From positions 996,501 through 1,060,500 of the forward strand of contig NZ_VHJK01000001.1 in assembly GCF_007004095.1 (NCBI RefSeq): a DNA stretch of 64,000 nucleotides, in the 5' to 3' direction. This DNA comes from Erythrobacter insulae (GTDB lineage: Bacteria; Pseudomonadota; Alphaproteobacteria; Sphingomonadales; Sphingomonadaceae). Positions 1 through 64,000 of this stretch are shown piece by piece; within the stretch, counting starts at the first letter, position 1, and every line of letters starts with the position of its first letter. The position numbers and the translations under genes were made by a program. Under the pieces are notes generated by a model. It was not told the DNA's origin, did not search any database, and saw only the letters and a program-made list of their open reading frames with translations.

Positions 1-27
1 TAAGTAAAGGCTGGCACGACTCACACC

Positions 28-693
28 ATGGTCATGAAACCCCGCATCGAAACCAGCGAAGCCAAAGCGCTCCGCAATAAACGCCAGCATTTTGCGGCGC
101 CGGGCGGCTCGCATGATAAGCTGGTGGCGTTTCTGGCGCGGGCTTTGCCCATGGGCGTGGGTATCGTTGCGGCCTTAATGGTGATCACACCCTTATCACC
201 GCGCGGCGAAGTCAGCTTTCTGCTCGACCGCAATGAAGTGTCGGTGATCAATGAGCGGCTGAGTGTGGATAATGCGATGTATCGCGGGCGGGACGATAGC
301 GGGCGGCCTTTTTCCGTAACCGCAGGCGATGCGGTGCAACGCTCAAGCACGGAAGGGCTTGTGCGGATGGACAATTTACGCGCGCAATTGCTTTTGACAG
401 ATGGCCCCGCCCGCTTGACCGCGCCGGGGGGAACCTATGATCTCAATACAGAAATCGTGGCTGTGGATGGCGCTGTCGAACTGAACGCCGCCGATGGCTA
501 CCGAATGAGCGCGCGCGGCGTCTCTATCAACATGGGGGATCGCATCATCAGCGGTGATAACGGGGTCGAGGGTGAAGTGCCCGCAGGCAGTTTTTCGGCC
601 GACACTATGCGCGCTGATCTTGACGCGCGCACAATCAAACTTGAAGGCAATGCCCGCCTGACCATGATCCCCGGCAAGTTGAGGATGCCATGA
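28..693 (+). CDS. lptC: LPS export system periplasmic/inner-membrane protein LptC
   Basis: 221 aa. LptC is the bitopic inner-membrane subunit that takes lipopolysaccharide from the LptBFG transporter and hands it to periplasmic LptA. A basic N-terminus is followed by one hydrophobic segment at about residues 38-56, then a periplasmic beta-rich part (about 70-215) typical of the LptC family. The stop overlaps the lptA start as ATGA, so the two are translationally coupled. A second in-frame ATG lies at position 34, and neither start has a strong ribosome binding site. Identification rests on size, topology and its position directly before lptA. Confidence 0.88.
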   Translation: MVMKPRIETSEAKALRNKRQHFAAPGGSHDKLVAFLARALPMGVGIVAALMVITPLSPRGEVSFLLDRNEVSVINERLSVDNAMYRGRDDSGRPFSVTAGDAVQRSSTEGLVRMDNLRAQLLLTDGPARLTAPGGTYDLNTEIVAVDGAVELNAADGYRMSARGVSINMGDRIISGDNGVEGEVPAGSFSADTMRADLDARTIKLEGNARLTMIPGKLRMP

Positions 694-1286
694 CCGCAAA
701 GCACGATATTTCGGGCAAACGCCCAACGCGCCGTCTCGGCAAAATCGCCTTTGGCTGGATGGCCGGCGGGTTCGCTATGACACTGGCTGTCACAGGCGGT
801 ATCGGGCTTCAGGCTCAGGGAATTGCCGCGCACAACACCAATGCGCCGGTCAATTACAATGCAGGCAGCATCGAATTGCAGGACCGGCAAAACCGGGTCG
901 CGTTATCGGGCGGGGTCACCGTGACGCAGGCCGGTCTGACTGTCCGATCCAACCGGATGCTGGTGAATTTCACAGACATCGGTTCGCTCAACATCCAACG
1001 GATCACCGCGACCGGCGGCGTGGTTGTCACGCGCGGCAATGAACGTGCCAGCGGCGATGTTGCGATTTACGATTTCTCGCGGCGGATTATCACTCTGGCG
1101 GGCAATGTCAGCCTGCGCCGGGGCACCGATACGCTTAATGGCGGGCGGCTTGTGATTGACCTGCGCAGCGGCGTTTCCAGCGTCGATGGATCGCCATCAG
1201 GCAGATCAGGCAGCGTTGGCGAGACGGGAAGCGATGGGCGGGTAACCGGCACGTTCTCTGTCCCTCAGAGCGATGAAAACGATTAG
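690..1286 (+). CDS. lptA: LPS transport periplasmic protein LptA (OstA-like)
   Basis: 198 aa. LptA forms the periplasmic bridge that carries lipopolysaccharide to the outer membrane. There is an N-terminal hydrophobic export segment at about residues 22-46, then an OstA-type beta domain (about 55-160) with the repeated pattern of adding and masking polar strands (NAGSIELQDRQNRVALSGG region). The C-terminal tail is Ser/Gly/Asp-rich and probably disordered. The ATG overlaps the lptC stop. In many proteobacteria lptB follows; here the next gene is convergent and unrelated, so lptB must lie elsewhere. Confidence 0.87.
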   Translation: MTAKHDISGKRPTRRLGKIAFGWMAGGFAMTLAVTGGIGLQAQGIAAHNTNAPVNYNAGSIELQDRQNRVALSGGVTVTQAGLTVRSNRMLVNFTDIGSLNIQRITATGGVVVTRGNERASGDVAIYDFSRRIITLAGNVSLRRGTDTLNGGRLVIDLRSGVSSVDGSPSGRSGSVGETGSDGRVTGTFSVPQSDEND

Positions 1287-1321
1287 CCACCAAACCGCGA
1301 AACCGCCAAACCGGCGATCGT

Positions 1322-2725
1322 CTAATAAGCGTTGTCGTGGCGTAATACCCAAATGGTCTTGTAGATAATCTCTAAGTCGCGGCGGATCGTCCACCCGGCG
1401 ATATATTCCAGATCGGATTGCAGCCGGTCCGTCAGGTCTTTTTCATGCTCGGTCGCGCCTCTATGGCCGCGGATCTGCGCGAGGCCAGTCAGGCCGGGTT
1501 TAAGGCTGTGCCGCTGCCAATATTGGCCATCGACTTCCCAAAAGAACTTGTTGTTCGCGCGGCTGCCCAAAGCATGCGGGCGAGGCCCGACAAGTGACAT
1601 TTCCCCGCGCAAAACATTGATCATCTGCGGCAGCTCATCAATGCTGGTCCGCCGGATGAATGATCCGATTTTCGTAATTCGCGCATCATCGCGCATCGTC
1701 GATTGATCGCCATCGGCATCCGACTGCGCGCTGCGCATGGAGCGGAATTTCAGCATATCGAAAAATTGGTTTCCGCGCCCCAAACGGCGTTGAATGAAAA
1801 GGACCGGACCGCGGTCTTCCAGTTTGATAATAACGGCCACCACCAGCAACACTGGCGCAAGCACAATCAAAGCGAGTCCGGCAACCGCGATATCAAAACC
1901 GCGTTTCATAATGCGGCCCCGCATACCCAACGGACCGGTCGAGACGACCTGTGTCGTGCGGCCAAGATCATCGTACCGGTGCACGCCCAAAACGCCCAGC
2001 TCATGCGCGGGCTCGCTTACAATCTCGCCATATATCCCGGATGATTTCAGCAGCAACGCCCAGGCTTTGCGCCGGTCTGGCGAACAGCTGATGACCACTC
2101 TATCCTGATAGGCGAGCAATTTGCCGAGGCGATCCAGCACAAACGGATCCTGGCCAGCGGCATCCAGATTGTGTTCGCGCGCATCAACCATCATACAATT
2201 GCTCAACGCAAATTCAGGGCCGCCATCCATTATCACCAATCGATTGCGGATTTTGCCGCCCCAGAACCGCTGTATCAATACAGGGATCATCCGGCGCGAG
2301 GCGGTAAGTATGATAGCGGATAATATCAGACCAAGAGTAACCGCCACGCGCGAAAATTCTGCGTTCGACTTGGTGTAAAACGCCACAAAGTTCAGCAGCG
2401 CCGCCGATATAAACAACGCCGTCAGCATCTTGCGCACCGCATACACCCAATCGCCCAGCGCGCCTTGCCCATAGGTGGAATTGTAGAGTGCGATGGTAAA
2501 ATATAACGGCAGCAGAGTTTGCGCCGCCAGCATGCTGCGCGGTTCCCACCAGACACCTTCATACACAAACGTCGCGGCCGCAAAGCTGAGATTGATCAGA
2601 ACCGCGTCGGCTATCAACATGAGCGCATATGCGCGGAGCCGCCGCCGCTCCAGCGAGGGTGCGATCCATTGATCAATTGCGTCCGGTTTTTCAGCCTCTA
2701 ACAGAGGCCCCGACATCTTGTTCAT
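1322..2725 (-). CDS. Polyprenyl-phosphate sugar phosphotransferase (exopolysaccharide initiation)
   Basis: 467 aa from the chosen start. The enzyme puts the first sugar-1-phosphate on undecaprenyl phosphate at the inner membrane, starting an exopolysaccharide or capsule repeat unit. The N-terminal half has about four hydrophobic segments (about 30-150) and a CoA-binding-like middle region. The C-terminal half is a clear bacterial sugar transferase domain: a membrane-inserted helix after MKRGFDIAVAG, then KFRSMR, RRTSIDELPQ and GEMSLVGPRP. I chose the MNKMSGP start over an upstream ATG at 2761 because that extension lacks conserved character. The sugar transferred cannot be told from sequence. 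No other exopolysaccharide genes are adjacent. It is convergent with lptA. Confidence 0.88.
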   Translation of the reverse strand: MNKMSGPLLEAEKPDAIDQWIAPSLERRRLRAYALMLIADAVLINLSFAAATFVYEGVWWEPRSMLAAQTLLPLYFTIALYNSTYGQGALGDWVYAVRKMLTALFISAALLNFVAFYTKSNAEFSRVAVTLGLILSAIILTASRRMIPVLIQRFWGGKIRNRLVIMDGGPEFALSNCMMVDAREHNLDAAGQDPFVLDRLGKLLAYQDRVVISCSPDRRKAWALLLKSSGIYGEIVSEPAHELGVLGVHRYDDLGRTTQVVSTGPLGMRGRIMKRGFDIAVAGLALIVLAPVLLVVAVIIKLEDRGPVLFIQRRLGRGNQFFDMLKFRSMRSAQSDADGDQSTMRDDARITKIGSFIRRTSIDELPQMINVLRGEMSLVGPRPHALGSRANNKFFWEVDGQYWQRHSLKPGLTGLAQIRGHRGATEHEKDLTDRLQSDLEYIAGWTIRRDLEIIYKTIWVLRHDNAY

Positions 2726-2831
2726 GCGACACAGTCCTAAGCGTAACGCGAGAATACGCATTACCCCTTAGGGGTGCATACATCATGAATGGGCTCCGGG
2801 ACGAATGCAGAGTGCGGATATGCGGGGGATT

Positions 2832-3872
2832 TTACCTTTTGGTCGCGAAACGGGCGATTTCGGCGAGATCCTGCGACAACAGCAATTCAGCCGATTGGCT
2901 GTTGGACAGCAGCGCCCGATGCAGCTTCACCAGACGCGGGATCAAACGGTCCAGTTTGCCGCGATGCCAGCGCGACAATTGATGCCGGATGTCGCGTTCT
3001 TCTTTCCAGAAAATACCCAGCTGCGCCTTTTCGCCTTTGCTTAACGTGTCAAACGAGCCGCGCGGGCCCAGCCTTCCGGTAATCTGGGCAAGCTGCGCGG
3101 CGCGCCGTTCCAACGCCAGCAATAGGCCGACGGGATTGAGCCCGAGCTCTCGCATCCGCCGAATTTCGGTCGATAGCCGTTGCAAATCGCCGCCCATCAC
3201 CGCGTTGACGACCGGCTGAAACCCGTCCTCTTCGGTGGCAGCGCCAATCTCGCTGTAATCCTCGACAGAGGCGGATTTGGGCGATTGCGGATCGGCATCG
3301 CAATACAGCGCCAGCTTTGTGACTTCGGATTGGGCAAGCCGCACATCCAGCCCGGCGGCGCGCGCGATCCGTTCGGCCAGATCACCGCCCAGCCTCAAAC
3401 CGGCAGCATCCGCCATTCCTCTGACAGAGACAGCCACAGTCGCAAGGTCAGGTGGATAGAACATCGCGACGAGCGCGTCGGGCCGTTTTTCAAGCAGTTT
3501 GGCAGTCCGCGATTTATCGGTCGCAGACGTCGCGACGACAAATATGGGCGCGGCATCGCCCGCCCCCGCTTCTCCTGTTTCGACAAGCGCCTTAAGCGCA
3601 TCATGCGCTTCGTCCCCTGTCGCCCGCACAAGGATATGCCGTTTGTCACCAAACAGCGATTCCGTTCGCGCTTCATCGCCCAGCATCGCGGGATCACGGC
3701 GCAGATCCGCCCCGGCAATATCAACGCGCTCACCGGCGTCGGGCAGAGTTTCGATAATCTTGTTGGCAGCGGCCGATGCGCCCGCTTCGTCTGGTCCGCA
3801 AAAAAAGAAGATGCTGGCTCGATCAGTCCCGGACGGAAGCCCGCGGGCAAAATCTTTTTGCGTGGCCTTCAT
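2832..3872 (-). CDS. holA: DNA polymerase III subunit delta
   Basis: 346 aa, normal for HolA. Delta is the wrench of the clamp loader, opening the beta sliding clamp for replication. An N-terminal AAA+-like region (PGTDRASIFFFCGPDEAGAS at about 15-34) is followed by the delta collar region (about 220-340, including LNPVGLLLALERRAAQLAQ). It is the last gene of the order leuS-lptE-holA, which is widely conserved in proteobacteria, and starts 7 nt after the lptE stop. This conserved neighbourhood is the strongest support for the call. Confidence 0.92.
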   Translation of the reverse strand: MKATQKDFARGLPSGTDRASIFFFCGPDEAGASAAANKIIETLPDAGERVDIAGADLRRDPAMLGDEARTESLFGDKRHILVRATGDEAHDALKALVETGEAGAGDAAPIFVVATSATDKSRTAKLLEKRPDALVAMFYPPDLATVAVSVRGMADAAGLRLGGDLAERIARAAGLDVRLAQSEVTKLALYCDADPQSPKSASVEDYSEIGAATEEDGFQPVVNAVMGGDLQRLSTEIRRMRELGLNPVGLLLALERRAAQLAQITGRLGPRGSFDTLSKGEKAQLGIFWKEERDIRHQLSRWHRGKLDRLIPRLVKLHRALLSNSQSAELLLSQDLAEIARFATKR

Positions 3873-3879
3873 TGCGGCC

Positions 3880-4389
3880 TCACTCGGCAGAAGGCTTTCT
3901 GGCCTGCTCTCTCAGCGCCAGCGCAATAGTGGTGGTCATCCGGTCGGCCACCTCTTGCGCCAGATTTTCCAAAGCGCGCTGTTCGGCGGCGATGGTGGCA
4001 TATTCACTCGACACGACATCAATACCGGCATCCGAGCCAGCCGTTGCATCCAGCAAGATTTCGCCGGTTGCCAGATCAACCAATTGATAGCGCGCGCGCA
4101 AAATCCGACGTTCGCGGCTGATTGTGTCATCGTTAAGCACGCCCAGCGCTTCAAGAGCATCATCAAGCCGCACATCGAGCCGGTAGGCAGGCGTCGCATC
4201 GCCCGCGATGCCAAACCGGTCGGTCAACGCATTACGGATCAGCCAGCCGCCTCTGCCGGGTATGGCAGGCACATCGATTGCGCCCAAACCCTGGGCGATG
4301 CCCGCATTGGTGCCGCCCGCATACATCGGTTGAAGCCCGCATGCAGGCAAAGCCAAAGCGGCCAATAGGATGAACGCGCCGCGCATCAT
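3880..4389 (-). CDS. lptE: LPS assembly lipoprotein LptE
   Basis: 169 aa. LptE is the outer-membrane lipoprotein that plugs and stabilises the LptD translocon for lipopolysaccharide. The signal peptide [17 protein letters not shown] ends in a lipobox (LPAC). The mature part starts GLQPMYAGG, typical of the family in alphaproteobacteria. An open frame extends further upstream into leuS, but the ATG at 4389 overlaps the leuS stop as ATGA and directly starts a good lipoprotein signal, so I use it. It sits between leuS and holA as in many proteobacteria. Confidence 0.9.
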
Positions 4390-6896
4390 GTAACGATATT
4401 GACCAGCCTGTCGGGCACTACAATCACCTTGCGAATTTCTGCTCCGTCCACCGAACGCTGAACCTTCTCGCTCGCCAGTGCAAGCGCTTCGAGCGTGTCT
4501 TTCGGGGCTCCCTTGGGCGCGGTGATCGTATCGCGCAGCTTGCCCATGTGCTGGATCGCGATGGTGACTTCGTCTTCGATCAGCATCGCCGGATCGTGGT
4601 CTGGCCATGCGGCATCAGCGATCAGACTGTCATGGCCCAGTTTCGCATAGGCTTCTTCCGCGAGGTGCGGCATCATCGGGCTAACGAGATGCAGGACCGC
4701 GCGAATCGCGAAATTCCTCGCCTCGCTCGGCTGCGCTTTTTCTGCGGCTCCGGTCAGCTCGTAAATGCGCGCCACAGCTTTGTTGAAACCGAGCGCTTCG
4801 ATATCGTCAGCCACTGCGACGATTGCCTGATGTGCCTTGCGGGCCAGCGCCTTGTCTTCGCCGGTGGCGGTTTCATCATAGCTATCAAACAACCGCCAAA
4901 GACGTTGGACAAAGCGCGCGCAGCCTTCGATCCCGCTGGCCGACCATGGCAGATCGCGCTCTGGCGGGCTGTCAGACAGCATAAACCAGCGCACGGCATC
5001 CGCGCCGTATTCGTCGATGATATTATCGGGATCGACGACGTTCTTTTTCGACTTCGACATTTTGACAACGCGGCCAGCGGCAACAGGCGCGCCATCTTCA
5101 ATCGTCACCCAGTCCTGACCATCCTTGCGGACTTCATCTGGCGACAACCAGCTGCCATCGCCAAGGCTGTATGTCTCATGCGTCACCATGCCCTGCGTGA
5201 ACAGCGCGGCGAATGGTTCTTTCACATCCAGTTTGCCGATATGCGCCAGTGCGCGCGTCCAGAAACGGGCATAGAGCAGGTGCAAAATCGCATGTTCGAC
5301 CCCGCCGATATAATGCTGCACCGGCAGCCACTTGGCGATTTCTTCCGCATCGAACGGCTTGTCCGCAGGTTGGCTCGCAAAGCGCAGGAAATACCACGAT
5401 GAATTGGTGAACGTATCGAGCGTATCGGTCTCGCGCGTGGCCTTACCGCCGCAGGTCGGGCAATCGACATGCTTCCACGTTGCGTGGCGTTCCAACGGGT
5501 TGCCGGGCGTTTCGAAATCCACATCATCGGGCAACGTCACCGGAAGCTGATCTTTCGGCACCGGCACCACGCCGCACGTATCGCAGTGGATGAACGGGAT
5601 CGGCGTGCCCCAATAACGCTGGCGTGAAATGCCCCAATCGCGCAGCCGCCATACGGTGGTGCCTTTGCCCCAGCCGCCGTCTTCGGCGCGCTTGATCACT
5701 TCGGCTTTGGCATCTTCCACGCTCATCGCGTCGAGGAAATCCGAATTGACGATCACGCCGTCACCAGCCTCGGCCTCATCGCCCATCGGCGCATCTGCCT
5801 GCGCGATATCGCTGGCGACGACGCGCGTGATGGGCTGGCCGTATTTGGTCGCGAATTCGAAATCGCGCTGGTCGTGGCCCGGTACGCCCATAACCGCGCC
5901 GGTGCCGTAATCCATCAACACGAAATTCGCGATGAAGACTGGCATGGCCTGGCCCGTAAACGGATGTTTCGCGGTGATGCCGGTATCAAAACCGAGCTTT
6001 TCCGCGGTTTCAAGTTCGGCCGCTGTCGTCCCGCCGCGTTTGCACTCTTCGATAAAGGCCGCCGCATCGGCGCTTTGTCCAGCGGCGCTTTGCGCAATCG
6101 GGTGGTCGGCCGCAATCGCACAGAAACTCGCGCCGAAAATCGTGTCGGGCCGCGTGGTGTAAACCGGCAGTTTCTCCCCATTCGACAACTCGAAAGAGAA
6201 TTCCAAACCGGAAGATTTGCCGATCCAGTTTTCCTGCATCAGCCGGACTTTTTCAGGCCAATCTTCAAGCTCGCCAAGGCCGCCCAGCAGGTCTTCGGCA
6301 AAGTCGGTTATCTTGAGGAACCACTGGTCCAGCTTGCGTTTTTCAACCTCAGCGCCGGAACGCCAGCCCTTGCCATCGATCACCTGTTCATTGGCCAGCA
6401 CGGTCATATCGACCGGGTCCCAGTTCACTTCGGAGGATTTCCGGTAAACTAGGCCAGCGGTGTACATATCGATGAACAGCGATTGTTCATGACCGTAATA
6501 TTCCGGGTCGCAGGTCGCAAATTCACGCGTCCAATCGAGCGCAAAGCCGATCCGTTTCAGCTGCGCCTTCATGCCTTCGATATTGGAGCGGGTCCAAGCG
6601 CCGGGATGCACCTTTTTTTCCATCGCGGCATTTTCTGCGGGCATCCCAAACGCGTCCCAGCCCATCGGGTGGAGCACCTCGTGCCCGCGCATCTTCTTAT
6701 AGCGGGCCAGCACATCGCCCATCGTGTAATTGCGCACATGCCCCATATGGATGCGCCCCGATGGATAGGGGAACATCTCGAGGATGTAGCTTTTGGGTTT
6801 TTCGCTGTCGGAATCTGCGGTGAATGTACCCGCATCATCCCACGCGCGCTGCCAGCGCCCGTCGGCAGAGGACGGATCGAAACGTGTGTTGCTCAT
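4386..6896 (-). CDS. leuS: Leucyl-tRNA synthetase
   Basis: 836 aa, usual length for bacterial LeuRS. It charges tRNA-Leu with leucine in the cytoplasm. Class I signatures are both present: the HIGH variant HMGH in [14 protein letters not shown] at about residues 43-56, and KMSKSKKN in the catalytic domain. The editing (CP1) domain carries the T-rich GGTTAAE and the [13 protein letters not shown] stretch. A Zn-type CxxC pair (CDTC) follows. First gene of leuS-lptE-holA. The DUF3576 lipoprotein gene lies 25 nt upstream on the same strand and may be co-transcribed. Confidence 0.98.
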
Positions 6897-6921
6897 GGAA
6901 AACTCGCTAACGCGAATTGGA

Positions 6922-7383
6922 TCAGGAAGCGAGAGCCTTGCGGCGCAGATCGCGTGCTTTGGTCAGAATAATGTCTTCCAGCTTCTGCACAGTCGCGGCT
7001 TGCACTGGCGCTTCGACCCAGCGGCCGCCTTGCGCAACCTGACGGCTGGCAGCGACGCGCAACGCATCGGCGCGCAAATCCTGATCAAGGATGGTCACCG
7101 TCAATTTGACGCGTTCATCCGGGTTGCTTGGATTGGCGTACCAATCGGTCGCGATCACGCCGCCGGCGCTGTCCGCCGATGAAAGCGGAGCAAAGCTGAC
7201 CGTTTCAAGCGCGGCGCGCCATAAAAACGCGTTTACGCCGATTGTGTTGATCTGCGCCGCCTGAAGTTCGGTCGTCGGGCGGTCATTGCCGCCGCATGCC
7301 GACAACGCGGCGAGAGCGCCGCCGATCAAGGCTGTACGGGTCAGATGCGATAATGCGAGTTTGGCGCGTGTCACGGGAAGCAA
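6922..7383 (-). CDS. DUF3576 family lipoprotein
   Basis: 153 aa. The N-terminus has a signal sequence ending in lipobox LSAC at Cys30, so the protein should be a membrane-anchored periplasmic lipoprotein. The mature part contains [20 protein letters not shown] and [17 protein letters not shown], which I recognise as the DUF3576 family found next to leuS in many alphaproteobacteria. Its molecular role is not established; the genetic link with leuS-lptE suggests an envelope function. It is 25 nt upstream of leuS on the same strand. Confidence 0.85.
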
Positions 7384-7784
7384 AGTCCTTTGTCTGTATC
7401 TCTACGGCTCTATACCCCGCGAACCGTGTGCGGCAAGCCTTGTGCAGCGTCCATTGCCGCAACAATTTCAGGGCAGGGGCGCAAATACCGTCGCCACCAA
7501 AGCGGTCCGCCGCCTTAAGGGGCGCTGAATTCCAACCGAATTCGCGCGGATTCGCGCCCTTCCCTGCATGTTTATGTGTGCGCGGGGCCACACTTCGCGC
7601 AGATAGAGTCACAAACGGTGTGGAAAAGATTGCGTCAAGCGCTGTCATAATTCTATCAATGATGCGTCGGGCCGAGTCTTTGGACGCGCTCATCAAACGT
7701 TCAGACGCTTGATGCATTGTATGCGCTGCAAGAGAATCGATTGGATCTGCACCAGATCCGGCTTTGGAAGGGGCGAAGAGTATC
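7384..7784. other. Divergent intergenic region with two inverted repeats
   Basis: About 400 bp without a convincing gene, between the divergent DUF3576 lipoprotein gene and the exported protein gene at 7785. It must carry promoters for both. Two inverted repeats lie near the rightward gene: CATCAAACGT / ACGCTTGATG at 7691-7714 (9 of 10 pairs, 4-nt loop TCAG) and the perfect GGATCTG / CAGATCC at 7743-7759 (3-nt spacer). A purine-rich GGGGCGAAGAG at 7770-7780 serves as ribosome binding site for the ATG at 7785. No tRNA or obvious small RNA was seen. Confidence 0.5.
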
Positions 7785-8534
7785 ATGGCACGCGGGGCGG
7801 ACATCAAAGCAGGAAAGCAGCGCAAGCTGCCATTGCTTGGTGTGGCTGGCGCGTTGATGCTCGCTCTTCCAACGGCCAGCCTTGCGGTTGTCGGCTTTAG
7901 CCCTTCCGCCGCTGTCAGCGATGACGCGTTTGGAATCTTCACTCCGTCGTCAGTTGATCCTGATCTTGCCGCCCGCGTCGCTGATAAAGCGCGCGAAAAA
8001 GGCATCCGGTTTACGCCTGCTGGTTCCAATCCGGTTCTGCGCAACAAGACCGTGACGGTCGCTGTTCGGGTGGACAACGAAACTGCCAGCGCAGTTTCGG
8101 TTCGCTCGGCTATTGATGCAGCGCCCGGTGCTGGCAAATCGCTGGCCGCGCTCCAATCCAGCCGTTTCAACCTTGGCACCGCGCGCGGTTATCAAAGTTT
8201 CGCACGTCAGGTTGAACTGCCCAGCAATGTGCGCAACCTGAGCCTGCCGGATCTGACAGAATTCGAACCTGCGAAGCCGCGGGCCGTGACCAAACCAAGC
8301 CGTCTGCAACCGCGGATTGAGCTGGAAGACGAAGCGATCGCCGGTCGTTCGCCGAACACTCTTGATGCGCTTGGGTCGCAAACGGTGGATGTTGGCGGCA
8401 GTTTCAGCCTTTCACCAAACCTCGATGTGACCGCCGGTGTCCGATATTCTCAAGAGCGCGAGCGCCTCGACCCGCTGACCAATTCGGTTCAGGATAGTCA
8501 GGCCGTGTATGTCGGTACGCAGCTTAAATTCTGA
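7785..8534 (+). CDS. Exported protein of unknown function with outer-membrane-like C-terminus
   Basis: 249 aa. I do not recognise a named family. A basic start (MARGADIKAGKQRK) is followed by a hydrophobic stretch and a probable signal peptidase site after ASLA, at about residue 34. The central part has FTPSSVDPDLAARVADKARE and FRFTPAG-like text (IRFTPAG). The last 50 residues alternate polar and hydrophobic residues in hairpin-like strands (VGGSFSLSPNLDV, AGVRYSQERERL, AVYVGTQLKF) and end in Phe, as outer-membrane proteins often do. The first ATG is 21 nt upstream; I chose 7785 because it follows a ribosome binding site and starts the signal peptide. A terminator follows. Confidence 0.75.
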   Translation: MARGADIKAGKQRKLPLLGVAGALMLALPTASLAVVGFSPSAAVSDDAFGIFTPSSVDPDLAARVADKAREKGIRFTPAGSNPVLRNKTVTVAVRVDNETASAVSVRSAIDAAPGAGKSLAALQSSRFNLGTARGYQSFARQVELPSNVRNLSLPDLTEFEPAKPRAVTKPSRLQPRIELEDEAIAGRSPNTLDALGSQTVDVGGSFSLSPNLDVTAGVRYSQERERLDPLTNSVQDSQAVYVGTQLKF

Positions 8535-8565
8535 TCTGGCAATACCGGACGAAAACGTATGCAAG

Positions 8566-8587
8566 ACCCCGCTTCGGCGGGGTTTTT
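8566..8587 (+). terminator. Rho-independent terminator
   Basis: Stem ACCCCGC / GCGGGGT with a TTCG tetraloop, followed by a run of T (TTTTTC). It lies 32 nt after the exported-protein stop and 60 nt before the acetoacetyl-CoA reductase start, so it separates two plus-strand transcription units. Confidence 0.85.
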
Positions 8588-8648
8588 CTTTGCCTTACGT
8601 AGCGTCAGGTATAGGCTCTGCAGAATCACAAACGGAGAAGGATACAAT

Positions 8649-9371
8649 ATGAATCGCGTAGCCCTAGTGACCGGAGGAACCCGCGGTATTGGCCGCGCGA
8701 TTTGCGAACAGTTGAAAGCAGACGGCTTCAATGTCGTCGCCAATTACGCGGGCAATGATGCCGCCGCACAGCAATTTTCCGAAGAAACAGGCATCCCCGT
8801 TTATAAATTCGATGTCGGCGATCACGCAGCCACACAAGCGGGCTGTGACCAGATCGCGGCTGAAATCGGACCGATCGAAGTGGTCGTCAACAATGCCGGC
8901 ATCACGCGCGATGGCACTTTGCACAAGATGAGCTTTGACGATTGGAATGATGTGATGCGCATCAATCTGGGCGGGTGTTTCAATACATCCAAAGCCTGTT
9001 TCCCCGGCATGCGCGAACGCGGTTGGGGCCGGATCGTAAATATCGGTTCGATTAACGGGCAGGCGGGACAATATGGCCAAGTGAATTATGCCGCTGCAAA
9101 ATCGGGGATTCACGGCTTTACCAAAGCTCTCGCTCAGGAAGGCGCGCGCGCAGGCGTGACCGTTAATGCCATCGCGCCGGGTTATATCGACACCGATATG
9201 GTCGCTGCCGTGCCGCAGGGTGTGCTCGACAAAATCATCGCCGGGATACCAGTTGGACGGTTGGGCCAGGCAGAAGAAATCGCGCGCGGGGTCAGCTTTC
9301 TCTGCTCGGAAGATGCCGGCTTTGTCACCGGATCGACCATGAGCATCAACGGCGGTCAGCATATGTATTGA
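8649..9371 (+). CDS. phaB: Acetoacetyl-CoA reductase (NADPH), short-chain dehydrogenase
   Basis: 240 aa short-chain dehydrogenase. It reduces acetoacetyl-CoA to (R)-3-hydroxybutyryl-CoA, the second step of polyhydroxybutyrate synthesis. Seen: nucleotide motif TGGTRGIG at residues 8-15, NNAGITRDGTLHKM, and the catalytic YAAAK at about residue 150. NNAGITRD and FNTSKACFPGM are typical of the PhaB/FabG group. The ATG at 8649 follows the ribosome binding site GGAGAAGG; the open frame extending to 8559 covers the terminator and is not used. No phaA or phaC is nearby, so a FabG-like role is the alternative. Confidence 0.85.
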   Translation: MNRVALVTGGTRGIGRAICEQLKADGFNVVANYAGNDAAAQQFSEETGIPVYKFDVGDHAATQAGCDQIAAEIGPIEVVVNNAGITRDGTLHKMSFDDWNDVMRINLGGCFNTSKACFPGMRERGWGRIVNIGSINGQAGQYGQVNYAAAKSGIHGFTKALAQEGARAGVTVNAIAPGYIDTDMVAAVPQGVLDKIIAGIPVGRLGQAEEIARGVSFLCSEDAGFVTGSTMSINGGQHMY

Positions 9372-9392
9372 GCAAGGCTGCGATCACGCAGT

Positions 9393-9809
9393 TTGCCTCG
9401 GGGGGAGAGTATCATCGAAAAGTCAGTCCATAATCCGACACCTTGGCTGCAACATTTCGGCCTTAATCATGCGGTCGAAGTGCAAGGCGGCCAGAGAACG
9501 CTTTACCTATCTGGACAAACCGCATCTGACGCCGATGGCGCGCTTTTGCATGCGGGCGATATGGTGGCCCAATACACGTCGGCATGGCAGAATATGCTCG
9601 ATGCGCTTGCGGCGGCGGGCATGGGGCCAGAAAACCTTGTCCGGCTGAACTTTTACACGACTGATGTCCCGAAATTCATGGAAATGGCCGACCAGATTAT
9701 GCCGCTTCATGTCGAAGCCGGGGCTCAGATTGTCAGCACATTGCTCGGCGTTCAGACACTCTACGATCCCGATGCCATGATCGAAATCGAAGGGACGGCT
9801 GTCGCCTGA
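9393..9809 (+). CDS. Rid family protein, atypical (lacks the RidA catalytic arginine)
   Basis: About 138 aa from a TTG at 9393. RidA-type proteins form trimers and hydrolyse reactive enamine/imine intermediates. The fold is recognisable from LYLSGQTASDADG, the LDALAAAGMGPENLVRLNFY region and the C-terminal IEIEGTA. The arginine that RidA needs in its late strand (ARLP-type motif) is replaced here (GVQTLYDP), so this is probably one of the other Rid subgroups. The start is uncertain: no ATG or GTG lies before the conserved part, and the good ribosome binding site GGGGGGAGAG at 9400-9409 sits downstream of the TTG and just before an ATC codon. Confidence 0.75.
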   Translation: MPRGESIIEKSVHNPTPWLQHFGLNHAVEVQGGQRTLYLSGQTASDADGALLHAGDMVAQYTSAWQNMLDALAAAGMGPENLVRLNFYTTDVPKFMEMADQIMPLHVEAGAQIVSTLLGVQTLYDPDAMIEIEGTAVA

Positions 9810-9865
9810 TCATGTGTTTGGTGCGCCGCGCCGGAACATGCGCGGCGTTTGCCCATTGATGTTGC

Positions 9866-10081
9866 ATGGCAACACCGTCTGAACTCACCGAGCCTGAAAC
9901 CAGCGCGATCATCGAAATGGCGCTGAGCGATCATGTGGCCTTTGCCGAAATCGAAGCGCAATTTGGCTTGGCAGAGAAACAGGTCAAAGTGCTTATGCGC
10001 GATAACCTGAAACCTTCAAGCTACCGCACCTGGCGTAAGCGCGTGCGCGAATTTTCTGACCGGCGCGAACATTACAAATAG
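9866..10081 (+). CDS. Small DUF2805 / TIGR03643 family protein
   Basis: 71 aa. Contains ETSAIIEMALSDHVAFAEIE, FGLAEKQVKVLMR and YRTWRKRVREF, which I recognise as the TIGR03643 (DUF2805) family, a small helical protein resembling a helix-turn-helix DNA-binding fold. No function has been established as far as I know. Stand-alone gene, 56 nt after the Rid gene on the same strand. Confidence 0.8.
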   Translation: MATPSELTEPETSAIIEMALSDHVAFAEIEAQFGLAEKQVKVLMRDNLKPSSYRTWRKRVREFSDRREHYK

Positions 10082-10192
10082 CCGGCTTGAGCGGGTCATC
10101 CGTTTTCCTACATGGCTTTGCCGCGGTAGGGGGCAAGACTGCTCTTTGAAATCGTGATCATGGCCGGCGCAGGCCAATATGGCGCGGCGACG

Positions 10193-10221
10193 TTGGACAT
10201 TTGTCATGCGTGTCCTACACA
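10193..10221 (+). promoter_or_regulatory. Possible promoter with internal inverted repeat before the RHH gene
   Basis: TTGGAC at 10193-10198 and TACACA at 10216-10221 are separated by 17 bp, the usual -35/-10 spacing. GGACA / TGTCC (10195-10199 and 10211-10215) form a short inverted repeat in the same span. It lies about 98 nt upstream of the ribbon-helix-helix gene. Weak evidence; consensus match is partial. Confidence 0.3.
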
Positions 10222-10318
10222 GCATTTATCATGCAATTCAGCGGCTTGGCATGTAGGCACCGGATGACAACCACGGCAATGTGTCATGCCTTCCCAACAT
10301 CTGTTATTCCAAACCATC

Positions 10319-10555
10319 ATGCCCTCACCGCTTTACCATCCGCCCGTAAAACGCTCTGTCGAAATCGCCGGGCACAAGACCAGCATATCGCTTGAGCCGG
10401 TGTTCTGGGACATGCTGCGCAAGGCAGCTGACGACGAAGACGTTCCGATCAACGCCATCGTAGCGCGGATTGATGGTGAGCGGATACAGGCGGAAACACC
10501 GCCCGGCTTGGCCAGCGCGCTGCGGGTGTGGCTCGTCAGCCGAACCGCGCCTTAA
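10319..10555 (+). CDS. Ribbon-helix-helix domain protein
   Basis: 78 aa from the chosen ATG. The sequence [20 protein letters not shown] followed by [20 protein letters not shown] fits the ribbon-helix-helix family with an N-terminal strand and two helices (RHH_4 type). Such proteins are small DNA-binding dimers, often repressors; the target here is unknown. An ATG 33 nt upstream would add a non-conserved leader. Its stop overlaps the murA stop by 4 bp (TTAA) on the opposite strand. Confidence 0.8.
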
Positions 10556-11835
10556 TCGTCGCCAACGCGCTCGATATCGGCGCCGACCAGCTGAAGTTTT
10601 TCCTCTAGCCGTTCATACCCGCGATCAAGGTGGTAGATACGGCGGACCTGTGTTTCGCCCTCTGCCGCAAGCGCCGCGATAATCAGGCTCATCGAGGCGC
10701 GCAGATCGGTCGCCATCACTTCTGCGCCGGTCAGATCGACCGGGCCTTTTACAATCGCGGTGCGGCCCTCGGTCGCGATATCGGCGCCCATCCGGGTCAA
10801 TTCGGGCACGTGCATGAACCGGTTTTCAAAGATCGTTTCTTTCAAAACGCTGGTGCCATTCGCTTTGGACAGCAGGCTCATCAATTGGGCCTGCATATCG
10901 GTGGCGAGACCGGGAAACGGAGCGGTCGTCAGATCGGTTGGCTTAAGCGGCGCATTGGCGGCGACACGCACTCCTTTGGCGTCTTCCTCCACCTCAAGCC
11001 CGATGGCGCGCAGTGCGGCGAGTGTGGAGCTCATATCATGCGCGTTTGCCCCTTCGAGCCGGACATCACCGCCGGTAATCGCGGCGGCGCAGGCATAAGA
11101 GCCCGCTTCGATCCGGTCCGGCATGACCTTATACGTCGCGCCGTTCAGCCGTTTAACACCATGGATGGTCAGGTCCGAGCTGCCGATCCCTTCAATTTCC
11201 GCGCCCATCGCGACCAGCAAATTGCAAAGATCGACAATCTCCGGCTCACGCGCGGCGTTGAACAATCGGGATGTGCCATTGGCCAAAACCGCGGCCATCA
11301 AAGCATTCTCTGTCGCGCCAACCGACACAACGGGAAAGTCAAAATCGCCGCCCGGTAAACCGCCATCAGGAGCGATCGCTTTGACATAGCCCTGCGTCAG
11401 CTCGATTTGCGCACCAAACGCTTCAAGCGCTTTCAAATGCAGATCAATAGGACGGTTACCGATCGCGCAGCCGCCCGGCATCGAAACGGTTGCTTCGCCC
11501 ATCCGTGCGAGCATAGGGCCCAGCACCAGAATTGAAGCACGCATTTTGCGGACCAGATCATACGGTGCCACGCTGGATGTGATGCGCGTCCCTTCGAGCG
11601 TCATGACCCGTCCAAAATCCTCTGGCCGTGTCCCTTGGATGGCCGTGGTGATGCCGAACTGGTTCATCAGGTGCTGAAACCCGTCAATATCTGCCAGCCG
11701 TGGAAGATTGCGCAGGGTCAGCGGTTCTTCTGTAAGAATCGCACACGGAATCAGAGTGAGCGCCGCGTTTTTGGCGCCGGAGATGGGAATCGTGCCCGAA
11801 AGGCGATTGCCGCCGCGAATGATAAGTTTGTCCAT
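10552..11835 (-). CDS. murA: UDP-N-acetylglucosamine 1-carboxyvinyltransferase
   Basis: 427 aa, usual length. MurA transfers enolpyruvate from PEP to UDP-GlcNAc, the first committed step of peptidoglycan synthesis, in the cytoplasm. Seen: start [16 protein letters not shown] at about 22-28, and the catalytic loop GCAIGNRP holding the PEP-reactive (fosfomycin-sensitive) cysteine. The C-terminal part has [14 protein letters not shown]. The ATG at 11835 follows AAAGGGTAGATCC; an ATG 36 nt upstream is not needed. Divergent from galU. Confidence 0.97.
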
Positions 11836-11963
11836 GGATCTACCCTTTAGAGTTTTTCGCGCGCCGCGCAAACGCCGCGGCGCTCTGGACCGGCGACGTC
11901 GTATCTTTGCAACGTTAAGGTTCCGGTTGACGGGAACTTCGTCAACGCCGTAACCCGATTACC

Positions 11964-12845
11964 ATGACCAAACAAAGACCAATCAAGAAAGCCGTTTTCC
12001 CCGTTGCGGGGCTCGGCACACGCTTCCTTCCGGCCACCAAAGCGATCCCAAAGGAATTGCTGCCCATCGTTGATCGCCCGCTCATTCAATACGCGGTCGA
12101 TGAAGCGCGCGAGGCGGGGATCGAGCAAATGATCTTTGTCACCGGCCGCGGGAAAACCGCCATCGTCGAACATTTCGATGTCGCTTATGAGCTGGAAGAC
12201 ACAATGACCCAGCGCAGCAAGGATCTGAGCGTGCTCGACGCGACGCGCGCAACGCCGGGCGATATCATCACCGTACGTCAACAGGTGCCCATGGGTCTGG
12301 GTCATGCGATCTGGTGCGCGCGGGCGATTGTGGGTGATGAACCGTTTGCGATTTTCCTTCCCGATGAATTGATGGTTGGGAAAAAGGGCGGTTCTGGCTG
12401 CATGAAACAAATGGTCGAGGCCTATAATGAGGTTGGCGGCAATCTCATCAGCGTCTTGGAAGTGCCCATGGAGGAAGTCTCCAGCTACGGCGTGATCGCG
12501 CCCGGTGCAGAGAACGGTGCGCTGACCGAAGTGATCGGGCTGGTTGAGAAGCCACCCGTCGCCGAGGCCCCTTCGAACAAAATCGTTTCCGGTCGATATA
12601 TCCTTCAACCTGAGGTCATGCGCACGCTTGAAACCCAAGGCAAAGGCGCCGGCGGAGAGATTCAATTGACCGACGCGATGGCCAAGATGATCGGTACCCA
12701 GCCGTTCCACGCGGTGACCTTTGACGGCAATCGCTATGATTGCGGGAGCAAGGTTGGCTTTGTCGAAGCCACGCTGGCCTTGGCCCTAGCGCGCGAAGAT
12801 ATGGGCGCAGATGTTCGCGCAATTGCCGAGCGTTTGCTGAAATAG
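11964..12845 (+). CDS. galU: UTP-glucose-1-phosphate uridylyltransferase
   Basis: 293 aa, typical of GalU. Makes UDP-glucose from UTP and glucose-1-phosphate, the donor for surface polysaccharides and glycolipids. The N-terminal nucleotide-binding motif VAGLGTRFLPATKAIPKE is at about residues 13-30. Further hallmarks are GLGHAIWCA, a short FLPDELM, and EVIGLVEKP. Divergent from murA (128 bp apart), followed by a strong bidirectional terminator. Confidence 0.95.
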   Translation: MTKQRPIKKAVFPVAGLGTRFLPATKAIPKELLPIVDRPLIQYAVDEAREAGIEQMIFVTGRGKTAIVEHFDVAYELEDTMTQRSKDLSVLDATRATPGDIITVRQQVPMGLGHAIWCARAIVGDEPFAIFLPDELMVGKKGGSGCMKQMVEAYNEVGGNLISVLEVPMEEVSSYGVIAPGAENGALTEVIGLVEKPPVAEAPSNKIVSGRYILQPEVMRTLETQGKGAGGEIQLTDAMAKMIGTQPFHAVTFDGNRYDCGSKVGFVEATLALALAREDMGADVRAIAERLLK

Positions 12846-12875
12846 GCAGCCAAACAGACCGCGCCGCACAAACAA

Positions 12876-12912
12876 AAAGCCCCGGACTTGCGACCTGCAA
12901 ATCCGGGGCTTT
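12876..12912. terminator. Bidirectional rho-independent terminator
   Basis: Perfect 11-bp stem AAAGCCCCGGA / TCCGGGGCTTT with a 15-nt loop, followed by GTTTTG on the plus strand and by T-rich sequence on the minus strand. It lies between the convergent galU and flotillin genes and can serve both. Confidence 0.85.
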
Positions 12913-12928
12913 GTTTTGCGATTGTCGT

Positions 12929-14686
12929 TTACTCGGCGGGTTTGCCGGCTTCCGCGGTACTCTCTGAGGCAGGCTCACCGCCGATGGTGCCGGCGTCAAA
13001 GCTGATGTCAGAGCCAAGGCCGGAGAGCGCCTTTGCCGCATCCGAATCCGGATCTTCGGCAGCGGCCTGAACCAGCGACCCGAGCGAAGATCCGTTCAGG
13101 CCCAGCTCTTTCATCAATCCATCCAGAACGGGGGCCTGCGCCCGGTAAGCGAGAGCGGCGGAAACTGCATCGTTTGCCAGATTGCCCGATCCTCCGCCCG
13201 ATCCGCCGCCGCTGCCACCGCCGCCGGAGCCGTTGCCGCCGCCATTCGTGAGCCCATCGACCTGCACAATCTTGATCGAGTCGATTGCTTCCATCGGCTT
13301 CGCGCTTTCGCGGATGACATCCGGCAATACTTTCAGCAACGCCAGCTTGGTCTGCAGGCTGATCTGATCCATCGAAAGGATGTTGGCTGCCTCGTTGATC
13401 GCTTCCTGTCCGGCGGCCTCCACTTCGAAGCGCACCCGGTCTGCCTCGGCACGCAGGATTTCCGCGTCCGCATCACCCTTTGCTTCCAACCGGGCCGCTT
13501 CGGCGCGGTTGGTTGCTGCGTCTTTCTCGGCCTCGGCTTCCACCTTGATACCGATGGCCTCACGCTCGGCCTGCTTGGCCGCTTCGATCAGCTCGATTTT
13601 CTTCTGACGTTCAGCAATTTCGCTTTCGCGCGCGGTCACCACGCGTTCTTCGGCTTCCACTGCTTTGGCGCGAGCCGCGTCGGCTTCAGCCTTGGCCTGG
13701 CTTTCTTCGCGCGATTTGTTCTGAACGGCGATCTGCTGTTCCTGACGCGCAATTTCCAGAGCACGGACTTGATCAATCCGGGCCTCTTCAACGGTCCGGT
13801 CGGCCTCGATCTGCTGGCTGTCGACCTGGCGCTTTGCCTCAATCCGCGCCGCATCGGCTTCGCGTTGACGCTCAGCCTGCTCGCGGGCGATTTCCGACAT
13901 TTGCGACGCGCGGCGGACTTCGACTTCGCGCTCTTGGCCGAGACGGGCGTATTCGGTGTCACGGCTGATTTCGAAGCTTTTCTGATCCGCTTCGAGGTTC
14001 TTTGATTCCATCTGGACGCGGGTGTCCTGCTCGATATCGTTACGCAGTTTCTTGCGGGCTTCGATTTGCTCGGTTAGTTTGGTCAGACCCTCGGCATCAA
14101 ACGCATTATTCGCATTGAAATGCTCGATGCTGGTTTGGTCGAGACCCGTCAGCGAAACCGATTCCAGTTCCAGACCGTTCATCGCCAGATCGCTTGATGA
14201 AACCTGCTGAACCTTTTGCACAAAATCGGCGCGCTGCTCGTGCAGTTCATTCATGCTCATACCTGCTGCGACCGAACGCAGCGCATCGACGAATTTGCCT
14301 TCGACAAGATCTTTGAGCATTTCCGGCTGCATCGTGCGCTGGCCCAGTGTTTGCGCAGCCATCGCGATCGCACCGGCATCGGGCCGGACACGCACATAGA
14401 ATTCCGCCTTCACATCAATCCGCAGGCGGTCCAGCGTAATCAGCGCCTCGCCATCGCGGCGAACCACCGGCAGCACCAGCGTGTTCATATTGACCGGCAT
14501 CGTTTCATGGAACACCGGCAGCACCAAAGCGCCGCCATTCATAACGACTTTTTCCCCGCCGACACCGGTTCGGACAAACGCGATCTCTTTCGAGGCGCGC
14601 CGGTAAAGTGTGGTCAGCATGATGAAGATGATGATGAGCAGCGCGATCCCGCCGCCAACCAACATTGCGAGTGTTAAAAGATCCAT
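12929..14686 (-). CDS. Flotillin family (SPFH domain) membrane scaffold protein
   Basis: 585 aa. An N-terminal membrane helix (about residues 4-26) is followed by an SPFH/band-7 domain (about 28-200) and a long coiled-coil rich in Glu, Ala and Arg (about 200-430). The C-terminal flotillin part (EAINEAANILSMDQISLQ) comes next, then a Gly/Ser-rich low-complexity stretch at about 485-503 and an acidic tail. Flotillins organise membrane microdomains and are linked to fluidity and stress. Placed 24 nt after an OB-fold membrane protein, as in the yqiJ-yqiK arrangement. A short TGC-rich gap contains the ribosome binding site GGAGGGA. Confidence 0.9.
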   Translation of the reverse strand: MDLLTLAMLVGGGIALLIIIFIMLTTLYRRASKEIAFVRTGVGGEKVVMNGGALVLPVFHETMPVNMNTLVLPVVRRDGEALITLDRLRIDVKAEFYVRVRPDAGAIAMAAQTLGQRTMQPEMLKDLVEGKFVDALRSVAAGMSMNELHEQRADFVQKVQQVSSSDLAMNGLELESVSLTGLDQTSIEHFNANNAFDAEGLTKLTEQIEARKKLRNDIEQDTRVQMESKNLEADQKSFEISRDTEYARLGQEREVEVRRASQMSEIAREQAERQREADAARIEAKRQVDSQQIEADRTVEEARIDQVRALEIARQEQQIAVQNKSREESQAKAEADAARAKAVEAEERVVTARESEIAERQKKIELIEAAKQAEREAIGIKVEAEAEKDAATNRAEAARLEAKGDADAEILRAEADRVRFEVEAAGQEAINEAANILSMDQISLQTKLALLKVLPDVIRESAKPMEAIDSIKIVQVDGLTNGGGNGSGGGGSGGGSGGGSGNLANDAVSAALAYRAQAPVLDGLMKELGLNGSSLGSLVQAAAEDPDSDAAKALSGLGSDISFDAGTIGGEPASESTAEAGKPAE

Positions 14687-14710
14687 ATTCCCTCCGATAA
14701 TCTATTGCGT

Positions 14711-15352
14711 TCAGGGCTGCAGCAGCGGGCTTTCGTAGCGCACGCCGAAGAATAACTCTCCTTCGCGGCGCACCAGAAGCACCGTCTCACCCTCGGCCAG
14801 TTCCGCTTGGCTGTCATGCGGTTCGACCATAATGAAATGGGGATGCCCGAAAGCATCTTTGACTTTGGCGCGCGCCGGTGAGCCCGCACGGGACGTACCC
14901 GTCTGGATCACGGCATCGCGCCGGACGAGGCTTTGTAGCCCGACGGCTGTCGTCTCGTCCTTAGGCAGCACTTTTTCGATTGGCCTCACAGCCAGTCCGT
15001 TCAGCGGCAGCGCCGCGCCTCCGGCGAGCAAAGCGGCAAAGCCTGCTGACAAAGGCGATCCCATCAATCCCGCGATCACAGCCTGCCCGACAACGCCGGT
15101 TACCGTGAACACAAACAGCAGGCTCGACAGCCAGATCAGGAATGGCACCCGGCCAAGACCAAGTACACTGGCAACCCCATCCATAAAACCGCTTGCCTCG
15201 AGCCCGTCTGCCAGATCGGCATCCACTTCGATCTCGATATCTTCAGCGCCTTCGAAAAGGTCTCCCACGCCGATGATTTGCAACGCCGCGATGATAAACA
15301 ACGCGATTAAAGAGGCGGCAAATGGCAGGTTGTACGGTTCAAGCAAAGTCAT
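14711..15352 (-). CDS. YqiJ-like membrane protein with OB-fold C-terminus
   Basis: 213 aa. Three hydrophobic segments (about 12-30, 70-95 and 100-120) are followed by a soluble part with FGHPHFIMVEPHDSQAELAE and a final VRREGELFFGV, consistent with the YqiJ / DUF1449 OB-fold domain (NfeD-like). Proteins of this kind are partnered with flotillins; here the flotillin gene follows directly on the same strand. The two probably form an operon driven from the AT-rich region to the right. Confidence 0.82.
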   Translation of the reverse strand: MTLLEPYNLPFAASLIALFIIAALQIIGVGDLFEGAEDIEIEVDADLADGLEASGFMDGVASVLGLGRVPFLIWLSSLLFVFTVTGVVGQAVIAGLMGSPLSAGFAALLAGGAALPLNGLAVRPIEKVLPKDETTAVGLQSLVRRDAVIQTGTSRAGSPARAKVKDAFGHPHFIMVEPHDSQAELAEGETVLLVRREGELFFGVRYESPLLQP

Positions 15353-15547
15353 TGGATTCCGCCCGCGAAACGGGGCGCCGCAAACCTTGCGACGGAGTGT
15401 TTCCTGATTTTTCCCATGAACAGAGCATTAACATATGTTTCGCAAAAATAACAGAAGAATCGCTATATTGGTTTTATAAATACGTATGGCGAACGATTAT
15501 TGCCCAATAGCAATTGTATTGTTGCGAATCGTGCTCATATGGAAATC
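15353..15547. other. AT-rich intergenic region upstream of the flotillin operon
   Basis: 195 bp between the P450 stop and the OB-fold protein start, both on the minus strand. From about 15400 to 15530 it is visibly richer in A and T than anything nearby, with runs such as TTTTATAAATACGTAT and CAAAAATAACAG. It probably carries the promoter of the flotillin operon. No clear hairpin terminator for the P450 operon was found and no gene is visible. Confidence 0.5.
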
Positions 15548-16840
15548 TTAAGCTGCCGATATTCGCAGTGGAAGCGATTTTAGTCCGCCGACAAAGGTAC
15601 TCTTCGCACGCGGCGCGTTTCCAACAAGCTCTACCGTCTCGATCCGGTCCAGCAGCACTTCAAACAATATCCGCATTTCAAGCCGCGCCAGATGCAGGCC
15701 AAGGCATTGATGCGCGCCGGCTCCGAATGCGAGATGGCGGTTCGGCGATCTTCCGGCATCAAAACGGCGTGGATCATCAAATTGCGCCGGATCATGATTG
15801 GCCGCGACATAATTGATCATCAGCCAGTCACCCTGCTTTAAATCCTGCCCGCCGAGCTGCGTATCCGTGGCCACCGTGCGCATAAAATGCTGCACCGGGG
15901 AGGTCCAACGGATCGCTTCTTCAACAATGCCCGCCAGCATTGTCCGGTCCGCTTTCACCTGTGCAAATTGCTCCGGGTCCTGCGCCAAGGCCAGCATTGC
16001 GCCAGCGGTAGAGGCCGAAGTCGTATCATGCCCTGCGGCCGCCAATATGATGTAATAGCCCATCATATCGCGATCATTCAGCGGCTCTCCGTCAACCATT
16101 GAATTGGCAATCGTGCTGGCGACATCGGTCGTCGGATTGGCGCGTTTGTCTGCGGTGATCCCTGCAAAATAGGCTTCGAAATCTTTCACCGCACCCGCAA
16201 CCAGCTGAGTGATCTGTTCCGGCGTCATCGCAGCCATGCCTGACTGGTTGAGATCTTCGTCCTGACCGCCAAACATCTGCTGTGTCAGCATCATCATGCG
16301 CGGCTCGTCCGCTTCGGGTACCCCAAGGATCTGCATAACGACGTGGAGCGGATAGGGACCCGAAACCTGCTTTACGAAATCAATGTCAGGCCCGGCATCC
16401 AGCATCCGATCCACCGCCCGATTGGCAATGGCGCGGATTTCACTCTCTATCGTTTTCAGGTTCTTGGGCATGAACCATTCCTGGGTCAGCTTGCGATACT
16501 GCATATGAATGGGCGCATCGAAAGTGACCAGGCTGGCGACCATATGTTCGCTGCCACCGGTCATCGCTTTGGCAAAGGCGATGCCCTCGTTTAGCGAAAA
16601 GACAACGGTTTGCGGGTTGTTGAGATAGGTCGCATTGTCTTTTGAAACCTGCATCACCTCGTCATATCCGGTCACCAGCCAGAACGGGCGGTGCACATCC
16701 TCCACGCCGTTTACCCGCACAACCGGAGACTGGGACCGGATGGCGTCGAACCGGTCCAGCAAGCTATCCCAGTTTGCATAGCTTTGCGGATCAATGACCG
16801 CACGGCTGTTTTCTGGATCGAGTGCCGGGATGCTGTTCAT
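15548..16840 (-). CDS. Cytochrome P450
   Basis: 430 aa soluble bacterial P450. P450s use heme and electrons from a ferredoxin to hydroxylate substrates. Seen: I-helix AAGHDTTSAS with the oxygen-binding acid-Thr pair, K-helix EEAIR (ExxR), and the heme loop FGAGAHQCLGLHLAR with the thiolate Cys. The family is not assigned; overall look is like class I P450s for terpenoid, steroid or fatty-acid substrates. Starts 3 nt after the acyl-CoA synthetase stop, so the pair is an operon acting on the same carboxylic compound (inference). No ferredoxin gene is adjacent. Confidence 0.93.
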   Translation of the reverse strand: MNSIPALDPENSRAVIDPQSYANWDSLLDRFDAIRSQSPVVRVNGVEDVHRPFWLVTGYDEVMQVSKDNATYLNNPQTVVFSLNEGIAFAKAMTGGSEHMVASLVTFDAPIHMQYRKLTQEWFMPKNLKTIESEIRAIANRAVDRMLDAGPDIDFVKQVSGPYPLHVVMQILGVPEADEPRMMMLTQQMFGGQDEDLNQSGMAAMTPEQITQLVAGAVKDFEAYFAGITADKRANPTTDVASTIANSMVDGEPLNDRDMMGYYIILAAAGHDTTSASTAGAMLALAQDPEQFAQVKADRTMLAGIVEEAIRWTSPVQHFMRTVATDTQLGGQDLKQGDWLMINYVAANHDPAQFDDPRRFDAGRSPNRHLAFGAGAHQCLGLHLARLEMRILFEVLLDRIETVELVGNAPRAKSTFVGGLKSLPLRISAA

Positions 16841-16843
16841 ATT

Positions 16844-18382
16844 CTATGCTCCGACTTTGGCTTCATATTCATCGCGCAGCTCGCGCTTGTACAATTTGCC
16901 ATTGGCTTCACGCGGCAAATCAGGCCTGAAATCGAACAGCTTGGGCATCTTCATCCGTGCCAGCTGCGGGGCAAGAAATTCGCGCAGTTCATGTTCCAAC
17001 GCCTCGCCCGCATCAGCCATGTCGAGCGGCTGCACCACCGCCACAACCTTCTCACCCAGATCAGGATCAGGCGCACCGATTACGGCGGCATCCATCACCT
17101 TGTCATGCGTGACCAGCAGGTTCTCGATTTCCTGAGGATAGATATTGACCCCGCCCGAAATGATCATGTGGCTTTTGCGGTCGGTCAGGAACAGAAACCC
17201 GTCTTCGTCGAGATGACCGATATCACCAAGCGTCATCCACCCTTTGGGATGCATCGCCTCTCGCGTTTTTTCCGGGTCGTTGTGGTAAGTCGGCAAAAGA
17301 GCGTTCTCGAAATAGATCAGACCGTCCTGACCCGCTGGCAGATCCTCGCCCTCGGCTCCGCAAACATGCAGCGTGCCGTAAATCGCCTTGCCGACGCTGC
17401 CGGGGTGCGTAAGCCAGTCTTCGGATTTGACCAAGGTCATTCCGATGCCCTCGCTTCCTGCGTAATACTCGTTCACGATCGGGCCCCACCATTCGATCAT
17501 TTCCTGTTTGATCGGCACCGGGCAAGGAGCAGCAGCATGCAGAGCGCGTTGATGGCTAGACAGGTCATATCTGGTACGCAGCGCCGGATCGAGCTTCAGG
17601 AACCGTACAAAGTGGGTGGGGACCCACTGGCTGTCTGTAACCTTGTAATCCTGAATGGCTTTCAAAGCGGCCTCGGGCTCGAATTTCTCCATCACCACCA
17701 CTGTCCCGCCGAGCCTGTGCGCGGTCGAAGCCCAGCCGATCGGGGCGGCATGATAAAGCGGCGCTGGCGAAAGATAGATCATCGAGCCATCCGCAGGCAT
17801 TCCTGCCCCCATCATCGCAAGGCCCATCAAAGGATTGGGAGCAAGCGGATCGGGGTCTTCGGGCGGCGCGGGTCGAATGCCTTTCGGCCGTCCGGTCGTC
17901 CCTGACGAGTACAGCATCACCAACCCGGCGCTTTGATCCGCAATCGGATCGGCGCTTTGCGCATCCAGTTGAGCCGCAAAATCGCTTTCGTCACCCGATC
18001 CAATCGTAAGTATCGGAACATCGGGACAGGCTTCGCGAATGCCGGGCAAGATATCTTCAAAAGCCGCCGAGGTGATCAGAAATTTCGCTTCACTATCCCG
18101 CAGGATATATGCGATTTCCGGCGCGGTCAGACGCGTTGAAATCGGAACAAGCATCGTTCCAGCTCGCTGCGAGCCCCAAATTATTGTGAAAAACTCCATT
18201 CGGTTTTCCAGCAAGACCGCAAAGGCATCATTGGCGCGCAATCCGCGTGCGCGCAGCAGTTGCGCAAACCGGTTGGCGGCAGCGTCCAGCTCTCCGAAGG
18301 TCATTTGCGCGCCGCTGCCTGCCATAATCACAGCGGGATCATCAGGCCTCGTCTGGGCATGGGCGATCGGATGCAAGGTCAT
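16844..18382 (-). CDS. Acyl-CoA synthetase (AMP-forming)
   Basis: 512 aa from the chosen ATG. Members activate a carboxylic acid as acyl-AMP and then make its CoA thioester. Seen: P-loop-like A3 motif MLYSSGTTGRPKG, the adenine-site region YYAGSEGIG, and TDRKSHMIISGGVNIYPQE before the C-terminal domain, with a late catalytic Lys in ANGKLYKRELR. The start at 18382 follows GGGAGAGGAAAAT; a longer open frame to 18505 has no conserved sequence. First gene of a two-gene operon with the P450. The acid used cannot be inferred. Confidence 0.92.
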   Translation of the reverse strand: MTLHPIAHAQTRPDDPAVIMAGSGAQMTFGELDAAANRFAQLLRARGLRANDAFAVLLENRMEFFTIIWGSQRAGTMLVPISTRLTAPEIAYILRDSEAKFLITSAAFEDILPGIREACPDVPILTIGSGDESDFAAQLDAQSADPIADQSAGLVMLYSSGTTGRPKGIRPAPPEDPDPLAPNPLMGLAMMGAGMPADGSMIYLSPAPLYHAAPIGWASTAHRLGGTVVVMEKFEPEAALKAIQDYKVTDSQWVPTHFVRFLKLDPALRTRYDLSSHQRALHAAAPCPVPIKQEMIEWWGPIVNEYYAGSEGIGMTLVKSEDWLTHPGSVGKAIYGTLHVCGAEGEDLPAGQDGLIYFENALLPTYHNDPEKTREAMHPKGWMTLGDIGHLDEDGFLFLTDRKSHMIISGGVNIYPQEIENLLVTHDKVMDAAVIGAPDPDLGEKVVAVVQPLDMADAGEALEHELREFLAPQLARMKMPKLFDFRPDLPREANGKLYKRELRDEYEAKVGA

Positions 18383-18503
18383 AATTTTCCTCTCCCTTGC
18401 GCACTGCGTTATCTGCGTGCGCGATTCACTCTCTATTTGAAACCTAACGGAGGAAAGGCACCACTCAAGTGAAATCGGAAAAAGAGTGCCGAGGCCGCGG
18501 CAC

Positions 18504-18533
18504 ACAAAAAAGGCGGCGGGTAAACCCGCCGCC
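18504..18533 (-). terminator. Rho-independent terminator of the M23 peptidase gene
   Basis: Perfect 9-bp stem GGCGGCGGG / CCCGCCGCC with TAAA loop at 18512-18533. Read on the minus strand it is followed by seven T. It lies 60 nt after the M23 peptidase stop. Confidence 0.85.
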
Positions 18534-18593
18534 CATACTCGGACATCCTCTCCAATGTCCGGCCCGCTCTGTGGCGGGCAATTTCTTAGCGGC

Positions 18594-19313
18594 TTACTGG
18601 CCGCCGCGGCCGGTCAACTGCGTGTCATCAGACAGAGCGACCTGCGCTTCGGTTTCTACCATATAGGGAATTGGATTGACTGCAACCCCATCAAGGCGGA
18701 CTTCGTAATGGAGGTGGGGGCCGGTCGAGCGGCCAGTTGAGCCGACATAGCCGATCACGTCGCCCTTACGCACGGTATCACCAGCGGCCACTGCGAGTTT
18801 GGACATGTGCGCATAGCGCGTTTCAAGATCAGAACCATGATCGATGCTGATATAAAGCCCGTAGCTTGAGAACCAGTCGGCCCGTTCAATGATACCGTCG
18901 GCGGTAGCGTAAACCGGGGTGCCGGTGGGCGCGGCCAGATCGACACCTTTATGACGGGCGCGGCGACGCAGAACCGGGTGGTTGCGCATGCCGTATCCGC
19001 TGGTCAGCTTCGCGCCAGCCAGTGGCATGCGCGAAGGAACAGATACAACCGGCTGCTCGGTTACAGGTGAGCCTGGTCCGGCCCGATCAAGAGCGGTCCA
19101 GCTTGCGAACAGTTGGCGGAAACGCGGATCGCCCGACGCCAGACCCTCGGCTTTGCCTTCATCGATTGTCTGGGTGATATCAGCAGCTGAGCTCGCATTG
19201 CTGGCGGCGTTGGCTGAGGTATTTGCAGCGGCCGGAGCAGCGGCGATAAGAGAAGCGGCAGCGAATACGCCTGCCGCAACCTTGGAGATAGAACGCTTGA
19301 AAAGCGTATTCAT
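18594..19313 (-). CDS. M23 family metallopeptidase (cell-wall endopeptidase)
   Basis: 239 aa. Signal peptide to about residue 30 (AAPAAA), an Ala/Ser/Asn-rich linker, then a LytM/M23 domain at about 110-220. Zinc ligands are visible in RHKGVDLAAPTG (HxxxD) and HLHYEV (HxH). M23 enzymes cut peptidoglycan cross-links, or when inactive act as activators of amidases; here the ligand set is complete. Monocistronic, with its own terminator. Confidence 0.92.
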   Translation of the reverse strand: MNTLFKRSISKVAAGVFAAASLIAAAPAAANTSANAASNASSAADITQTIDEGKAEGLASGDPRFRQLFASWTALDRAGPGSPVTEQPVVSVPSRMPLAGAKLTSGYGMRNHPVLRRRARHKGVDLAAPTGTPVYATADGIIERADWFSSYGLYISIDHGSDLETRYAHMSKLAVAAGDTVRKGDVIGYVGSTGRSTGPHLHYEVRLDGVAVNPIPYMVETEAQVALSDDTQLTGRGGQ

Positions 19314-19490
19314 ACTGACCCGGTCCTTACTTTTCGGCGGTATCGCCTGCGCGCTTCATCAGCGCACTTTCAAGAATTGGAACCCCATCCGATTGCAGTC
19401 TTCATTGCTGCGTTGAGCCGGCTGGCGCTTGTCGAGATGGGCAAAACAGCCTGTCACAACTTGTAAGATCAGAGTTATCGGGCCGAAATC

Positions 19491-20282
19491 TTAAAGCGCA
19501 ACTTCCGCGTAGAATTCGCGCGACAAACCGGCTGCAAGACGGGCTGAGTCGTTGAATGGCGGCTTAACGGAGCCTTTGAAGTAACGCTGGACCAGTGTTT
19601 TCCACAGTGATTCTGGCGGTTTTCCTTGCTTTGCGGCGCATCGCAAAAAATGCTTGGTCCCAAATCCGACATGGCGAATTTCGTCGTCAAGAATGCGGGT
19701 AAGGATTTTTACGCCGTTGTCATCGCCGGCCGCTTTCACCCGTTCCAGCGTTGCAGGCGTGACATCAAGCCCGCGCGCCTCCAGCACCATCGGAACGATT
19801 GCTAGCCGCGCTGTGACATCGTGCCGCGTTGTGTGCGCCGCTTCCCATAAACCGCCATGCGCTGGCAGCGCGCCGTAATGGCTTCCCATGCTGCGCAGCT
19901 TGCGATCCAGCAGTGCAAAATGCATCGCTTCATCTGCGGCCACATATAAAAAGTCGGCAACAAATTCCTCGCCCATCTCCGCGCCGAACCGGCCCGCCAT
20001 ATCCAAGGCAAGGTCAATCGCGACGAATTCGATATGCGCAAGGCTATGCCAAAGGGCGATCTGCGCTCTGGCAGATCCGAACTTGCCGCGTCTGGGCATC
20101 TGGGTGGGTGGCAGCAGCTCCGGCGCTTCGGGCCGCGCAGGATGGTCTGGCATTGTGACGTCAAACTGCCACGCCAGCTCGTCCCTTCGCCAACGCCGCG
20201 CGACGTCACGCGTCGCAAAACACTTGGCGCGCGGATCGGCTGTATTCAGCGCAGCTTCGATGGCGGATGTAAGACTTTGCAC
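19491..20282 (-). CDS. DUF455 ferritin-like domain protein
   Basis: 263 aa. Recognised as DUF455 from the N-terminal PRAKCFATRDVARRW, the LPPTQMPRRGKFGS stretch and two ferritin-like carboxylate motifs, HIEFVAIDLALD with DEAMHF, and DDEIRHVGFG. The helices and E/D-xx-H pairs suggest a di-metal site, though the reaction is not known. The bcp peroxiredoxin gene lies 10 nt upstream on the same strand, so the two are probably co-transcribed and may share a role in oxidative stress (inference). Confidence 0.88.
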   Translation of the reverse strand: MQSLTSAIEAALNTADPRAKCFATRDVARRWRRDELAWQFDVTMPDHPARPEAPELLPPTQMPRRGKFGSARAQIALWHSLAHIEFVAIDLALDMAGRFGAEMGEEFVADFLYVAADEAMHFALLDRKLRSMGSHYGALPAHGGLWEAAHTTRHDVTARLAIVPMVLEARGLDVTPATLERVKAAGDDNGVKILTRILDDEIRHVGFGTKHFLRCAAKQGKPPESLWKTLVQRYFKGSVKPPFNDSARLAAGLSREFYAEVAL

Positions 20283-20292
20283 GGGCTTCGGA

Positions 20293-20766
20293 TCAGAGCG
20301 CTTTTGCCGCGGTCAGCACATCTTCTGCGTGGCCCTTTACCTTCACCTTGTCCCAAACCTGCGCGATCTTGCCATCGGCATCCACCAGATACGTCGAACG
20401 AACCATCCCCATATAGGTTTTTCCGTACATCTGTTTTTCAGTCCAGATACCGAGCGCATCAGACAGTCCGCCTTCTTCTGCGTCAGTCGCCAGCGGCGTG
20501 GTCAGATCGTGTTTGGCAATAAAGTTCTGATGCTTCTTGGCGCTGTCTTTGCTCACGCCAAGCAGCTCGGTCCCGGTTGCTTCGAATGCGCTTTTGAGCG
20601 CGGTGAAATCCTTGGCCTCTGTGGTGCAGCCGGGCGTATTGTCTTTAGGGTAGAAAAAGACGACCAGCTTTTTGCCTTTGAAATCGGACGGTTTGACTGT
20701 GCCGCCATCGGGTGTGCCCATTTCGATATCGGGCACCGCATCGCCGGCTGCGGGGAAATCACTCAT
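20293..20766 (-). CDS. bcp: Thioredoxin-dependent peroxiredoxin, BCP/PrxQ type
   Basis: 157 aa. BCP reduces hydrogen and organic peroxides in the cytoplasm. The peroxidatic Cys47 lies in YPKDNTPGCTTEAKDF. The second cysteine found five residues later in many BCPs is a Lys here, and no other cysteine is visible, so it probably works as a 1-Cys enzyme. It sits between glnE (17 nt away) and the DUF455 gene on the minus strand. Confidence 0.93.
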   Translation of the reverse strand: MSDFPAAGDAVPDIEMGTPDGGTVKPSDFKGKKLVVFFYPKDNTPGCTTEAKDFTALKSAFEATGTELLGVSKDSAKKHQNFIAKHDLTTPLATDAEEGGLSDALGIWTEKQMYGKTYMGMVRSTYLVDADGKIAQVWDKVKVKGHAEDVLTAAKAL

Positions 20767-20783
20767 GGTTCACTCCAATTCAT

Positions 20784-23531
20784 CTATTGTACCGTTGTAA
20801 GGGATAGCGTTTCACCGAAGATCGCGTTCCACATTTTGGCAACGTCGTGCCGCGCTTCGTCCAATTCGCGCAAGAGCGCATCATAACTGTCCACGCCGCA
20901 GGCTCTCGCAAGAGCTTGCGCTGCGCTGGCGGGCGGTGCGGCGCTATCCGGGGCAAGCAACCGCCCGGCCACGAGCATACGTGTCATCAAATCATACGCC
21001 GGGGCGATTTCTTCCGGCAGGAGATCGGCGGCGATCAACGCTTTTACTGCGGTGCCCAAATCAGGGTCAAACGCCTCGGGATGCCGATCGACCAGAATCG
21101 AGCCGTCCGGCATCCTGCCTTTCAATTGCAAGTAATGGACCGCAAATTCGAGATCGACCAAACCGCCGCGCTGCAATTTCACATCGAGCACACCCTTGGG
21201 TTGCTTATGCTTCGCCATTTCGGCGCGCATCGAACGGACCGCTTCGTGCAGCTCTGCGTGATTGCGCTTGCTTTGCAGCACCTCTTCCAGAAGCTCTTCA
21301 AGATCGGCTTTCGCTTCGTCCGATCCGGTCAACACCCGCGCCCGTGCGAGTGCCATATGCTCCCATGTCCACGCGGTTTCGCGTTGGTATTTGGCAAACG
21401 CCTCGCAGCTCACCGCCAGCGGCCCCTGCGCGCCTTGCGGTCTTAGCCTAGTGTCCACTTCATACAGCGCGCCTTGTGCAGTGGGCACGGATAAAGCCGC
21501 AGTCACGCGGCTCGCGAGGCGATTGAAATACTGGGTCGCGCCCAATGGCCGCGGGCCATCAGACTGGGCCGCATAATCCGCGGTAAACAGATATACGATG
21601 TCGAGGTCTGACGCATGTGTCAGCGCCCCTCCGCCAAACCGGCCAAGGCCAAGCACCAGCAGTTCACCGCCTTTGATACGGCCATGGGCACGGGCAAATT
21701 CCGCCTCTGTTTCGCGGATCGCGATCCGCAAACCCGCCTCCGCAGTGCGCGACAACGCTTTTGCAATATCGAGCGGGTCGGTCAGCCCTTCGATCAATTG
21801 CACTCCCAGCGCAAACCGGATGTCTCCGGTGACGGAGCGGATAGCATCCAGCAGCGCTTCATAATCGCCGCGCGCAGCAGCCTGTTCGATGCGGGCGACG
21901 ATTGTCTCAACCGAACCGGGCAATTCGAGCGCGCTTCTATCGAGCAGCGTATCAAGCAGATCAGGCCGCCGTGCGAGCTCGTCTGACAGCGTTCTGGTCA
22001 GCGTAAGTGTCGCAACCAGCCGCCTCAGGACATCCGGTTCTGCGGCCAGCAGGCGAAAAAGTGTTACCGCGGATGCTGCGCGCTCCAATATTCCTTCCCA
22101 ACGGGTAATCGCGCGTTCGGGATCATCACTTTGCGCCATCGCGTCCAGCAATTTGGGCATTAGCCGGTCAAACGCTTCCAAAGCCGCAGGCGACCGGATC
22201 GAGGCAAAGCAGCCATCGCGCCACGTGTTCAATCGCTCAGCCAGAGCCTCCGGATCAGCAAAGCCTTGCGCGTCTAGCTGGCTGGCCAGCTCGCTTTTGG
22301 CAGGGACCGGAGCCTTCATCGGAGCGGCCTGCCCGATCAATTCTTCGTAAATGCGTCCGGTTCGATCCGACAGGTCTGTCAATTCCTCCACCAATTCCGC
22401 GCCGCCGTGCATCCCATCCAGCTGCGCGACATTATCCAGCGCATCGCCCTCTGGCAGCGAATGGGTCTGGCGATCGTTCACCATCTGCAAACGGTGTTCA
22501 ATGGTGCGCAAGCGGTCATACCCATCACCCAGCACCAGAGCATGTTCGGAATCAATCCGTCCGGCTGCAGCCAAAGCGTCGAGCGCCTCGCGGGTGCCCC
22601 TCACCCGCAGGCTGGGATCACGGCCTCCATGGATGAGCTGATGCGTCTGGGCGAAAAATTCGATCTCCCGTATCCCGCCGCGTCCGCGCTTCACATCAAA
22701 GCCGGGGCCCGGTCGCACTGGTCCGTCATAGCTTTCGCGGATCCGCAGGGTGAGTGCGCGGATTTCCTCAATTGCGCCAAAATCGAGCGTGCTGCGCCAG
22801 ACAAAAGGCCGGATCGCTTCGAGAAACCGGTTTCCCGCTGCGATATCTCCCGCCGCCGCCCGCGCACGGATAAACGCAGCGCGCTCCCATGCCAGAGCCG
22901 CGCCTTGATAATGCGCCTGAGCCGAAGCGGCAGGAACAGCCATCGGGCTGATCTCGCTGGCAGGGCGCAGCCTCAGATCAACCCTTAAGACATATCCGTG
23001 CGCGGTATTCTCGCTCAACAATTTGACAATCCGGCGCGCATATCGCTGAGCCGCATCACCGGGGTCATCATTGTCGCGGCGGCGCAAAGTCGCCGGATCA
23101 TAAAGCAGTATCGGGTCGATATCAGATGAGTAATTGAGCTCACGCGAACCCTGCTTGCCAAGCGCCAGAGCCATAAAGCCTGTTGGCTCGCCAATCCCTA
23201 GGCGTTCTTCGATTGACGCGCGAATGGCGCGGTCCAAAGCGCGATCGGCAAAGTCGCTTAGCTCACCGATAACTGTGTTGAGGGGAAATGCACCGGCCAG
23301 ATCGCCAACGGCCAACATGGTCGCCAGCGCCAGCCGTTCCTGACGCAAACCGATACCGATGTCCTCGGCATCGCCCCGGTTGCGCGCCCAATCAAAGGCC
23401 GCCGCCGCATCGCCATTGGCCAGCAAGGCATTAAGCTCGGGTTGTTTTTCCAGTGCACGTGCCAGAAACGGAGCGTGGGCCCTTGCCCGCCCTAAGGCAT
23501 CATTCCACTCCGGCTGATCGCTTATGCTCAT
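20784..23531 (-). CDS. glnE: Bifunctional glutamine synthetase adenylyltransferase/deadenylase
   Basis: 915 aa. GlnE adenylylates and deadenylylates glutamine synthetase according to PII signals. Two nucleotidyltransferase halves are visible: GKQGSRELNYSSDIDPI near residue 140 and GLGRFGGGALTHASDLDIVY near 640, each with the acidic metal motif. DVKRGRGGIREIEFF and DVKLQRGGLVDLEFAVHYLQ are the paired conserved helices after each. The start MSISDQPEW at 23531 is preceded by AGAGGGCGGT; an ATG 36 nt upstream is unnecessary. Divergent from the M28 peptidase gene. Confidence 0.97.
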   Translation of the reverse strand: MSISDQPEWNDALGRARAHAPFLARALEKQPELNALLANGDAAAAFDWARNRGDAEDIGIGLRQERLALATMLAVGDLAGAFPLNTVIGELSDFADRALDRAIRASIEERLGIGEPTGFMALALGKQGSRELNYSSDIDPILLYDPATLRRRDNDDPGDAAQRYARRIVKLLSENTAHGYVLRVDLRLRPASEISPMAVPAASAQAHYQGAALAWERAAFIRARAAAGDIAAGNRFLEAIRPFVWRSTLDFGAIEEIRALTLRIRESYDGPVRPGPGFDVKRGRGGIREIEFFAQTHQLIHGGRDPSLRVRGTREALDALAAAGRIDSEHALVLGDGYDRLRTIEHRLQMVNDRQTHSLPEGDALDNVAQLDGMHGGAELVEELTDLSDRTGRIYEELIGQAAPMKAPVPAKSELASQLDAQGFADPEALAERLNTWRDGCFASIRSPAALEAFDRLMPKLLDAMAQSDDPERAITRWEGILERAASAVTLFRLLAAEPDVLRRLVATLTLTRTLSDELARRPDLLDTLLDRSALELPGSVETIVARIEQAAARGDYEALLDAIRSVTGDIRFALGVQLIEGLTDPLDIAKALSRTAEAGLRIAIRETEAEFARAHGRIKGGELLVLGLGRFGGGALTHASDLDIVYLFTADYAAQSDGPRPLGATQYFNRLASRVTAALSVPTAQGALYEVDTRLRPQGAQGPLAVSCEAFAKYQRETAWTWEHMALARARVLTGSDEAKADLEELLEEVLQSKRNHAELHEAVRSMRAEMAKHKQPKGVLDVKLQRGGLVDLEFAVHYLQLKGRMPDGSILVDRHPEAFDPDLGTAVKALIAADLLPEEIAPAYDLMTRMLVAGRLLAPDSAAPPASAAQALARACGVDSYDALLRELDEARHDVAKMWNAIFGETLSLTTVQ

Positions 23532-23605
23532 ACCGCCCTCTCTTGCAGTGCCTCGATTGCTCTGCAAGAGAGGCGCTGATGATTTCAGACGAGAGGAAAG
23601 ACCCG

Positions 23606-25309
23606 ATGATGAAACGCTGGAGCGGCCTTACCGGCCTTGTCGCAGGCGCGCTGGCGCTGGCGGCGTGCGACGGAATGATGACGGGCGGCGTGACAGCGCC
23701 TAATCTCGATATTCCGGACGTTGAAGCGGGCGACCTTTCCGAAGCCACAATGATCGACGTGACGCGGACCCTTTCAAGCGACGAGTTTGAAGGCCGGATG
23801 CCGGGCACCGCTGGCGAGGAAAAAACGGTCGCGCTGTTGACCGAGCGTTTCGAGGCTGCCGGGCTTAAACCGGGCAATGGCGATAGCTGGGTTCAGAAAG
23901 TCCCACTGGTCGAAATCACAGGGAAGAACTTTGCCCCGCTCACCATAACCAATGGCGAAACAGACCTTGTCTATGATTTTGGCAGCGAATGGGTCGGTGT
24001 GACGTACCGCGAAGACGCGCAGACACAGCTTGCCAACAGCGAAATGGTCTTTGTCGGTTATGGCATTAACGCGCCGGAACGCGATTGGAATGACTACGAA
24101 GGCGTCGATGTGACGGGCAAGACGGTCATCGTTTTGGTCAATGATCCCGATTGGGAAACAGACGGCCTCGAAGGCACATTCAACGGCAAGGCGATGACAT
24201 TTTATGGCCGCTGGACCTACAAATACGAAGAGGCCGCGCGCCAGGGTGCGGCCGGCGTTCTGATCGTTCACGATACAGAACCGGCCAGCTACGGCTGGAA
24301 CGTGGTCGAGTCGAGCTGGCAGGGCCCACAAGCCTATCCGCAACGCGGCGAGAATGCGCCAACCTTCACCACCATGAACGGTTGGGTCCAAAAAGAAGTG
24401 GCACGCGAAGTGCTTGCCGCTGCGGGGCAGGATCTCGATGCGCTAACTGCGGCAGCGAAGACCGCAGAATTTGAAGCGGTTGAGCTGGGCATGAATGCTT
24501 CGACCAGCTTCGAAAATGATATCCGTACGTTTGAATCGCAAAACGTAATCGGCGTGCTGCCGGGAAGTGAAGCACCAGAGGAATATGTGCTGCACACCGC
24601 GCACTGGGATCACCTTGGCCGCTGTACACCTGCGCCTGATGGCGATGATATCTGCAATGGCGCGGTCGACAACGCGACCGGCACCGCGGCGCTCGTTGCT
24701 CTTGCCGAGGCACACGCCAAAGCAGGACCAGCTCGGCGCAGCCTCGTATTCCTTGCTGTGACAGCTGAAGAATCGGGTCTGCTCGGCGCGTATTATTACG
24801 CTTCGAATCCGGTCTTCCCGCTTGATCAGACTGTGGGCGGGATAAACATGGATGCGTTCCAGGTCGCCGGTCCAGCAAAGGACGTGACCGTGGTTGGTCC
24901 GGGCAAATCACAGCTTGATGCGTTCATGAATGCCGCGCTTGAAGCGGATGACCGCGTGGCCACCCCCAATCCAAAGCCCGAGGCCGGATACTACTATCGC
25001 AGCGACCACTTCGCCTTTGCCAAGCAAGGCGTTCCGATGCTGTACATTGATGGCGGCGAAGACTTGATCGACGGCGGCACAGAGGCCGGTGCAGCGGTTG
25101 CGGCGGATTACACCGAAAACCGCTATCACGGGCCAAAAGACGAATTCAACGAAGAGTGGGATTGGGCCGGTGTCATGGCCGATCTTCAGCTGTTTTACCG
25201 AATTGGCCGCAGCATGGCGATGAGCACCAGCTGGCCGAATTGGAATGAAGGTGACGAATTCAAAGCCACCCGTGATGAAAGCTGCGCCAGCTCCGAAGCG
25301 GGCTGTTAA
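23606..25309 (+). CDS. M28 family zinc aminopeptidase, lipoprotein
   Basis: 567 aa from MMKRWSG. The signal ends in lipobox LAAC at about residue 22, so it is anchored in the envelope. A PA-like insert (about 130-300) is followed by the M28 catalytic part. Metal ligands are visible in HTAHWDHLG, CNGAVDNATG, TAEESGLLGA, INMDAF and YRSDHFAFAKQG. These enzymes remove N-terminal amino acids or cut dipeptides. The start follows GAGAGGAAAG; upstream ATGs lie within glnE and are not used. The agmatine deiminase gene follows 32 nt later. Confidence 0.93.
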   Translation: MMKRWSGLTGLVAGALALAACDGMMTGGVTAPNLDIPDVEAGDLSEATMIDVTRTLSSDEFEGRMPGTAGEEKTVALLTERFEAAGLKPGNGDSWVQKVPLVEITGKNFAPLTITNGETDLVYDFGSEWVGVTYREDAQTQLANSEMVFVGYGINAPERDWNDYEGVDVTGKTVIVLVNDPDWETDGLEGTFNGKAMTFYGRWTYKYEEAARQGAAGVLIVHDTEPASYGWNVVESSWQGPQAYPQRGENAPTFTTMNGWVQKEVAREVLAAAGQDLDALTAAAKTAEFEAVELGMNASTSFENDIRTFESQNVIGVLPGSEAPEEYVLHTAHWDHLGRCTPAPDGDDICNGAVDNATGTAALVALAEAHAKAGPARRSLVFLAVTAEESGLLGAYYYASNPVFPLDQTVGGINMDAFQVAGPAKDVTVVGPGKSQLDAFMNAALEADDRVATPNPKPEAGYYYRSDHFAFAKQGVPMLYIDGGEDLIDGGTEAGAAVAADYTENRYHGPKDEFNEEWDWAGVMADLQLFYRIGRSMAMSTSWPNWNEGDEFKATRDESCASSEAGC

Positions 25310-25341
25310 TCGGCAACAATTGAGAAGCGGAGAGCCGGTCG

Positions 25342-26334
25342 ATGGCTAACGTCCTTATGCCGCCCGAATGGGCCCCTCAGGACTGGCTGTGGATCGGCTT
25401 TCCGCATCTGGCCGAGGAATGGCCCGGCTATCTTGAATCTGCGCAAAAGCAGATCGCAGATTTTGCGAGCGCGGTTGCAGACAGCGGGCAAGATGTTCGC
25501 CTGCTGGTTCGGGATGACACCAATGCGGCGCAGGCGCGTTCGCTTGTGAGCGCAAAAGTGACTTTGGAACGGCGCGTTTACGGCGATGTCTGGCTTAGGG
25601 ACACCGGACCTTTGGTGGTACTGGAAAACCGACAAAGAGCAGCGCGCCGTTTCGGTTTCAATGGCTGGGGCGGGAAATACGAGATGCCGGGCGACCAGAC
25701 CATCGGCGCGGAATTGGCACGTGATGCCGGGCTGCCCGTGACAAGTTCACCGATGATCCTTGAAGGCGGCGCGGTCGACGGTGACGGAACCGGACTTGCC
25801 GCGACAACCGGGCAATGCCTGCTCAACACAAATCGCAATCCGGGTATGACACGCGGGGCCATCGAAGCAGAGCTTTCGCGGGCACTCGGCTTTGACCGGA
25901 TCTTGTGGCTTGGGGACGGGCTGATCAACGATCACACAGACGGCCATGTCGATAATCTTGCGCGCTTTGTCGGGGTGAACCGTTTGGCCGTGCCCGAGCC
26001 CGCAGGACCCAATGATCCCAACGCCGCAATTTATGCCGACGCGGCTCAGCGCGCTGCCGACTTCGGTGTGGATGTAGTGCGCATCCCGTCTCCGGGTTTG
26101 ATCGAGCGGGATGGCACAATCGAACCTGCAAGCTATGTGAATTTCGCAATCACCACGCATCTGATCGTCGTTCCGACTTTCGGCTCGCCGCATGATGACG
26201 AAGGCGTCGCAGCAATCGCCGCGCTCTTCCCCGATCGCGGCACGATTGGCCTGCCCGCAGATGCGGTGCTGGCTGGCGGCGGCGGGTTTCACTGCGCCAG
26301 CCAGCAAATGCCGGCATCTGTGTCCGCATCTTAA
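25342..26334 (+). CDS. aguA: Agmatine deiminase family protein
   Basis: 330 aa. The family hydrolyses agmatine to N-carbamoylputrescine and ammonia in polyamine synthesis; relatives act on peptidyl-arginine. Seen: VWLRDTGP near residue 82, GLINDHTDGHVDN near 195, and the late catalytic Cys in GGGGFHCASQQ near 320. All expected active-site regions are present. 32 nt after the M28 peptidase, probably co-transcribed. The partner N-carbamoylputrescine amidase gene is not in the window. Confidence 0.88.
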   Translation: MANVLMPPEWAPQDWLWIGFPHLAEEWPGYLESAQKQIADFASAVADSGQDVRLLVRDDTNAAQARSLVSAKVTLERRVYGDVWLRDTGPLVVLENRQRAARRFGFNGWGGKYEMPGDQTIGAELARDAGLPVTSSPMILEGGAVDGDGTGLAATTGQCLLNTNRNPGMTRGAIEAELSRALGFDRILWLGDGLINDHTDGHVDNLARFVGVNRLAVPEPAGPNDPNAAIYADAAQRAADFGVDVVRIPSPGLIERDGTIEPASYVNFAITTHLIVVPTFGSPHDDEGVAAIAALFPDRGTIGLPADAVLAGGGGFHCASQQMPASVSAS

Positions 26335-26369
26335 CGCAGCGTTAGAGTTTTGCCGCGACAATCGCGCGC

Positions 26370-26504
26370 ATGACCAAAGCAATCGCTCTCAGCCAAGCCG
26401 CATTTGAAACAGCCCGCGCGCGCCAATTCGATATGATGCGCAGCATAATTGTACTGGGCTGCGGCGCCGCGCTTATTTTCGCGGGGCAACCGCTCCCGCT
26501 TTGA
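26370..26504 (+). CDS. Small predicted membrane protein, 44 aa
   Basis: A short open frame starting MTKAIALSQAAFETARARQ, with one hydrophobic segment (about residues 24-40, SIIVLGCGAALIFAG). Starts 35 nt after the agmatine deiminase stop and ends 7 nt before the convergent permease stop, so it just fills the gap. No family recognised and no strong ribosome binding site; could be fortuitous, but its topology and codon choice look gene-like. Confidence 0.5.
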   Translation: MTKAIALSQAAFETARARQFDMMRSIIVLGCGAALIFAGQPLPL

Positions 26505-26511
26505 TCGGCAA

Positions 26512-27258
26512 TTACACAATCAGCTTGATCAGGGCTGCTATGGCCGCTGCGGCGAGAACAATCGCGACAAAGCTGCGCCAGACCGTTTCGCTGACTTTCC
26601 CGAACATTTTGGCCCCCAGCCAGTTGCCAATCAGCACCGCCGGAAACAACAGCACCGCCAGCCACAGCAATCGCCATTCGAGTGCGCCAATCGCATAACC
26701 GGAAGCCAGCCCTGCAAACGCGGCAATGGTGAAGATCGCCAGCATCGAAGCCTTGGCGATTTCGCGGGCGATACTGCGCCCTACATAATACGGAACAACC
26801 GGCGGGCCGGGCATGCCTGCAAACCCAGTAAGCAGTCCGCTTACAATACCGGCCGAAACGGTTGTCGCAGTTCCGGGCATTTTCGCATCACGCGTCGGCA
26901 GCAGGATAAGAATGAACGCCGAAAGCGCGACAAGCGCAATCAGAAGCCGCGCCAAATCAGGCGGTGTAGCCGCCAGAACCATCAGGCCGGGTGCCGTGGT
27001 AAGCAAAACCAAGCCGCCAATTACCCACGCCGATTTCTCTGCATATTTCAGAAACATGCGCAGTTCGCTCAGCCCGATAAACAGCGCGAGGAAATTGATG
27101 ATCAAAACCGCTTCGACCGGCGTCAAAGCGAGCGCGAGGATCGGAACCAGCAGGATCGCCATGCCGAACCCCGCCATGCCCCGCACAAACGCAGAAGCAA
27201 AAGTGGCGATCACGGCAACCGCAATCTGCGCCCACCCGTAACTGGCCAGAATGTCCAT
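26512..27258 (-). CDS. TauE/SafE family sulfite/anion exporter-like permease
   Basis: 248 aa with about eight hydrophobic segments. Text such as FVRGMAGFGMAILLVPILAL near residue 23 and GFAGMPGPPVVPYYVG near residue 137 is typical of TauE/SafE membrane proteins. Substrates in the family are sulfite, sulfoacetate or other small anions; none can be chosen here. 17 nt after the thrS stop on the same strand. Confidence 0.88.
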   Translation of the reverse strand: MDILASYGWAQIAVAVIATFASAFVRGMAGFGMAILLVPILALALTPVEAVLIINFLALFIGLSELRMFLKYAEKSAWVIGGLVLLTTAPGLMVLAATPPDLARLLIALVALSAFILILLPTRDAKMPGTATTVSAGIVSGLLTGFAGMPGPPVVPYYVGRSIAREIAKASMLAIFTIAAFAGLASGYAIGALEWRLLWLAVLLFPAVLIGNWLGAKMFGKVSETVWRSFVAIVLAAAAIAALIKLIV

Positions 27259-27275
27259 GCGCTCGCTAGACCTGC

Positions 27276-29276
27276 CTATGCGCGCAGGTCAGGCGGAGTG
27301 GCCGCTTTGGTAAGCATCGCTACCGCTTCATCCAGCGTCAGGACCTGCTGATCCTTTTCGCCCAATGTGCGCATCGTAACCTTGCCTTCTTCTTCTTCGC
27401 GTTTGCCAACCACAAGGATATGCGGAACCTTGGCCAGGCTGTGTTCGCGCACTTTGTAATTGATCTTCTCGTTACGCAGATCGCTTTTCACGCGAAGGCC
27501 CGCTGCGGCGAGTTTGGCTTCGACTGTTTCGGCATAGCCATCGATATCCGACACAATCGGCGCGACGACGGCCTGAACCGGTGAAAGCCACACAGGCAGA
27601 CGGCCCGCATAATGCTCGATCAGAATTCCGATAAACCGTTCATACGATCCGAAGATCGCGCGGTGCAGCATGACCGGACGATGCTTGCCGCCGTCCTCGC
27701 CGATGAAAGTCGCATCAAGGCGTTCCGGCAGCACGCGGTCAGACTGGATCGTGCCAACCTGCCACGTCCGTCCGATTGCATCGGTCAGATGCCATTCGAG
27801 CTTGGGCGCATAGAACGCGCCTTCACCCGGTAGCTCTTCCCAGCCAAACTCTTCCGTCGCCATGCCAGCCTCTGCCACAGCATCGCGCAATTCCTGCTCG
27901 GCCTTGTCCCAGTCCTCATCAGAACCAAAGCGTTGCTCTGGCCGCGTGGCGAGCTTGATTTCGTATTTGAAGCCGAAATCCTGATAGACGCTATCGGCCA
28001 TTTCGCAGAACTTGCGGACTTCCTCGACCACCTGATCTTCGGTGCAGAAAATATGCGCGTCATCCTGCGTGAACTGGCGCACACGCATCAAACCATGCAG
28101 CGCGCCGTGCGGCTCGTTACGGTGACAACAGCCCATCTCGCCAAGGCGGATCGGCAAGTCGCGGTAAGACGTGATCCCCTGTTTAAAGACGAGAACATGC
28201 GCAGGGCAGTTCATCGGCTTCAATGCCATCCAGTCGGCCTCGCCGCTGATTACGGGGCCGTCATCTTCGGTATTGGGCACTTCGTCAGGGATCACGAACA
28301 TGTTTTCGCGGTATTTGCCCCAGTGGCCGGATTGCTCCCACTGGCGCGCATCCATAACCTGAGGTGTTTTGATCTCGCGGTAGCCGCCGCCATCCATTTT
28401 GCGGCGCATATAGCTCTCAAGCTCGCGCCAGATGCGGTAACCCTTGGGGTGCCAGAACACGCTGCCATGGGCGACATCGGAGAGGTGAAACAGATCCATC
28501 TCGCGGCCCAGTTTACGGTGGTCACGCTTGGCAGCTTCCTCCAGCCGCATCAGGTGCTGATTAAGCTGTTTCTTGTTCAGCCAGCCGGTGCCGTAAATCC
28601 GCGTCAGCTGCGCATTGGCCTGATCGCCGCGCCAATAAGCGCCTGCGACCCGCATCAGCTTGAAGGCTTGCGGGTCGAGCTTGCCGGTGCTGGGCAGGTG
28701 CGGGCCGCGGCACATATCGAGCCAGTCATCACCCGACCAGTAAACCGTCAGCTCTTCATTCTCCGGCAGCTCTTTGGCCCATTCGGCCTTGAACGCTTCG
28801 CCTTCGGATTCCCATTTCTCAATCAGCTTCTCACGGCTCCACGCTTCGCGGCGCAGCGGTTTGTCCGCTTTTATGATCTCGCGCATTTTCGCTTCGATAT
28901 CGGGCAAATCTTCGCTGCTGAAGGGCTCACGGCTGGCGGGCGCCATCACGTCATAATAAAACCCGTCATCCGTCGCAGGACCAAATGTGATCTGCGTGCC
29001 AGGATACAGCGCCTGAACCGCTTCGGCGAGGACATGGGCAAAGTCATGCCGCGCCAATTCCAGCGCGTCTGCTTCGTCTTTCGACGTAATCAAGGCGAGT
29101 TCGCTATCGCCTTCGAACGGACGGCCAAGATCGCGGACCTCACCATTTACCCGCGCTGCAAGAGCCGCTTTCGCAAGGCCGGGACCAATCGCCGCAGCGA
29201 CATCGGCAGGAGTGCTGCCCGGCTCCATTTCGCGCACGGATCCATCGGGAAGGCTGATTTTGAGCAGTTCGGTCAT
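27276..29276 (-). CDS. thrS: Threonyl-tRNA synthetase
   Basis: 666 aa, usual length. Charges tRNA-Thr. N-terminal TGS domain (about 1-62), editing domain with [17 protein letters not shown] (HxxxH), then the class II catalytic core. The core has the Zn-binding Cys in [31 protein letters not shown] (motif 2) and [13 protein letters not shown] (motif 3). A C-terminal anticodon-binding domain follows. The upstream region holds GC-rich inverted repeats. Confidence 0.97.
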
Positions 29277-29565
29277 CGTCTATCCAAATCTCGTTTCGCG
29301 TCGTCTTGTCTTCTGGGCCTTTGGCACAGCAAGGCGCGCGCTTGAAGCGGCGTTTGCACAATTTACCGATTTCAAGAGGCCGCCGCGCCGCCCGAAACCG
29401 GGAGGGGGCGGCTTGCGGGGGTCAACCCAGCTGCAACCGCCCCCGGAAATCCGAGGTTGTCGTGGTGCCGGTTGTGGTCAGCTGTTTGGCCATAAAGCGC
29501 AGATAGGGCTGCGCGAGCGACTTGTCACGCTCTGCGCATGGAAACGGAAAGCACCCGCGCCACTT
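29277..29565. other. Intergenic region with GC-rich inverted repeats
   Basis: About 290 bp between thrS (minus strand) and the operator-like repeat. No gene is convincing here. At 29403-29444 GGGGGCGG and CCGCCCCC (with TTGC / GCAA) form an imperfect hairpin, flanked by CCCGAAACCGGG and CGGAAATCCG. It could be a leader structure for thrS. GGAAAGCAC at 29546-29554 repeats the half-site of the operator at 29566. Confidence 0.45.
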
Positions 29566-29615
29566 TGGAAAGCACGCTTGACATTACCGCGAATCAATGA
29601 CAAGTGTGCTTTCCA
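29566..29615. promoter_or_regulatory. Long inverted repeat, probable operator of the following cassette
   Basis: Left arm TGGAAAGCACGCTTGACATT (29566-29585) and right arm AATGACAAGTGTGCTTTCCA (29596-29615) match at 18 of 20 positions around a 10-nt spacer. The left arm contains TTGACA at 29578-29583, a perfect -35 sequence, though no good -10 is seen at the expected spacing. It ends 22 nt before the first gene of a cassette ending in an Xre-type regulator, so autoregulation is likely (inference). An extra copy of GGAAAGCAC is at 29546. Confidence 0.7.
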
Positions 29616-29637
29616 TAAGTGAAAGGGAGCTTGTCTC

Positions 29638-29805
29638 ATGCAAAATATCATTATCGCTCTAATCTGGGCCGCCTTCATCATCGTTACCGCGTTCGTCATG
29701 CGCTCTGCCGGGATTGGCGAAACCGCCAGCTTCACTGTGACCATGGCGCTTTGCGGGGCGGCGCTGGCGACCATGAAATTCAGAAAACGCGCCGCCAAAT
29801 GCTGA
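29638..29805 (+). CDS. Miniature membrane protein, 55 aa (cassette gene 1)
   Basis: Starts MQNIIIALIWAAFIIVTAFV after ribosome binding site AAAGGGAG. Two hydrophobic segments (about 3-20 and 30-46) and a basic C-terminus (KFRKRAAKC), so a two-helix inner-membrane protein is likely. No family recognised. It directly follows the long inverted repeat, which places it at the front of the regulated cassette. Confidence 0.72.
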   Translation: MQNIIIALIWAAFIIVTAFVMRSAGIGETASFTVTMALCGAALATMKFRKRAAKC

Positions 29806-29858
29806 TCAAGCGCTGATCGAGCGCCGCTAGTTTGCGTTTCCACCAAAGGATCTGACCA

Positions 29859-30035
29859 ATGACTACACAATCCAAAGCCCTGCTGTGGGCCAGCACTATC
29901 ATTTCCGCCGCACTTCTCTCGGTCGGCCTTGGTTTTAGCGATGCCGCGTCTTACGGCATCGTCTCGGGTCTTTCGGGAGCTGCATTCGGTCACCTTTATA
30001 CCGGCACCAACTGCTTGCGCGGATGCCTGTCATGA
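29859..30035 (+). CDS. Miniature membrane protein, 58 aa (cassette gene 2)
   Basis: Starts MTTQSKALLWASTIISAALL after AAAGGATCTGACC. Two hydrophobic segments (about 8-25 and 30-45) and a short tail with two Cys (NCLRGCLS). No family recognised. Its TGA overlaps the next start as ATGA, so it is translationally coupled to the multi-TM protein and is a real part of the cassette. Confidence 0.72.
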   Translation: MTTQSKALLWASTIISAALLSVGLGFSDAASYGIVSGLSGAAFGHLYTGTNCLRGCLS

Positions 30036-30631
30036 CCGCGCGCTCTTTCAGCCCGGGCAAATTGTCGCTCTCGCTTGCAGCATCGTCCGTCCTCAGCGCG
30101 CTCGGCGTGCTGTTCCTGTGGAAGTCGGGCGCATTCGAGACCGAGCCTGCCTATCTCCTGACCTTGCTGCCGGTTGCTTTGGTGACAACGTCGATCGCGA
30201 CCAGTTTCCGTAAACGCGAAAAACCGCCCTCGGCATCGCACCGTTATCTGGGGCGGATGGCGATTGTGATGGCGTTCTATCTCGTCACGCTCTTCCTTGC
30301 CGAACACTGGATCGACAATGAGGGGCTGATCGGTCCGCTGGCGTTGATCCTCGCGCTTCTGCCCGGCCTGTCTTTCGCAGGTGTGGTGTGGATTTTCGGT
30401 GGTCTTATCGTCGAGGAGAAGGACGAATTTTACCGGATGCTGTTCGTGCGTCAGGGCCTGATCGCGACCGCGATTTCCTTCACGCTCGCCGCGGTCTGGG
30501 GCTTTCTTGAAACCTACGGCCAGGTCGAGCCTGTCGCGGCTTTCTGGTGGCCCACCATCTGGTGCTTCGGACTCGGCATCGGCGGGGTGTTCAACAAGAT
30601 CAAATACGGCACGTTTGGAGAGATACGATGA
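30032..30631 (+). CDS. Multi-TM membrane protein of unknown function (cassette gene 3)
   Basis: 199 aa with about six hydrophobic segments. The C-terminal half (about 128-199) carries EEKDEFYRMLFVRQGLIATA and VWGFLETY, closely matching the next gene product, so the two share a domain. No named family recognised. Coupled by ATGA overlaps to both neighbours. The cytoplasmic charged loop KDEFYRMLFVRQ between membrane helices looks like the conserved functional element. Confidence 0.78.
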   Translation: MTARSFSPGKLSLSLAASSVLSALGVLFLWKSGAFETEPAYLLTLLPVALVTTSIATSFRKREKPPSASHRYLGRMAIVMAFYLVTLFLAEHWIDNEGLIGPLALILALLPGLSFAGVVWIFGGLIVEEKDEFYRMLFVRQGLIATAISFTLAAVWGFLETYGQVEPVAAFWWPTIWCFGLGIGGVFNKIKYGTFGEIR

Positions 30632-31017
30632 GCATGGCCCCTTATATGAAGAGTTATGTCAAACGGATCGCATTCTTCATGTCCGCCTATGTCGTTATCC
30701 TGATCGGCGGCCTGACGTACCACCGCACGAGCGAACCGACCGAGTTGGTCTCAATCGGCCTTGCGCTGATCACCGCTCTTCCGGTCTGCGGGGTGTTCTG
30801 GACGATCTACCGATTGCTGATCGAATGCGATGATGAATATCAGCGCATGCTTTTTGTGAAGCAGGTGATCGGCGCAACCGGAGCCACCTTGGTGATAACC
30901 ACGGTGTGGAGTTTCCTCAAAACCTATGATGTGCTGGCATTCGGCCCTCAATGGGTGGCCGTGATCTGGTTCGCGATGCTTGGATTTGCCGGACCGATTG
31001 TGAGGTGGCGCGCATGA
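30628..31017 (+). CDS. Membrane protein related to cassette gene 3 (cassette gene 4)
   Basis: 129 aa, about four hydrophobic segments. It contains CDDEYQRMLFVKQVIGAT and VWSFLKTYD, the same motif as the preceding protein (DE-aromatic-x-RMLFV-basic-Q, then VW-x-FL-x-TY), indicating duplication within the operon. ATG overlaps the previous stop, and its stop overlaps the regulator start. Function unknown; membrane proteins beside small Xre regulators are a recurrent arrangement in bacteria. Confidence 0.78.
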   Translation: MSMAPYMKSYVKRIAFFMSAYVVILIGGLTYHRTSEPTELVSIGLALITALPVCGVFWTIYRLLIECDDEYQRMLFVKQVIGATGATLVITTVWSFLKTYDVLAFGPQWVAVIWFAMLGFAGPIVRWRA

Positions 31018-31205
31018 ACAACCGCCTCAAAGTGCTCCGCGCGATGCGCGACTGGTCCCAGCAAGACCTCGCCGATCGGCTCGAAGTCAGCCGCCAGTCT
31101 GTGAACGCGATTGAAAAGGGGCGCTATGACCCCTCGCTCCCGCTCGCTTTCAAAATCGCTGAAGTGTTCGAATTGCCAATCGAAGAGATTTTCAGCCGAG
31201 ATTGA
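31014..31205 (+). CDS. Small Xre-family (YozG-like) transcriptional regulator
   Basis: 63 aa, little more than one helix-turn-helix domain: RLKVLRAMRDWSQQDLADRL, then VSRQSVNAIEKGRYDPSLPL and an EEIF end. This is the compact Xre type that is usually encoded with a membrane protein. Coupled by ATGA to cassette gene 4. It is the obvious candidate to bind the inverted repeat at 29566-29615. Confidence 0.92.
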   Translation: MNNRLKVLRAMRDWSQQDLADRLEVSRQSVNAIEKGRYDPSLPLAFKIAEVFELPIEEIFSRD

Positions 31206-31207
31206 AT

Positions 31208-31236
31208 ATGGGGCGGGTTTTTTCGGCCCGCCCCAT
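31208..31236. terminator. Hairpin between convergent genes, terminator-like
   Basis: Perfect 10-bp stem ATGGGGCGGG / CCCGCCCCAT around a 9-nt loop, right after the regulator stop and 6 nt before the convergent small helix-turn-helix gene ends. There is no clear T-run on either side, so termination is likely but not certain. Confidence 0.55.
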
Positions 31237-31242
31237 AAGAGC

Positions 31243-31434
31243 TTAGGCCGCTCGCTTAATACCCGTGATATGGGTGCCGCGAAGGCCTGTTTTGATTTCA
31301 GAGACACGCCCTGAATTGATACCTAAGTCGGCAGCAATATCCTGTTGGAGGTCACCTGCCTGCAGGCGCTCCCAAACATAGCGGTAAGTCTCGTCACTCA
31401 TTGGAGCGCGTTCGCGCCCTTTACGGTAAGCCAT
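31243..31434 (-). CDS. Small helix-turn-helix protein, 63 aa
   Basis: Starts MAYRKGRERAPMSDETYRYV after ribosome binding site AAGGAA. The core GDLQQDIAADLGINSGRVSE reads as a helix-turn-helix, resembling phage-type or resident small DNA-binding proteins. The same frame stays open upstream to about 31587 with gene-like text (ESLAKTVLEARGWNDL), so an upstream non-ATG start, or the remnant of a longer gene, is possible. Convergent with the membrane cassette. Confidence 0.65.
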   Translation of the reverse strand: MAYRKGRERAPMSDETYRYVWERLQAGDLQQDIAADLGINSGRVSEIKTGLRGTHITGIKRAA

Positions 31435-31717
31435 GTATGATTCCTTTTTCATGGCCGATCTGAAAGCTTGACGGGACTTCCGTGTCAGCATATCGCTGAC
31501 GGTGTTCAGGTCATTCCAGCCTCGCGCTTCCAGAACAGTTTTTGCGAGGCTCTCCTGATCGGAAAGCTCGGCGTCCTACCGCCGGGCTTTCGTCGTTTCA
31601 GGACAGTCGGTTATGAAGATCCTCCATATCGACCTGCGTGTCGAGTCACGTCCGTTCGATTCGGCGGGGATAAACCGTGCGATAACCGAGATTTATCAGT
31701 CGCACGCTCTCATTTGA

Positions 31718-33379
31718 TCACATGCTCAATGAATTCGATCCGGCCAGCGTCGAAATGGTCTTTGTCCCCGCAAGGCTGGTCGAGCGTGTTTTTGTCGCTG
31801 CCATAAACCGGTATTCGGTCGTCGCCCGCGACGGGGTCAATTCAACCGCCATATAGCCGCGCTGCGATGTGTCCGCCCATTTCAGTTCATCATTGGCGCG
31901 CACCACAAGGTCCGCCATTGTATCCGGCGCAACCGGCAGATAGGTTTCGAAACCGGGCGAGCTCACCGAACACACGCCCAGCTCCACACCCACCTTTTCA
32001 CCGGCATGGCCCAAATCAAACGCCCATCCATTATGGGTGTCCCCCGCCAGAACCAGCAGGTTGGCATCAGCGGCCAGAGCGCTTTCGAACACACGGTCGC
32101 GCGCGGCCGGGTAACCATCCCACGCATCCATATTCAGCGGCAAGCCCGCTTTGCTGGCCATGGCAGAAGCCATCAGCCGGGCACGTATAAAGGGCGGCAC
32201 GCCATCACCCAGCAATTCGAGCAGATCGGCGGGCGAAGACAATTTGCCGATCAACACTTGCTGGACCAGAACCTGCCATGTTGCCCCGCGCATTTTGGAT
32301 GATTTCAGCCCATCGGCCAGCCATTCTTCCTGCGCTGCGCCCATCAATTGGCGTTTGGGATCGGACCATTCCCCGTCACGGAATTTGGCCAGCGCGGCGA
32401 CCATCGATGCGGGGGTTTCCTGACCCTCAAGCACTTTTTCCAAAGAGAATTGCTCGTCGCGCCCCTCCAACCGCGTGTCGAGCCGGAACAAGGTTGCCAG
32501 ATCACCAATGTCATAGGCGGCATAGGGTTCATCGGACACCGGCATCCATTCGCGATAAGCGCGCTTTGCCGCCGCCTTGCGCACGGACCATTCGCCTTCG
32601 GTTTCCGGCTGGTGGTTTTGCGCGCCGTCTTTCCAGCTGTCATTCGCGCTTTCGTGATCATCCCAGATCGCGATCATCGGCATAACCTGATGCAGGCGTC
32701 TTAAATCGGGATCGGCGCGATAGGTCGCATAACGCAGCCGGTAATCGGCCAGCGCCACAATCTCGCTTTCCGGTGCCAACACGCGGTCCGCGTGGGCCTG
32801 GGCGGGTGAAGGATAGGTGCCCGCGCCATATTCATAGATGTAATCGCCCAGATGCAGCGCGAGATCGCAATCATTGGCTTCGGCGGCATGGGCATAGGCG
32901 TTGAAATAGCCGAACCCGAAATTGGAGCAGGAAAAGACTGCCATTTTGAAACGGCTGGTTGGCCCTTCCGGCAAGGTGCGGGTGCGGCCAATATCGGATT
33001 TTGTACCATCGGGGGCGGTGAATTGGTAATAATACCAGGTGTCCGGGTCCAATGCTGCAACGGCATTGGCCTTCACACAATAATCGCGCTCTGCCTTCAC
33101 CAGAGCATAACCGCGCATCGCGGGCTGCGAGAGATCGGCGTTCTTTGAAATGAGCCATTCGACCCCGTTCACATCGCCGACATAGCGCGTCCACAGCAGG
33201 ACGCTGTCAGATTGCGGCTCTCCGCTCGCGACGCCGTGGGTAAAACCGCTGCCGAATGTGCGCGCTGATGCGGGCGTCGCCGCGATGGCAGCCGATGCTC
33301 CGGCAATCGCAAACAGGCCGCGCCGCGATAGATCGGCAGTCGGTCGGGCAGGCATTGGCGCGCTGTCGGTTTTGATCAT
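31718..33379 (-). CDS. phoD: PhoD-like alkaline phosphatase, Tat-exported
   Basis: 553 aa from MIKTDSAPM. Twin-arginine signal LSRRGLFAIAGASAAIA with cleavage near ASA, so it is folded in the cytoplasm and exported. The catalytic core has HGVASGEPQSDSVLLWTRY, HLGDYIYEYG, IWDDHE and LVLAGDTHNGW, typical of the PhoD superfamily, which removes phosphate from esters and needs Ca and Fe. The start follows GAGAGGAAATC; an upstream ATG at 33457 would bury the Tat signal. Confidence 0.93.
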   Translation of the reverse strand: MIKTDSAPMPARPTADLSRRGLFAIAGASAAIAATPASARTFGSGFTHGVASGEPQSDSVLLWTRYVGDVNGVEWLISKNADLSQPAMRGYALVKAERDYCVKANAVAALDPDTWYYYQFTAPDGTKSDIGRTRTLPEGPTSRFKMAVFSCSNFGFGYFNAYAHAAEANDCDLALHLGDYIYEYGAGTYPSPAQAHADRVLAPESEIVALADYRLRYATYRADPDLRRLHQVMPMIAIWDDHESANDSWKDGAQNHQPETEGEWSVRKAAAKRAYREWMPVSDEPYAAYDIGDLATLFRLDTRLEGRDEQFSLEKVLEGQETPASMVAALAKFRDGEWSDPKRQLMGAAQEEWLADGLKSSKMRGATWQVLVQQVLIGKLSSPADLLELLGDGVPPFIRARLMASAMASKAGLPLNMDAWDGYPAARDRVFESALAADANLLVLAGDTHNGWAFDLGHAGEKVGVELGVCSVSSPGFETYLPVAPDTMADLVVRANDELKWADTSQRGYMAVELTPSRATTEYRFMAATKTRSTSLAGTKTISTLAGSNSLSM

Positions 33380-33443
33380 TGATTTCCTCTCATCGGTGCA
33401 CGCTTCACCGCTTCGAACTTGCGTGCAATGCTCTGGTGCGGGC

Positions 33444-34187
33444 ATGGCGTATACCATGTCAAATTTGCAGTTCCATGAAATGCCTGATCATCGCAAAATT
33501 GCGTACCGCCATGTGCAGGGTCAGGGGCCAACCCTGGTGTTTTTGCCGGGTTATATGTCTGACATGGCGGGCGGCAAGGCGACCGCTTTGTTCGCCGATG
33601 CCCAGGCACAGGGGCGCGCGTGCCTGTTGCTTGATTATTCGGGCTGCGGGCAGAGCGACGGCGACTTTGCCGATGGCACTTTATCGCGGTGGCGCGAGGA
33701 AGTGCTCGCTTTGATCGCGGCCTATATCGATGGCCCGATCCTGCTGGTTGGATCCTCCATGGGCGGCTGGCTGATGCTATTGGTGGCAGAGGCGCTGGGA
33801 GACCGATTGGCAGGGATGATCGGCATTGCCGCTGCGCCCGATTTTATCCGCTGGGGATATTCCGATGATCAGCGCACCGTGCTTGCAAGCGGCCAAATCG
33901 TCTATGAAGACAATCCTTACGGTCCCGAGCCGACCCCGACGCATCCGGGTTTCTTTGCCGATGCAGAGGCGCTGTTGCGGCTCGACACCGAAATCGAGGT
34001 CCACTGCCCAGTGCGATTGCTGCATGGTCAACGCGATACCGATGTGCCGTGGGAGACCAGCCTGAAACTGGCCGAGGCGTTGCGTTCGGATGCGGTACAG
34101 GTCACGCTGGTAAAAGACGGCGATCACCGCCTTTCGCGCGATTGCGATATCGCGACGCTTAAGGCTCAACTGGCCAGCTTTTACTGA
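33444..34187 (+). CDS. Alpha/beta hydrolase
   Basis: 247 aa. Nucleophile motif GSSMGG (Ser105) with oxyanion region FLPGYMSDM, a late Asp in LLHGQRDTDVP and a His in KDGDHRLSR complete the triad. Similar to small serine esterases of the ABHD10/BEM46 type. Substrate unknown. Two starts are possible, 33444 (MAYTM) and 33456 (MSNLQ). 5 nt before the TPR protein gene, so likely one operon with it and the oxidoreductase. Confidence 0.88.
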   Translation: MAYTMSNLQFHEMPDHRKIAYRHVQGQGPTLVFLPGYMSDMAGGKATALFADAQAQGRACLLLDYSGCGQSDGDFADGTLSRWREEVLALIAAYIDGPILLVGSSMGGWLMLLVAEALGDRLAGMIGIAAAPDFIRWGYSDDQRTVLASGQIVYEDNPYGPEPTPTHPGFFADAEALLRLDTEIEVHCPVRLLHGQRDTDVPWETSLKLAEALRSDAVQVTLVKDGDHRLSRDCDIATLKAQLASFY

Positions 34188-34192
34188 CGGAT

Positions 34193-35056
34193 ATGCCCTT
34201 GCCCGTATTGTCTCTGTTTCTCCCGCTCCTGCTTCAGGTTGGCCCGCATCCCGGATATGGCGGGATGCCCGGTACGCCCGATGAGCTTGTGAATCGGCCG
34301 CCGCGTGAAACCGCGATCACCGCGCCCGTCAACTCGACCAGTGCATGGCTTTCGCAATGCCTTGATCAGCTGGCAGAGGACCCTGCGCGGGCTCATTCCC
34401 AGGCGCAGATCAGACGCACCGAAACCAACGGCGCGGACCGCGTGATTGCGAACCATTGTCTTGGGCTGGCTTCGACCGAGCTTGGCCTGTGGGACGATGC
34501 GCGGACCGCGTTTCTCGCCGCGCGCGATGAAACTCCGGCGGCCGAGGCAACCACCCGCGCCCGCTTTGGCACGATGGCCGGCAATGCCGCTTTGGCAGGC
34601 GGAGACGCGCAATCGGCGGCGCTGATGTTGACAACGGCCATTCAGGATGCGCGCAGCGGCGCCTCTGCGACGCTCGAAGCGCTGGCAGGGATTGATCTGG
34701 CACGCGCACTCGTGGCGCTGGATCGCGGCGAAGACGCGCTGACTGCGCTCGAAACCGCGACGCAGCTGGAGCCGGACATGGCCGACGGCTGGCTTTTCAA
34801 AGCCGCGCTTCTCAGACGGCTGGACCGGCTGGCGGATGCCCAATCCGCGATCGAGCGCGCCGTCGAACTGGCCCCGCTCAATGGCGAGATCGGTTTGGAA
34901 GCAGGCGTAATCGCGATCCTTTCCAACCGCGAAGAGGCCGCGCGCAAAAGCTGGCAATCGGTGGTCGAGGCTCAGCCGGATAGCCCCGCAGCACAAACCG
35001 CCCGCGGCTATCTTGAACAGATCGGCCCGGCCAGCGATACTGCGCCAAATCCATGA
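34193..35056 (+). CDS. Tetratricopeptide repeat protein, exported
   Basis: 287 aa. N-terminal hydrophobic stretch (PLPVLSLFLPLLLQV) consistent with a signal. Helical repeats at about 75-280 include LGLWDDARTAFLAARDETP, LVALDRGEDALTALETATQL and LDRLADAQSAIERAVELAP, each with the TPR spacing. TPR proteins are protein-protein scaffolds, often in the periplasm. Overlaps the LLM oxidoreductase start as ATGA. Confidence 0.88.
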   Translation: MPLPVLSLFLPLLLQVGPHPGYGGMPGTPDELVNRPPRETAITAPVNSTSAWLSQCLDQLAEDPARAHSQAQIRRTETNGADRVIANHCLGLASTELGLWDDARTAFLAARDETPAAEATTRARFGTMAGNAALAGGDAQSAALMLTTAIQDARSGASATLEALAGIDLARALVALDRGEDALTALETATQLEPDMADGWLFKAALLRRLDRLADAQSAIERAVELAPLNGEIGLEAGVIAILSNREEAARKSWQSVVEAQPDSPAAQTARGYLEQIGPASDTAPNP

Positions 35057-36087
35057 CCCGATATTCCGTCCTCGATCTTGTTCCTGTGCGCGAAGGCGGC
35101 ACCCTCACCGAAGCTTTCGAAGCGAGCGCCGCTCTGGCGCAAACCGCTGAACGGCTCGGTTGCACGCGCTTCTGGGTGGCAGAACATCACGCGATGGAAG
35201 GGATCGCAGGCGGCGCAACCTCGGTCGTGCTCGCGCATATCGGCAACGCCACCAGCACCATCCGCATCGGATCGGGCGGGATCATGCTGCCCAACCACAC
35301 ACCGTTCCAGATTGCCGAACAATTCGGCACCCTCGACGCGCTGTTTCCGGGCCGGATTGATCTGGGGCTGGGCCGCGCACCGGGCGCCGGACCCGAATTG
35401 CAGCGCGCCTTGCGCAAAAACCTGCATCAGGCATCGGAATATTTCCCGCAAGACGTGGTCGAGCTGCGCGCTCTGATAACCGGCGACGTCGATTTGCCGA
35501 TCAAAGCCACGCCCGGTCTGGGATCGAAAATCGATCTCTGGATGCTGGGGTCCAGCCTGTTCGGGGCGCAGCTCGCCGCGAAGCTTGGTATGCCCTATGC
35601 GTTCGCAGCCCATTTCGCACCCGATCATCTGGACGCGGCGCTCGAAACGTATCGCCATCAATTCCAGCCCTCGCAGGCGCTGGCAAAGCCGTATGTCGCC
35701 GTCGCCATGAACGTATTCGCCGCCAAAACCGCCGAAGAGGCCGAGACGATGGCCTCCAGCCAGCAGCAAGCCTTTGTGGCGCTGCGCACCGGCACGCCGG
35801 GCAAACTGAAACCGCCGGTCGAAGGGTATGCACAATCATTGCCCGCGCCGCATCGCGCGATGCTGGATCATCTGGGTCAGGCCGCAGCTGTCGGCGCGCC
35901 TGATCAAGTCCGCGATCAGATCGATGCCTTTGCCGCGCGCACCCGCGCCGACGAAATTATCCTGTGCGGTTCAACCTTCGATCCGCAAGACCGCATCCGT
36001 TCGCTGGAACAAACGATGCATGCCCTGACACGGTCTGAACCTTCCGATGCGATCAAAGGAGCCGGCACCGCGTCGATCCCTGCGTAA
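35053..36087 (+). CDS. LLM class flavin-dependent oxidoreductase
   Basis: 344 aa. Luciferase-like monooxygenase family: VLDLVPVREGG near the start, FWVAEHHAMEG at about residue 37, GSGGIMLPNHTPFQIAEQFG and FPGRIDLGLGRAPG. These use FMNH2 and oxygen; the YhbW-like group to which it belongs has no known substrate. Coupled to the TPR gene. Confidence 0.92.
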   Translation: MTRYSVLDLVPVREGGTLTEAFEASAALAQTAERLGCTRFWVAEHHAMEGIAGGATSVVLAHIGNATSTIRIGSGGIMLPNHTPFQIAEQFGTLDALFPGRIDLGLGRAPGAGPELQRALRKNLHQASEYFPQDVVELRALITGDVDLPIKATPGLGSKIDLWMLGSSLFGAQLAAKLGMPYAFAAHFAPDHLDAALETYRHQFQPSQALAKPYVAVAMNVFAAKTAEEAETMASSQQQAFVALRTGTPGKLKPPVEGYAQSLPAPHRAMLDHLGQAAAVGAPDQVRDQIDAFAARTRADEIILCGSTFDPQDRIRSLEQTMHALTRSEPSDAIKGAGTASIPA

Positions 36088-36184
36088 TCACACGGGATTA
36101 ACGCGCTTGCGCCCCGGCGGTAAAAGCGAGTATTACCGACACGATAAAACAAAATAGCATAATAATATTGCTCGGAGCAGGATC

Positions 36185-39100
36185 ATGGTTTCAACGCCGA
36201 CGGAGAAATCCGCCAAGCAAGTGGCGACTGACACGGCGCTTTTCACATCTCTGAAAAAGCACCTGAAGGCTTCAATTCTGCCCGGCGATACGCCGCTTTC
36301 CGGCGATGTTCTGGATGAAGCGGCGCAATTCCTGCTCTCTGCTGCGCAAACGCGCGAAGCCAAAAATTCCGCTTTGTTGCTGGAATCGGCTGGCGGTGAG
36401 CGGCGCAAATTGCGGATCGCGGTGATCAATGATGATATGCCGTTTCTGGTCGATTCCATTGCCGCAACGATTGCCGCGCAATCGCTCAGCATTGATCGGC
36501 TGGTTCACCCGGTTCTGGGCGCGGAGCGCGATCAAGCGGGCAATCTTATCCGGTTAAGCGATGCGGCAGGCGATGATCTGCCAAGCGAATCGCTGATCTA
36601 TATCGAGACCCCGCGCGTCGATGCGCGCCAGCGCCGCGAACTGGAACGTGCGCTGCGCACGACGCTTGGCGATGTCCGCGCCGCGGTTTCCGACTGGGCC
36701 GAAATGCAAGCCATCATGGCAGGCGACGTTGCCGAGATTGCCGATGACGAATCGCAGGAGCTGATCCGGTGGCTGGGCAGCGGAATGCTGACGCAGCTGG
36801 GCCATGTAAAACGCTCACGCGATGGCAAACAAAGCGATGCCCGCGGCATTTGCCGCAAAAGCACGCGCGATATTCTGGCCGAGGCTTCGTTTGACCGCGC
36901 GTTTGCATGGTTTGATGATTGCGATGCCCGCGATGATCGCCATGATTTGTTGGTGATCAAAGCCAATCGGCTGTCCCATGTTCATCGCAGAATTCCGCTC
37001 GATCTGTTTATCGTTGGCCTGCGCGATGCGAAGACGGGCAAAGTCCAATCGCTATCGATCCACGCCGGGATCTGGACAAGTGCGGCATTGGCGACACCGC
37101 CCAGCCAGGTACCGGTTCTGCGCGCCGATCTGGCTGCGATCACCCAACAACTGAAATTTGATCCCGGCGGCCATGCAGGCAAAGCCTTGATGCATGCGTT
37201 CACCGCGCTGCCCAATGATTTGTTGATCGGTTTCACACAGGATTCAATTGCGCGTCTGGCGACCACCATGATGAGCCTGGTGGATCGCCCGCGCCCGCGC
37301 CTTGCGCTGGTGACATCGCGGCTGGGCCGCCACATCTATGCCTTTGTCTGGCAGCCGCGTGATACCGTGTCGACTCAGGTTCGCCTGCAAATCGAAGACA
37401 TGTTCACCCGGCACGAAGGCGCCGGGGTTCTCGACTGGAGCCTTGAGGTGGAAGGCGGCACGCTGGCGATGCTGCAATTTGTGATCGACATTCGCGAAGC
37501 CAAACAGCTGCCTGATGAAGCCGCGATGGAAATACAGTTTCAGGATATGCTGCGCGGCTGGAGCGAAGCGGTAGAGAAACACCTTGCCGAAAACATGGAC
37601 GCGGCCCGCGCGGCGGCGCTGGCATCGCGTTATGCCGATGCTTTGCCGATGAATTACCGCGGCCGATATGACCCCGCAGAGGGCGCCCGCGACATTTTGG
37701 GATTGCGCGGGCTTGCCAGCGATCTGGACCATGAACGCGGTGTTCGTCTGTACAATATCGGCAAAGATCCGGCGAGCCGTATGCGCCTGAAAATCTATCA
37801 GAAAGAAGGCGCCCTGCCGCTTTCCGATGCGGTTCCGGCGCTGGAGAATTTCGGCTTTCGCGTGATCAAGGAAATTCCGATCGGGCTGGATGGCGGCGCG
37901 CTGGGCACGATTCATGAATTCACCGTGGACCTGCCCGAAGGCAGCACATCGGGAAAACTGCTCGAACGCGCGGGCGCGCTCGAGACGGCGATTACCGAAG
38001 TGCTGAATGGCCGGGCGGAAGATGATCCGTTCAACCGGCTGGTGGTTGGCACCGGATTGGCCGCGCAGGAAACCGAATGGCTGCGGGCGATCTATCGGTA
38101 TCTGCGCCAGACCGGCATGAGCTTTACGATCTTTACCGTCGTCGATGCGCTGGGCCGTGCGCCCGATGTGGCGCGTGCGATGATCGATCTGTTCGTGGCG
38201 CGTCATCACCCCGGCTTCACAGGCAATCGGGACGAAGCCGTGGCGGGGGCGATTTCAGCCTATAACCGCGGTCTTTCGAAAGTCGCAGCGATCAATGATG
38301 ACCGGTTGCTGCGCCTGTACCGCGCGGTGATTGATGCGGTGCTGCGCACCAATGCTTTTGCCCCTGCGGCCAACGAAGCGCTGGCTTTCAAAATTGATTC
38401 GGGCCTTGTGCCGAACCTGCCAAAGCCGGTCCCGTGGCGGGAGATTTTCGTTTATTCGCGCCGGGTCGAAGGCATCCATCTGCGCTCGGGCGCGATTGCG
38501 CGCGGCGGGCTGCGCTGGTCTGACCGGAGAGACGATTTCCGCACCGAAATCCTCGGACTGATGAAAGCGCAGCGGGTCAAGAATGCAGTGATTGTGCCGA
38601 CCGGCGCAAAGGGCGGGTTCTATCCCAAACAGCTTCCGTCACCCGCACTCGACCGCGAAGGTTGGGCCGCCGAAGGTCAGGCCAGCTACGAAGTGTTCAT
38701 CCGGACTTTGCTGTCTGTCACCGACAACATCGTGGATGGCAAAGTCGTCCATCCCGATAAAGTCACGATCCATGACGGCGAAGATCCGTATTTCGTGGTC
38801 GCTGCGGATAAAGGCACCGCGCGGTTCTCTGATGTGGCCAATGGCATCGCGGAAAGCCGGGATTTCTGGCTCGATGATGCTTTCGCCAGCGGCGGTTCGA
38901 ACGGATATGATCACAAGGCCATGGGCATCACTGCGCGCGGCGCATGGGTGTCTGTGCAGCGGCATTTCCTCGAAATGGGGACCGACGTGCAGAAAGACAG
39001 CATCCGGGTTGCCGGCTGCGGCGATATGTCAGGCGATGTGTTTGGCAATGGCATGTTGCTGTCCAAAGCGATCAAACTGGTTGCCGCGTTCGATCACCGG

Positions 39101-40894
39101 CACATTTTTATTGATCCCGATCCCGATCCCGCAGCCAGCTGGAAAGAGCGTAAGCGGCTGTATGATCTGCCGCGATCAAGCTGGGAAGATTACAGCGCCG
39201 ATCTGATATCCAAAGGCGGCGGCGTGTATTCGCGCGACCTGAAACGTATCAAACTGTCCAAAAAAGCGCGCGAGATGCTGTCGATTGAAGACAAGGAAAT
39301 CGAACCCGATGCTCTTGTCAGCGCAATCTTGAAAGCAGAGCTGGACCTGATCTGGTTCGGCGGGATCGGCACCTATATCAAAGCCGAGCAAGAGAGCCAT
39401 CCGGCGGTCGGTGATCCGGCCAATGACACTCTGCGAGTGGACGCGGCCGAGGTACGGGCCAAAGTGATCGGCGAAGGTGCAAACCTTGGCATCACTCAGG
39501 CGGGGCGCATCGCCTTTGCGATGAAGGGCGGACGCATCAACACCGACTTTATCGACAATTCGGCAGGGGTCGATTGTTCGGATAACGAAGTGAATATCAA
39601 AATCGCGCTGGCCGCCGCCACGCGCGAAGGCGCTTTGACAGAGAAAAAGCGCAGCAATCTTCTCGCCAAGATGACCGATGAAGTCGCAGAGATCGTGCTG
39701 GAGGATAACCGTCTGCAAGCGCTCGCGCTGTCGATCGCAGAGGCAGCCGGGCCAGAGGCGACCGCGTCCTATATCCGCCTGATCGAGCAGTTGGAGGACA
39801 GCGGCGATCTGGACCGCCGGACCGAAGGGCTGGCCGATGCAGAGGCCTTTGCCCGCCGCGCCGCCGATGGCAAAGGGCTGACGCGGCCTGAACTTGCGGT
39901 GCTGTTGTCTTCGGCCAAACTGGTGTTGCAAGACGCCATCGAAGCCAGCGGATTGCCCGATGATCCGATGCTCGAAGGTTCACTGATCGCGCTTTTCCCG
40001 CAGCCCATGCGGAAAAGCTTTGCAGCCGAGATCAAAGATCACCGTCTGCGCCGCGAGCTTATCGCGACCGATCTTTCCAACCGGATCGTCAACCGGCTGG
40101 GTCTGGTTCACGCGTTTGAACTGGCAGAGGAAGAAGGCGTCGGCCTGTCCGATGTCGCCGCCGCGTTCGTGGTGGTTGAACGGTTGTTCGATCTGCAAAC
40201 ACTGTGGCAGGAACTTGATACAACCCAGATGAGCGAGCAAGCACGGCTAAGCCTGTTTGATCGCACTGCGGCCGCTGTCGGAAATCTGATGTCGGACGTG
40301 CTGCGCACAGCCGCCGGACAGGTCCAGGCAGGCGAACTGGTTGAGGCGCTAAAAGCCAATGTCGCGATGCTGAATGACGCGCATGAAGAGCTTGTCTCTG
40401 ATGAAGTGCGCGTGCGGTCGGCTGCTTTGCGGGCTTCATTCACCGATAAAGGTGCGCCCGTTGCACTGGCCGAAAAAGTCGCACAATTGTTCGATTTTGA
40501 CGGGACGGTTGGCCTGTCTCAGCTGGCGTTGACGACCGAGATTGATCCGAAATCGCTTACCAACGCGTTCACCGATATCGGCGCGCGTATCGGGCTCGAC
40601 TGGGCGCAAGGCACCGCGGCGTATATGTCGCCTTCCGATATCTGGGAGCGTTTGCTTGTCGATGGATTGGCCCGCGATTTTCAGCATATGCGGCTGGAAT
40701 TCCTGCGCCGTTTGATGCGCCGCAAGGGCGGGAAAGACGATCCGCAAGGCGCGATTGCCGATTGGGCACAGCGCAATGCCGCCGCCGTTGATCAATTCCG
40801 CGCCATGATCGCGCGGGCTCAGGCACGCCCGCCGGTCGCTCCTGCTGTGCTCGCCCAGATCGCCAGTCAGGCGCGCAATCTGCTGGAACGGTGA
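36185..40894 (+). CDS. NAD-specific glutamate dehydrogenase, large (about 180 kDa type)
   Basis: 1569 aa, the usual size of the large bacterial NAD-GDH. It converts glutamate to 2-oxoglutarate and ammonia, mainly for catabolism. N-terminal ACT-like regulatory part (IAVINDDMPFLVDSIAATIA near 75) precedes the catalytic domain. The latter has GAIARGGLRWSDRRDDFRTE, VPTGAKGGFYPKQLP, GCGDMSGDVFGNGM and GEGANLGITQAGRIAFA, all hallmarks. A GGAGCAGGATC ribosome binding site precedes the ATG. Flanking leader (36100-36180) is AT-rich. Confidence 0.97.
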   Translation: MVSTPTEKSAKQVATDTALFTSLKKHLKASILPGDTPLSGDVLDEAAQFLLSAAQTREAKNSALLLESAGGERRKLRIAVINDDMPFLVDSIAATIAAQSLSIDRLVHPVLGAERDQAGNLIRLSDAAGDDLPSESLIYIETPRVDARQRRELERALRTTLGDVRAAVSDWAEMQAIMAGDVAEIADDESQELIRWLGSGMLTQLGHVKRSRDGKQSDARGICRKSTRDILAEASFDRAFAWFDDCDARDDRHDLLVIKANRLSHVHRRIPLDLFIVGLRDAKTGKVQSLSIHAGIWTSAALATPPSQVPVLRADLAAITQQLKFDPGGHAGKALMHAFTALPNDLLIGFTQDSIARLATTMMSLVDRPRPRLALVTSRLGRHIYAFVWQPRDTVSTQVRLQIEDMFTRHEGAGVLDWSLEVEGGTLAMLQFVIDIREAKQLPDEAAMEIQFQDMLRGWSEAVEKHLAENMDAARAAALASRYADALPMNYRGRYDPAEGARDILGLRGLASDLDHERGVRLYNIGKDPASRMRLKIYQKEGALPLSDAVPALENFGFRVIKEIPIGLDGGALGTIHEFTVDLPEGSTSGKLLERAGALETAITEVLNGRAEDDPFNRLVVGTGLAAQETEWLRAIYRYLRQTGMSFTIFTVVDALGRAPDVARAMIDLFVARHHPGFTGNRDEAVAGAISAYNRGLSKVAAINDDRLLRLYRAVIDAVLRTNAFAPAANEALAFKIDSGLVPNLPKPVPWREIFVYSRRVEGIHLRSGAIARGGLRWSDRRDDFRTEILGLMKAQRVKNAVIVPTGAKGGFYPKQLPSPALDREGWAAEGQASYEVFIRTLLSVTDNIVDGKVVHPDKVTIHDGEDPYFVVAADKGTARFSDVANGIAESRDFWLDDAFASGGSNGYDHKAMGITARGAWVSVQRHFLEMGTDVQKDSIRVAGCGDMSGDVFGNGMLLSKAIKLVAAFDHRHIFIDPDPDPAASWKERKRLYDLPRSSWEDYSADLISKGGGVYSRDLKRIKLSKKAREMLSIEDKEIEPDALVSAILKAELDLIWFGGIGTYIKAEQESHPAVGDPANDTLRVDAAEVRAKVIGEGANLGITQAGRIAFAMKGGRINTDFIDNSAGVDCSDNEVNIKIALAAATREGALTEKKRSNLLAKMTDEVAEIVLEDNRLQALALSIAEAAGPEATASYIRLIEQLEDSGDLDRRTEGLADAEAFARRAADGKGLTRPELAVLLSSAKLVLQDAIEASGLPDDPMLEGSLIALFPQPMRKSFAAEIKDHRLRRELIATDLSNRIVNRLGLVHAFELAEEEGVGLSDVAAAFVVVERLFDLQTLWQELDTTQMSEQARLSLFDRTAAAVGNLMSDVLRTAAGQVQAGELVEALKANVAMLNDAHEELVSDEVRVRSAALRASFTDKGAPVALAEKVAQLFDFDGTVGLSQLALTTEIDPKSLTNAFTDIGARIGLDWAQGTAAYMSPSDIWERLLVDGLARDFQHMRLEFLRRLMRRKGGKDDPQGAIADWAQRNAAAVDQFRAMIARAQARPPVAPAVLAQIASQARNLLER

Positions 40895-40906
40895 TCGCTT
40901 AGCGGC

Positions 40907-42193
40907 TTGACGACAGCGCAATTTGCGGCGACCCAGCGGCCTATGACGCAAGCGGGAACAGCACCAGACTACGCAGATGTGGTAATCGTGGGCACCGGCC
41001 ATGGCGGCGCGCAAGCCGCCATCGCCCTGCGCCAGCAAGGCCACGAGGGATCGATCATGATGATCGGGCGCGACAGTATGCCGCCGTATGAACGCCCGCC
41101 TTTGTCCAAGGAATACCTTGCTGGCGACAAGGTTTTTGAGCGGATCATGATCCGGCCCGAAAAATTCTGGGCGGACAAAAACGTCGCTCTGCGTCTGGGC
41201 AGCGGTGTGAGCGAAATTGATCCTGCGGCGCATACAGTCACCCTGTCGGACGGCAGCACCATTGGGTATCGCAAGCTGATCTGGTCGGGCGGCGGCGATC
41301 CGCGCCGTCTGGGATGCTCCGGCGCAAATTTGAAAGGCGTGTTTTACGTCCGTGACAAACGCGATGCCGATGCGATGATGGCGGCGCTGCAGTCCGGGTC
41401 TAAACGCGCTGTGGTGATCGGCGGCGGGTATATCGGGTTGGAAGCCGCAGCGGTTTTGCGCAAGCTCGACTGCGAGGTAACTTTGGTGGAGATGCTTCCG
41501 CGTGTTCTGGCGCGCGTAGCGGGCGAGGATCTGTCCCGTTTTTACGAGGCAGAACACCGTCGCCAAGGGGTTGATCTACGGCTCAAGACCGGAATTGCCG
41601 AAATCACCGGAACCGATGGAAAAGTGAGCAGCGTATTGCTCGACACCGGTGAAACCGTCCCGTGCGATATGGTGGTAGTCGGGATCGGTATCGTACCCGC
41701 AGTTGCGCCTTTGATCGCAGCAGGCGCGGCCGGGTCAAACGGCGTCGATGTCGATTTCTGCTGCCGCACCACGCTCGATGATGTCTATGCCATCGGGGAC
41801 TGCGCAGCCCACGCCAATCCCTATGCCGATAGCGCGGTAATCCGCCTGGAATCGGTGCAGAACGCGCACGATATGGCGAACACCGTGGCCAAAGCGATCA
41901 TGGGTGACAAACAGGAATACAATGCCCTGCCGTGGTTCTGGTCAAACCAGTATGACCTCAAATTGCAGACTGCCGGCCTTAGCCTCGGCTATGACGAGAC
42001 TGTGCTGCGCGGCGATCCCGAGACGCGCAAATTCACCGTCGCTTATCTGAAAGAGGGCAAGCCGATTGCGTTCGACTGTGTCGGCGCGATGAAAGATTAT
42101 GTGCAGGGCCGCAAACTGTTGGAGGCAGGCACCGATTCAATCGACCGCGCTGTGCTGTCCGATCCCGACGTCCCGATCAAGGAATTGATGTAA
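40907..42193 (+). CDS. Ferredoxin reductase-like FAD/NAD(P)H oxidoreductase
   Basis: 428 aa from a TTG; an ATG at 40943 (MTQAG) is an alternative. FAD fold motif [20 protein letters not shown] at about residue 24, NAD(P)-binding [14 protein letters not shown] at about 165, FAD C-motif [10 protein letters not shown] near 300, and a reductase C-domain. It resembles putidaredoxin/rubredoxin reductases that feed P450s or Rieske oxygenases. It begins 12 nt after GDH. Two P450 genes are in this window, so it may reduce their ferredoxin (inference). Confidence 0.92.
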
Positions 42194-42205
42194 GGATATG
42201 CGCGC

Positions 42206-43366
42206 GTGATCACTGCCAATGACGGTAAGCCAATGCTCGAAGGGGTGAAGGTTATTGACCTGACAAGCGTCGTCTTTGGCCCCTATGCAACGCAAATCCT
42301 GTCCGATTACGGCGCAGAAGTGATCAAAATCGAAGGCCCGTCAGGCGATGCCTATCGCCACGGTGCAAAGCCGAACAAAACCCCCGGCATGGGTCCGGGC
42401 TTTATCGCGCTCAATCGCGGCAAGAAATCGCTGGTTCTGGATCTGAAAGCGGCCTCTGACGCCCAGATTTTGCAGGATCTTCTGCAGGACGCAGACGTGT
42501 TTATCCATAATGTACGCGGCAAAGCAATCACGCGGCTGGGCTTTGATTATGAGGCGGTCAAAGCGATAAATCCGGACATCATCTACGTTCACTGCGTCGG
42601 GTTCGGATCAGGCGGGCCCTATGCCGGGCTTCAGGCCTATGATGATGTCATTCAGGCCGCGACCGGCACGGCCACTTTGCTGCCGCGGGTCGATGGCGAT
42701 GAACGCCCGCGCTATCTCCCGTCTCTGATCGCAGACAAGGTCGCAGGCCTGCACGCCGCCTATGCCACGCTCGCGGCAATCACCCACCGTTTGCGGACCG
42801 GAAAAGGCCAGCATATCGAAGTTCCGATGTTCGAAGCCTTTGCCAGTTTTATGCTGAAAGAGCATCTTGACGGGAAAACCTTTGACCCGCCCAATGGCGA
42901 TGCCGGATATTCGCGTCAGGTCGATCCCGACCGTCAGCCGATGCCGACAAAAGACGGCTGGATCAGCATCGTGCCCTACACTTTGCCGCAATTTCCGCAG
43001 GTCGTGGCGTTGCTGGGCGATCCCGAATTGGCGGGGGAAGAACGGTTTACGGATATTCGCGGGATTATCGCTGCTGCGCCCGAACTGTATCAACGCATGG
43101 CGGCGCTAACGCCTCGGAAAACCACAAACGAATGGCTGGCAATTCTGCGCCAGCATTCCATCCCCTGCATGGCTGTGACCGATCTTGATGATGTGATCGA
43201 TGATCCGCATTTGCGCGAAACGGGATTTATCGAAGCCTCACAGCATCCCAGCGAAGGCGCGCTGTTCCAGATGCGCGATCCCAATACATTCAGCGACTGG
43301 CAGCCTGCACCGCTTGGCCATGCGCCCCGATTGGGTGAACACGACGCAGATTTTGGCAAAGGCTAA
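42206..43366 (+). CDS. CaiB/BaiF family CoA transferase
   Basis: 386 aa from GTG ([10 protein letters not shown]); an ATG at 42233 (MLEGVKV) is a common start for the family. Class III CoA transferase, moving CoA between organic acids. Seen: [15 protein letters not shown] and [12 protein letters not shown] near the start, the catalytic Asp in [13 protein letters not shown], and [15 protein letters not shown]. 12 nt after the flavoprotein, so co-transcribed. Stop codon overlaps the queG stop (CTAA). Confidence 0.9.
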
Positions 43367-44415
43367 CCAAGCCGCGCTGCGGCCCAGTCGGCGGCATCCG
43401 CTACCACCGGATCGGGATCGCTTCGCAGGCGCTCAACCTGTTCCAGCAGACCGGCATCCCCGCTATTGCCCGCTGCATATAGACAATTGCGCACAAACCG
43501 GTTTCGCCCGATCCGTTTGATCGGGGAGCCGGAGAAGAACGAGCGAAAACCGGCATCATCCAGGCTAAGCAATTCGGACAGGCGCGGCGCGACCAGTTCT
43601 GCACGCGGCAAAAATTCGCGCATTGCATGCGCCTGATCTGCAAATTTGTTCCACGGACACACCGCCAAGCAATCATCGCAGCCGTAAATCCGGTTGCCCA
43701 TGGCGGCGCGGAATTCCTCTGCGACCGGCCCCTTATGCTCAATCGTGAGATACGAGATACAGCGGCGCGCATCGATTTTATAGGGCTGCGGGAATGCATC
43801 GGTGGGGCAGGAATCGAGACAGGCCCGGCATGACCCGCATTGATCGCGCTGAGGCGAGCTTAATGGCAAATCCAATGTGGTGTAGATCGCGCCTAGGAAC
43901 AGCCAGCTGCCATGGTCCGGGCTGACCAGATTGGTGTGCTTGCCCTGCCACCCGATCCCGGCCGCTTCGCCCAGCGGTTTTTCCATCACCGGGGCAGTAT
44001 CGACAAAGACTTTTACCTCGGCATCGGGCCTGTCCGCGACCAGCCACCGGGCCAGCGCTTTCAGCTTCTTTTTCACGACATCGTGATAATCCTTGCCCTG
44101 GGCGTAAACCGAAATGCGCGCATGGCTTTTCTCATCCGCCAGCGCCATCGGATCATTGGGCGGCGCATAGCTCATGCCAAGCGCAATGACGCTGCGCGCC
44201 TCTGGCCATAATCCTTGCGGGGACCGGCGGTGCTCCAGCCGCGTCTCCATCCATTCCATAGACCCGTGATTGCCTTCTCCAAGCCACGCCTCCAACCGCT
44301 TGGCCCGCACCGGATCTTCGCCTGCGCTGGCGATCCCGAACGCAGCAAATCCCAGCGACCGCGCTTCTTTCTCAAGCCGTTCGACCAGGGTACCGGTTAC
44401 TGCGCTATTAACCAC
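43363..44415 (-). CDS. queG: Epoxyqueuosine reductase
   Basis: 350 aa. QueG reduces epoxyqueuosine to queuosine in the wobble position of tRNA, using cobalamin and two 4Fe-4S clusters. Cluster cysteines are seen in [13 protein letters not shown] and [13 protein letters not shown]. The C-terminal HEAT-like part ([20 protein letters not shown]) is typical. Convergent with the CoA transferase; divergent from the ABC transporter ATPase with about 45 bp between. Confidence 0.95.
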
Positions 44416-44461
44416 GCTTGGGGTTGCTCCCGTTCAGTTTCGCGCGTTAACTCCCGCGCTC

Positions 44462-45472
44462 ATGCATATGACACTTGGCGAACACGTAGGCGAACCCATG
44501 GCAGCGAGCAATGTCGCAGCACCCCTCTCATCACAGCGGCCGCTGGCGATTGAAGCACGCGGGCTGGTAAAGGATTTTGATGGCACGCGCGCGGTCGACG
44601 GGGTTGATATCTCTGTTCCCGAAGGCGCGATTTACGGCATCCTTGGCCCCAATGGTGCGGGCAAGACAACCACTTTGCGCATGTTGCTGGGTATTATTGA
44701 TCCCGATGCCGGTGTGCGCCGGGTGTTCGGCCATGATCGCCCGCATGAAATTGGCCGCCTGATCGGCTATCTTCCCGAAGAGCGCGGTTTGTATCCCGCG
44801 ATGAAATCGGTTGAAGCGATTGCGTTTATGGGCGCGCTCCGCGGCCTGCCGCTGGCCGAGGGGCGAAAGCGCGGGCTGGAATTGCTGGAACGGCACGATC
44901 TTGGCTATGCCGCCGAACGCCAGATCCGCCAGCTATCAAAGGGCATGGCGCAAACCGTTCAATTGCTGGGCACGCTGGTTCACCGCCCTCGGCTGGTGGT
45001 TCTGGATGAACCGTTTTCGGGTCTCGACGCAATCAATCAGGGCAAACTCGAAGGCCTCATCCGCACGCTCGCCGATGACGGCGTGACGGTGATATTCTCA
45101 ACCCATGTGATCCACCACGCAGAGCGTTTGTGCGAAGGCGTGGCGATTATTGCCGGGGGCAAGGTGCCCTATGCCGGAAGCGTAGAGGCCGCACGCGATC
45201 GCATCCCGGCTCAGGTGCGTCTGGAAACCCGTATGCGCGAAGGCGCGTGGACCCATGCCCTGCCCGAAGACGCGCGGCGCGAAGGTGATTTTTTCTACTT
45301 CTCTTTACCGGAAACGGGTGTTGAACCCTTGCTTAAAACCCTGATCGAAGGGGAAGCGGGCATCCTTTCGCTATCCATCGAACGCGCCGGATTGCACGAT
45401 GCTTTTGTGGCGATTGCAGGCGAGGCCGCCGCGCGCCAATTAGAGGCCGATCAGGCAGGAGGCGGCGCATGA
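44462..45472 (+). CDS. ABC transporter ATP-binding protein (NatA-like)
   Basis: 336 aa from the ATG at 44462; ATGs at 44468 and 44498 are also possible. Walker A GPNGAGKTTT, Q-loop in IGYLPEERG, signature LSKGM (variant of LSGGQ), Walker B LVVLDEPFSGLD, and switch His in STHVIHHAE. The fold and C-tail fit ABC-2 exporters that act with the following permease (ATGA-type overlap). The exported substrate is unknown. Confidence 0.93.
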   Translation: MHMTLGEHVGEPMAASNVAAPLSSQRPLAIEARGLVKDFDGTRAVDGVDISVPEGAIYGILGPNGAGKTTTLRMLLGIIDPDAGVRRVFGHDRPHEIGRLIGYLPEERGLYPAMKSVEAIAFMGALRGLPLAEGRKRGLELLERHDLGYAAERQIRQLSKGMAQTVQLLGTLVHRPRLVVLDEPFSGLDAINQGKLEGLIRTLADDGVTVIFSTHVIHHAERLCEGVAIIAGGKVPYAGSVEAARDRIPAQVRLETRMREGAWTHALPEDARREGDFFYFSLPETGVEPLLKTLIEGEAGILSLSIERAGLHDAFVAIAGEAAARQLEADQAGGGA

Positions 45473-46773
45473 GCTCGTTTGATCAATCCGCCATCGACGC
45501 TCGCCCCCGCCTTTCGCGGCTAGAGGCCGCATGGGTTATCGCCCGGCGCGATTTTATCGCTGTACTGTTCAGCCGCGCATTCCTGTTCTTTCTGATCGGG
45601 CCGCTGTTTCCTGTGCTGGTCGGCGGATTGGCCGGTAGCATTGGCAAACAGGTTTCAACCCAGGCTGTGAGCGTGGAAATCGGCCTTGCGATGAGCGCCG
45701 AAGACAACTCCGCCATGCTGGACGCAGCCGACACGCTGCGCCCGCAATTGGGCGGCGGCGTTCCCGCGTTCAGGCGAATTGCCGAAGCAGAGGCAGGCGG
45801 CGCATTTGATGCGCGCGCATTCCTTGATGAACGGCGCGGCAATTTTGCTGCGATCCTCACAGGCACCCCGCAATCGCCCGAACTGGTCGGCACAGAGGGC
45901 CAGATCAACCGGTGGCGCGGACCGGTAGAATTGATCGCTGCAACCGCGACCGGCGCATCACCCACCCGCTTCCCCAGCAGCACGAGCCAGGTGGTCGCCA
46001 CCAGCGCCGCTTCCGAACGCTCCAATCGCATTCGCACCGCGCAGGCCGCGCAGATGGTGCTGTTCCTGCTCACTATGCTGCTCGCCGGTATGGTTCTGTC
46101 CAACCTTGCCGAGGAAAAGGGCAACAAGATTATCGAAATCCTTGCCGCAGCGATCCCGATGGATGCGGTGTTTATGGGTAAATTGTTTGCCATGCTCGGC
46201 GTGTCATTTGTGGGCATTGCCGTTTGGGGCACAGTGGGCTGGGGCTTTTGGGCCGTGGCCGAAGACGCCATCGTCACCGTCACCCAGACCAATTTTCGCG
46301 AATTGCCGGGCCCCGCTGTCGGGTGGCCGATGTTTATCGCGCTGGGCATTGTCTATTTCTCGATGGCGTATTTGCTGCTCGGCGCGCTGTTCCTGACTAT
46401 CGGCGCGATGGCCAACACCGTGCGCGAAGTGCAGACCATGTCGATGCCGGTCACGATGCTGCAATTGATGGTGTTCTTCCTATCGGCTGCCAATATCGGC
46501 CAGATCGGCACCCCGCTTGAGCTGACCTCTGTCATCTTCCCCCTGTCATCGCCTTTTGCGATGGTCGCCCGGGCGGCGTTGGAGGACACTTTATGGACCC
46601 ATGCGGTCGCGCTTGTCTGGCAGGCTTTCGCTGTGGTTCTGCTGGTCAAAGGCGGATCGATCCTGTTCCGCAAACGCGTGATGAAATCGGGCGGCGCCGG
46701 ACATGCCAAGAAACGCCGCAACTGGTTTGGTCGATCATCGGCGCAAGATTCTTCCGCTGAACCGGCAGAATAA
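45469..46773 (+). CDS. ABC-2 type transporter permease
   Basis: 434 aa with one N-terminal TM helix (about 32-55), a large extracytoplasmic part, and five or six TM helices after residue 195. Contains MVLSNLAEEKGNKIIEILAA, a hallmark of NatB/YhaP-type permeases. C-terminal tail basic. Coupled to the ATPase gene by a 4-nt overlap. Possible cargo: Na+, drugs or lipids; not decidable. Confidence 0.92.
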   Translation: MSSFDQSAIDARPRLSRLEAAWVIARRDFIAVLFSRAFLFFLIGPLFPVLVGGLAGSIGKQVSTQAVSVEIGLAMSAEDNSAMLDAADTLRPQLGGGVPAFRRIAEAEAGGAFDARAFLDERRGNFAAILTGTPQSPELVGTEGQINRWRGPVELIAATATGASPTRFPSSTSQVVATSAASERSNRIRTAQAAQMVLFLLTMLLAGMVLSNLAEEKGNKIIEILAAAIPMDAVFMGKLFAMLGVSFVGIAVWGTVGWGFWAVAEDAIVTVTQTNFRELPGPAVGWPMFIALGIVYFSMAYLLLGALFLTIGAMANTVREVQTMSMPVTMLQLMVFFLSAANIGQIGTPLELTSVIFPLSSPFAMVARAALEDTLWTHAVALVWQAFAVVLLVKGGSILFRKRVMKSGGAGHAKKRRNWFGRSSAQDSSAEPAE

Positions 46774-46792
46774 GTCGCAAATAGCAACCCAC

Positions 46793-46810
46793 TATTGACA
46801 CCTGTGTTAG
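46793..46810. promoter_or_regulatory. Possible promoter/operator upstream of the CYP153 gene
   Basis: TTGACACCTGTGTTAG at 46795-46810 contains TTGACA, and TTGACAC / GTGTTAG form an imperfect inverted repeat (5 of 7 pairs, 2-nt spacer). It lies about 60 nt upstream of the P450 start. Short symmetric TTGACAC-type sites are common before genes controlled by TetR-type regulators; no such regulator is adjacent. Confidence 0.35.
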
Positions 46811-46868
46811 TTAAGGCAGGATGCGACTCAAGGAATGGGCGAAAGCAATTCCATTGGGAGAGAGAGAC

Positions 46869-48206
46869 ATGGCCACGATTGCCCCGCAGCGCCCGCAAGT
46901 GCGCACATCGCCAACCGCTTATGAAGCGATCAAGGCGCATTACGAGAAAAACCCCGGCGAACGCCCGAACCACCCGCACAAATGGGATGTCAGCCGCTCG
47001 GATATCTATTTCGAGGATACGTGGCAGCCAATCTTTAAAGAGATGCAGGATGCAGGACCGCTGCATTACATCCCCGATAGCCCCTATGGCCCGTACTGGG
47101 CTGTGGTCGGGCACAAGGCGATCCAGCATATCGAAGCCCTGCCCGAAGCGTTTTCATCCAGTTATGAACATGGCGGCATCACCATCCTCGATCCACTGAC
47201 GCAGGAAGAGGCCGAAGCCGCAGGCAATGCAGCGCGTGAATTGCCAATGTTCATCGCAATGGACCGGCCAAAACACACCGGACAGCGCCGCACCGTGGCG
47301 CCCAAATTCACGCCTTCTGCAATGGGCGACATGGAAGAGGAAATCCGCCGCCGCACCGGCGAGCTGCTCGATACATTGCCGCGCGGTAAAACCTTTGACT
47401 GGGTCGATAAAGTCTCAATCGAGCTCACCACCGGAATGCTGGCGATTTTGTTCGGTTTCCCATGGGAAGACCGCCGCCTGCTGACATTCTGGTCGGACTG
47501 GGCCGGCGATACCGAACTGGCCAGTGTGCGCGATCTGGATTCCACCCGCTGGGAAATTCTTCAGGAAATGGCGGGATATTTCCAGACGCTATGGATGGAA
47601 CGCACCCAGGATGAAGAGCCCGGCAATGATCTCATTTCGATGATGATCCATTCCGAGGCGATGAACCAGATGCGCCCCGAGGAATTCATGGGCAATCTGG
47701 TCCTGCTGATTGTGGGCGGCAATGACACCACCCGCAACACCATGAGCGGGATTATCCATTCGCTCGATAAATTTCCCGATCAGCGCAAACTGTTTGAGGA
47801 AAACCCGGAGATGATCCCGAACGCGGTTCAGGAATGTCTGCGGTATCAAACTCCGCTCGCCCATATGCGGCGGACCTGTACGCAAGACACCGAGGTATTC
47901 GGCCAGACCATCAAAGAAGGCGACAAAGTCGTGCTTTGGTATCTTGGCGCGAACCGCGAAGACACGGTCTTTGAAGATCCGCACAAGCTGGATATCACAC
48001 GCGACAACGCCCGCCGGCACATTGCATTTGGATACGGTATTCACCGCTGCGTCGGCGCGCGCCTTGCCGAATTGCAGCTGCGGGTGCTGTTGGAGGAAAT
48101 GCACAAACGCCGGATGCGGGTGCATGTCGCGGGCGATGTGGAGCGCGTGCGTGCAAATTTCGTCCACGGCTTCCGCAAGCTAGAGGTCGAAATCACCGAG
48201 TTTTAA
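46869..48206 (+). CDS. Cytochrome P450, CYP153-like alkane/fatty-acid hydroxylase
   Basis: 445 aa. CYP153 enzymes hydroxylate terminal carbons of alkanes and alkyl chains with ferredoxin electrons. Seen: PMFIAMDRPKHTGQRR, IVGGNDTTRNTMSG (I-helix), QECLRYQTPLAHMRRT (ExxR region), and the heme loop FGYGIHRCVGARLAE. This text matches CYP153 far better than other families. The start follows GGGAGAGAGAC. No ferredoxin gene is adjacent; the reductase-like flavoprotein is 5 kb upstream. Confidence 0.9.
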   Translation: MATIAPQRPQVRTSPTAYEAIKAHYEKNPGERPNHPHKWDVSRSDIYFEDTWQPIFKEMQDAGPLHYIPDSPYGPYWAVVGHKAIQHIEALPEAFSSSYEHGGITILDPLTQEEAEAAGNAARELPMFIAMDRPKHTGQRRTVAPKFTPSAMGDMEEEIRRRTGELLDTLPRGKTFDWVDKVSIELTTGMLAILFGFPWEDRRLLTFWSDWAGDTELASVRDLDSTRWEILQEMAGYFQTLWMERTQDEEPGNDLISMMIHSEAMNQMRPEEFMGNLVLLIVGGNDTTRNTMSGIIHSLDKFPDQRKLFEENPEMIPNAVQECLRYQTPLAHMRRTCTQDTEVFGQTIKEGDKVVLWYLGANREDTVFEDPHKLDITRDNARRHIAFGYGIHRCVGARLAELQLRVLLEEMHKRRMRVHVAGDVERVRANFVHGFRKLEVEITEF

Positions 48207-48295
48207 TTCGGCTCTGCGCGGCTGAATGAAACTTTTCGGGTGTTTGCGACGTAAATAGAGGTGAGATCCCTTTTGTTTTGTCCGGAGCAAAACGC

Positions 48296-48796
48296 ATGAA
48301 ATTTGTATCATCCAGCCGCCGCCGATTTATCGCGGCCACCGCCATCGCCGCTGTGATGCCTGCCCTTGCAGGCTGCGGCGCAACCCCTGCACAGGCGCGC
48401 AAGGATTTTCGCATTCGCAAGACGGAAGCGCAGTGGCGCCGCCAATTGACGCAGTCAGAGTTCCGGATCCTCCGCGAAGCAGGCACAGAACGCGCCTGGA
48501 CCTCCCCGCTGAATGACGAAAAACGCAAAGGCACATACAAGTGCGCCGGTTGCGGCAACGCGATCTATTCCTCCGCGCACAAATATGACAGCCGCAGCGG
48601 ATGGCCGGCGTTTTACAAGGCGATCGATAGCGGCGCGGTTGAAACATCGGTCGATTACAAAATCGGCTATCCCCGCACCGAAGTGCACTGTGCCGATTGC
48701 GGCGGACATTTGGGCCATATCTTTGGTGACGGGCCGAAACCGACCGGCAAACGGCACTGCATCAACGGGGTAGCGATGGATTTTGTCCCGGCATAA
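48296..48796 (+). CDS. msrB: Exported peptide-methionine (R)-S-oxide reductase MsrB
   Basis: 166 aa. Reduces methionine-R-sulfoxide in proteins. N-terminus SSRRRFIAATAIAAVMPALA looks like a Tat signal and ends in lipobox LAGC (Cys27), so it should be an envelope-anchored enzyme. Two Zn CxxC pairs (CAGC, CADC), HLGHIF, and the catalytic Cys in GKRHCINGVAMDF are present; no extra resolving Cys is seen. Ribosome binding site GGAG. The stop lies inside a tandem 28-bp repeat. Confidence 0.93.
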   Translation: MKFVSSSRRRFIAATAIAAVMPALAGCGATPAQARKDFRIRKTEAQWRRQLTQSEFRILREAGTERAWTSPLNDEKRKGTYKCAGCGNAIYSSAHKYDSRSGWPAFYKAIDSGAVETSVDYKIGYPRTEVHCADCGGHLGHIFGDGPKPTGKRHCINGVAMDFVPA

Positions 48797-48864
48797 GCCG
48801 GTTCGGGATTTTGTCCCGGCATAAGCCGGTTCGGGATTTTGTCCCGGTATAAGCCCGCTCAGAA
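48781..48864. repeat. Three tandem 28-bp direct repeats spanning the msrB stop
   Basis: Units begin TTTTGTCCCGGCATAAGCCG at 48781, 48809 and 48837. The first two copies are identical over 28 bp; the third differs at a few positions (TTTTGTCCCGGTATAAGCCC). The first copy is the last five codons and stop of msrB, so the end of the gene has been tandemly duplicated, and each copy repeats the VPA-stop codons. Confidence 0.9.
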
Positions 48865-48872
48865 CCGGCTGT

Positions 48873-49502
48873 TCAGTTTGAAAGCAAAGTCGGCGCCTGC
48901 AACCTCGCGGCGAGCCGGGCAAAATCACCCAAAGTGAAAGTATCCTCGAACACCACGCCATATTGATTGTCGCGCCGCCAGCGAATTTTGGCGCGGACCT
49001 CTTTCAGCCCGGCCGGGCTTGAAAGACGGATGGTTTGATCAATCGCGAACAATTCATCACATTCAAACCGCGCGCCCTGTTGCGAGAGATTTTCGACGAT
49101 CCCTTCGCAAGACTGTGTGAACGTTTTGATCGCAACCGGGAAAAACACGCCCAACCGCAAACCGCGCTTGGGGTATGCGCCAGCTTCATTGATCAGCTGA
49201 CTGACTTCGACAGGCTGCGTAAATTCAAATCCGGCTTCGTGGTTACGCTCCCAAACGGGGCGCAATTCATACGTACCGCCGCCCGGCATATGCAGTTCGA
49301 GCGGATTACCTTTGGGCAAAGCGTGGAACAGGCGGACGCTGATGCCGGTTTCCGACACATCGCGGATCACACACACAAACTCGCCTTCGGCAGCGACAAG
49401 ACGCGCTGCGCGGATCAGCAAGGTAAAGCGCGGCGCCGCTCGCAAATCGGCCTCGCTGCTTGTCGCATTATCGACGCGTGGATGAGTCGCCATAATATCC
49501 AT
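48873..49502 (-). CDS. Tandem PilZ domain protein
   Basis: 209 aa with two PilZ-type halves. The first has RAAPRFTLL (RxxxR) near residue 22 and DVSETGISV near 48, the canonical cyclic-di-GMP binding pair. The second (about 120-200) has NLSQQGARFE but no clear RxxxR, so it may be degenerate. Suggests a c-di-GMP receptor controlling surface behaviour. Start may be ATG 49502 (MDIM) or 49493 (MATHP). Confidence 0.88.
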   Translation of the reverse strand: MDIMATHPRVDNATSSEADLRAAPRFTLLIRAARLVAAEGEFVCVIRDVSETGISVRLFHALPKGNPLELHMPGGGTYELRPVWERNHEAGFEFTQPVEVSQLINEAGAYPKRGLRLGVFFPVAIKTFTQSCEGIVENLSQQGARFECDELFAIDQTIRLSSPAGLKEVRAKIRWRRDNQYGVVFEDTFTLGDFARLAARLQAPTLLSN

Positions 49503-49717
49503 GTTCGGTCGGTCGCCACAGAATTCTCCCCGCTAAGGGGCGAGCAGCAAAGGTGGGGCACAAAAGTCGAGCAACGCGAATACCGGCAAACCCGTTAAAA
49601 GTGCGATAACGCATACCTCTCGGTATGGCCGGTGTTAGAGGTGGTGAGATGCCAGCGTCCGGGAATTTTGGCCCAGATCCGTCTCCCCGGTGCCCGGGCG
49701 GTTCGTGCAGTGCAAAT
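49503..49717. other. Intergenic region between PilZ gene and tRNA-Leu
   Basis: About 215 bp without a convincing gene. It serves as upstream region of the PilZ gene and downstream region of the tRNA, both on the minus strand. No clear terminator hairpin with a T-run was found. Confidence 0.5.
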
Positions 49718-49802
49718 TGGTGCGGGTGACTGGACTCGAACCAGCACGATCAAAGATCAGGGGATTTTAAGTCCCCGGCGTCTACCATTCCGCCACACCC
49801 GC
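49718..49802 (-). tRNA. tRNA-Leu (anticodon TAA)
   Basis: 85 nt including encoded CCA. Acceptor stem GCGGGTG / CACCCGC pairs fully; the anticodon stem GGGGA / TCCCC encloses CTTAAAA with anticodon TAA. A variable arm longer than in class I tRNAs and the T loop GGTTCGAGTCC fit tRNA-Leu. CCA at 49720-49718 is in the DNA. Reads UUA and UUG codons. Confidence 0.95.
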
Positions 49803-49978
49803 CAAGCATCCTTGCTTGCTGGAGATGCGCGATAGCCAGCCAATCCGCGAACGGCAACCGGTCTTGATAGCTCGCGCGCGTTTGATCCGCGCGGCTGCGG
49901 CTTGTCAGATGCGGCGTGAGCCTCCATTTCTCAAACCAGGCACGCGCTCTTGGCCGAGCGGAAATTTCAGGGGCGACT

Positions 49979-51661
49979 ATGGCTGGCGAAGTTCACGACG
50001 CGCATTCAGTGGTTGCGACCATCCAACCGGCGATCATTCTGCTGGGGCTTGGGATCGGTGCAGCGCTCGTCTCGCGCGCTTGCCGGCTCAATCCGATTGT
50101 CGGTTATCTTGGCCTCGGGCTTGGGATTGCCGCGCTTGGCTTTGCCGATGATTTCAGCGGACCAGTCGTCGCGGCCATGGCCGAAGCGGGGGTGATGTTT
50201 TTGCTGTTCAATCTGGGCCTGCATTTTTCGCTGGGCCGGATCCGGGCAGAGGCGGCCAATATTTTCGGGTTCGGCAGTTTGCAGATGCTGGTCGCAGGCG
50301 GGGGCTTCGCCGCTTTGTTCTGGACCATCGGGTTACCCGCAGAATTCGCGATCATCGGAGGGTTTGCGATGGGCCTGTCCTCCACTGCGGTTGTCATCGG
50401 GCTGGTGCGCGAACGCGATCAGGAAGATTGCCCTGTGGGCCGCGCATCGCAGTCCATCCTGATTTTTCAGGATATCGCCGCCATCCTGTTGCTGGTCGCC
50501 GCAGGGGCATTGGGCAGCGGCGGAGCGATTGCGCCACAATTGGGCCTCGCCGGGCTAAAGGCCTTGGCCGCCTTTGCGATTGCCGTCCTGTTTGCGCGGT
50601 ACCTGATCGGGCCGATATTTCGGCTTATTGCGCGCGCAGGCAGCAGCGAGGTTTACACAGCGACAGCATTGTTCATCGCGCTGGCCGCCGGATGGGCGAC
50701 AGGGGTTGCGGGGCTTTCGCTGACGCTGGGCGCGTTTCTCGGCGGAATGGCGGTCGCGGATTCGCGGTATCGGATCATGGTCCAGACAGAGATTGATGCG
50801 TTTCGCGGCCTGTTTCTCAGCTTCTTTTTCATTTCGGTCGGGCTTAGCATTGATCCCGCCATCATCGCGGCAAACTGGATGGTGGTCATCGCTGCGGCGG
50901 TCGGTCTGATCGCGATTAAATGCGGCCTGAATGTCTTGGCCGGGCTCGCCAACAGATGGTCCGTACCGGGATCGATCCAGCTCGGTTTTTTGCTGGGCCA
51001 AGGCAGCGAATTTGCCCTCGTGCTGTTTGCCATGCCTGCGGTTGCCGGACTGGTCGATAGCGAGGCGCTCTCCATCCTTGTTTCGGCGATTGCTATCAGC
51101 ATGGCGGTGACGCCGCTCGTGTCCAATATCGGACGCAAACTCGCGGGCAAATTGCGCACCGGTCCGGCGGATCGCAAACTCGATGGCGACGATGCACCGG
51201 TGGTCATCATCGGTCTGGGGCCAGCGGGCCGGGCGGTGGCCGATGCGCTAAGCTACAACGAGATCGGCTATCTGGCGGTGGAACCCAATGTAGAGCGTTT
51301 TGAAAAAGCGCTGGCAGACGGATATTTCGTGCATCAGGCGAATGCGGGTGATCCGCGCAGCTGGGATGCAATCGGGATGGGCAAACGCGAAGTCGCGGTC
51401 GTGGCGACCGGAAATCTGAAAATATCCCGCGAACTCGCCCCCTTGGTAGAAGACCGTCTGCCGTCAATCGCGCGGATTATCGCGCTGCCGGGCGCAGAAG
51501 GGCTCGATGAGTTTACCAAACTGGGCATGATGCCGGTCGATATCTCTACAACCGGCGGGGCAGAGCGGATTGTCGATCTGGTGTTTGCCGCGCTGGACCG
51601 CGAACGCAGGCTTCCTTCGGCCAAGCGTAGTGATGATACGCTGGAACGCGCTGCGGCCTGA
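49979..51661 (+). CDS. CPA2 family cation:proton antiporter (Kef type)
   Basis: 560 aa. About 12 hydrophobic segments (15-400) of the monovalent cation:proton antiporter-2 fold, with the conserved GLSSTAVVIGLVRE and ASQSILIFQDIAAI. A cytoplasmic RCK/TrkA-N domain follows (about 425-545) with VVIIGLGPAGRAVADAL for nucleotide. Such proteins exchange K+ or Na+ for H+. Start at 49979 follows CAGGGGCGACT; the open frame from 49916 has no membrane-start character. Confidence 0.93.
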   Translation: MAGEVHDAHSVVATIQPAIILLGLGIGAALVSRACRLNPIVGYLGLGLGIAALGFADDFSGPVVAAMAEAGVMFLLFNLGLHFSLGRIRAEAANIFGFGSLQMLVAGGGFAALFWTIGLPAEFAIIGGFAMGLSSTAVVIGLVRERDQEDCPVGRASQSILIFQDIAAILLLVAAGALGSGGAIAPQLGLAGLKALAAFAIAVLFARYLIGPIFRLIARAGSSEVYTATALFIALAAGWATGVAGLSLTLGAFLGGMAVADSRYRIMVQTEIDAFRGLFLSFFFISVGLSIDPAIIAANWMVVIAAAVGLIAIKCGLNVLAGLANRWSVPGSIQLGFLLGQGSEFALVLFAMPAVAGLVDSEALSILVSAIAISMAVTPLVSNIGRKLAGKLRTGPADRKLDGDDAPVVIIGLGPAGRAVADALSYNEIGYLAVEPNVERFEKALADGYFVHQANAGDPRSWDAIGMGKREVAVVATGNLKISRELAPLVEDRLPSIARIIALPGAEGLDEFTKLGMMPVDISTTGGAERIVDLVFAALDRERRLPSAKRSDDTLERAAA

Positions 51662-51682
51662 TTGTGACGCAAGAAGGCGGTT

Positions 51683-51964
51683 TTAGCCTTCGTTCAGACG
51701 CTGACGGATCTCTTTACCGGCTTTGAAATACGGCACCCGTTTGGCGGGCACTTCAACCGATTCGCCTGTGCGCGGATTGCGGCCGGTGCGGGCCTCGCGT
51801 TCGCGCGTGGAAAAGGCGCCAAAACCGCGCAATTCAACCCGGCCGCCTTCGGCCAGTCGCTGCGAGATCTCGTCGAAGAATATATCGACCACTTGTTCGA
51901 TTTCTTCGGCACGCAATTCTGGATTGTCTTTATGCAGTTCCTGCAAAAGCTCAGACCTGATCAT
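51683..51964 (-). CDS. ihfB: Integration host factor subunit beta
   Basis: 93 aa. HU/IHF family: MIRSELLQEL start, ELRGFGAFSTREREARTGRN DNA-contact arm, and GESVEVPAKRVPYFKAGKE. IHF bends DNA at specific sites. The start at 51964 follows AGGAGGCC-like purines (GGGAGGCCAAAAAC). Convergent with the antiporter (21 bp apart). Confidence 0.95.
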   Translation of the reverse strand: MIRSELLQELHKDNPELRAEEIEQVVDIFFDEISQRLAEGGRVELRGFGAFSTREREARTGRNPRTGESVEVPAKRVPYFKAGKEIRQRLNEG

Positions 51965-52157
51965 GTTTTTGGCCTCCCGGTGATCGTAACGACACAGCCC
52001 CCTAGCCATCTCGCCAATGCCCCAATTTTAGCCTCGACCCGAAAGGCTTTCATCCTATCGTGCTGCCACGCAGGCGCGCGTCTGGCAAGGGAAGTGGTCG
52101 ATAAAGTTGCGCTTTTCTCAATACGGCACACCGTGAGACGGCACAACGCATGCCGTA

Positions 52158-52496
52158 TCAGGTGCACTCCGCCAATTCTGCCAGATCCAGCCCGAGCCGG
52201 CGGATACGGGCGCGGATTTCCGGCCATTCCTCTTTCAGAAATTGCTGTTTTTCGCGCTCTTTAAGCTGGCTTGCCGCGCCTTTGACGACATACATGCCCA
52301 CCCCGCGTTGAACCTCGACCAGGCCGTCATTCTGGAACTGCTGATACGCTTTGGCCACGGTAAGCGGGTTTGCCCCTTGCTCCGCTGCCAAGGCGCGCAC
52401 CGATGGCAGCATCTTACCCTCGGCATATTCGCCCTGGATAATCGCCGCAGCGATCTGATCGCGCAGTTTAAGGTAGACGGGTCGTGATTGGGTCAT
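52158..52496 (-). CDS. GntR family transcriptional regulator (YtrA-like, no effector domain)
   Basis: 112 aa. Winged helix N-terminus: PVYLKLRDQIAAAIIQGEYA, then LPSVRALAAEQGANPLTVAK. The rest is a short C-terminal helix (about 75-112) instead of a ligand domain, as in the YtrA subgroup. Divergent from the peptide transporter operon with 204 bp between; it may control it or itself (inference). Confidence 0.92.
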   Translation of the reverse strand: MTQSRPVYLKLRDQIAAAIIQGEYAEGKMLPSVRALAAEQGANPLTVAKAYQQFQNDGLVEVQRGVGMYVVKGAASQLKEREKQQFLKEEWPEIRARIRRLGLDLAELAECT

Positions 52497-52700
52497 TGCA
52501 TCCTCGCTAAGTGCATCAGTGCCATAATACAGCGAGGCGCGTCAAGTTCCCCGCATCTGCGCGTGCATCGGATCGCTTGCGATGAACCGTGCAACAAAGG
52601 CTTCACACCGCCAAAACACACGTTAGGGTGCGCCGCTTAAAGCGTGCGGAGGGACCTGTTTGGGAGCCGGCGCATACAGAACAAGACGGGGATCAGCCAA

Positions 52701-54374
52701 ATGGGCGAACTTAAAGAATTTGCAATGTGGGGATATGGGGACTGGGCCATGGTTGTGGCCTCGATTGTCCTCGGCATCTTTCTAATCGGCGGCGCTTGGG
52801 CGGTTACCCGTCCGCAAGAAGAGGTCATGGGCCATCCCAAGGGCCTTTACATGCTGTTCTTTGCCGAAATGTGGGAGCGTTTCTCCTATTACGGCATGCG
52901 CGCATTGCTTACGCTCTATCTGGTCAAACATTGGATGTATTCCGATGGCAGCGCGAACCTGATCTACGGCGCTTATACCAGCCTTGTTTACATCACGCCG
53001 GTGCTCGGCGGGTGGCTGGCTGACAGGTATCTGGGCCAGCGCAAAGCGGTGCTGTTCGGCGCTGTCCTGCTGACACTGGGCCATTTCTTTATGGCGTTCG
53101 AAGGTGACGGATCGGGCTATGCGAACGATCCGACGCTCAACATTTTCTGGCTGGCTCTGGCGTTGATCATTGTCGGCTCCGGCTTTCTGAAGGCAAACAT
53201 CTCGGTGATCGTGGGTCAGCTGTACCCGCGCACCGATATTCGCCGTGATAGCGCCTATACGATTTTCTATATGGGCATTAACCTCGGCGCGGCAGCGGGC
53301 GTTCTGATCGCCGCGTATCTGGGTGAAACCGTTAGCTGGGCATTGGGCTTTGGCCTGGCCGGTTTCGGTATGCTGCTCGGTCTGATCGTATTCATCATCG
53401 GCAAACCGCTTTTGAAAGGGAAAGGCGAAAGCCCGAACCCTGCCAAGCTCAAAGAAAAAGTCGCGGGCATCAATCTCGAATGGCTGCTTTACGGCGTTGG
53501 CTTTGCGGGTGTTGCGGTGATCTGGTTCCTGATCCAGTATCAAAGCCTTGTCGGCGGCATTTTGCTGGCTTCGGGTATCGCTCTGCTCGCTTATGTGCTG
53601 TTCGAAGCGTTCAAGCTGGATAAGGAAGCGCGCGAGCGGGTGTTTGCAATGATCTTTCTGATCCTGCTGATGCCCTTGTTCTGGGGTCTGTTTGAACAGG
53701 CGGGCGGCTCGCTCAACCTGTTCACCGATCGCCACGTGGACAAAGGCGGCATTCCGACCACCTTCTTCCAATCGATCAACCCGATTTATATCATCCTGCT
53801 CGGCCCGCTGTTCGCCGGTCTGTGGCAGTGGATGGCGCGCAAGGGGATTGAACCCTCCACGCCTGCAAAGATGGGTCTGGGTATCGCGCAGATGGGTCTC
53901 GCATTCATTGTGATGGTCTGGGGCGCTGAAAACTTCAGCACCACGGGCGAGGCTGGCGCGATCATGATGCCGGTGCTGTTCCTGTTCATCTTCTACCTGC
54001 TGTCGACCACGGGCGAGCTTTGCCTGTCGCCCGTCGGCCTGTCGGCGATGAACCGGCTTTCGGTCAAACACATGGCGAGCCTGATGATGGCGGCGTTCTT
54101 CTTTGGCACGGCTGGCGGCAACTATGTCGCAGGCTTCATGGGATCGCTCATGGGTGAAGGCGAAGGCGGCAATATGACCCGCGAAGGCGCGCTCGAAGCG
54201 TATTGGAGCATGGGTCTGGTCGCGCTGGTTGTTGGCGTACTGGTCTGCTTCGTCAGCCCGCTGGTCAAGAAGCTGATGCATCTCGACACTCTGAAAGATG
54301 AAGAGGGCGATCATATTGCTGGCGAAGCCGAGCTTGGCGAACCGGCGGCCGCTGGCACGCATCCGGCCCAATAA
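52701..54374 (+). CDS. Proton-dependent oligopeptide transporter (POT/PTR2 family)
   Basis: 557 aa. POT family with about 12-14 TM helices. Signature ExxERFxYYG in AEMWERFSYYGMRALL (near residue 52) and IFYMGINLGA near 190. Takes up di- and tripeptides with protons. The start MGELKEFA at 52701 is preceded by GGGGATC; upstream open frame is not used. First gene of a plus-strand operon with two amidohydrolases. Confidence 0.95.
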   Translation: MGELKEFAMWGYGDWAMVVASIVLGIFLIGGAWAVTRPQEEVMGHPKGLYMLFFAEMWERFSYYGMRALLTLYLVKHWMYSDGSANLIYGAYTSLVYITPVLGGWLADRYLGQRKAVLFGAVLLTLGHFFMAFEGDGSGYANDPTLNIFWLALALIIVGSGFLKANISVIVGQLYPRTDIRRDSAYTIFYMGINLGAAAGVLIAAYLGETVSWALGFGLAGFGMLLGLIVFIIGKPLLKGKGESPNPAKLKEKVAGINLEWLLYGVGFAGVAVIWFLIQYQSLVGGILLASGIALLAYVLFEAFKLDKEARERVFAMIFLILLMPLFWGLFEQAGGSLNLFTDRHVDKGGIPTTFFQSINPIYIILLGPLFAGLWQWMARKGIEPSTPAKMGLGIAQMGLAFIVMVWGAENFSTTGEAGAIMMPVLFLFIFYLLSTTGELCLSPVGLSAMNRLSVKHMASLMMAAFFFGTAGGNYVAGFMGSLMGEGEGGNMTREGALEAYWSMGLVALVVGVLVCFVSPLVKKLMHLDTLKDEEGDHIAGEAELGEPAAAGTHPAQ

Positions 54375-54409
54375 TTTGGCAACTCAATCGGCCTGAAACC
54401 AACAGGGGA

Positions 54410-55813
54410 ATGAATGTGACGAAGAAAGTCTTGATTGCGGCCGTCAGCGCGTTTGCGCTGGCCGGCTGTGCCACCACCGGTTCGGCCAATACGGCTGGCG
54501 ATGATAGCGGTTCGGATGATGCGCCGCGCTTTGCCGCCAAAACCGAAGCGGAAGGGCCATTCCCCTCTACCTATAGCGCGTATCCCGGCGCCCCCACCGC
54601 TCTTGTAGGGGCGACCGTTTATGACGGTGCCGGAAACCGGATCGAAGGCGGCACTGTCCTGTTCCGCGATGGCAAAGTCGAAGCCGTTGGCGGCAGCGAC
54701 CTCTCGACCGCAGGCTACACCGTGCTGGATGGCAGCGGTAAATTTGTCACCCCCGGTATCATCGACATTCACTCGCACCTTGGCGATTACCCCTCGCCCG
54801 GTGTGGATGCACATTCCGACGGTAACGAAGCAACCGCCCCCACCACGCCCGATGTCTGGGCCGAACATTCGGTCTGGCCGCAAGACCCCGGTTTCAGCCG
54901 GGCGATGGCCAATGGCGGGATCACCGCTCTGCAAATTCTGCCCGGTTCGGCAAACCTGATGGGCGGGCGTTCGGTCACGCTCAAAAACGTACCCAGCCGC
55001 ACGGTGCAGGGCATGAAATTCCCCGGCGCGCCTTATGGTTTTAAAATGGCCTGCGGCGAAAATCCCAAGCGTGTTTATGGCGGACGCGGACGCAAGCCGT
55101 CCACCCGCATGGGCAATTTCGCGGTCAACCGCCAGACGTGGTATGACGCGATCAATTACGCCAATGATGAAGACGCCAAACGCGATCTGGGCAAGGAAAC
55201 GCTGAAAGGCGTGCTCGAAGGCGAAATCCTCGTCCACAACCACTGCTACCGCGCCGATGAAATGGCGCTGGTGATGGATATGGCGAAAGAGGTCGGCTAC
55301 AAAGTGACCGCATTTCACCACGCGGTAGAGGCCTATAAGATCGGTGATCTGCTGCGCGAAAACGGCGTGTGCAGCGCGATCTGGGCCGACTGGTACGGGT
55401 TTAAAATGGAAGCGTATGACGCGATCATGGAAAACGCCGCGCTGCTTCAGCAAGAGGGCGCTTGCGTCGTCATCCATTCGGACAGCCAGAACGATATTCA
55501 ACGTCTCAACCAGGAAGCCGCCAAAGCTCAGGCCGCAGGCAAACGCCTGGGCATCGAGATTTCGGATGCGGATGTGATCGGCTGGATCACGCTCAACGCA
55601 GCCAAAGCCATGGGCATCGACGATATGACCGGCAGCCTCGAGAGCGGCAAAATGGCCGATGTTGTGCTGTGGAATGGCGATCCGCTGTCTGTTTATTCGC
55701 GGCCGGAAAAGGTCTGGATTGATGGCGCATTGATGTTTGATGCGATGGACCGAAAACGCCGTCCGGTCAGCGATTTCGAGCTTGGCCAGCCGGGTGAAGG
55801 AGATGTGAAATGA
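54410..55813 (+). CDS. Amidohydrolase superfamily lipoprotein, metal ligands intact
   Basis: 467 aa. Signal peptide ending in lipobox ALAGC. Amidohydrolase fold with complete metal set: DIHSHLG (HxH), VHNHCYRADE, TAFHHAVEAYK and a late Asp in VVIHSDSQND. Resembles imidazolonepropionase-related enzymes. The C-terminal EKVWIDGALMFD and KMADVVLWNGDPL are typical. Reaction unknown; location after a peptide transporter suggests dipeptide or cyclic peptide degradation (inference). Confidence 0.92.
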   Translation: MNVTKKVLIAAVSAFALAGCATTGSANTAGDDSGSDDAPRFAAKTEAEGPFPSTYSAYPGAPTALVGATVYDGAGNRIEGGTVLFRDGKVEAVGGSDLSTAGYTVLDGSGKFVTPGIIDIHSHLGDYPSPGVDAHSDGNEATAPTTPDVWAEHSVWPQDPGFSRAMANGGITALQILPGSANLMGGRSVTLKNVPSRTVQGMKFPGAPYGFKMACGENPKRVYGGRGRKPSTRMGNFAVNRQTWYDAINYANDEDAKRDLGKETLKGVLEGEILVHNHCYRADEMALVMDMAKEVGYKVTAFHHAVEAYKIGDLLRENGVCSAIWADWYGFKMEAYDAIMENAALLQQEGACVVIHSDSQNDIQRLNQEAAKAQAAGKRLGIEISDADVIGWITLNAAKAMGIDDMTGSLESGKMADVVLWNGDPLSVYSRPEKVWIDGALMFDAMDRKRRPVSDFELGQPGEGDVK

Positions 55814-57120
55814 AGCGCCTTCTGACACTCGCAGCAAGCGCCATCGCGCTTTCCGCTTCGCCTCTTGCGGCGCAAGATGTCGTCATCACCAACGCCACCG
55901 TTGTTACAGGCGACGGCAGCGAACCGATCGAAAACGGCGTGGTCGTGGTTGAAAATGGCCGTGTCACCTATGCCGGTTCCACGGGCGGACGATCGTTCGC
56001 ATCGGACACGGTGGTGGATGCAAAAGGCGCTTGGGTAACACCCGGCATCTTCGCGACGGTCACCACGCTGGGTCTTGTCGATGTCGGCGCAGTGAGCGAA
56101 TCCAATGATAGCCGCGCTGGCGGCGCTCCGTTCAGCGCATCGCTTGACGTGGCACCGGCGGTGAACCCGAATTCGCAGAACATTCTGATCCACCGCGCTG
56201 CCGGGATTACCCGCGCTGCGACCACGACGCTTCCTGCCGCTTCGATTTTTGCCGGACAAGGCGCGATCATTGATCTGGATGCCGATGGCACCCCGATTGT
56301 AAAAGCGCGTGCATTCCAGATGGTCGATCTGGGAGAAGGTGGGGCGCGCCGCGCCGGCGGCAGCCGCGCTGCGACCTACACTTTGTTCCGCGCATCCTTA
56401 CGGGAGGCTCGGGCGCTTTCAGGCACCGGCACCCCGCAAACAACCGAGATCACGGTTGACGGCGAAGTGCTGCTCAACCGCTTTGATGCCGAGGCTCTGA
56501 AGCCGGTCATTGCTGGCACGCAGAAGCTGTTTGTCGCGGTTGAACGTGCCGCTGATATTCGCAGCGCCCTCGCGCTTAAATCCGAATTTCCCCGCCTCGA
56601 CATGGTGCTGGTCGGCGTCAGTGAAGGCTGGATGGTCGCGAATGAAATCGCCGCTGCGGGCGTGCCGGTTCTGGCCGATCCGCTCGATGCTCTGCCAACC
56701 GGTTTTGACCAGCTTGCATCCACGCAAAGCAATGTGGGTCGCATGAAAAGTGCAGGCGTGAAAGTCGGGCTGAATGCTGCTGGCATGGAAAACCCGCGCC
56801 GCCTTGCCCAGCAGGCTGGCAACCTTGTCGGCCTTGCAAAAATGCCGGGGGCCTCGGGCCTGACCTGGGCTGAGGCTTTCGCCTCGATCAGCTCAATCCC
56901 CGCCGAAATCAGCGGCATGGGCGGTATTGCCGGTGTGCTGAAACAAGGCGCATTGGGCGATGTGGTGATCTGGGATGGCGACCCGCTCGAAGTGACGACG
57001 GTGCCGACCAAGGTGTATATCGGCGGCGTCGAACAACCACTGGGCAGCCACCAAAGCCGCCTGAAAGACCGTTACCGCGATCTTGATGAAAGCGATCTGC
57101 CAAAGGCGTATGATTGGTGA
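55810..57120 (+). CDS. Amidohydrolase-like protein lacking metal ligands (probable pseudoenzyme)
   Basis: 436 aa, overlapping the previous gene as ATGA. Signal peptide to about residue 20 (SPLAAQ). Overall parallel to the preceding enzyme (VVDAKGAWVTPGIF vs VTPGIIDIHSHLG; LGDVVIWDGDPLEVTTVPTK). The HxH is replaced by ATVTTLG, the VHNH by FVAVERA, and the downstream His and Asp are also absent; only two His remain, neither at metal positions. Likely a non-catalytic partner of the first enzyme. Confidence 0.85.
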   Translation: MKRLLTLAASAIALSASPLAAQDVVITNATVVTGDGSEPIENGVVVVENGRVTYAGSTGGRSFASDTVVDAKGAWVTPGIFATVTTLGLVDVGAVSESNDSRAGGAPFSASLDVAPAVNPNSQNILIHRAAGITRAATTTLPAASIFAGQGAIIDLDADGTPIVKARAFQMVDLGEGGARRAGGSRAATYTLFRASLREARALSGTGTPQTTEITVDGEVLLNRFDAEALKPVIAGTQKLFVAVERAADIRSALALKSEFPRLDMVLVGVSEGWMVANEIAAAGVPVLADPLDALPTGFDQLASTQSNVGRMKSAGVKVGLNAAGMENPRRLAQQAGNLVGLAKMPGASGLTWAEAFASISSIPAEISGMGGIAGVLKQGALGDVVIWDGDPLEVTTVPTKVYIGGVEQPLGSHQSRLKDRYRDLDESDLPKAYDW

Positions 57121-57638
57121 TGCGGGGCCTGGCTTTTGCGGCTGTTACTGCGGCGCTGATGGCGGCCACGCCGCTGCTTGCCCAAGATGAAAGCGCCAAG
57201 GCGGCTGATCCGGCAGATGGCTCTGCCGAGCAAGCGAAGAATGATCTTGCGTGGCACTCTGCGCAGCAAACCTATCTGTTCGGCCTGACGGCGGCGGATG
57301 GGTGGCGCCAGATGAATGGCGGGCTTCGCTGGCGCTGGACCGAGTACAATGGCTCAGATGAAAGGCCGAGCGTCGCGGATGTCGTAACCGTCCATTACGA
57401 AGGCAAATTGATCGACGGAACCGTATTCGACAGCTCGTATCCGCGCGGCGAACCGGCAACGTTTCCGCTCGGCCGATTGATTCCGGGCTGGCAGATGGCA
57501 ATTCCGCAAATGGGTGTGGGAGAGACGATTGAAATCGCAGTCCCTGCCGATTTGGCCTATGGTCCTGTCGGAAGAGGTCCGATCCCCGGCAATGCCACGC
57601 TGGTTTTTAAAGTGGAGCTGATCGGGATCGCTGAATAG
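57120..57638 (+). CDS. FKBP-type peptidyl-prolyl isomerase, exported
   Basis: 172 aa. Signal peptide to about 22 (AATPLLAQ). FKBP domain at about 85-170 with VTVHYEGKLIDGTVFDSSY, FPLGRLIPGWQMAIPQMGVG and VFKVELIGI. Catalyses proline cis-trans isomerisation in the periplasm. Start ATG shares its A with the previous TGA. Confidence 0.92.
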   Translation: MRGLAFAAVTAALMAATPLLAQDESAKAADPADGSAEQAKNDLAWHSAQQTYLFGLTAADGWRQMNGGLRWRWTEYNGSDERPSVADVVTVHYEGKLIDGTVFDSSYPRGEPATFPLGRLIPGWQMAIPQMGVGETIEIAVPADLAYGPVGRGPIPGNATLVFKVELIGIAE

Positions 57639-57662
57639 CGCGCCATTGCGCGGGGGGATGAA

Positions 57663-58334
57663 ATGTCTGCATTGACCGAGCTTGTTGCTGCCAACATCGC
57701 GTTTGTCGGGACCCATTTCGCGATGTCGCACCCGCTTCGCGCTTCGCTCGTCAAAACGCTGGGCGATATCGGTTTTCAAATCGCCTATTCCGTGGTGAGT
57801 TTCGCGGCGCTCGCCTGGGTCTATTTTGCATTCAAAGACAGCCCGGCTGCGGATCTTTCCGGATCGGGCGATATTGGCTGGGCGATCGCCACCCTGCTGA
57901 CGCTGCCGGCGATGATCCTGTTTGCAGGGTCGGTCATCGGCAACCCGGCGCTGCCCACACCAAAAGCCGAGGAGCAGGCGCGCGCAGAGCCGAAAGGCGT
58001 GTTCAAGATTACGCGCCATCCGATGATGTGGGGTTTTGCGCTTTGGGCGGCATCACACATTGCCATCCATTACAGCTGGCGCACCACGATCACCGCGCTG
58101 GCAATGGGCGTGCTCGCATTGGTTGGTGCGCATCTGCAGGATCGCAAGAAACAGGCGCTGATGGGCGCAGCATGGCAAGAATGGGAAAGCAAGACGAGCT
58201 ATTGGCCGCGGTGGAGCGGACTGGCAGGCGCGGGCGCGCTGCCATGGACAGTAGGCCTCATCTTTTTTGTCTTTTTCAGCTGGCTGCACATGCCACTTGG
58301 CGGAATTCCAGCAGGGATCTGGCGCTGGTTCTAA
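57663..58334 (+). CDS. NnrU family membrane protein
   Basis: 223 aa. About five or six hydrophobic segments. ITRHPMMWGFALWAASHI near residue 115 and YPRWSGLAGAG-like text (YWPRWSG) fit NnrU, a protein originally linked to nitrite/nitric oxide reduction but also widespread outside denitrifiers. Its stop overlaps the next (minus-strand) stop as CTAA. Preceded by a strong GGGGGGATGAA site. Confidence 0.9.
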   Translation: MSALTELVAANIAFVGTHFAMSHPLRASLVKTLGDIGFQIAYSVVSFAALAWVYFAFKDSPAADLSGSGDIGWAIATLLTLPAMILFAGSVIGNPALPTPKAEEQARAEPKGVFKITRHPMMWGFALWAASHIAIHYSWRTTITALAMGVLALVGAHLQDRKKQALMGAAWQEWESKTSYWPRWSGLAGAGALPWTVGLIFFVFFSWLHMPLGGIPAGIWRWF

Positions 58335-59131
58335 GGCGTCAGACCGAGTTGCTGCGATATCCAGTCGCGCCGCCCTTCTTTGGAACGGGTGGTAAAGCTA
58401 AGCCCGTGGCCTGATCCTTCGTGAGATTGGAAATCGGCGCGCGGCGAAAGCTGTGACAAGGCGCGGCCATGTTCGTAGGGAACCACGCGGTCTGCGGTTC
58501 CGTGCTGGATCAGGATCGGCAGATTGAGCTGCGGTATCTTGGCGGCATTGTCATATTGTTCGCGAACCAGCAGCCGCGCAGGCAGCCACCAGAGATTGTC
58601 CTGCGCAGCATCGGGCAAAGACGTAAACGGCGCGATGAGGACAAGCGCAGCCGGATTATGACGAAGCGCCATTTCAGTCCCGACGCCCCCGCCAATCGAA
58701 TTTGCCACGATCACCAGCTGATTGGGCGCAACGTCATTCTTTTTAAGCCATGCAATCGCCGCATCGCCATCACGGTAAAACCCCGTTTCAGTTGGATCGC
58801 CGGGATTGCCGCCATAGCCGCGATACTCCACCATCAGAATGCCAAATCCGGTATCCGCAAAGACTGCGTTGGAGACACTGGCCGCCTCCAATGTCCCGGC
58901 ATTGCCATGGAAATACACAATCGTGGGCAATCCCTCGCGCGCTTCGCGGTAAAATGAACGGAGCGCCAATCCGTCTGACGTTGTCAGGGTAACATCCTGA
59001 TATCCGGGTGTGAGCGGCGCAGGGCTTTGCGGGGCCGGATAGATGAAATGCGATTGAAACGCCCAAAGGACCGCCAGCACAGTGATGTAAAACGTCGCCA
59101 CTGTGACAAGTGCAAAACGCAGCCAGATCAT
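58331..59131 (-). CDS. Alpha/beta hydrolase, membrane-anchored
   Basis: 266 aa. N-terminal TM segment (about 5-24). Nucleophile in ANSIGGGVG (near 145), HGTADRVVPYEHG with the late Asp, and a His near the C-terminus (SHEGSGHGLSF). Similar to BEM46/ABHD13 esterases. Substrate unknown. 12 nt after the enoyl-CoA hydratase stop. Confidence 0.9.
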   Translation of the reverse strand: MIWLRFALVTVATFYITVLAVLWAFQSHFIYPAPQSPAPLTPGYQDVTLTTSDGLALRSFYREAREGLPTIVYFHGNAGTLEAASVSNAVFADTGFGILMVEYRGYGGNPGDPTETGFYRDGDAAIAWLKKNDVAPNQLVIVANSIGGGVGTEMALRHNPAALVLIAPFTSLPDAAQDNLWWLPARLLVREQYDNAAKIPQLNLPILIQHGTADRVVPYEHGRALSQLSPRADFQSHEGSGHGLSFTTRSKEGRRDWISQQLGLTP

Positions 59132-59143
59132 GCTTTGCGCGCC

Positions 59144-59941
59144 CTATTGGCCTTTGAATTCGGCACTGCGCTTTTCGATCAGGGCCGCGACGCCCTCTGC
59201 GTGGTCTGCGGTATGATGCATCATCGCCTGAGTGTTCGCCGCCATTTCCAGCGCGGTATCATAATTGATCTGGCTGCCCTGGCGCAGCAGCATTTTGGAC
59301 TGGCGAAGCGAATGGGGCGGCATGGCGGCAATTTTTTGCGCCATCGCCTGCGCCTCTGCGATTAAATCATCGTGCGGCACCACGCGGCTGACCAGCCCCC
59401 ATTCGAGCGCTTGATCCGCGCCGATGACGTCACCGGTGTAAAACAATTCGGAAGCGCGGCTCATCCCGATAACACGCGGCAGGATCCATGTGCCGCCATC
59501 GCCGGGAATAATGCCGAGTTTCAGGAATGTGACGCCAAACTTGGCCTTTTCCGAAGCGATCCGGATATCGGCGAGACAGGCAACATCACAGCCCAGCCCG
59601 ATGGCCGGACCATTGACCGCCGCGATTACGGGGACGCGAATGGTGTGCAGCGCGCGCAGCATCATATGGATATTGTCGCGATAGCCATCGGAAATGGCAG
59701 GCGGCGTGCCACCAAATGTGCCGGTTTTGTCCCGCATCGCCTTGATATCGCCGCCCGCGCTGAATGCGCGGCCTGCCCCGGTCAGGATAACGCAGCGAGT
59801 GGCCATGTCGCGGTTGATGGCATCGCAAGCGGTGCGAAACGCGTCTCCATCACCGGGCGATCCCAAGGGGTTCATCGTTTCAGCGCGATCAAGGGTTAGC
59901 GTGGTGACAGGGCCGTCAGCGGTGATTTTGAGTAGAGTCAT
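59144..59941 (-). CDS. Enoyl-CoA hydratase/isomerase family (crotonase)
   Basis: 265 aa. Crotonase fold: AFSAGGDIKAMRDKTG, then AAVNGPAIGLGCDVACLADI with the oxyanion glycines, and GDGGTWILPRVIG. The second catalytic Glu of typical hydratases is replaced in the GDGG loop, so an isomerase or other crotonase reaction is equally possible. Family mostly adds water to enoyl-CoA in beta-oxidation. Confidence 0.92.
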   Translation of the reverse strand: MTLLKITADGPVTTLTLDRAETMNPLGSPGDGDAFRTACDAINRDMATRCVILTGAGRAFSAGGDIKAMRDKTGTFGGTPPAISDGYRDNIHMMLRALHTIRVPVIAAVNGPAIGLGCDVACLADIRIASEKAKFGVTFLKLGIIPGDGGTWILPRVIGMSRASELFYTGDVIGADQALEWGLVSRVVPHDDLIAEAQAMAQKIAAMPPHSLRQSKMLLRQGSQINYDTALEMAANTQAMMHHTADHAEGVAALIEKRSAEFKGQ

Positions 59942-59998
59942 TCAGGCTATCCCTGTTTGTCGTTTAAGCGCCAGCGTATTGAAGTTTCTAACCTGAGC

Positions 59999-60631
59999 TT
60001 ACGAAGATGGATAACCATAGCGCAATCCAGCAGTGACAGGTTTCCTGTCAATGAAATTACCCCAAATTGCCCATTCTGATTGGTCTGCCGCAATGCTGCC
60101 GTACACCCAGATGCCTCGAAGCTGTAGTTCAGCCGGAACCTCCAATGTAACGGGATTGAAGTGAGCAGCTTTGTTAAATTTGATTGCAACCACGAGGTCT
60201 TGAGAATCGACATATTTGGTCAGCATTTTCAGTACCCGCTCTATGCTGGCATTCGCATTAAGATGCGACGGAACGACCTCCTTAAGCTGTACCGGGCAGA
60301 ATTTCGGGAGTGATCCTGCGTCGGCTTCTTGTGAGCTAGCGACAAAGTCGTAATCTTGATCTTCGACCGTGGCAAAGCGAACTTCACAATTCATTAGCTC
60401 TGAAAGCCCTACACAAAAAAGCGCCGCGTCCCGCCTTTCACGCTCAGGTTTAAGGAGGTTCGTACGAAGGTTACGAACTTCGCAAGGGCTGTTGCCAAGT
60501 GCTAGGCTATTCTCTTCTTGAAACTTACGAAGCCTGGCAAGAAATCCACGGGGATCGCCGTACTTGAGTTTTGAAAATTCCCGTAACCTCAGTTTGTTAT
60601 GGCATTCATGGTACTCGCTGTCGTGCTTCAC
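59999..60631 (-). CDS. Orphan protein of unknown function, nuclease-like motif
   Basis: 210 aa from GTG immediately after the dxs stop. It has no recognised family. Local sequence is visibly less GC-rich than flanking genes and the codon choice is different (AAA, TTA, AGG), suggesting transfer. Residues 91-118 show DYDF followed by PVQLKEV, and later DLVVAIKF, resembling the D ... (E/Q)xK strand pair of PD-(D/E)XK nucleases. Function not asserted. It splits dxs from the crotonase gene. Confidence 0.65.
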   Translation of the reverse strand: MKHDSEYHECHNKLRLREFSKLKYGDPRGFLARLRKFQEENSLALGNSPCEVRNLRTNLLKPERERRDAALFCVGLSELMNCEVRFATVEDQDYDFVASSQEADAGSLPKFCPVQLKEVVPSHLNANASIERVLKMLTKYVDSQDLVVAIKFNKAAHFNPVTLEVPAELQLRGIWVYGSIAADQSEWAIWGNFIDRKPVTAGLRYGYPSS

Positions 60632-62557
60632 TCAAGCCCGCGCCTCTTCGCTTACGTTCGCGGAATTGTGTTTCAGCGCCTTAAGCACCGTTTCAACAAT
60701 CTGCGGCGCGTTCAGCCCTGCTTCGTCGTACTGCTTCATTGGATCGTCATGATCCTGAAAGGTATCGGGCAGACGCATCGTGCGGACTTTGAGGCCGTTA
60801 TCTGTCAGCCCTTCATCCGAAGCAAATGTCAAAACATGCGCGCCGAGGCCGCCGATTGCGCCCTCTTCCACGGTGATCACCACCTCATGCTCGCGCATCA
60901 GTTTGGCGATCAGATCTTCATCGAGCGGCTTGGCAAAGCGCATGTCGGCTACCGTTGTCGAAAGCCCCTTGGCCTCCAGCGTATCAGCGGCCTTCTTCGC
61001 CTCTTCCAGACGCGCGCCGAGGGACAGGATCGCAACCTTTGTGCCTTCGCGCACGATCCGGCCTTTACCGATTTCGAACTTTTCGAGCGTTTCCGGCATT
61101 GCAACGCCAGTCCCGTTGCCGCGCGGGTAACGGAAAGCGATCGGGCCTTCGTCATATTGGGCCGCAGTGTAGGTCATATGTGCCAGTTCGGCTTCGTCAG
61201 CGGCCGCCATCACTACCATATTCGGCAGGGTCGCCAGATAGGTGATGTCGAACGCGCCTGCATGGGTGCAGCCATCCGCACCGACTAGACCGGCACGGTC
61301 AATCGCAAACCGCACTGGCAGGTTCTGGATCGCGACATCATGGACCACCTGATCATAGGCGCGCTGAAGGAAGGTCGAATAAATCGCCGCAAAAGGACGC
61401 ATACCTTGCGCGGCAAGGCCAGCGGCAAAGGTGACGCCGTGTTGTTCGGCAATGCCGACATCAAAGCTGCGTTCGGGGTGCGCCTGCGCGAACCGGTCAA
61501 CTCCGGTACCCGAAGGCATCGCAGCGGTGATGGCGCAGATGCGGCTATCCGTTTCAGCGAGCTTGGCCAGAGTATCGCCAAACACGTTTTGATAGGCGGG
61601 CGGGCCAGCGGCGCTTTTCTTTTTCTCGCCTGTGACAACATCGAATTTCGGGACGCCGTGATATTTGTCGGCGCTTTCCTCAGCGAATTTGTAGCCTTTG
61701 CCTTTGGTCGTCACGACATGGATCAGGACAGGCCCCTCGGACGTGTCGCGCACATTTTCCAGCACTGGAATAAGGTGATCCAGATTGTGCCCGTCAATCG
61801 GGCCGACATAATAAAAGCCGAGCTCTTCAAACAGAGTTCCGCCGGTGACCATGCCGCGCGTATATTCTTCCGCCTTGCGGATGCCTTCGTGCATGCGGCG
61901 GCTCATTTTCTTGACCGCTTTCGATGCGAGGCTGCGCAGGCCGAGATACTCGCTGGAAGATACCATGCGCGCAAGATACGCCGATAGCCCGCCTACGGGC
62001 GGCGCAATCGACATGTCATTGTCATTGAGGATCACAACCAACCGGTTGCCCGCCTGCGCCGCGTTGTTCATCGCTTCGTAAGCCATGCCCGCGCTCATCG
62101 CGCCATCGCCGATCACGGCAATACCGCGGCCCGGTTTGTCATTCATCTTGTTCGCCATGGCAAAGCCAAGCGCGGCAGAAATCGAGGTAGAGGAGTGCGC
62201 GGCGCCGAACGGATCGTATTCGCTTTCGCTGCGCTTGGTAAAGCCGGACAGGCCGCCACCCTGGCGCAAGGTGCGGATGCGATCGCGCCGCCCGGTCAGG
62301 ATTTTGTGCGGGTAACACTGGTGGCCAACATCCCACACGAGTTTATCGTCGGGAGTGTTGAACACATAATGGATCGCCACGGTCAATTCGACCACGCCCA
62401 ACCCAGAGCCAAGATGGCCGCCAGACGTGCTGACAGCATCGATCATTTCAGTGCGAAGTTCGTCTGCGAGTTGACGCAGTTGCTCGGGCTTTAATTCACG
62501 GAGCTCATCCGGCGTCGGCACTTGATCGAGAAGCGGAGTTTTAGGCGATTCAGTCAT
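60632..62557 (-). CDS. dxs: 1-deoxy-D-xylulose-5-phosphate synthase
   Basis: 641 aa, usual size. Joins pyruvate and glyceraldehyde-3-phosphate with ThDP, the first step of the MEP isoprenoid pathway (also feeding carotenoids in these bacteria). Seen: [37 protein letters not shown], ThDP motif [17 protein letters not shown], and YPRGNGTG. Its stop is directly followed by the GTG of the orphan gene. Confidence 0.97.
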
Positions 62558-62698
62558 AGAATTCGCCTTACACCCTCAAAACCGAACTGTCGATAAACGC
62601 TTTGTCGCCCGCAGAGAACGCCCTGCCGCCGAAGTGTCCATTTTTGACGAATTCCCTAGCGTCAACCGCGCGCGACAAACCGATTCTCGCACCTGCGC

Positions 62699-63160
62699 TT
62701 ATGCGCAAGCTTGGCACAGGCCGCGAATCTCGAGCACGGGACGTTCCGGTTTAAAGTTCTTGGCGGCGGCCAGAGAGCGTACCGTGCGGCTGACTTCCTC
62801 ATCATCAATATGCGTGGCGTCGCCGCATTCATCGCAGACCAGAAAGATGCAATCATGCTCGCAGCCCGGGTGGGTGTTGGCGAGATAAGCATTTGAACTT
62901 TCCACCCGCAGCGCCAGATTGTTGGTCACAAACAGGTCCAGAATTCGATAGACGCTGTTGGGCGCGACGCGTTTACCCCGAGCTGCAGAGAGATTGTCGG
63001 CAATGTCATAAGCGGAAACCGGGCGATCGTGCTTGGAAAGCTCGGAAAACACCGTTTCGCGCATCCCCGTCCATTGCTCGCCAGACGCGGTCAACGCATT
63101 GCGCGCCGCCTCGACAAGTGTTTCGCCGCTATGTTCGTGATGCGAATGATCGTGTGCCAT
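62699..63160 (-). CDS. zur: Fur family regulator, Zur-like
   Basis: 153 aa from MAHDHSHHEHSG. His-rich N-terminus, winged helix (YDIADNLSAARGKRVAPNSV), then CDECGD and terminal CQACA supplying structural zinc cysteines. HTHP-like AYLANTHPGCEHDC completes the metal region. Most similar to zinc-uptake regulators; a plain Fur role cannot be excluded. An ATG at 63196 is 36 nt upstream. 48 nt after msrA on the same strand. Confidence 0.85.
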   Translation of the reverse strand: MAHDHSHHEHSGETLVEAARNALTASGEQWTGMRETVFSELSKHDRPVSAYDIADNLSAARGKRVAPNSVYRILDLFVTNNLALRVESSNAYLANTHPGCEHDCIFLVCDECGDATHIDDEEVSRTVRSLAAAKNFKPERPVLEIRGLCQACA

Positions 63161-63208
63161 ATTCGCCAATATAGGCGCGGTTGCCCGTGTCGCCAAGGCG
63201 CGGCTGCG

Positions 63209-63895
63209 TCAGCTTGCGTCGCGCAGGAAATTGGCGCGGTAATCGCTTGGGAACATGACTTTTAACGCGCGCACTTTGGGCGCATCCCACCGCACGATAT
63301 AACCGTGGCTGGGGTTCTTCGCCATAAAGTCCTGATGGTATTGTTCTGCAGCGTAGAATTTGCGATGCTTTTCAATCCGCGTGACAATCGGGCTCTTCCA
63401 CACATTCGAAGCACCCATCTGCTTCAGATAAGCCTGCGCAACCGCGCGTTGTTCGGCGTTCATGGGCACAAGGGCGCTGCGATAATGCGCGCCGACATCG
63501 GGGCCCTGCCGGTTTTTCAACGTCGGGTCGGTAACGACGGAAAAGAATATCCGCAGCAGCTCATCATAACGGACTACGTAAGGATCATAGGTGATCATCA
63601 CCGCTTCGGCGTGGTTTGTGCCGCCTGTCACAATCCGATTGTAACTCGCGGTACCAGCAGCGCCGCCATGAAAGCCCGAAACCGCCGATTTCACGCCTTT
63701 GACATGGCTGAAGACCCCTTCGACACCCCAGAAACAGCCGCCGGCAAAGATTGCTGTTTTAAGGCCGGCGCCTTCTTTGGCGATCCGCTTTGGCGCGGGC
63801 GCATTGACGGGTTCTTCCAGTGCGAAGGCAGGCGAAGAGCAGGCCGACAGGCTGAGAGCAGCAGCGGCGAGCGAAAGGGCAAGAGCGCGTTTCAT
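63209..63895 (-). CDS. msrA: Exported peptide-methionine (S)-S-oxide reductase MsrA
   Basis: 228 aa. Reduces methionine-S-sulfoxide. The signal ends in lipobox LSAC (Cys19), so the enzyme should be a periplasmic-side lipoprotein. Catalytic motif AGGCFWGVEGVF (Cys54) is clear, with the TGGTNHAEAV and GPDVGAHYRSA regions. No other cysteine is present, so it is a 1-Cys form that lacks resolving cysteines. The ATG overlaps the preceding partial gene's stop (ATGA). Confidence 0.94.
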   Translation of the reverse strand: MKRALALSLAAAALSLSACSSPAFALEEPVNAPAPKRIAKEGAGLKTAIFAGGCFWGVEGVFSHVKGVKSAVSGFHGGAAGTASYNRIVTGGTNHAEAVMITYDPYVVRYDELLRIFFSVVTDPTLKNRQGPDVGAHYRSALVPMNAEQRAVAQAYLKQMGASNVWKSPIVTRIEKHRKFYAAEQYHQDFMAKNPSHGYIVRWDAPKVRALKVMFPSDYRANFLRDAS

Positions 63896-64000
63896 TCGGC
63901 AATACTCCAGAAATCATCCGAAGGTTGCGGAGCCTCCAACGGAGCAGCAGCCTGAGCCGGGGGAGCGATCTGATCCGACCATTGATCTATCGTCGCCGCT
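63892..64000 (-). CDS. C-terminal end of a gene cut by the window edge
   Basis: Partial; the last 35 codons read in frame into a TGA that overlaps the msrA start as ATGA. Text is Ala/Pro-rich (IAPPAQAAAPLEAPQPSDDF) and ends DDFWSIAE, so it is a linker-like C-terminus. The tight overlap suggests co-transcription with msrA. Family unknown. Confidence 0.6.
   Translation of the reverse strand, partial: AATIDQWSDQIAPPAQAAAPLEAPQPSDDFWSIAE

Follow-up and report, generated by a model that had tools for sequence, protein, structure and literature searches.

Single-domain Xre regulators encoded beside orphan membrane proteins are common and mostly unexplained, and one such locus in Erythrobacter insulae raises the question of what a long inverted repeat, placed directly in front of the genes, is for. 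The repeat lies in a 64-kb stretch of DNA (the window, by which we mean the whole stretch analysed) and has arms at 29566–29585 and 29596–29615, with 18 of 20 positions matching and a spacer of 10 nt between them, as the initial annotation had described. That annotation saw in it an unusually long operator that may bind two dimers, or else a folded leader or the end of a mobile element. When spacers of 0–40 were scanned, no other repeat with 20-letter arms matching at 18 or more positions was found in the 64-kb window, and repeats of this quality were absent from all 20 first-order Markov shuffles. (The sole other repeat in the window with 20-letter arms that reaches 17/20, at 12871–12917 with a spacer of 5–7, is perhaps a terminator.) The element GGAAAGCAC occurs three times, at 29546, 29567 and, on the minus strand, 29606; the third, upstream copy had been placed at a distance of 20 bp and is indeed present, 21 bp from the copy in the left arm. 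The arms also contain CTTGACATT and, on the other strand, CTTGTCATT, and TTGACA, a candidate −35 element on the basis of its sequence, lies within the left arm (29578–29583, forward strand), all as previously noted. A promoter scan found no consensus −10 in the cassette promoter.

Between the repeat and the start codon at 29638 there are 22 bases, and the cassette that follows comprises five open reading frames on the forward strand, in agreement with the annotation. The first two would encode small hydrophobic proteins of 55 (29638–29805) and 58 residues (29859–30035), the latter with homologues in related cassettes. They are followed by a 199-residue helical membrane protein, predicted from the reading frame, its modelled structure and its relatives (30032–30631), and by its 129-residue membrane-protein paralogue (30628–31017; 35% identity over 117 columns). 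The last gene (31014–31205) encodes a 63-residue, single-domain, CylR2-like Xre regulator (Pfam HTH_3, E 4e-16), the nearest solved relatives of which are 9k3w (E 3.2e-21) and CylR2 (phmmer E 3.8e-14 over residues 3–61; 1utx, 2xiu). In the window and in its relatives the reading frames upstream of xre are overlapping, hydrophobic and helical, which suggests that their products reside in the membrane. None of the membrane proteins of the window, the 55-residue protein included, has a Pfam or NCBIfam match above cut-off, and the best such match among 28 relatives is to 8xMP, at E 5e-4 in one member. AlphaFold models the 199-residue protein with a pLDDT of 79.5 and a pTM of 0.61; this fold has no PDB match at E ≤0.001, and no confident PDB match was obtained for the cassette membrane proteins in general. 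Nine residues of the 199- and 129-residue proteins (30032–31017) do not vary across 28 relatives; four of these, E128, D131, E132 and R135, surround a single loop. Directly after xre, on the minus strand, an 82-residue reading frame (31243–31491) has a sub-threshold resemblance to HTH_Tnp_2 (E 0.07).

Inspection of the repeat shows that each arm alone is an imperfect 18-bp dyad of the general form TGnnAAG-n4-CTTnnCA. The left arm provides a putative Xre site, here termed O1 (TGGAAAG-CACG-CTTGACA, 29566–29583, forward strand), which includes the −35 candidate, and the right arm provides a second, O2 (TGACAAG-TGTG-CTTTCCA, 29598–29615, forward strand). The test that had been proposed for the repeat, namely its conservation upstream of homologous cassettes, was run, and the repeat withstood it. 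The 199-residue protein is matched at E ≤0.001 in 132 of 298 genomes of the family; 32 cassette loci were taken from named genomes and further stretches were added, and a close Xre is encoded in all of the 162 loci analysed, window included. Loci from named genomes may partly represent the same species as loci from the other genomes; L252 and L253 are one locus. Removal of identical O1–O2 stretches left 159 distinct loci, and in 156 of these a pair of sites scores at least 18 of a possible 24; the maxima in mono-nucleotide shuffles of 62 upstream regions were 13–17. The score was designed after a first look at the data and takes no account of O0, O3 and GANTC, described below. Of the three loci below 18, one (L100) is a 2.1-kb fragment.

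The gap between O1 and O2 is 14 bp in 76 of the 156 loci, 13 in 38, 16 in 18, 15 in 16, 12 in four and another length in four. The last four, with gaps of 9, 17, 20 and 23, were left out of what follows (L061, with a gap of 9, has a second pair with a gap of 13 and GAATC, which is not counted), and in the remaining 152 the start-to-start distance is 30–34 bp, mostly 31–32, or about three helical turns. Taking the pair as a fixed reference, we scored every distance between 15 and 69 on either side; neither of the outer sites had been used for finding the arrays. On the downstream side a third putative Xre site, O3 (29619–29636, forward strand), overlaps the ribosome-binding site and ends one base before the start codon. 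It stands exactly 21 bp from O2 with five or six of the six letters of the core AAG-n4-CTT in 132 of 152 loci (87%), against a background of 0.7% per position further downstream, and +21 is also the best distance in 132 of 152 when each locus is allowed its own. On the upstream side lies a degenerate fourth putative site, O0 (29545–29562, forward strand), exactly 21 bp before O1, which keeps the left half GGAAAG and has a weak right half; this is the third copy of GGAAAGCAC. Over the 152 loci its core scores a mean of 3.55 of 6 against a background of 1.49, with the left-half letters G, A, A and G retained in 122, 116, 116 and 119 loci and a right half that is again weak. Beyond O0 the information is at most 0.15 bits. 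The array therefore runs O0-21-O1-32-O2-21-O3 bp from start to start, which is about two, three and two helical turns, and such spacing, near whole turns, means that bound dimers would share one face of the DNA. In the 76 loci with a 14-bp gap the A-T core pairs of the dyads are complementary in 96–99%; the inner G-C pair is complementary in just 59% (O1) and 41% (O2), a point against the reading of the locus favoured here. The frame of a single, unusually long operator is thus the wrong one, since the arms are the two middle sites of an array of four. The suggestion that two dimers may bind is by contrast well supported, to the extent that sequence comparison can support it, by the full 18-bp dyad in each arm, the narrow, conserved spacing and the covariation with Xre described below.

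The outer sites, considered as sites, go beyond what had been annotated, and so does a GANTC, the sequence recognised by CcrM, which occurs as GAATC in the gap between O1 and O2 (29591–29595; TGATTCG on the reverse strand). Of the 152 loci, 67 carry a GANTC in this gap, that of the window being one of them, when 1.8 would be expected from the surrounding DNA, and no other five-letter or one-gap word tested is as enriched as GAATC and GA.TC. All 67 fall into a single 10-bp bin (0.044 per bp, as against 0–0.006 in the other bins of the approximately 480 bp around the array). On a tree built with FastTree from the membrane protein plus Xre, at least 45 changes of state are required, so the gap GANTC is not one inherited copy, and in a separate search of relatives it was found in the gap of seven of 10 pairs. 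The letters of the 67 sites are GAATC in 55, GACTC in six, GAGTC in six and GATTC in none, with C before the site in 63 and T in four, and A after it in 35, G in 29, C in two and T in one. Among the one-letter neighbours of GAATC, GACTC (six against 0.15 expected) and GAGTC (five against 0.14) exceed expectation 37 to 39 times, GAATT does so about five times (three loci against 0.56), and the remainder are at chance or absent. Strong enrichment confined to changes at N is the pattern that an enzyme reading GANTC would impose. The site is missing from 85 of the 152 loci, including that of Caulobacter (L070), and it was found in the gap of the best pair in none of 12 order-level and none of four class-level loci; it follows that the array does not need it. 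The absence of GATTC from all 67 likewise indicates that methylation alone does not explain the letters.

The genome to which the window belongs encodes both a CcrM-like protein (N6_N4_Mtase plus RAMA) and GcrA, and in the window and 66 more of the 152 loci the GANTC lies between the −35, itself a sequence candidate, and the presumed −10 position. One temporal class of start sites in Caulobacter is distinguished by a GANTC placed between −10 and −35 (PMC4287350), and at the ftsZ and mipZ promoters a conserved CGACTC is reported to be required for activation by CcrM (PMC3708114). Caulobacter sites activated by GcrA read TGATTCG, or more broadly YGAKTCK, whereas GcrA of B. subvibrioides is described as having almost no flank preference beyond a slight one for a preceding C (PMC7987155). 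The gap context CGAATCR is YGATTCG on the other strand, and the window reads TGATTCG; taken as single columns, the reverse strand fits YGAKTCK with Y in 64 of 67, K at the N position in 61 and G in 63, and GAGTC (six of 67) does not conform to it. In Sphingomonas AAP5 the commonest m6A motif is reported to be GANTC (PMC8067484). Within the 64-kb window the word is rare, with 66 occurrences against 234 expected from base composition. A general promoter class of this type in the genome of the window was considered and dropped, as TTGAC-N7-10-GANTC is not enriched there (28 matches genome-wide, 31 in the control).

A paralogous second Xre, about 70–80% identical, has a promoter of its own of the form TTGACA-N-GANTC-...CATATA, with other repressor-site words. 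TTGACA-N5-11-GANTC was found at 16 of 22 such loci (L221–L224, L227, L228, L230–L232, L234–L239 and L257) and twice in 748 kb of control sequence, and these 16 promoters carry CATATA-like words 17 nt after TTGACA. The paralogue locus of the window's own genome, L220, is without GANTC. At L220, L223 and L239 the paralogous Xre adjoins a gene that we take to resemble the one for glycyl-tRNA synthetase alpha.

These observations bear on the strongest of the competing explanations, according to which the sites do form an Xre autoregulatory array and the GANTC serves a role other than methylation, either shaping the spacer or being read by another protein with a preference for CGANTCR. The 85 loci that lack the site would sit comfortably with such a role, as would the marked preference for A at N, C before and R after, the absence of GATTC, and the lack of a genome-wide class of such promoters. 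We nevertheless regard it as unlikely, because it would have to account for strong enrichment that is common only to the N-position neighbours GACTC and GAGTC, for the recurrent gain or loss of the site, and for the appearance of the same element in a paralogous promoter with different operator words.

A second alternative accepts methylation and reverses its relation to the repressor. Here Xre bound to O1 and O2 would keep CcrM off the GANTC, such that the repressed state is unmethylated and the methylated state open, giving a two-state memory that is reset at replication. The site is certainly fenced by two operators, and shielding of GANTC has precedents in the alphaproteobacteria, where MucR is reported to protect such sites from CcrM and CtrA is named as a further shielding protein (PMC5172544). 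A gap of 13–14 bp may however leave the GANTC accessible to CcrM, and the GcrA-like flanks would be left without explanation, so that as an account of the locus we consider it rather improbable. In its broader form, a natural CcrM-based epigenetic switch in which phased Xre dimers fence one GANTC and occupancy and methylation are mutually exclusive, the idea is likewise unlikely. If it were true, the passage of each fork would leave the site hemimethylated for a time, during which a membrane-sensed signal would decide the methylation state that follows. Memory of the envelope signal would then be heritable and clocked by replication, and alphaproteobacteria would have a counterpart, in two paralogous Xre systems, of the Dam-based switches.

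Which protein reads the sites is indicated by covariation between the operators and the Xre encoded in the same cassette. Arginine at residue 37 of Xre is present at 42 of 46 loci with GA at positions 2–3 of O1 and at 28 of 106 others (Fisher 3e-14), the strongest association among the traits and positions tested, followed by lysine 35, for O2. Independent pairs of loci with differing operators were drawn on the tree of the membrane protein; over 15 such pairs residue 37 changed, on average, in the same direction in 6.8, in the opposite direction in 0.2 and not at all in 8.1 (median p 0.016, range 0.002–0.375). Lysine 35 leaned in the same direction in this test without reaching significance (median p 0.125). 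There are also Xre positions beyond the recognition region, for example valine 51, that lean with the operator, and relatedness is thus not fully excluded as a cause. At a deeper level, residue 29 is serine in 151 of 152 proteins of the main group, alanine in all 22 paralogues and threonine in all 12 order-level relatives, and the operator words differ among the same three groups, with TGTCAGG-like words in the paralogue promoters and TGTAAAG-like pairs with a 19-bp gap at seven of 12 order-level loci. At these seven (L243–L245 and L247–L250) the Xre sites, with half-sites of the TGTAAAG type, are 37 bp apart and the gap is without GANTC. Autoregulation is supported by this covariation of operator bases with residues in the recognition region of the Xre from the same cassette, and the dyad sites do stand directly upstream of the operon that encodes it, with residue 37 tracking the operator within the main group and residue 29 between groups. 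In 31 relatives a search for the pair returned at most one per genome, in 10 of 19 genomes of the genus (that of the window included), in none of 12 others and in no control, as fits a dedicated autoregulator. Comparison of related loci thus demonstrates the four putative sites, their spacing, their conservation upstream of homologous cassettes and their covariation with Xre.

A wider regulon of single sites in the genome of the window was considered and rejected, as the four exact matches to GGAAAGCACNCTTGNC are the two arms and two positions inside open reading frames that resemble murG and ubiG. When one mismatch at most is allowed, the 18-mer has 67 forward matches, compared with 54 in the control, from which it is evident that single sites say little.

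Could a regulator other than the cassette's Xre bind the sites? The few covarying positions outside the recognition region would allow for it, but it is with residues 37 and 35 of Xre that covariation of the operator bases is strongest, the identity of residue 29 changes from group to group, no relative among the 31 has more than one pair, and Xre is encoded without exception at the 162 loci; we judge such a regulator very unlikely. More improbable still is that the repeat works by folding within a leader, into an RNA hairpin or a cruciform. The copy in the window does fold well (−25 kcal/mol, z −7.5), and one outer arm-to-arm pair, at position 2, matches in 0.71 of loci against 0.43 for independent columns, a value that two sites with one reader would also give. 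The five inner pairs, on the other hand, match in 0.24–0.41 of the 76 loci of the same spacing, no more than the 0.33–0.40 expected of independent columns, and the −35 candidate lies inside the repeat. The pairing of a conserved hairpin is thus not kept across relatives, which leaves the proposed folded leader unsupported. The same fate befalls the mobile-element end, for which the inverted-repeat shape alone speaks and which is scarcely conceivable given that none of 31 relatives has more than one pair and that the pair keeps its place before the cassette in related loci.

The explanation that we favour, and hold to be reasonably probable on this comparative evidence, is that the locus is a CylR2-like Xre autoregulatory array of four sites around a promoter of the GcrA/CcrM type. 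Through the array the small regulator would, most likely, control the operon of membrane proteins to which it belongs. Dimers of Xre would fill O1, O2 and O3 and, weakly, O0, as neighbours on the same face of the helix, and repression would follow from their masking the −35 (at O1), the −10 and start region (at O2) and the ribosome-binding site (at O3). The operon's membrane proteins may respond to some cue sensed in the envelope by releasing or capturing Xre, in the way proposed for CylR1/CylR2. The promoter, with its poor −10, could be activated by GcrA and RNA polymerase on methylated GANTC, and TTGACA without a consensus −10 is what would be expected of a promoter with this requirement. 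Signals of the GANTC type are used by other bacteria to tie gene activity to chromosome copying; here, the methylation state would change as the replication fork passes. If GcrA does act on the methylated site, two inputs would govern the output of the operon, the membrane signal acting through Xre and the state of methylation. The case yields a site-by-site operator map and a residue-to-base rule backed by covariation, together with a testable link to CcrM and GcrA outside the classic cell-cycle genes.

Judged from sequence, known parts appear here in a new combination, in which a phased array of putative Xre sites surrounds a probable CcrM/GcrA promoter, and in the titles and opening lines of abstracts in the literature no description of an Xre array around a GANTC was found. 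The closest parallel is with CylR1/CylR2 of Enterococcus faecalis, where CylR2 is a promoter-bound repressor and induction requires CylR1, which is suspected to be a membrane protein (PMC3709268). Both systems pair a single-domain Xre of about 65 residues with a membrane protein, which here is predicted and encoded in the same operon as the CylR2-like HTH protein; they differ in that five genes here form one operon, in that its membrane proteins are without a known family, and in the four-site array before the operon and the GANTC in its promoter. XRE operators more generally are upstream palindromes read by dimers, as described in a survey of palindromes across 223 clusters (PMC12565409) and for a Caulobacter XRE group with a motif of one strong and one weak half-site (PMC10688885). 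As presented in these two sources such operators are single motifs, whereas here four phased sites surround a methylation site. The likeness to GcrA/CcrM promoters of Caulobacter (ftsZ, mipZ, podJ P2 and ctrA P1) lies in the promoter GANTC, its position between −35 and −10 in one temporal class, the similar flanks and the presence of CcrM-like and GcrA proteins. Unlike those promoters, the GANTC of this locus is fenced by putative sites for a repressor that the operon itself encodes, its genes are not among the known cell-cycle genes, and control by GcrA and methylation is inferred. Finally, the hypomethylated promoters shielded by MucR in C. crescentus and S. meliloti (PMC5172544) also place a GANTC inside a repressor-controlled alphaproteobacterial promoter; MucR controls many loci, whereas the Xre described here appears to be a local autoregulator with sites on both sides of the GANTC.
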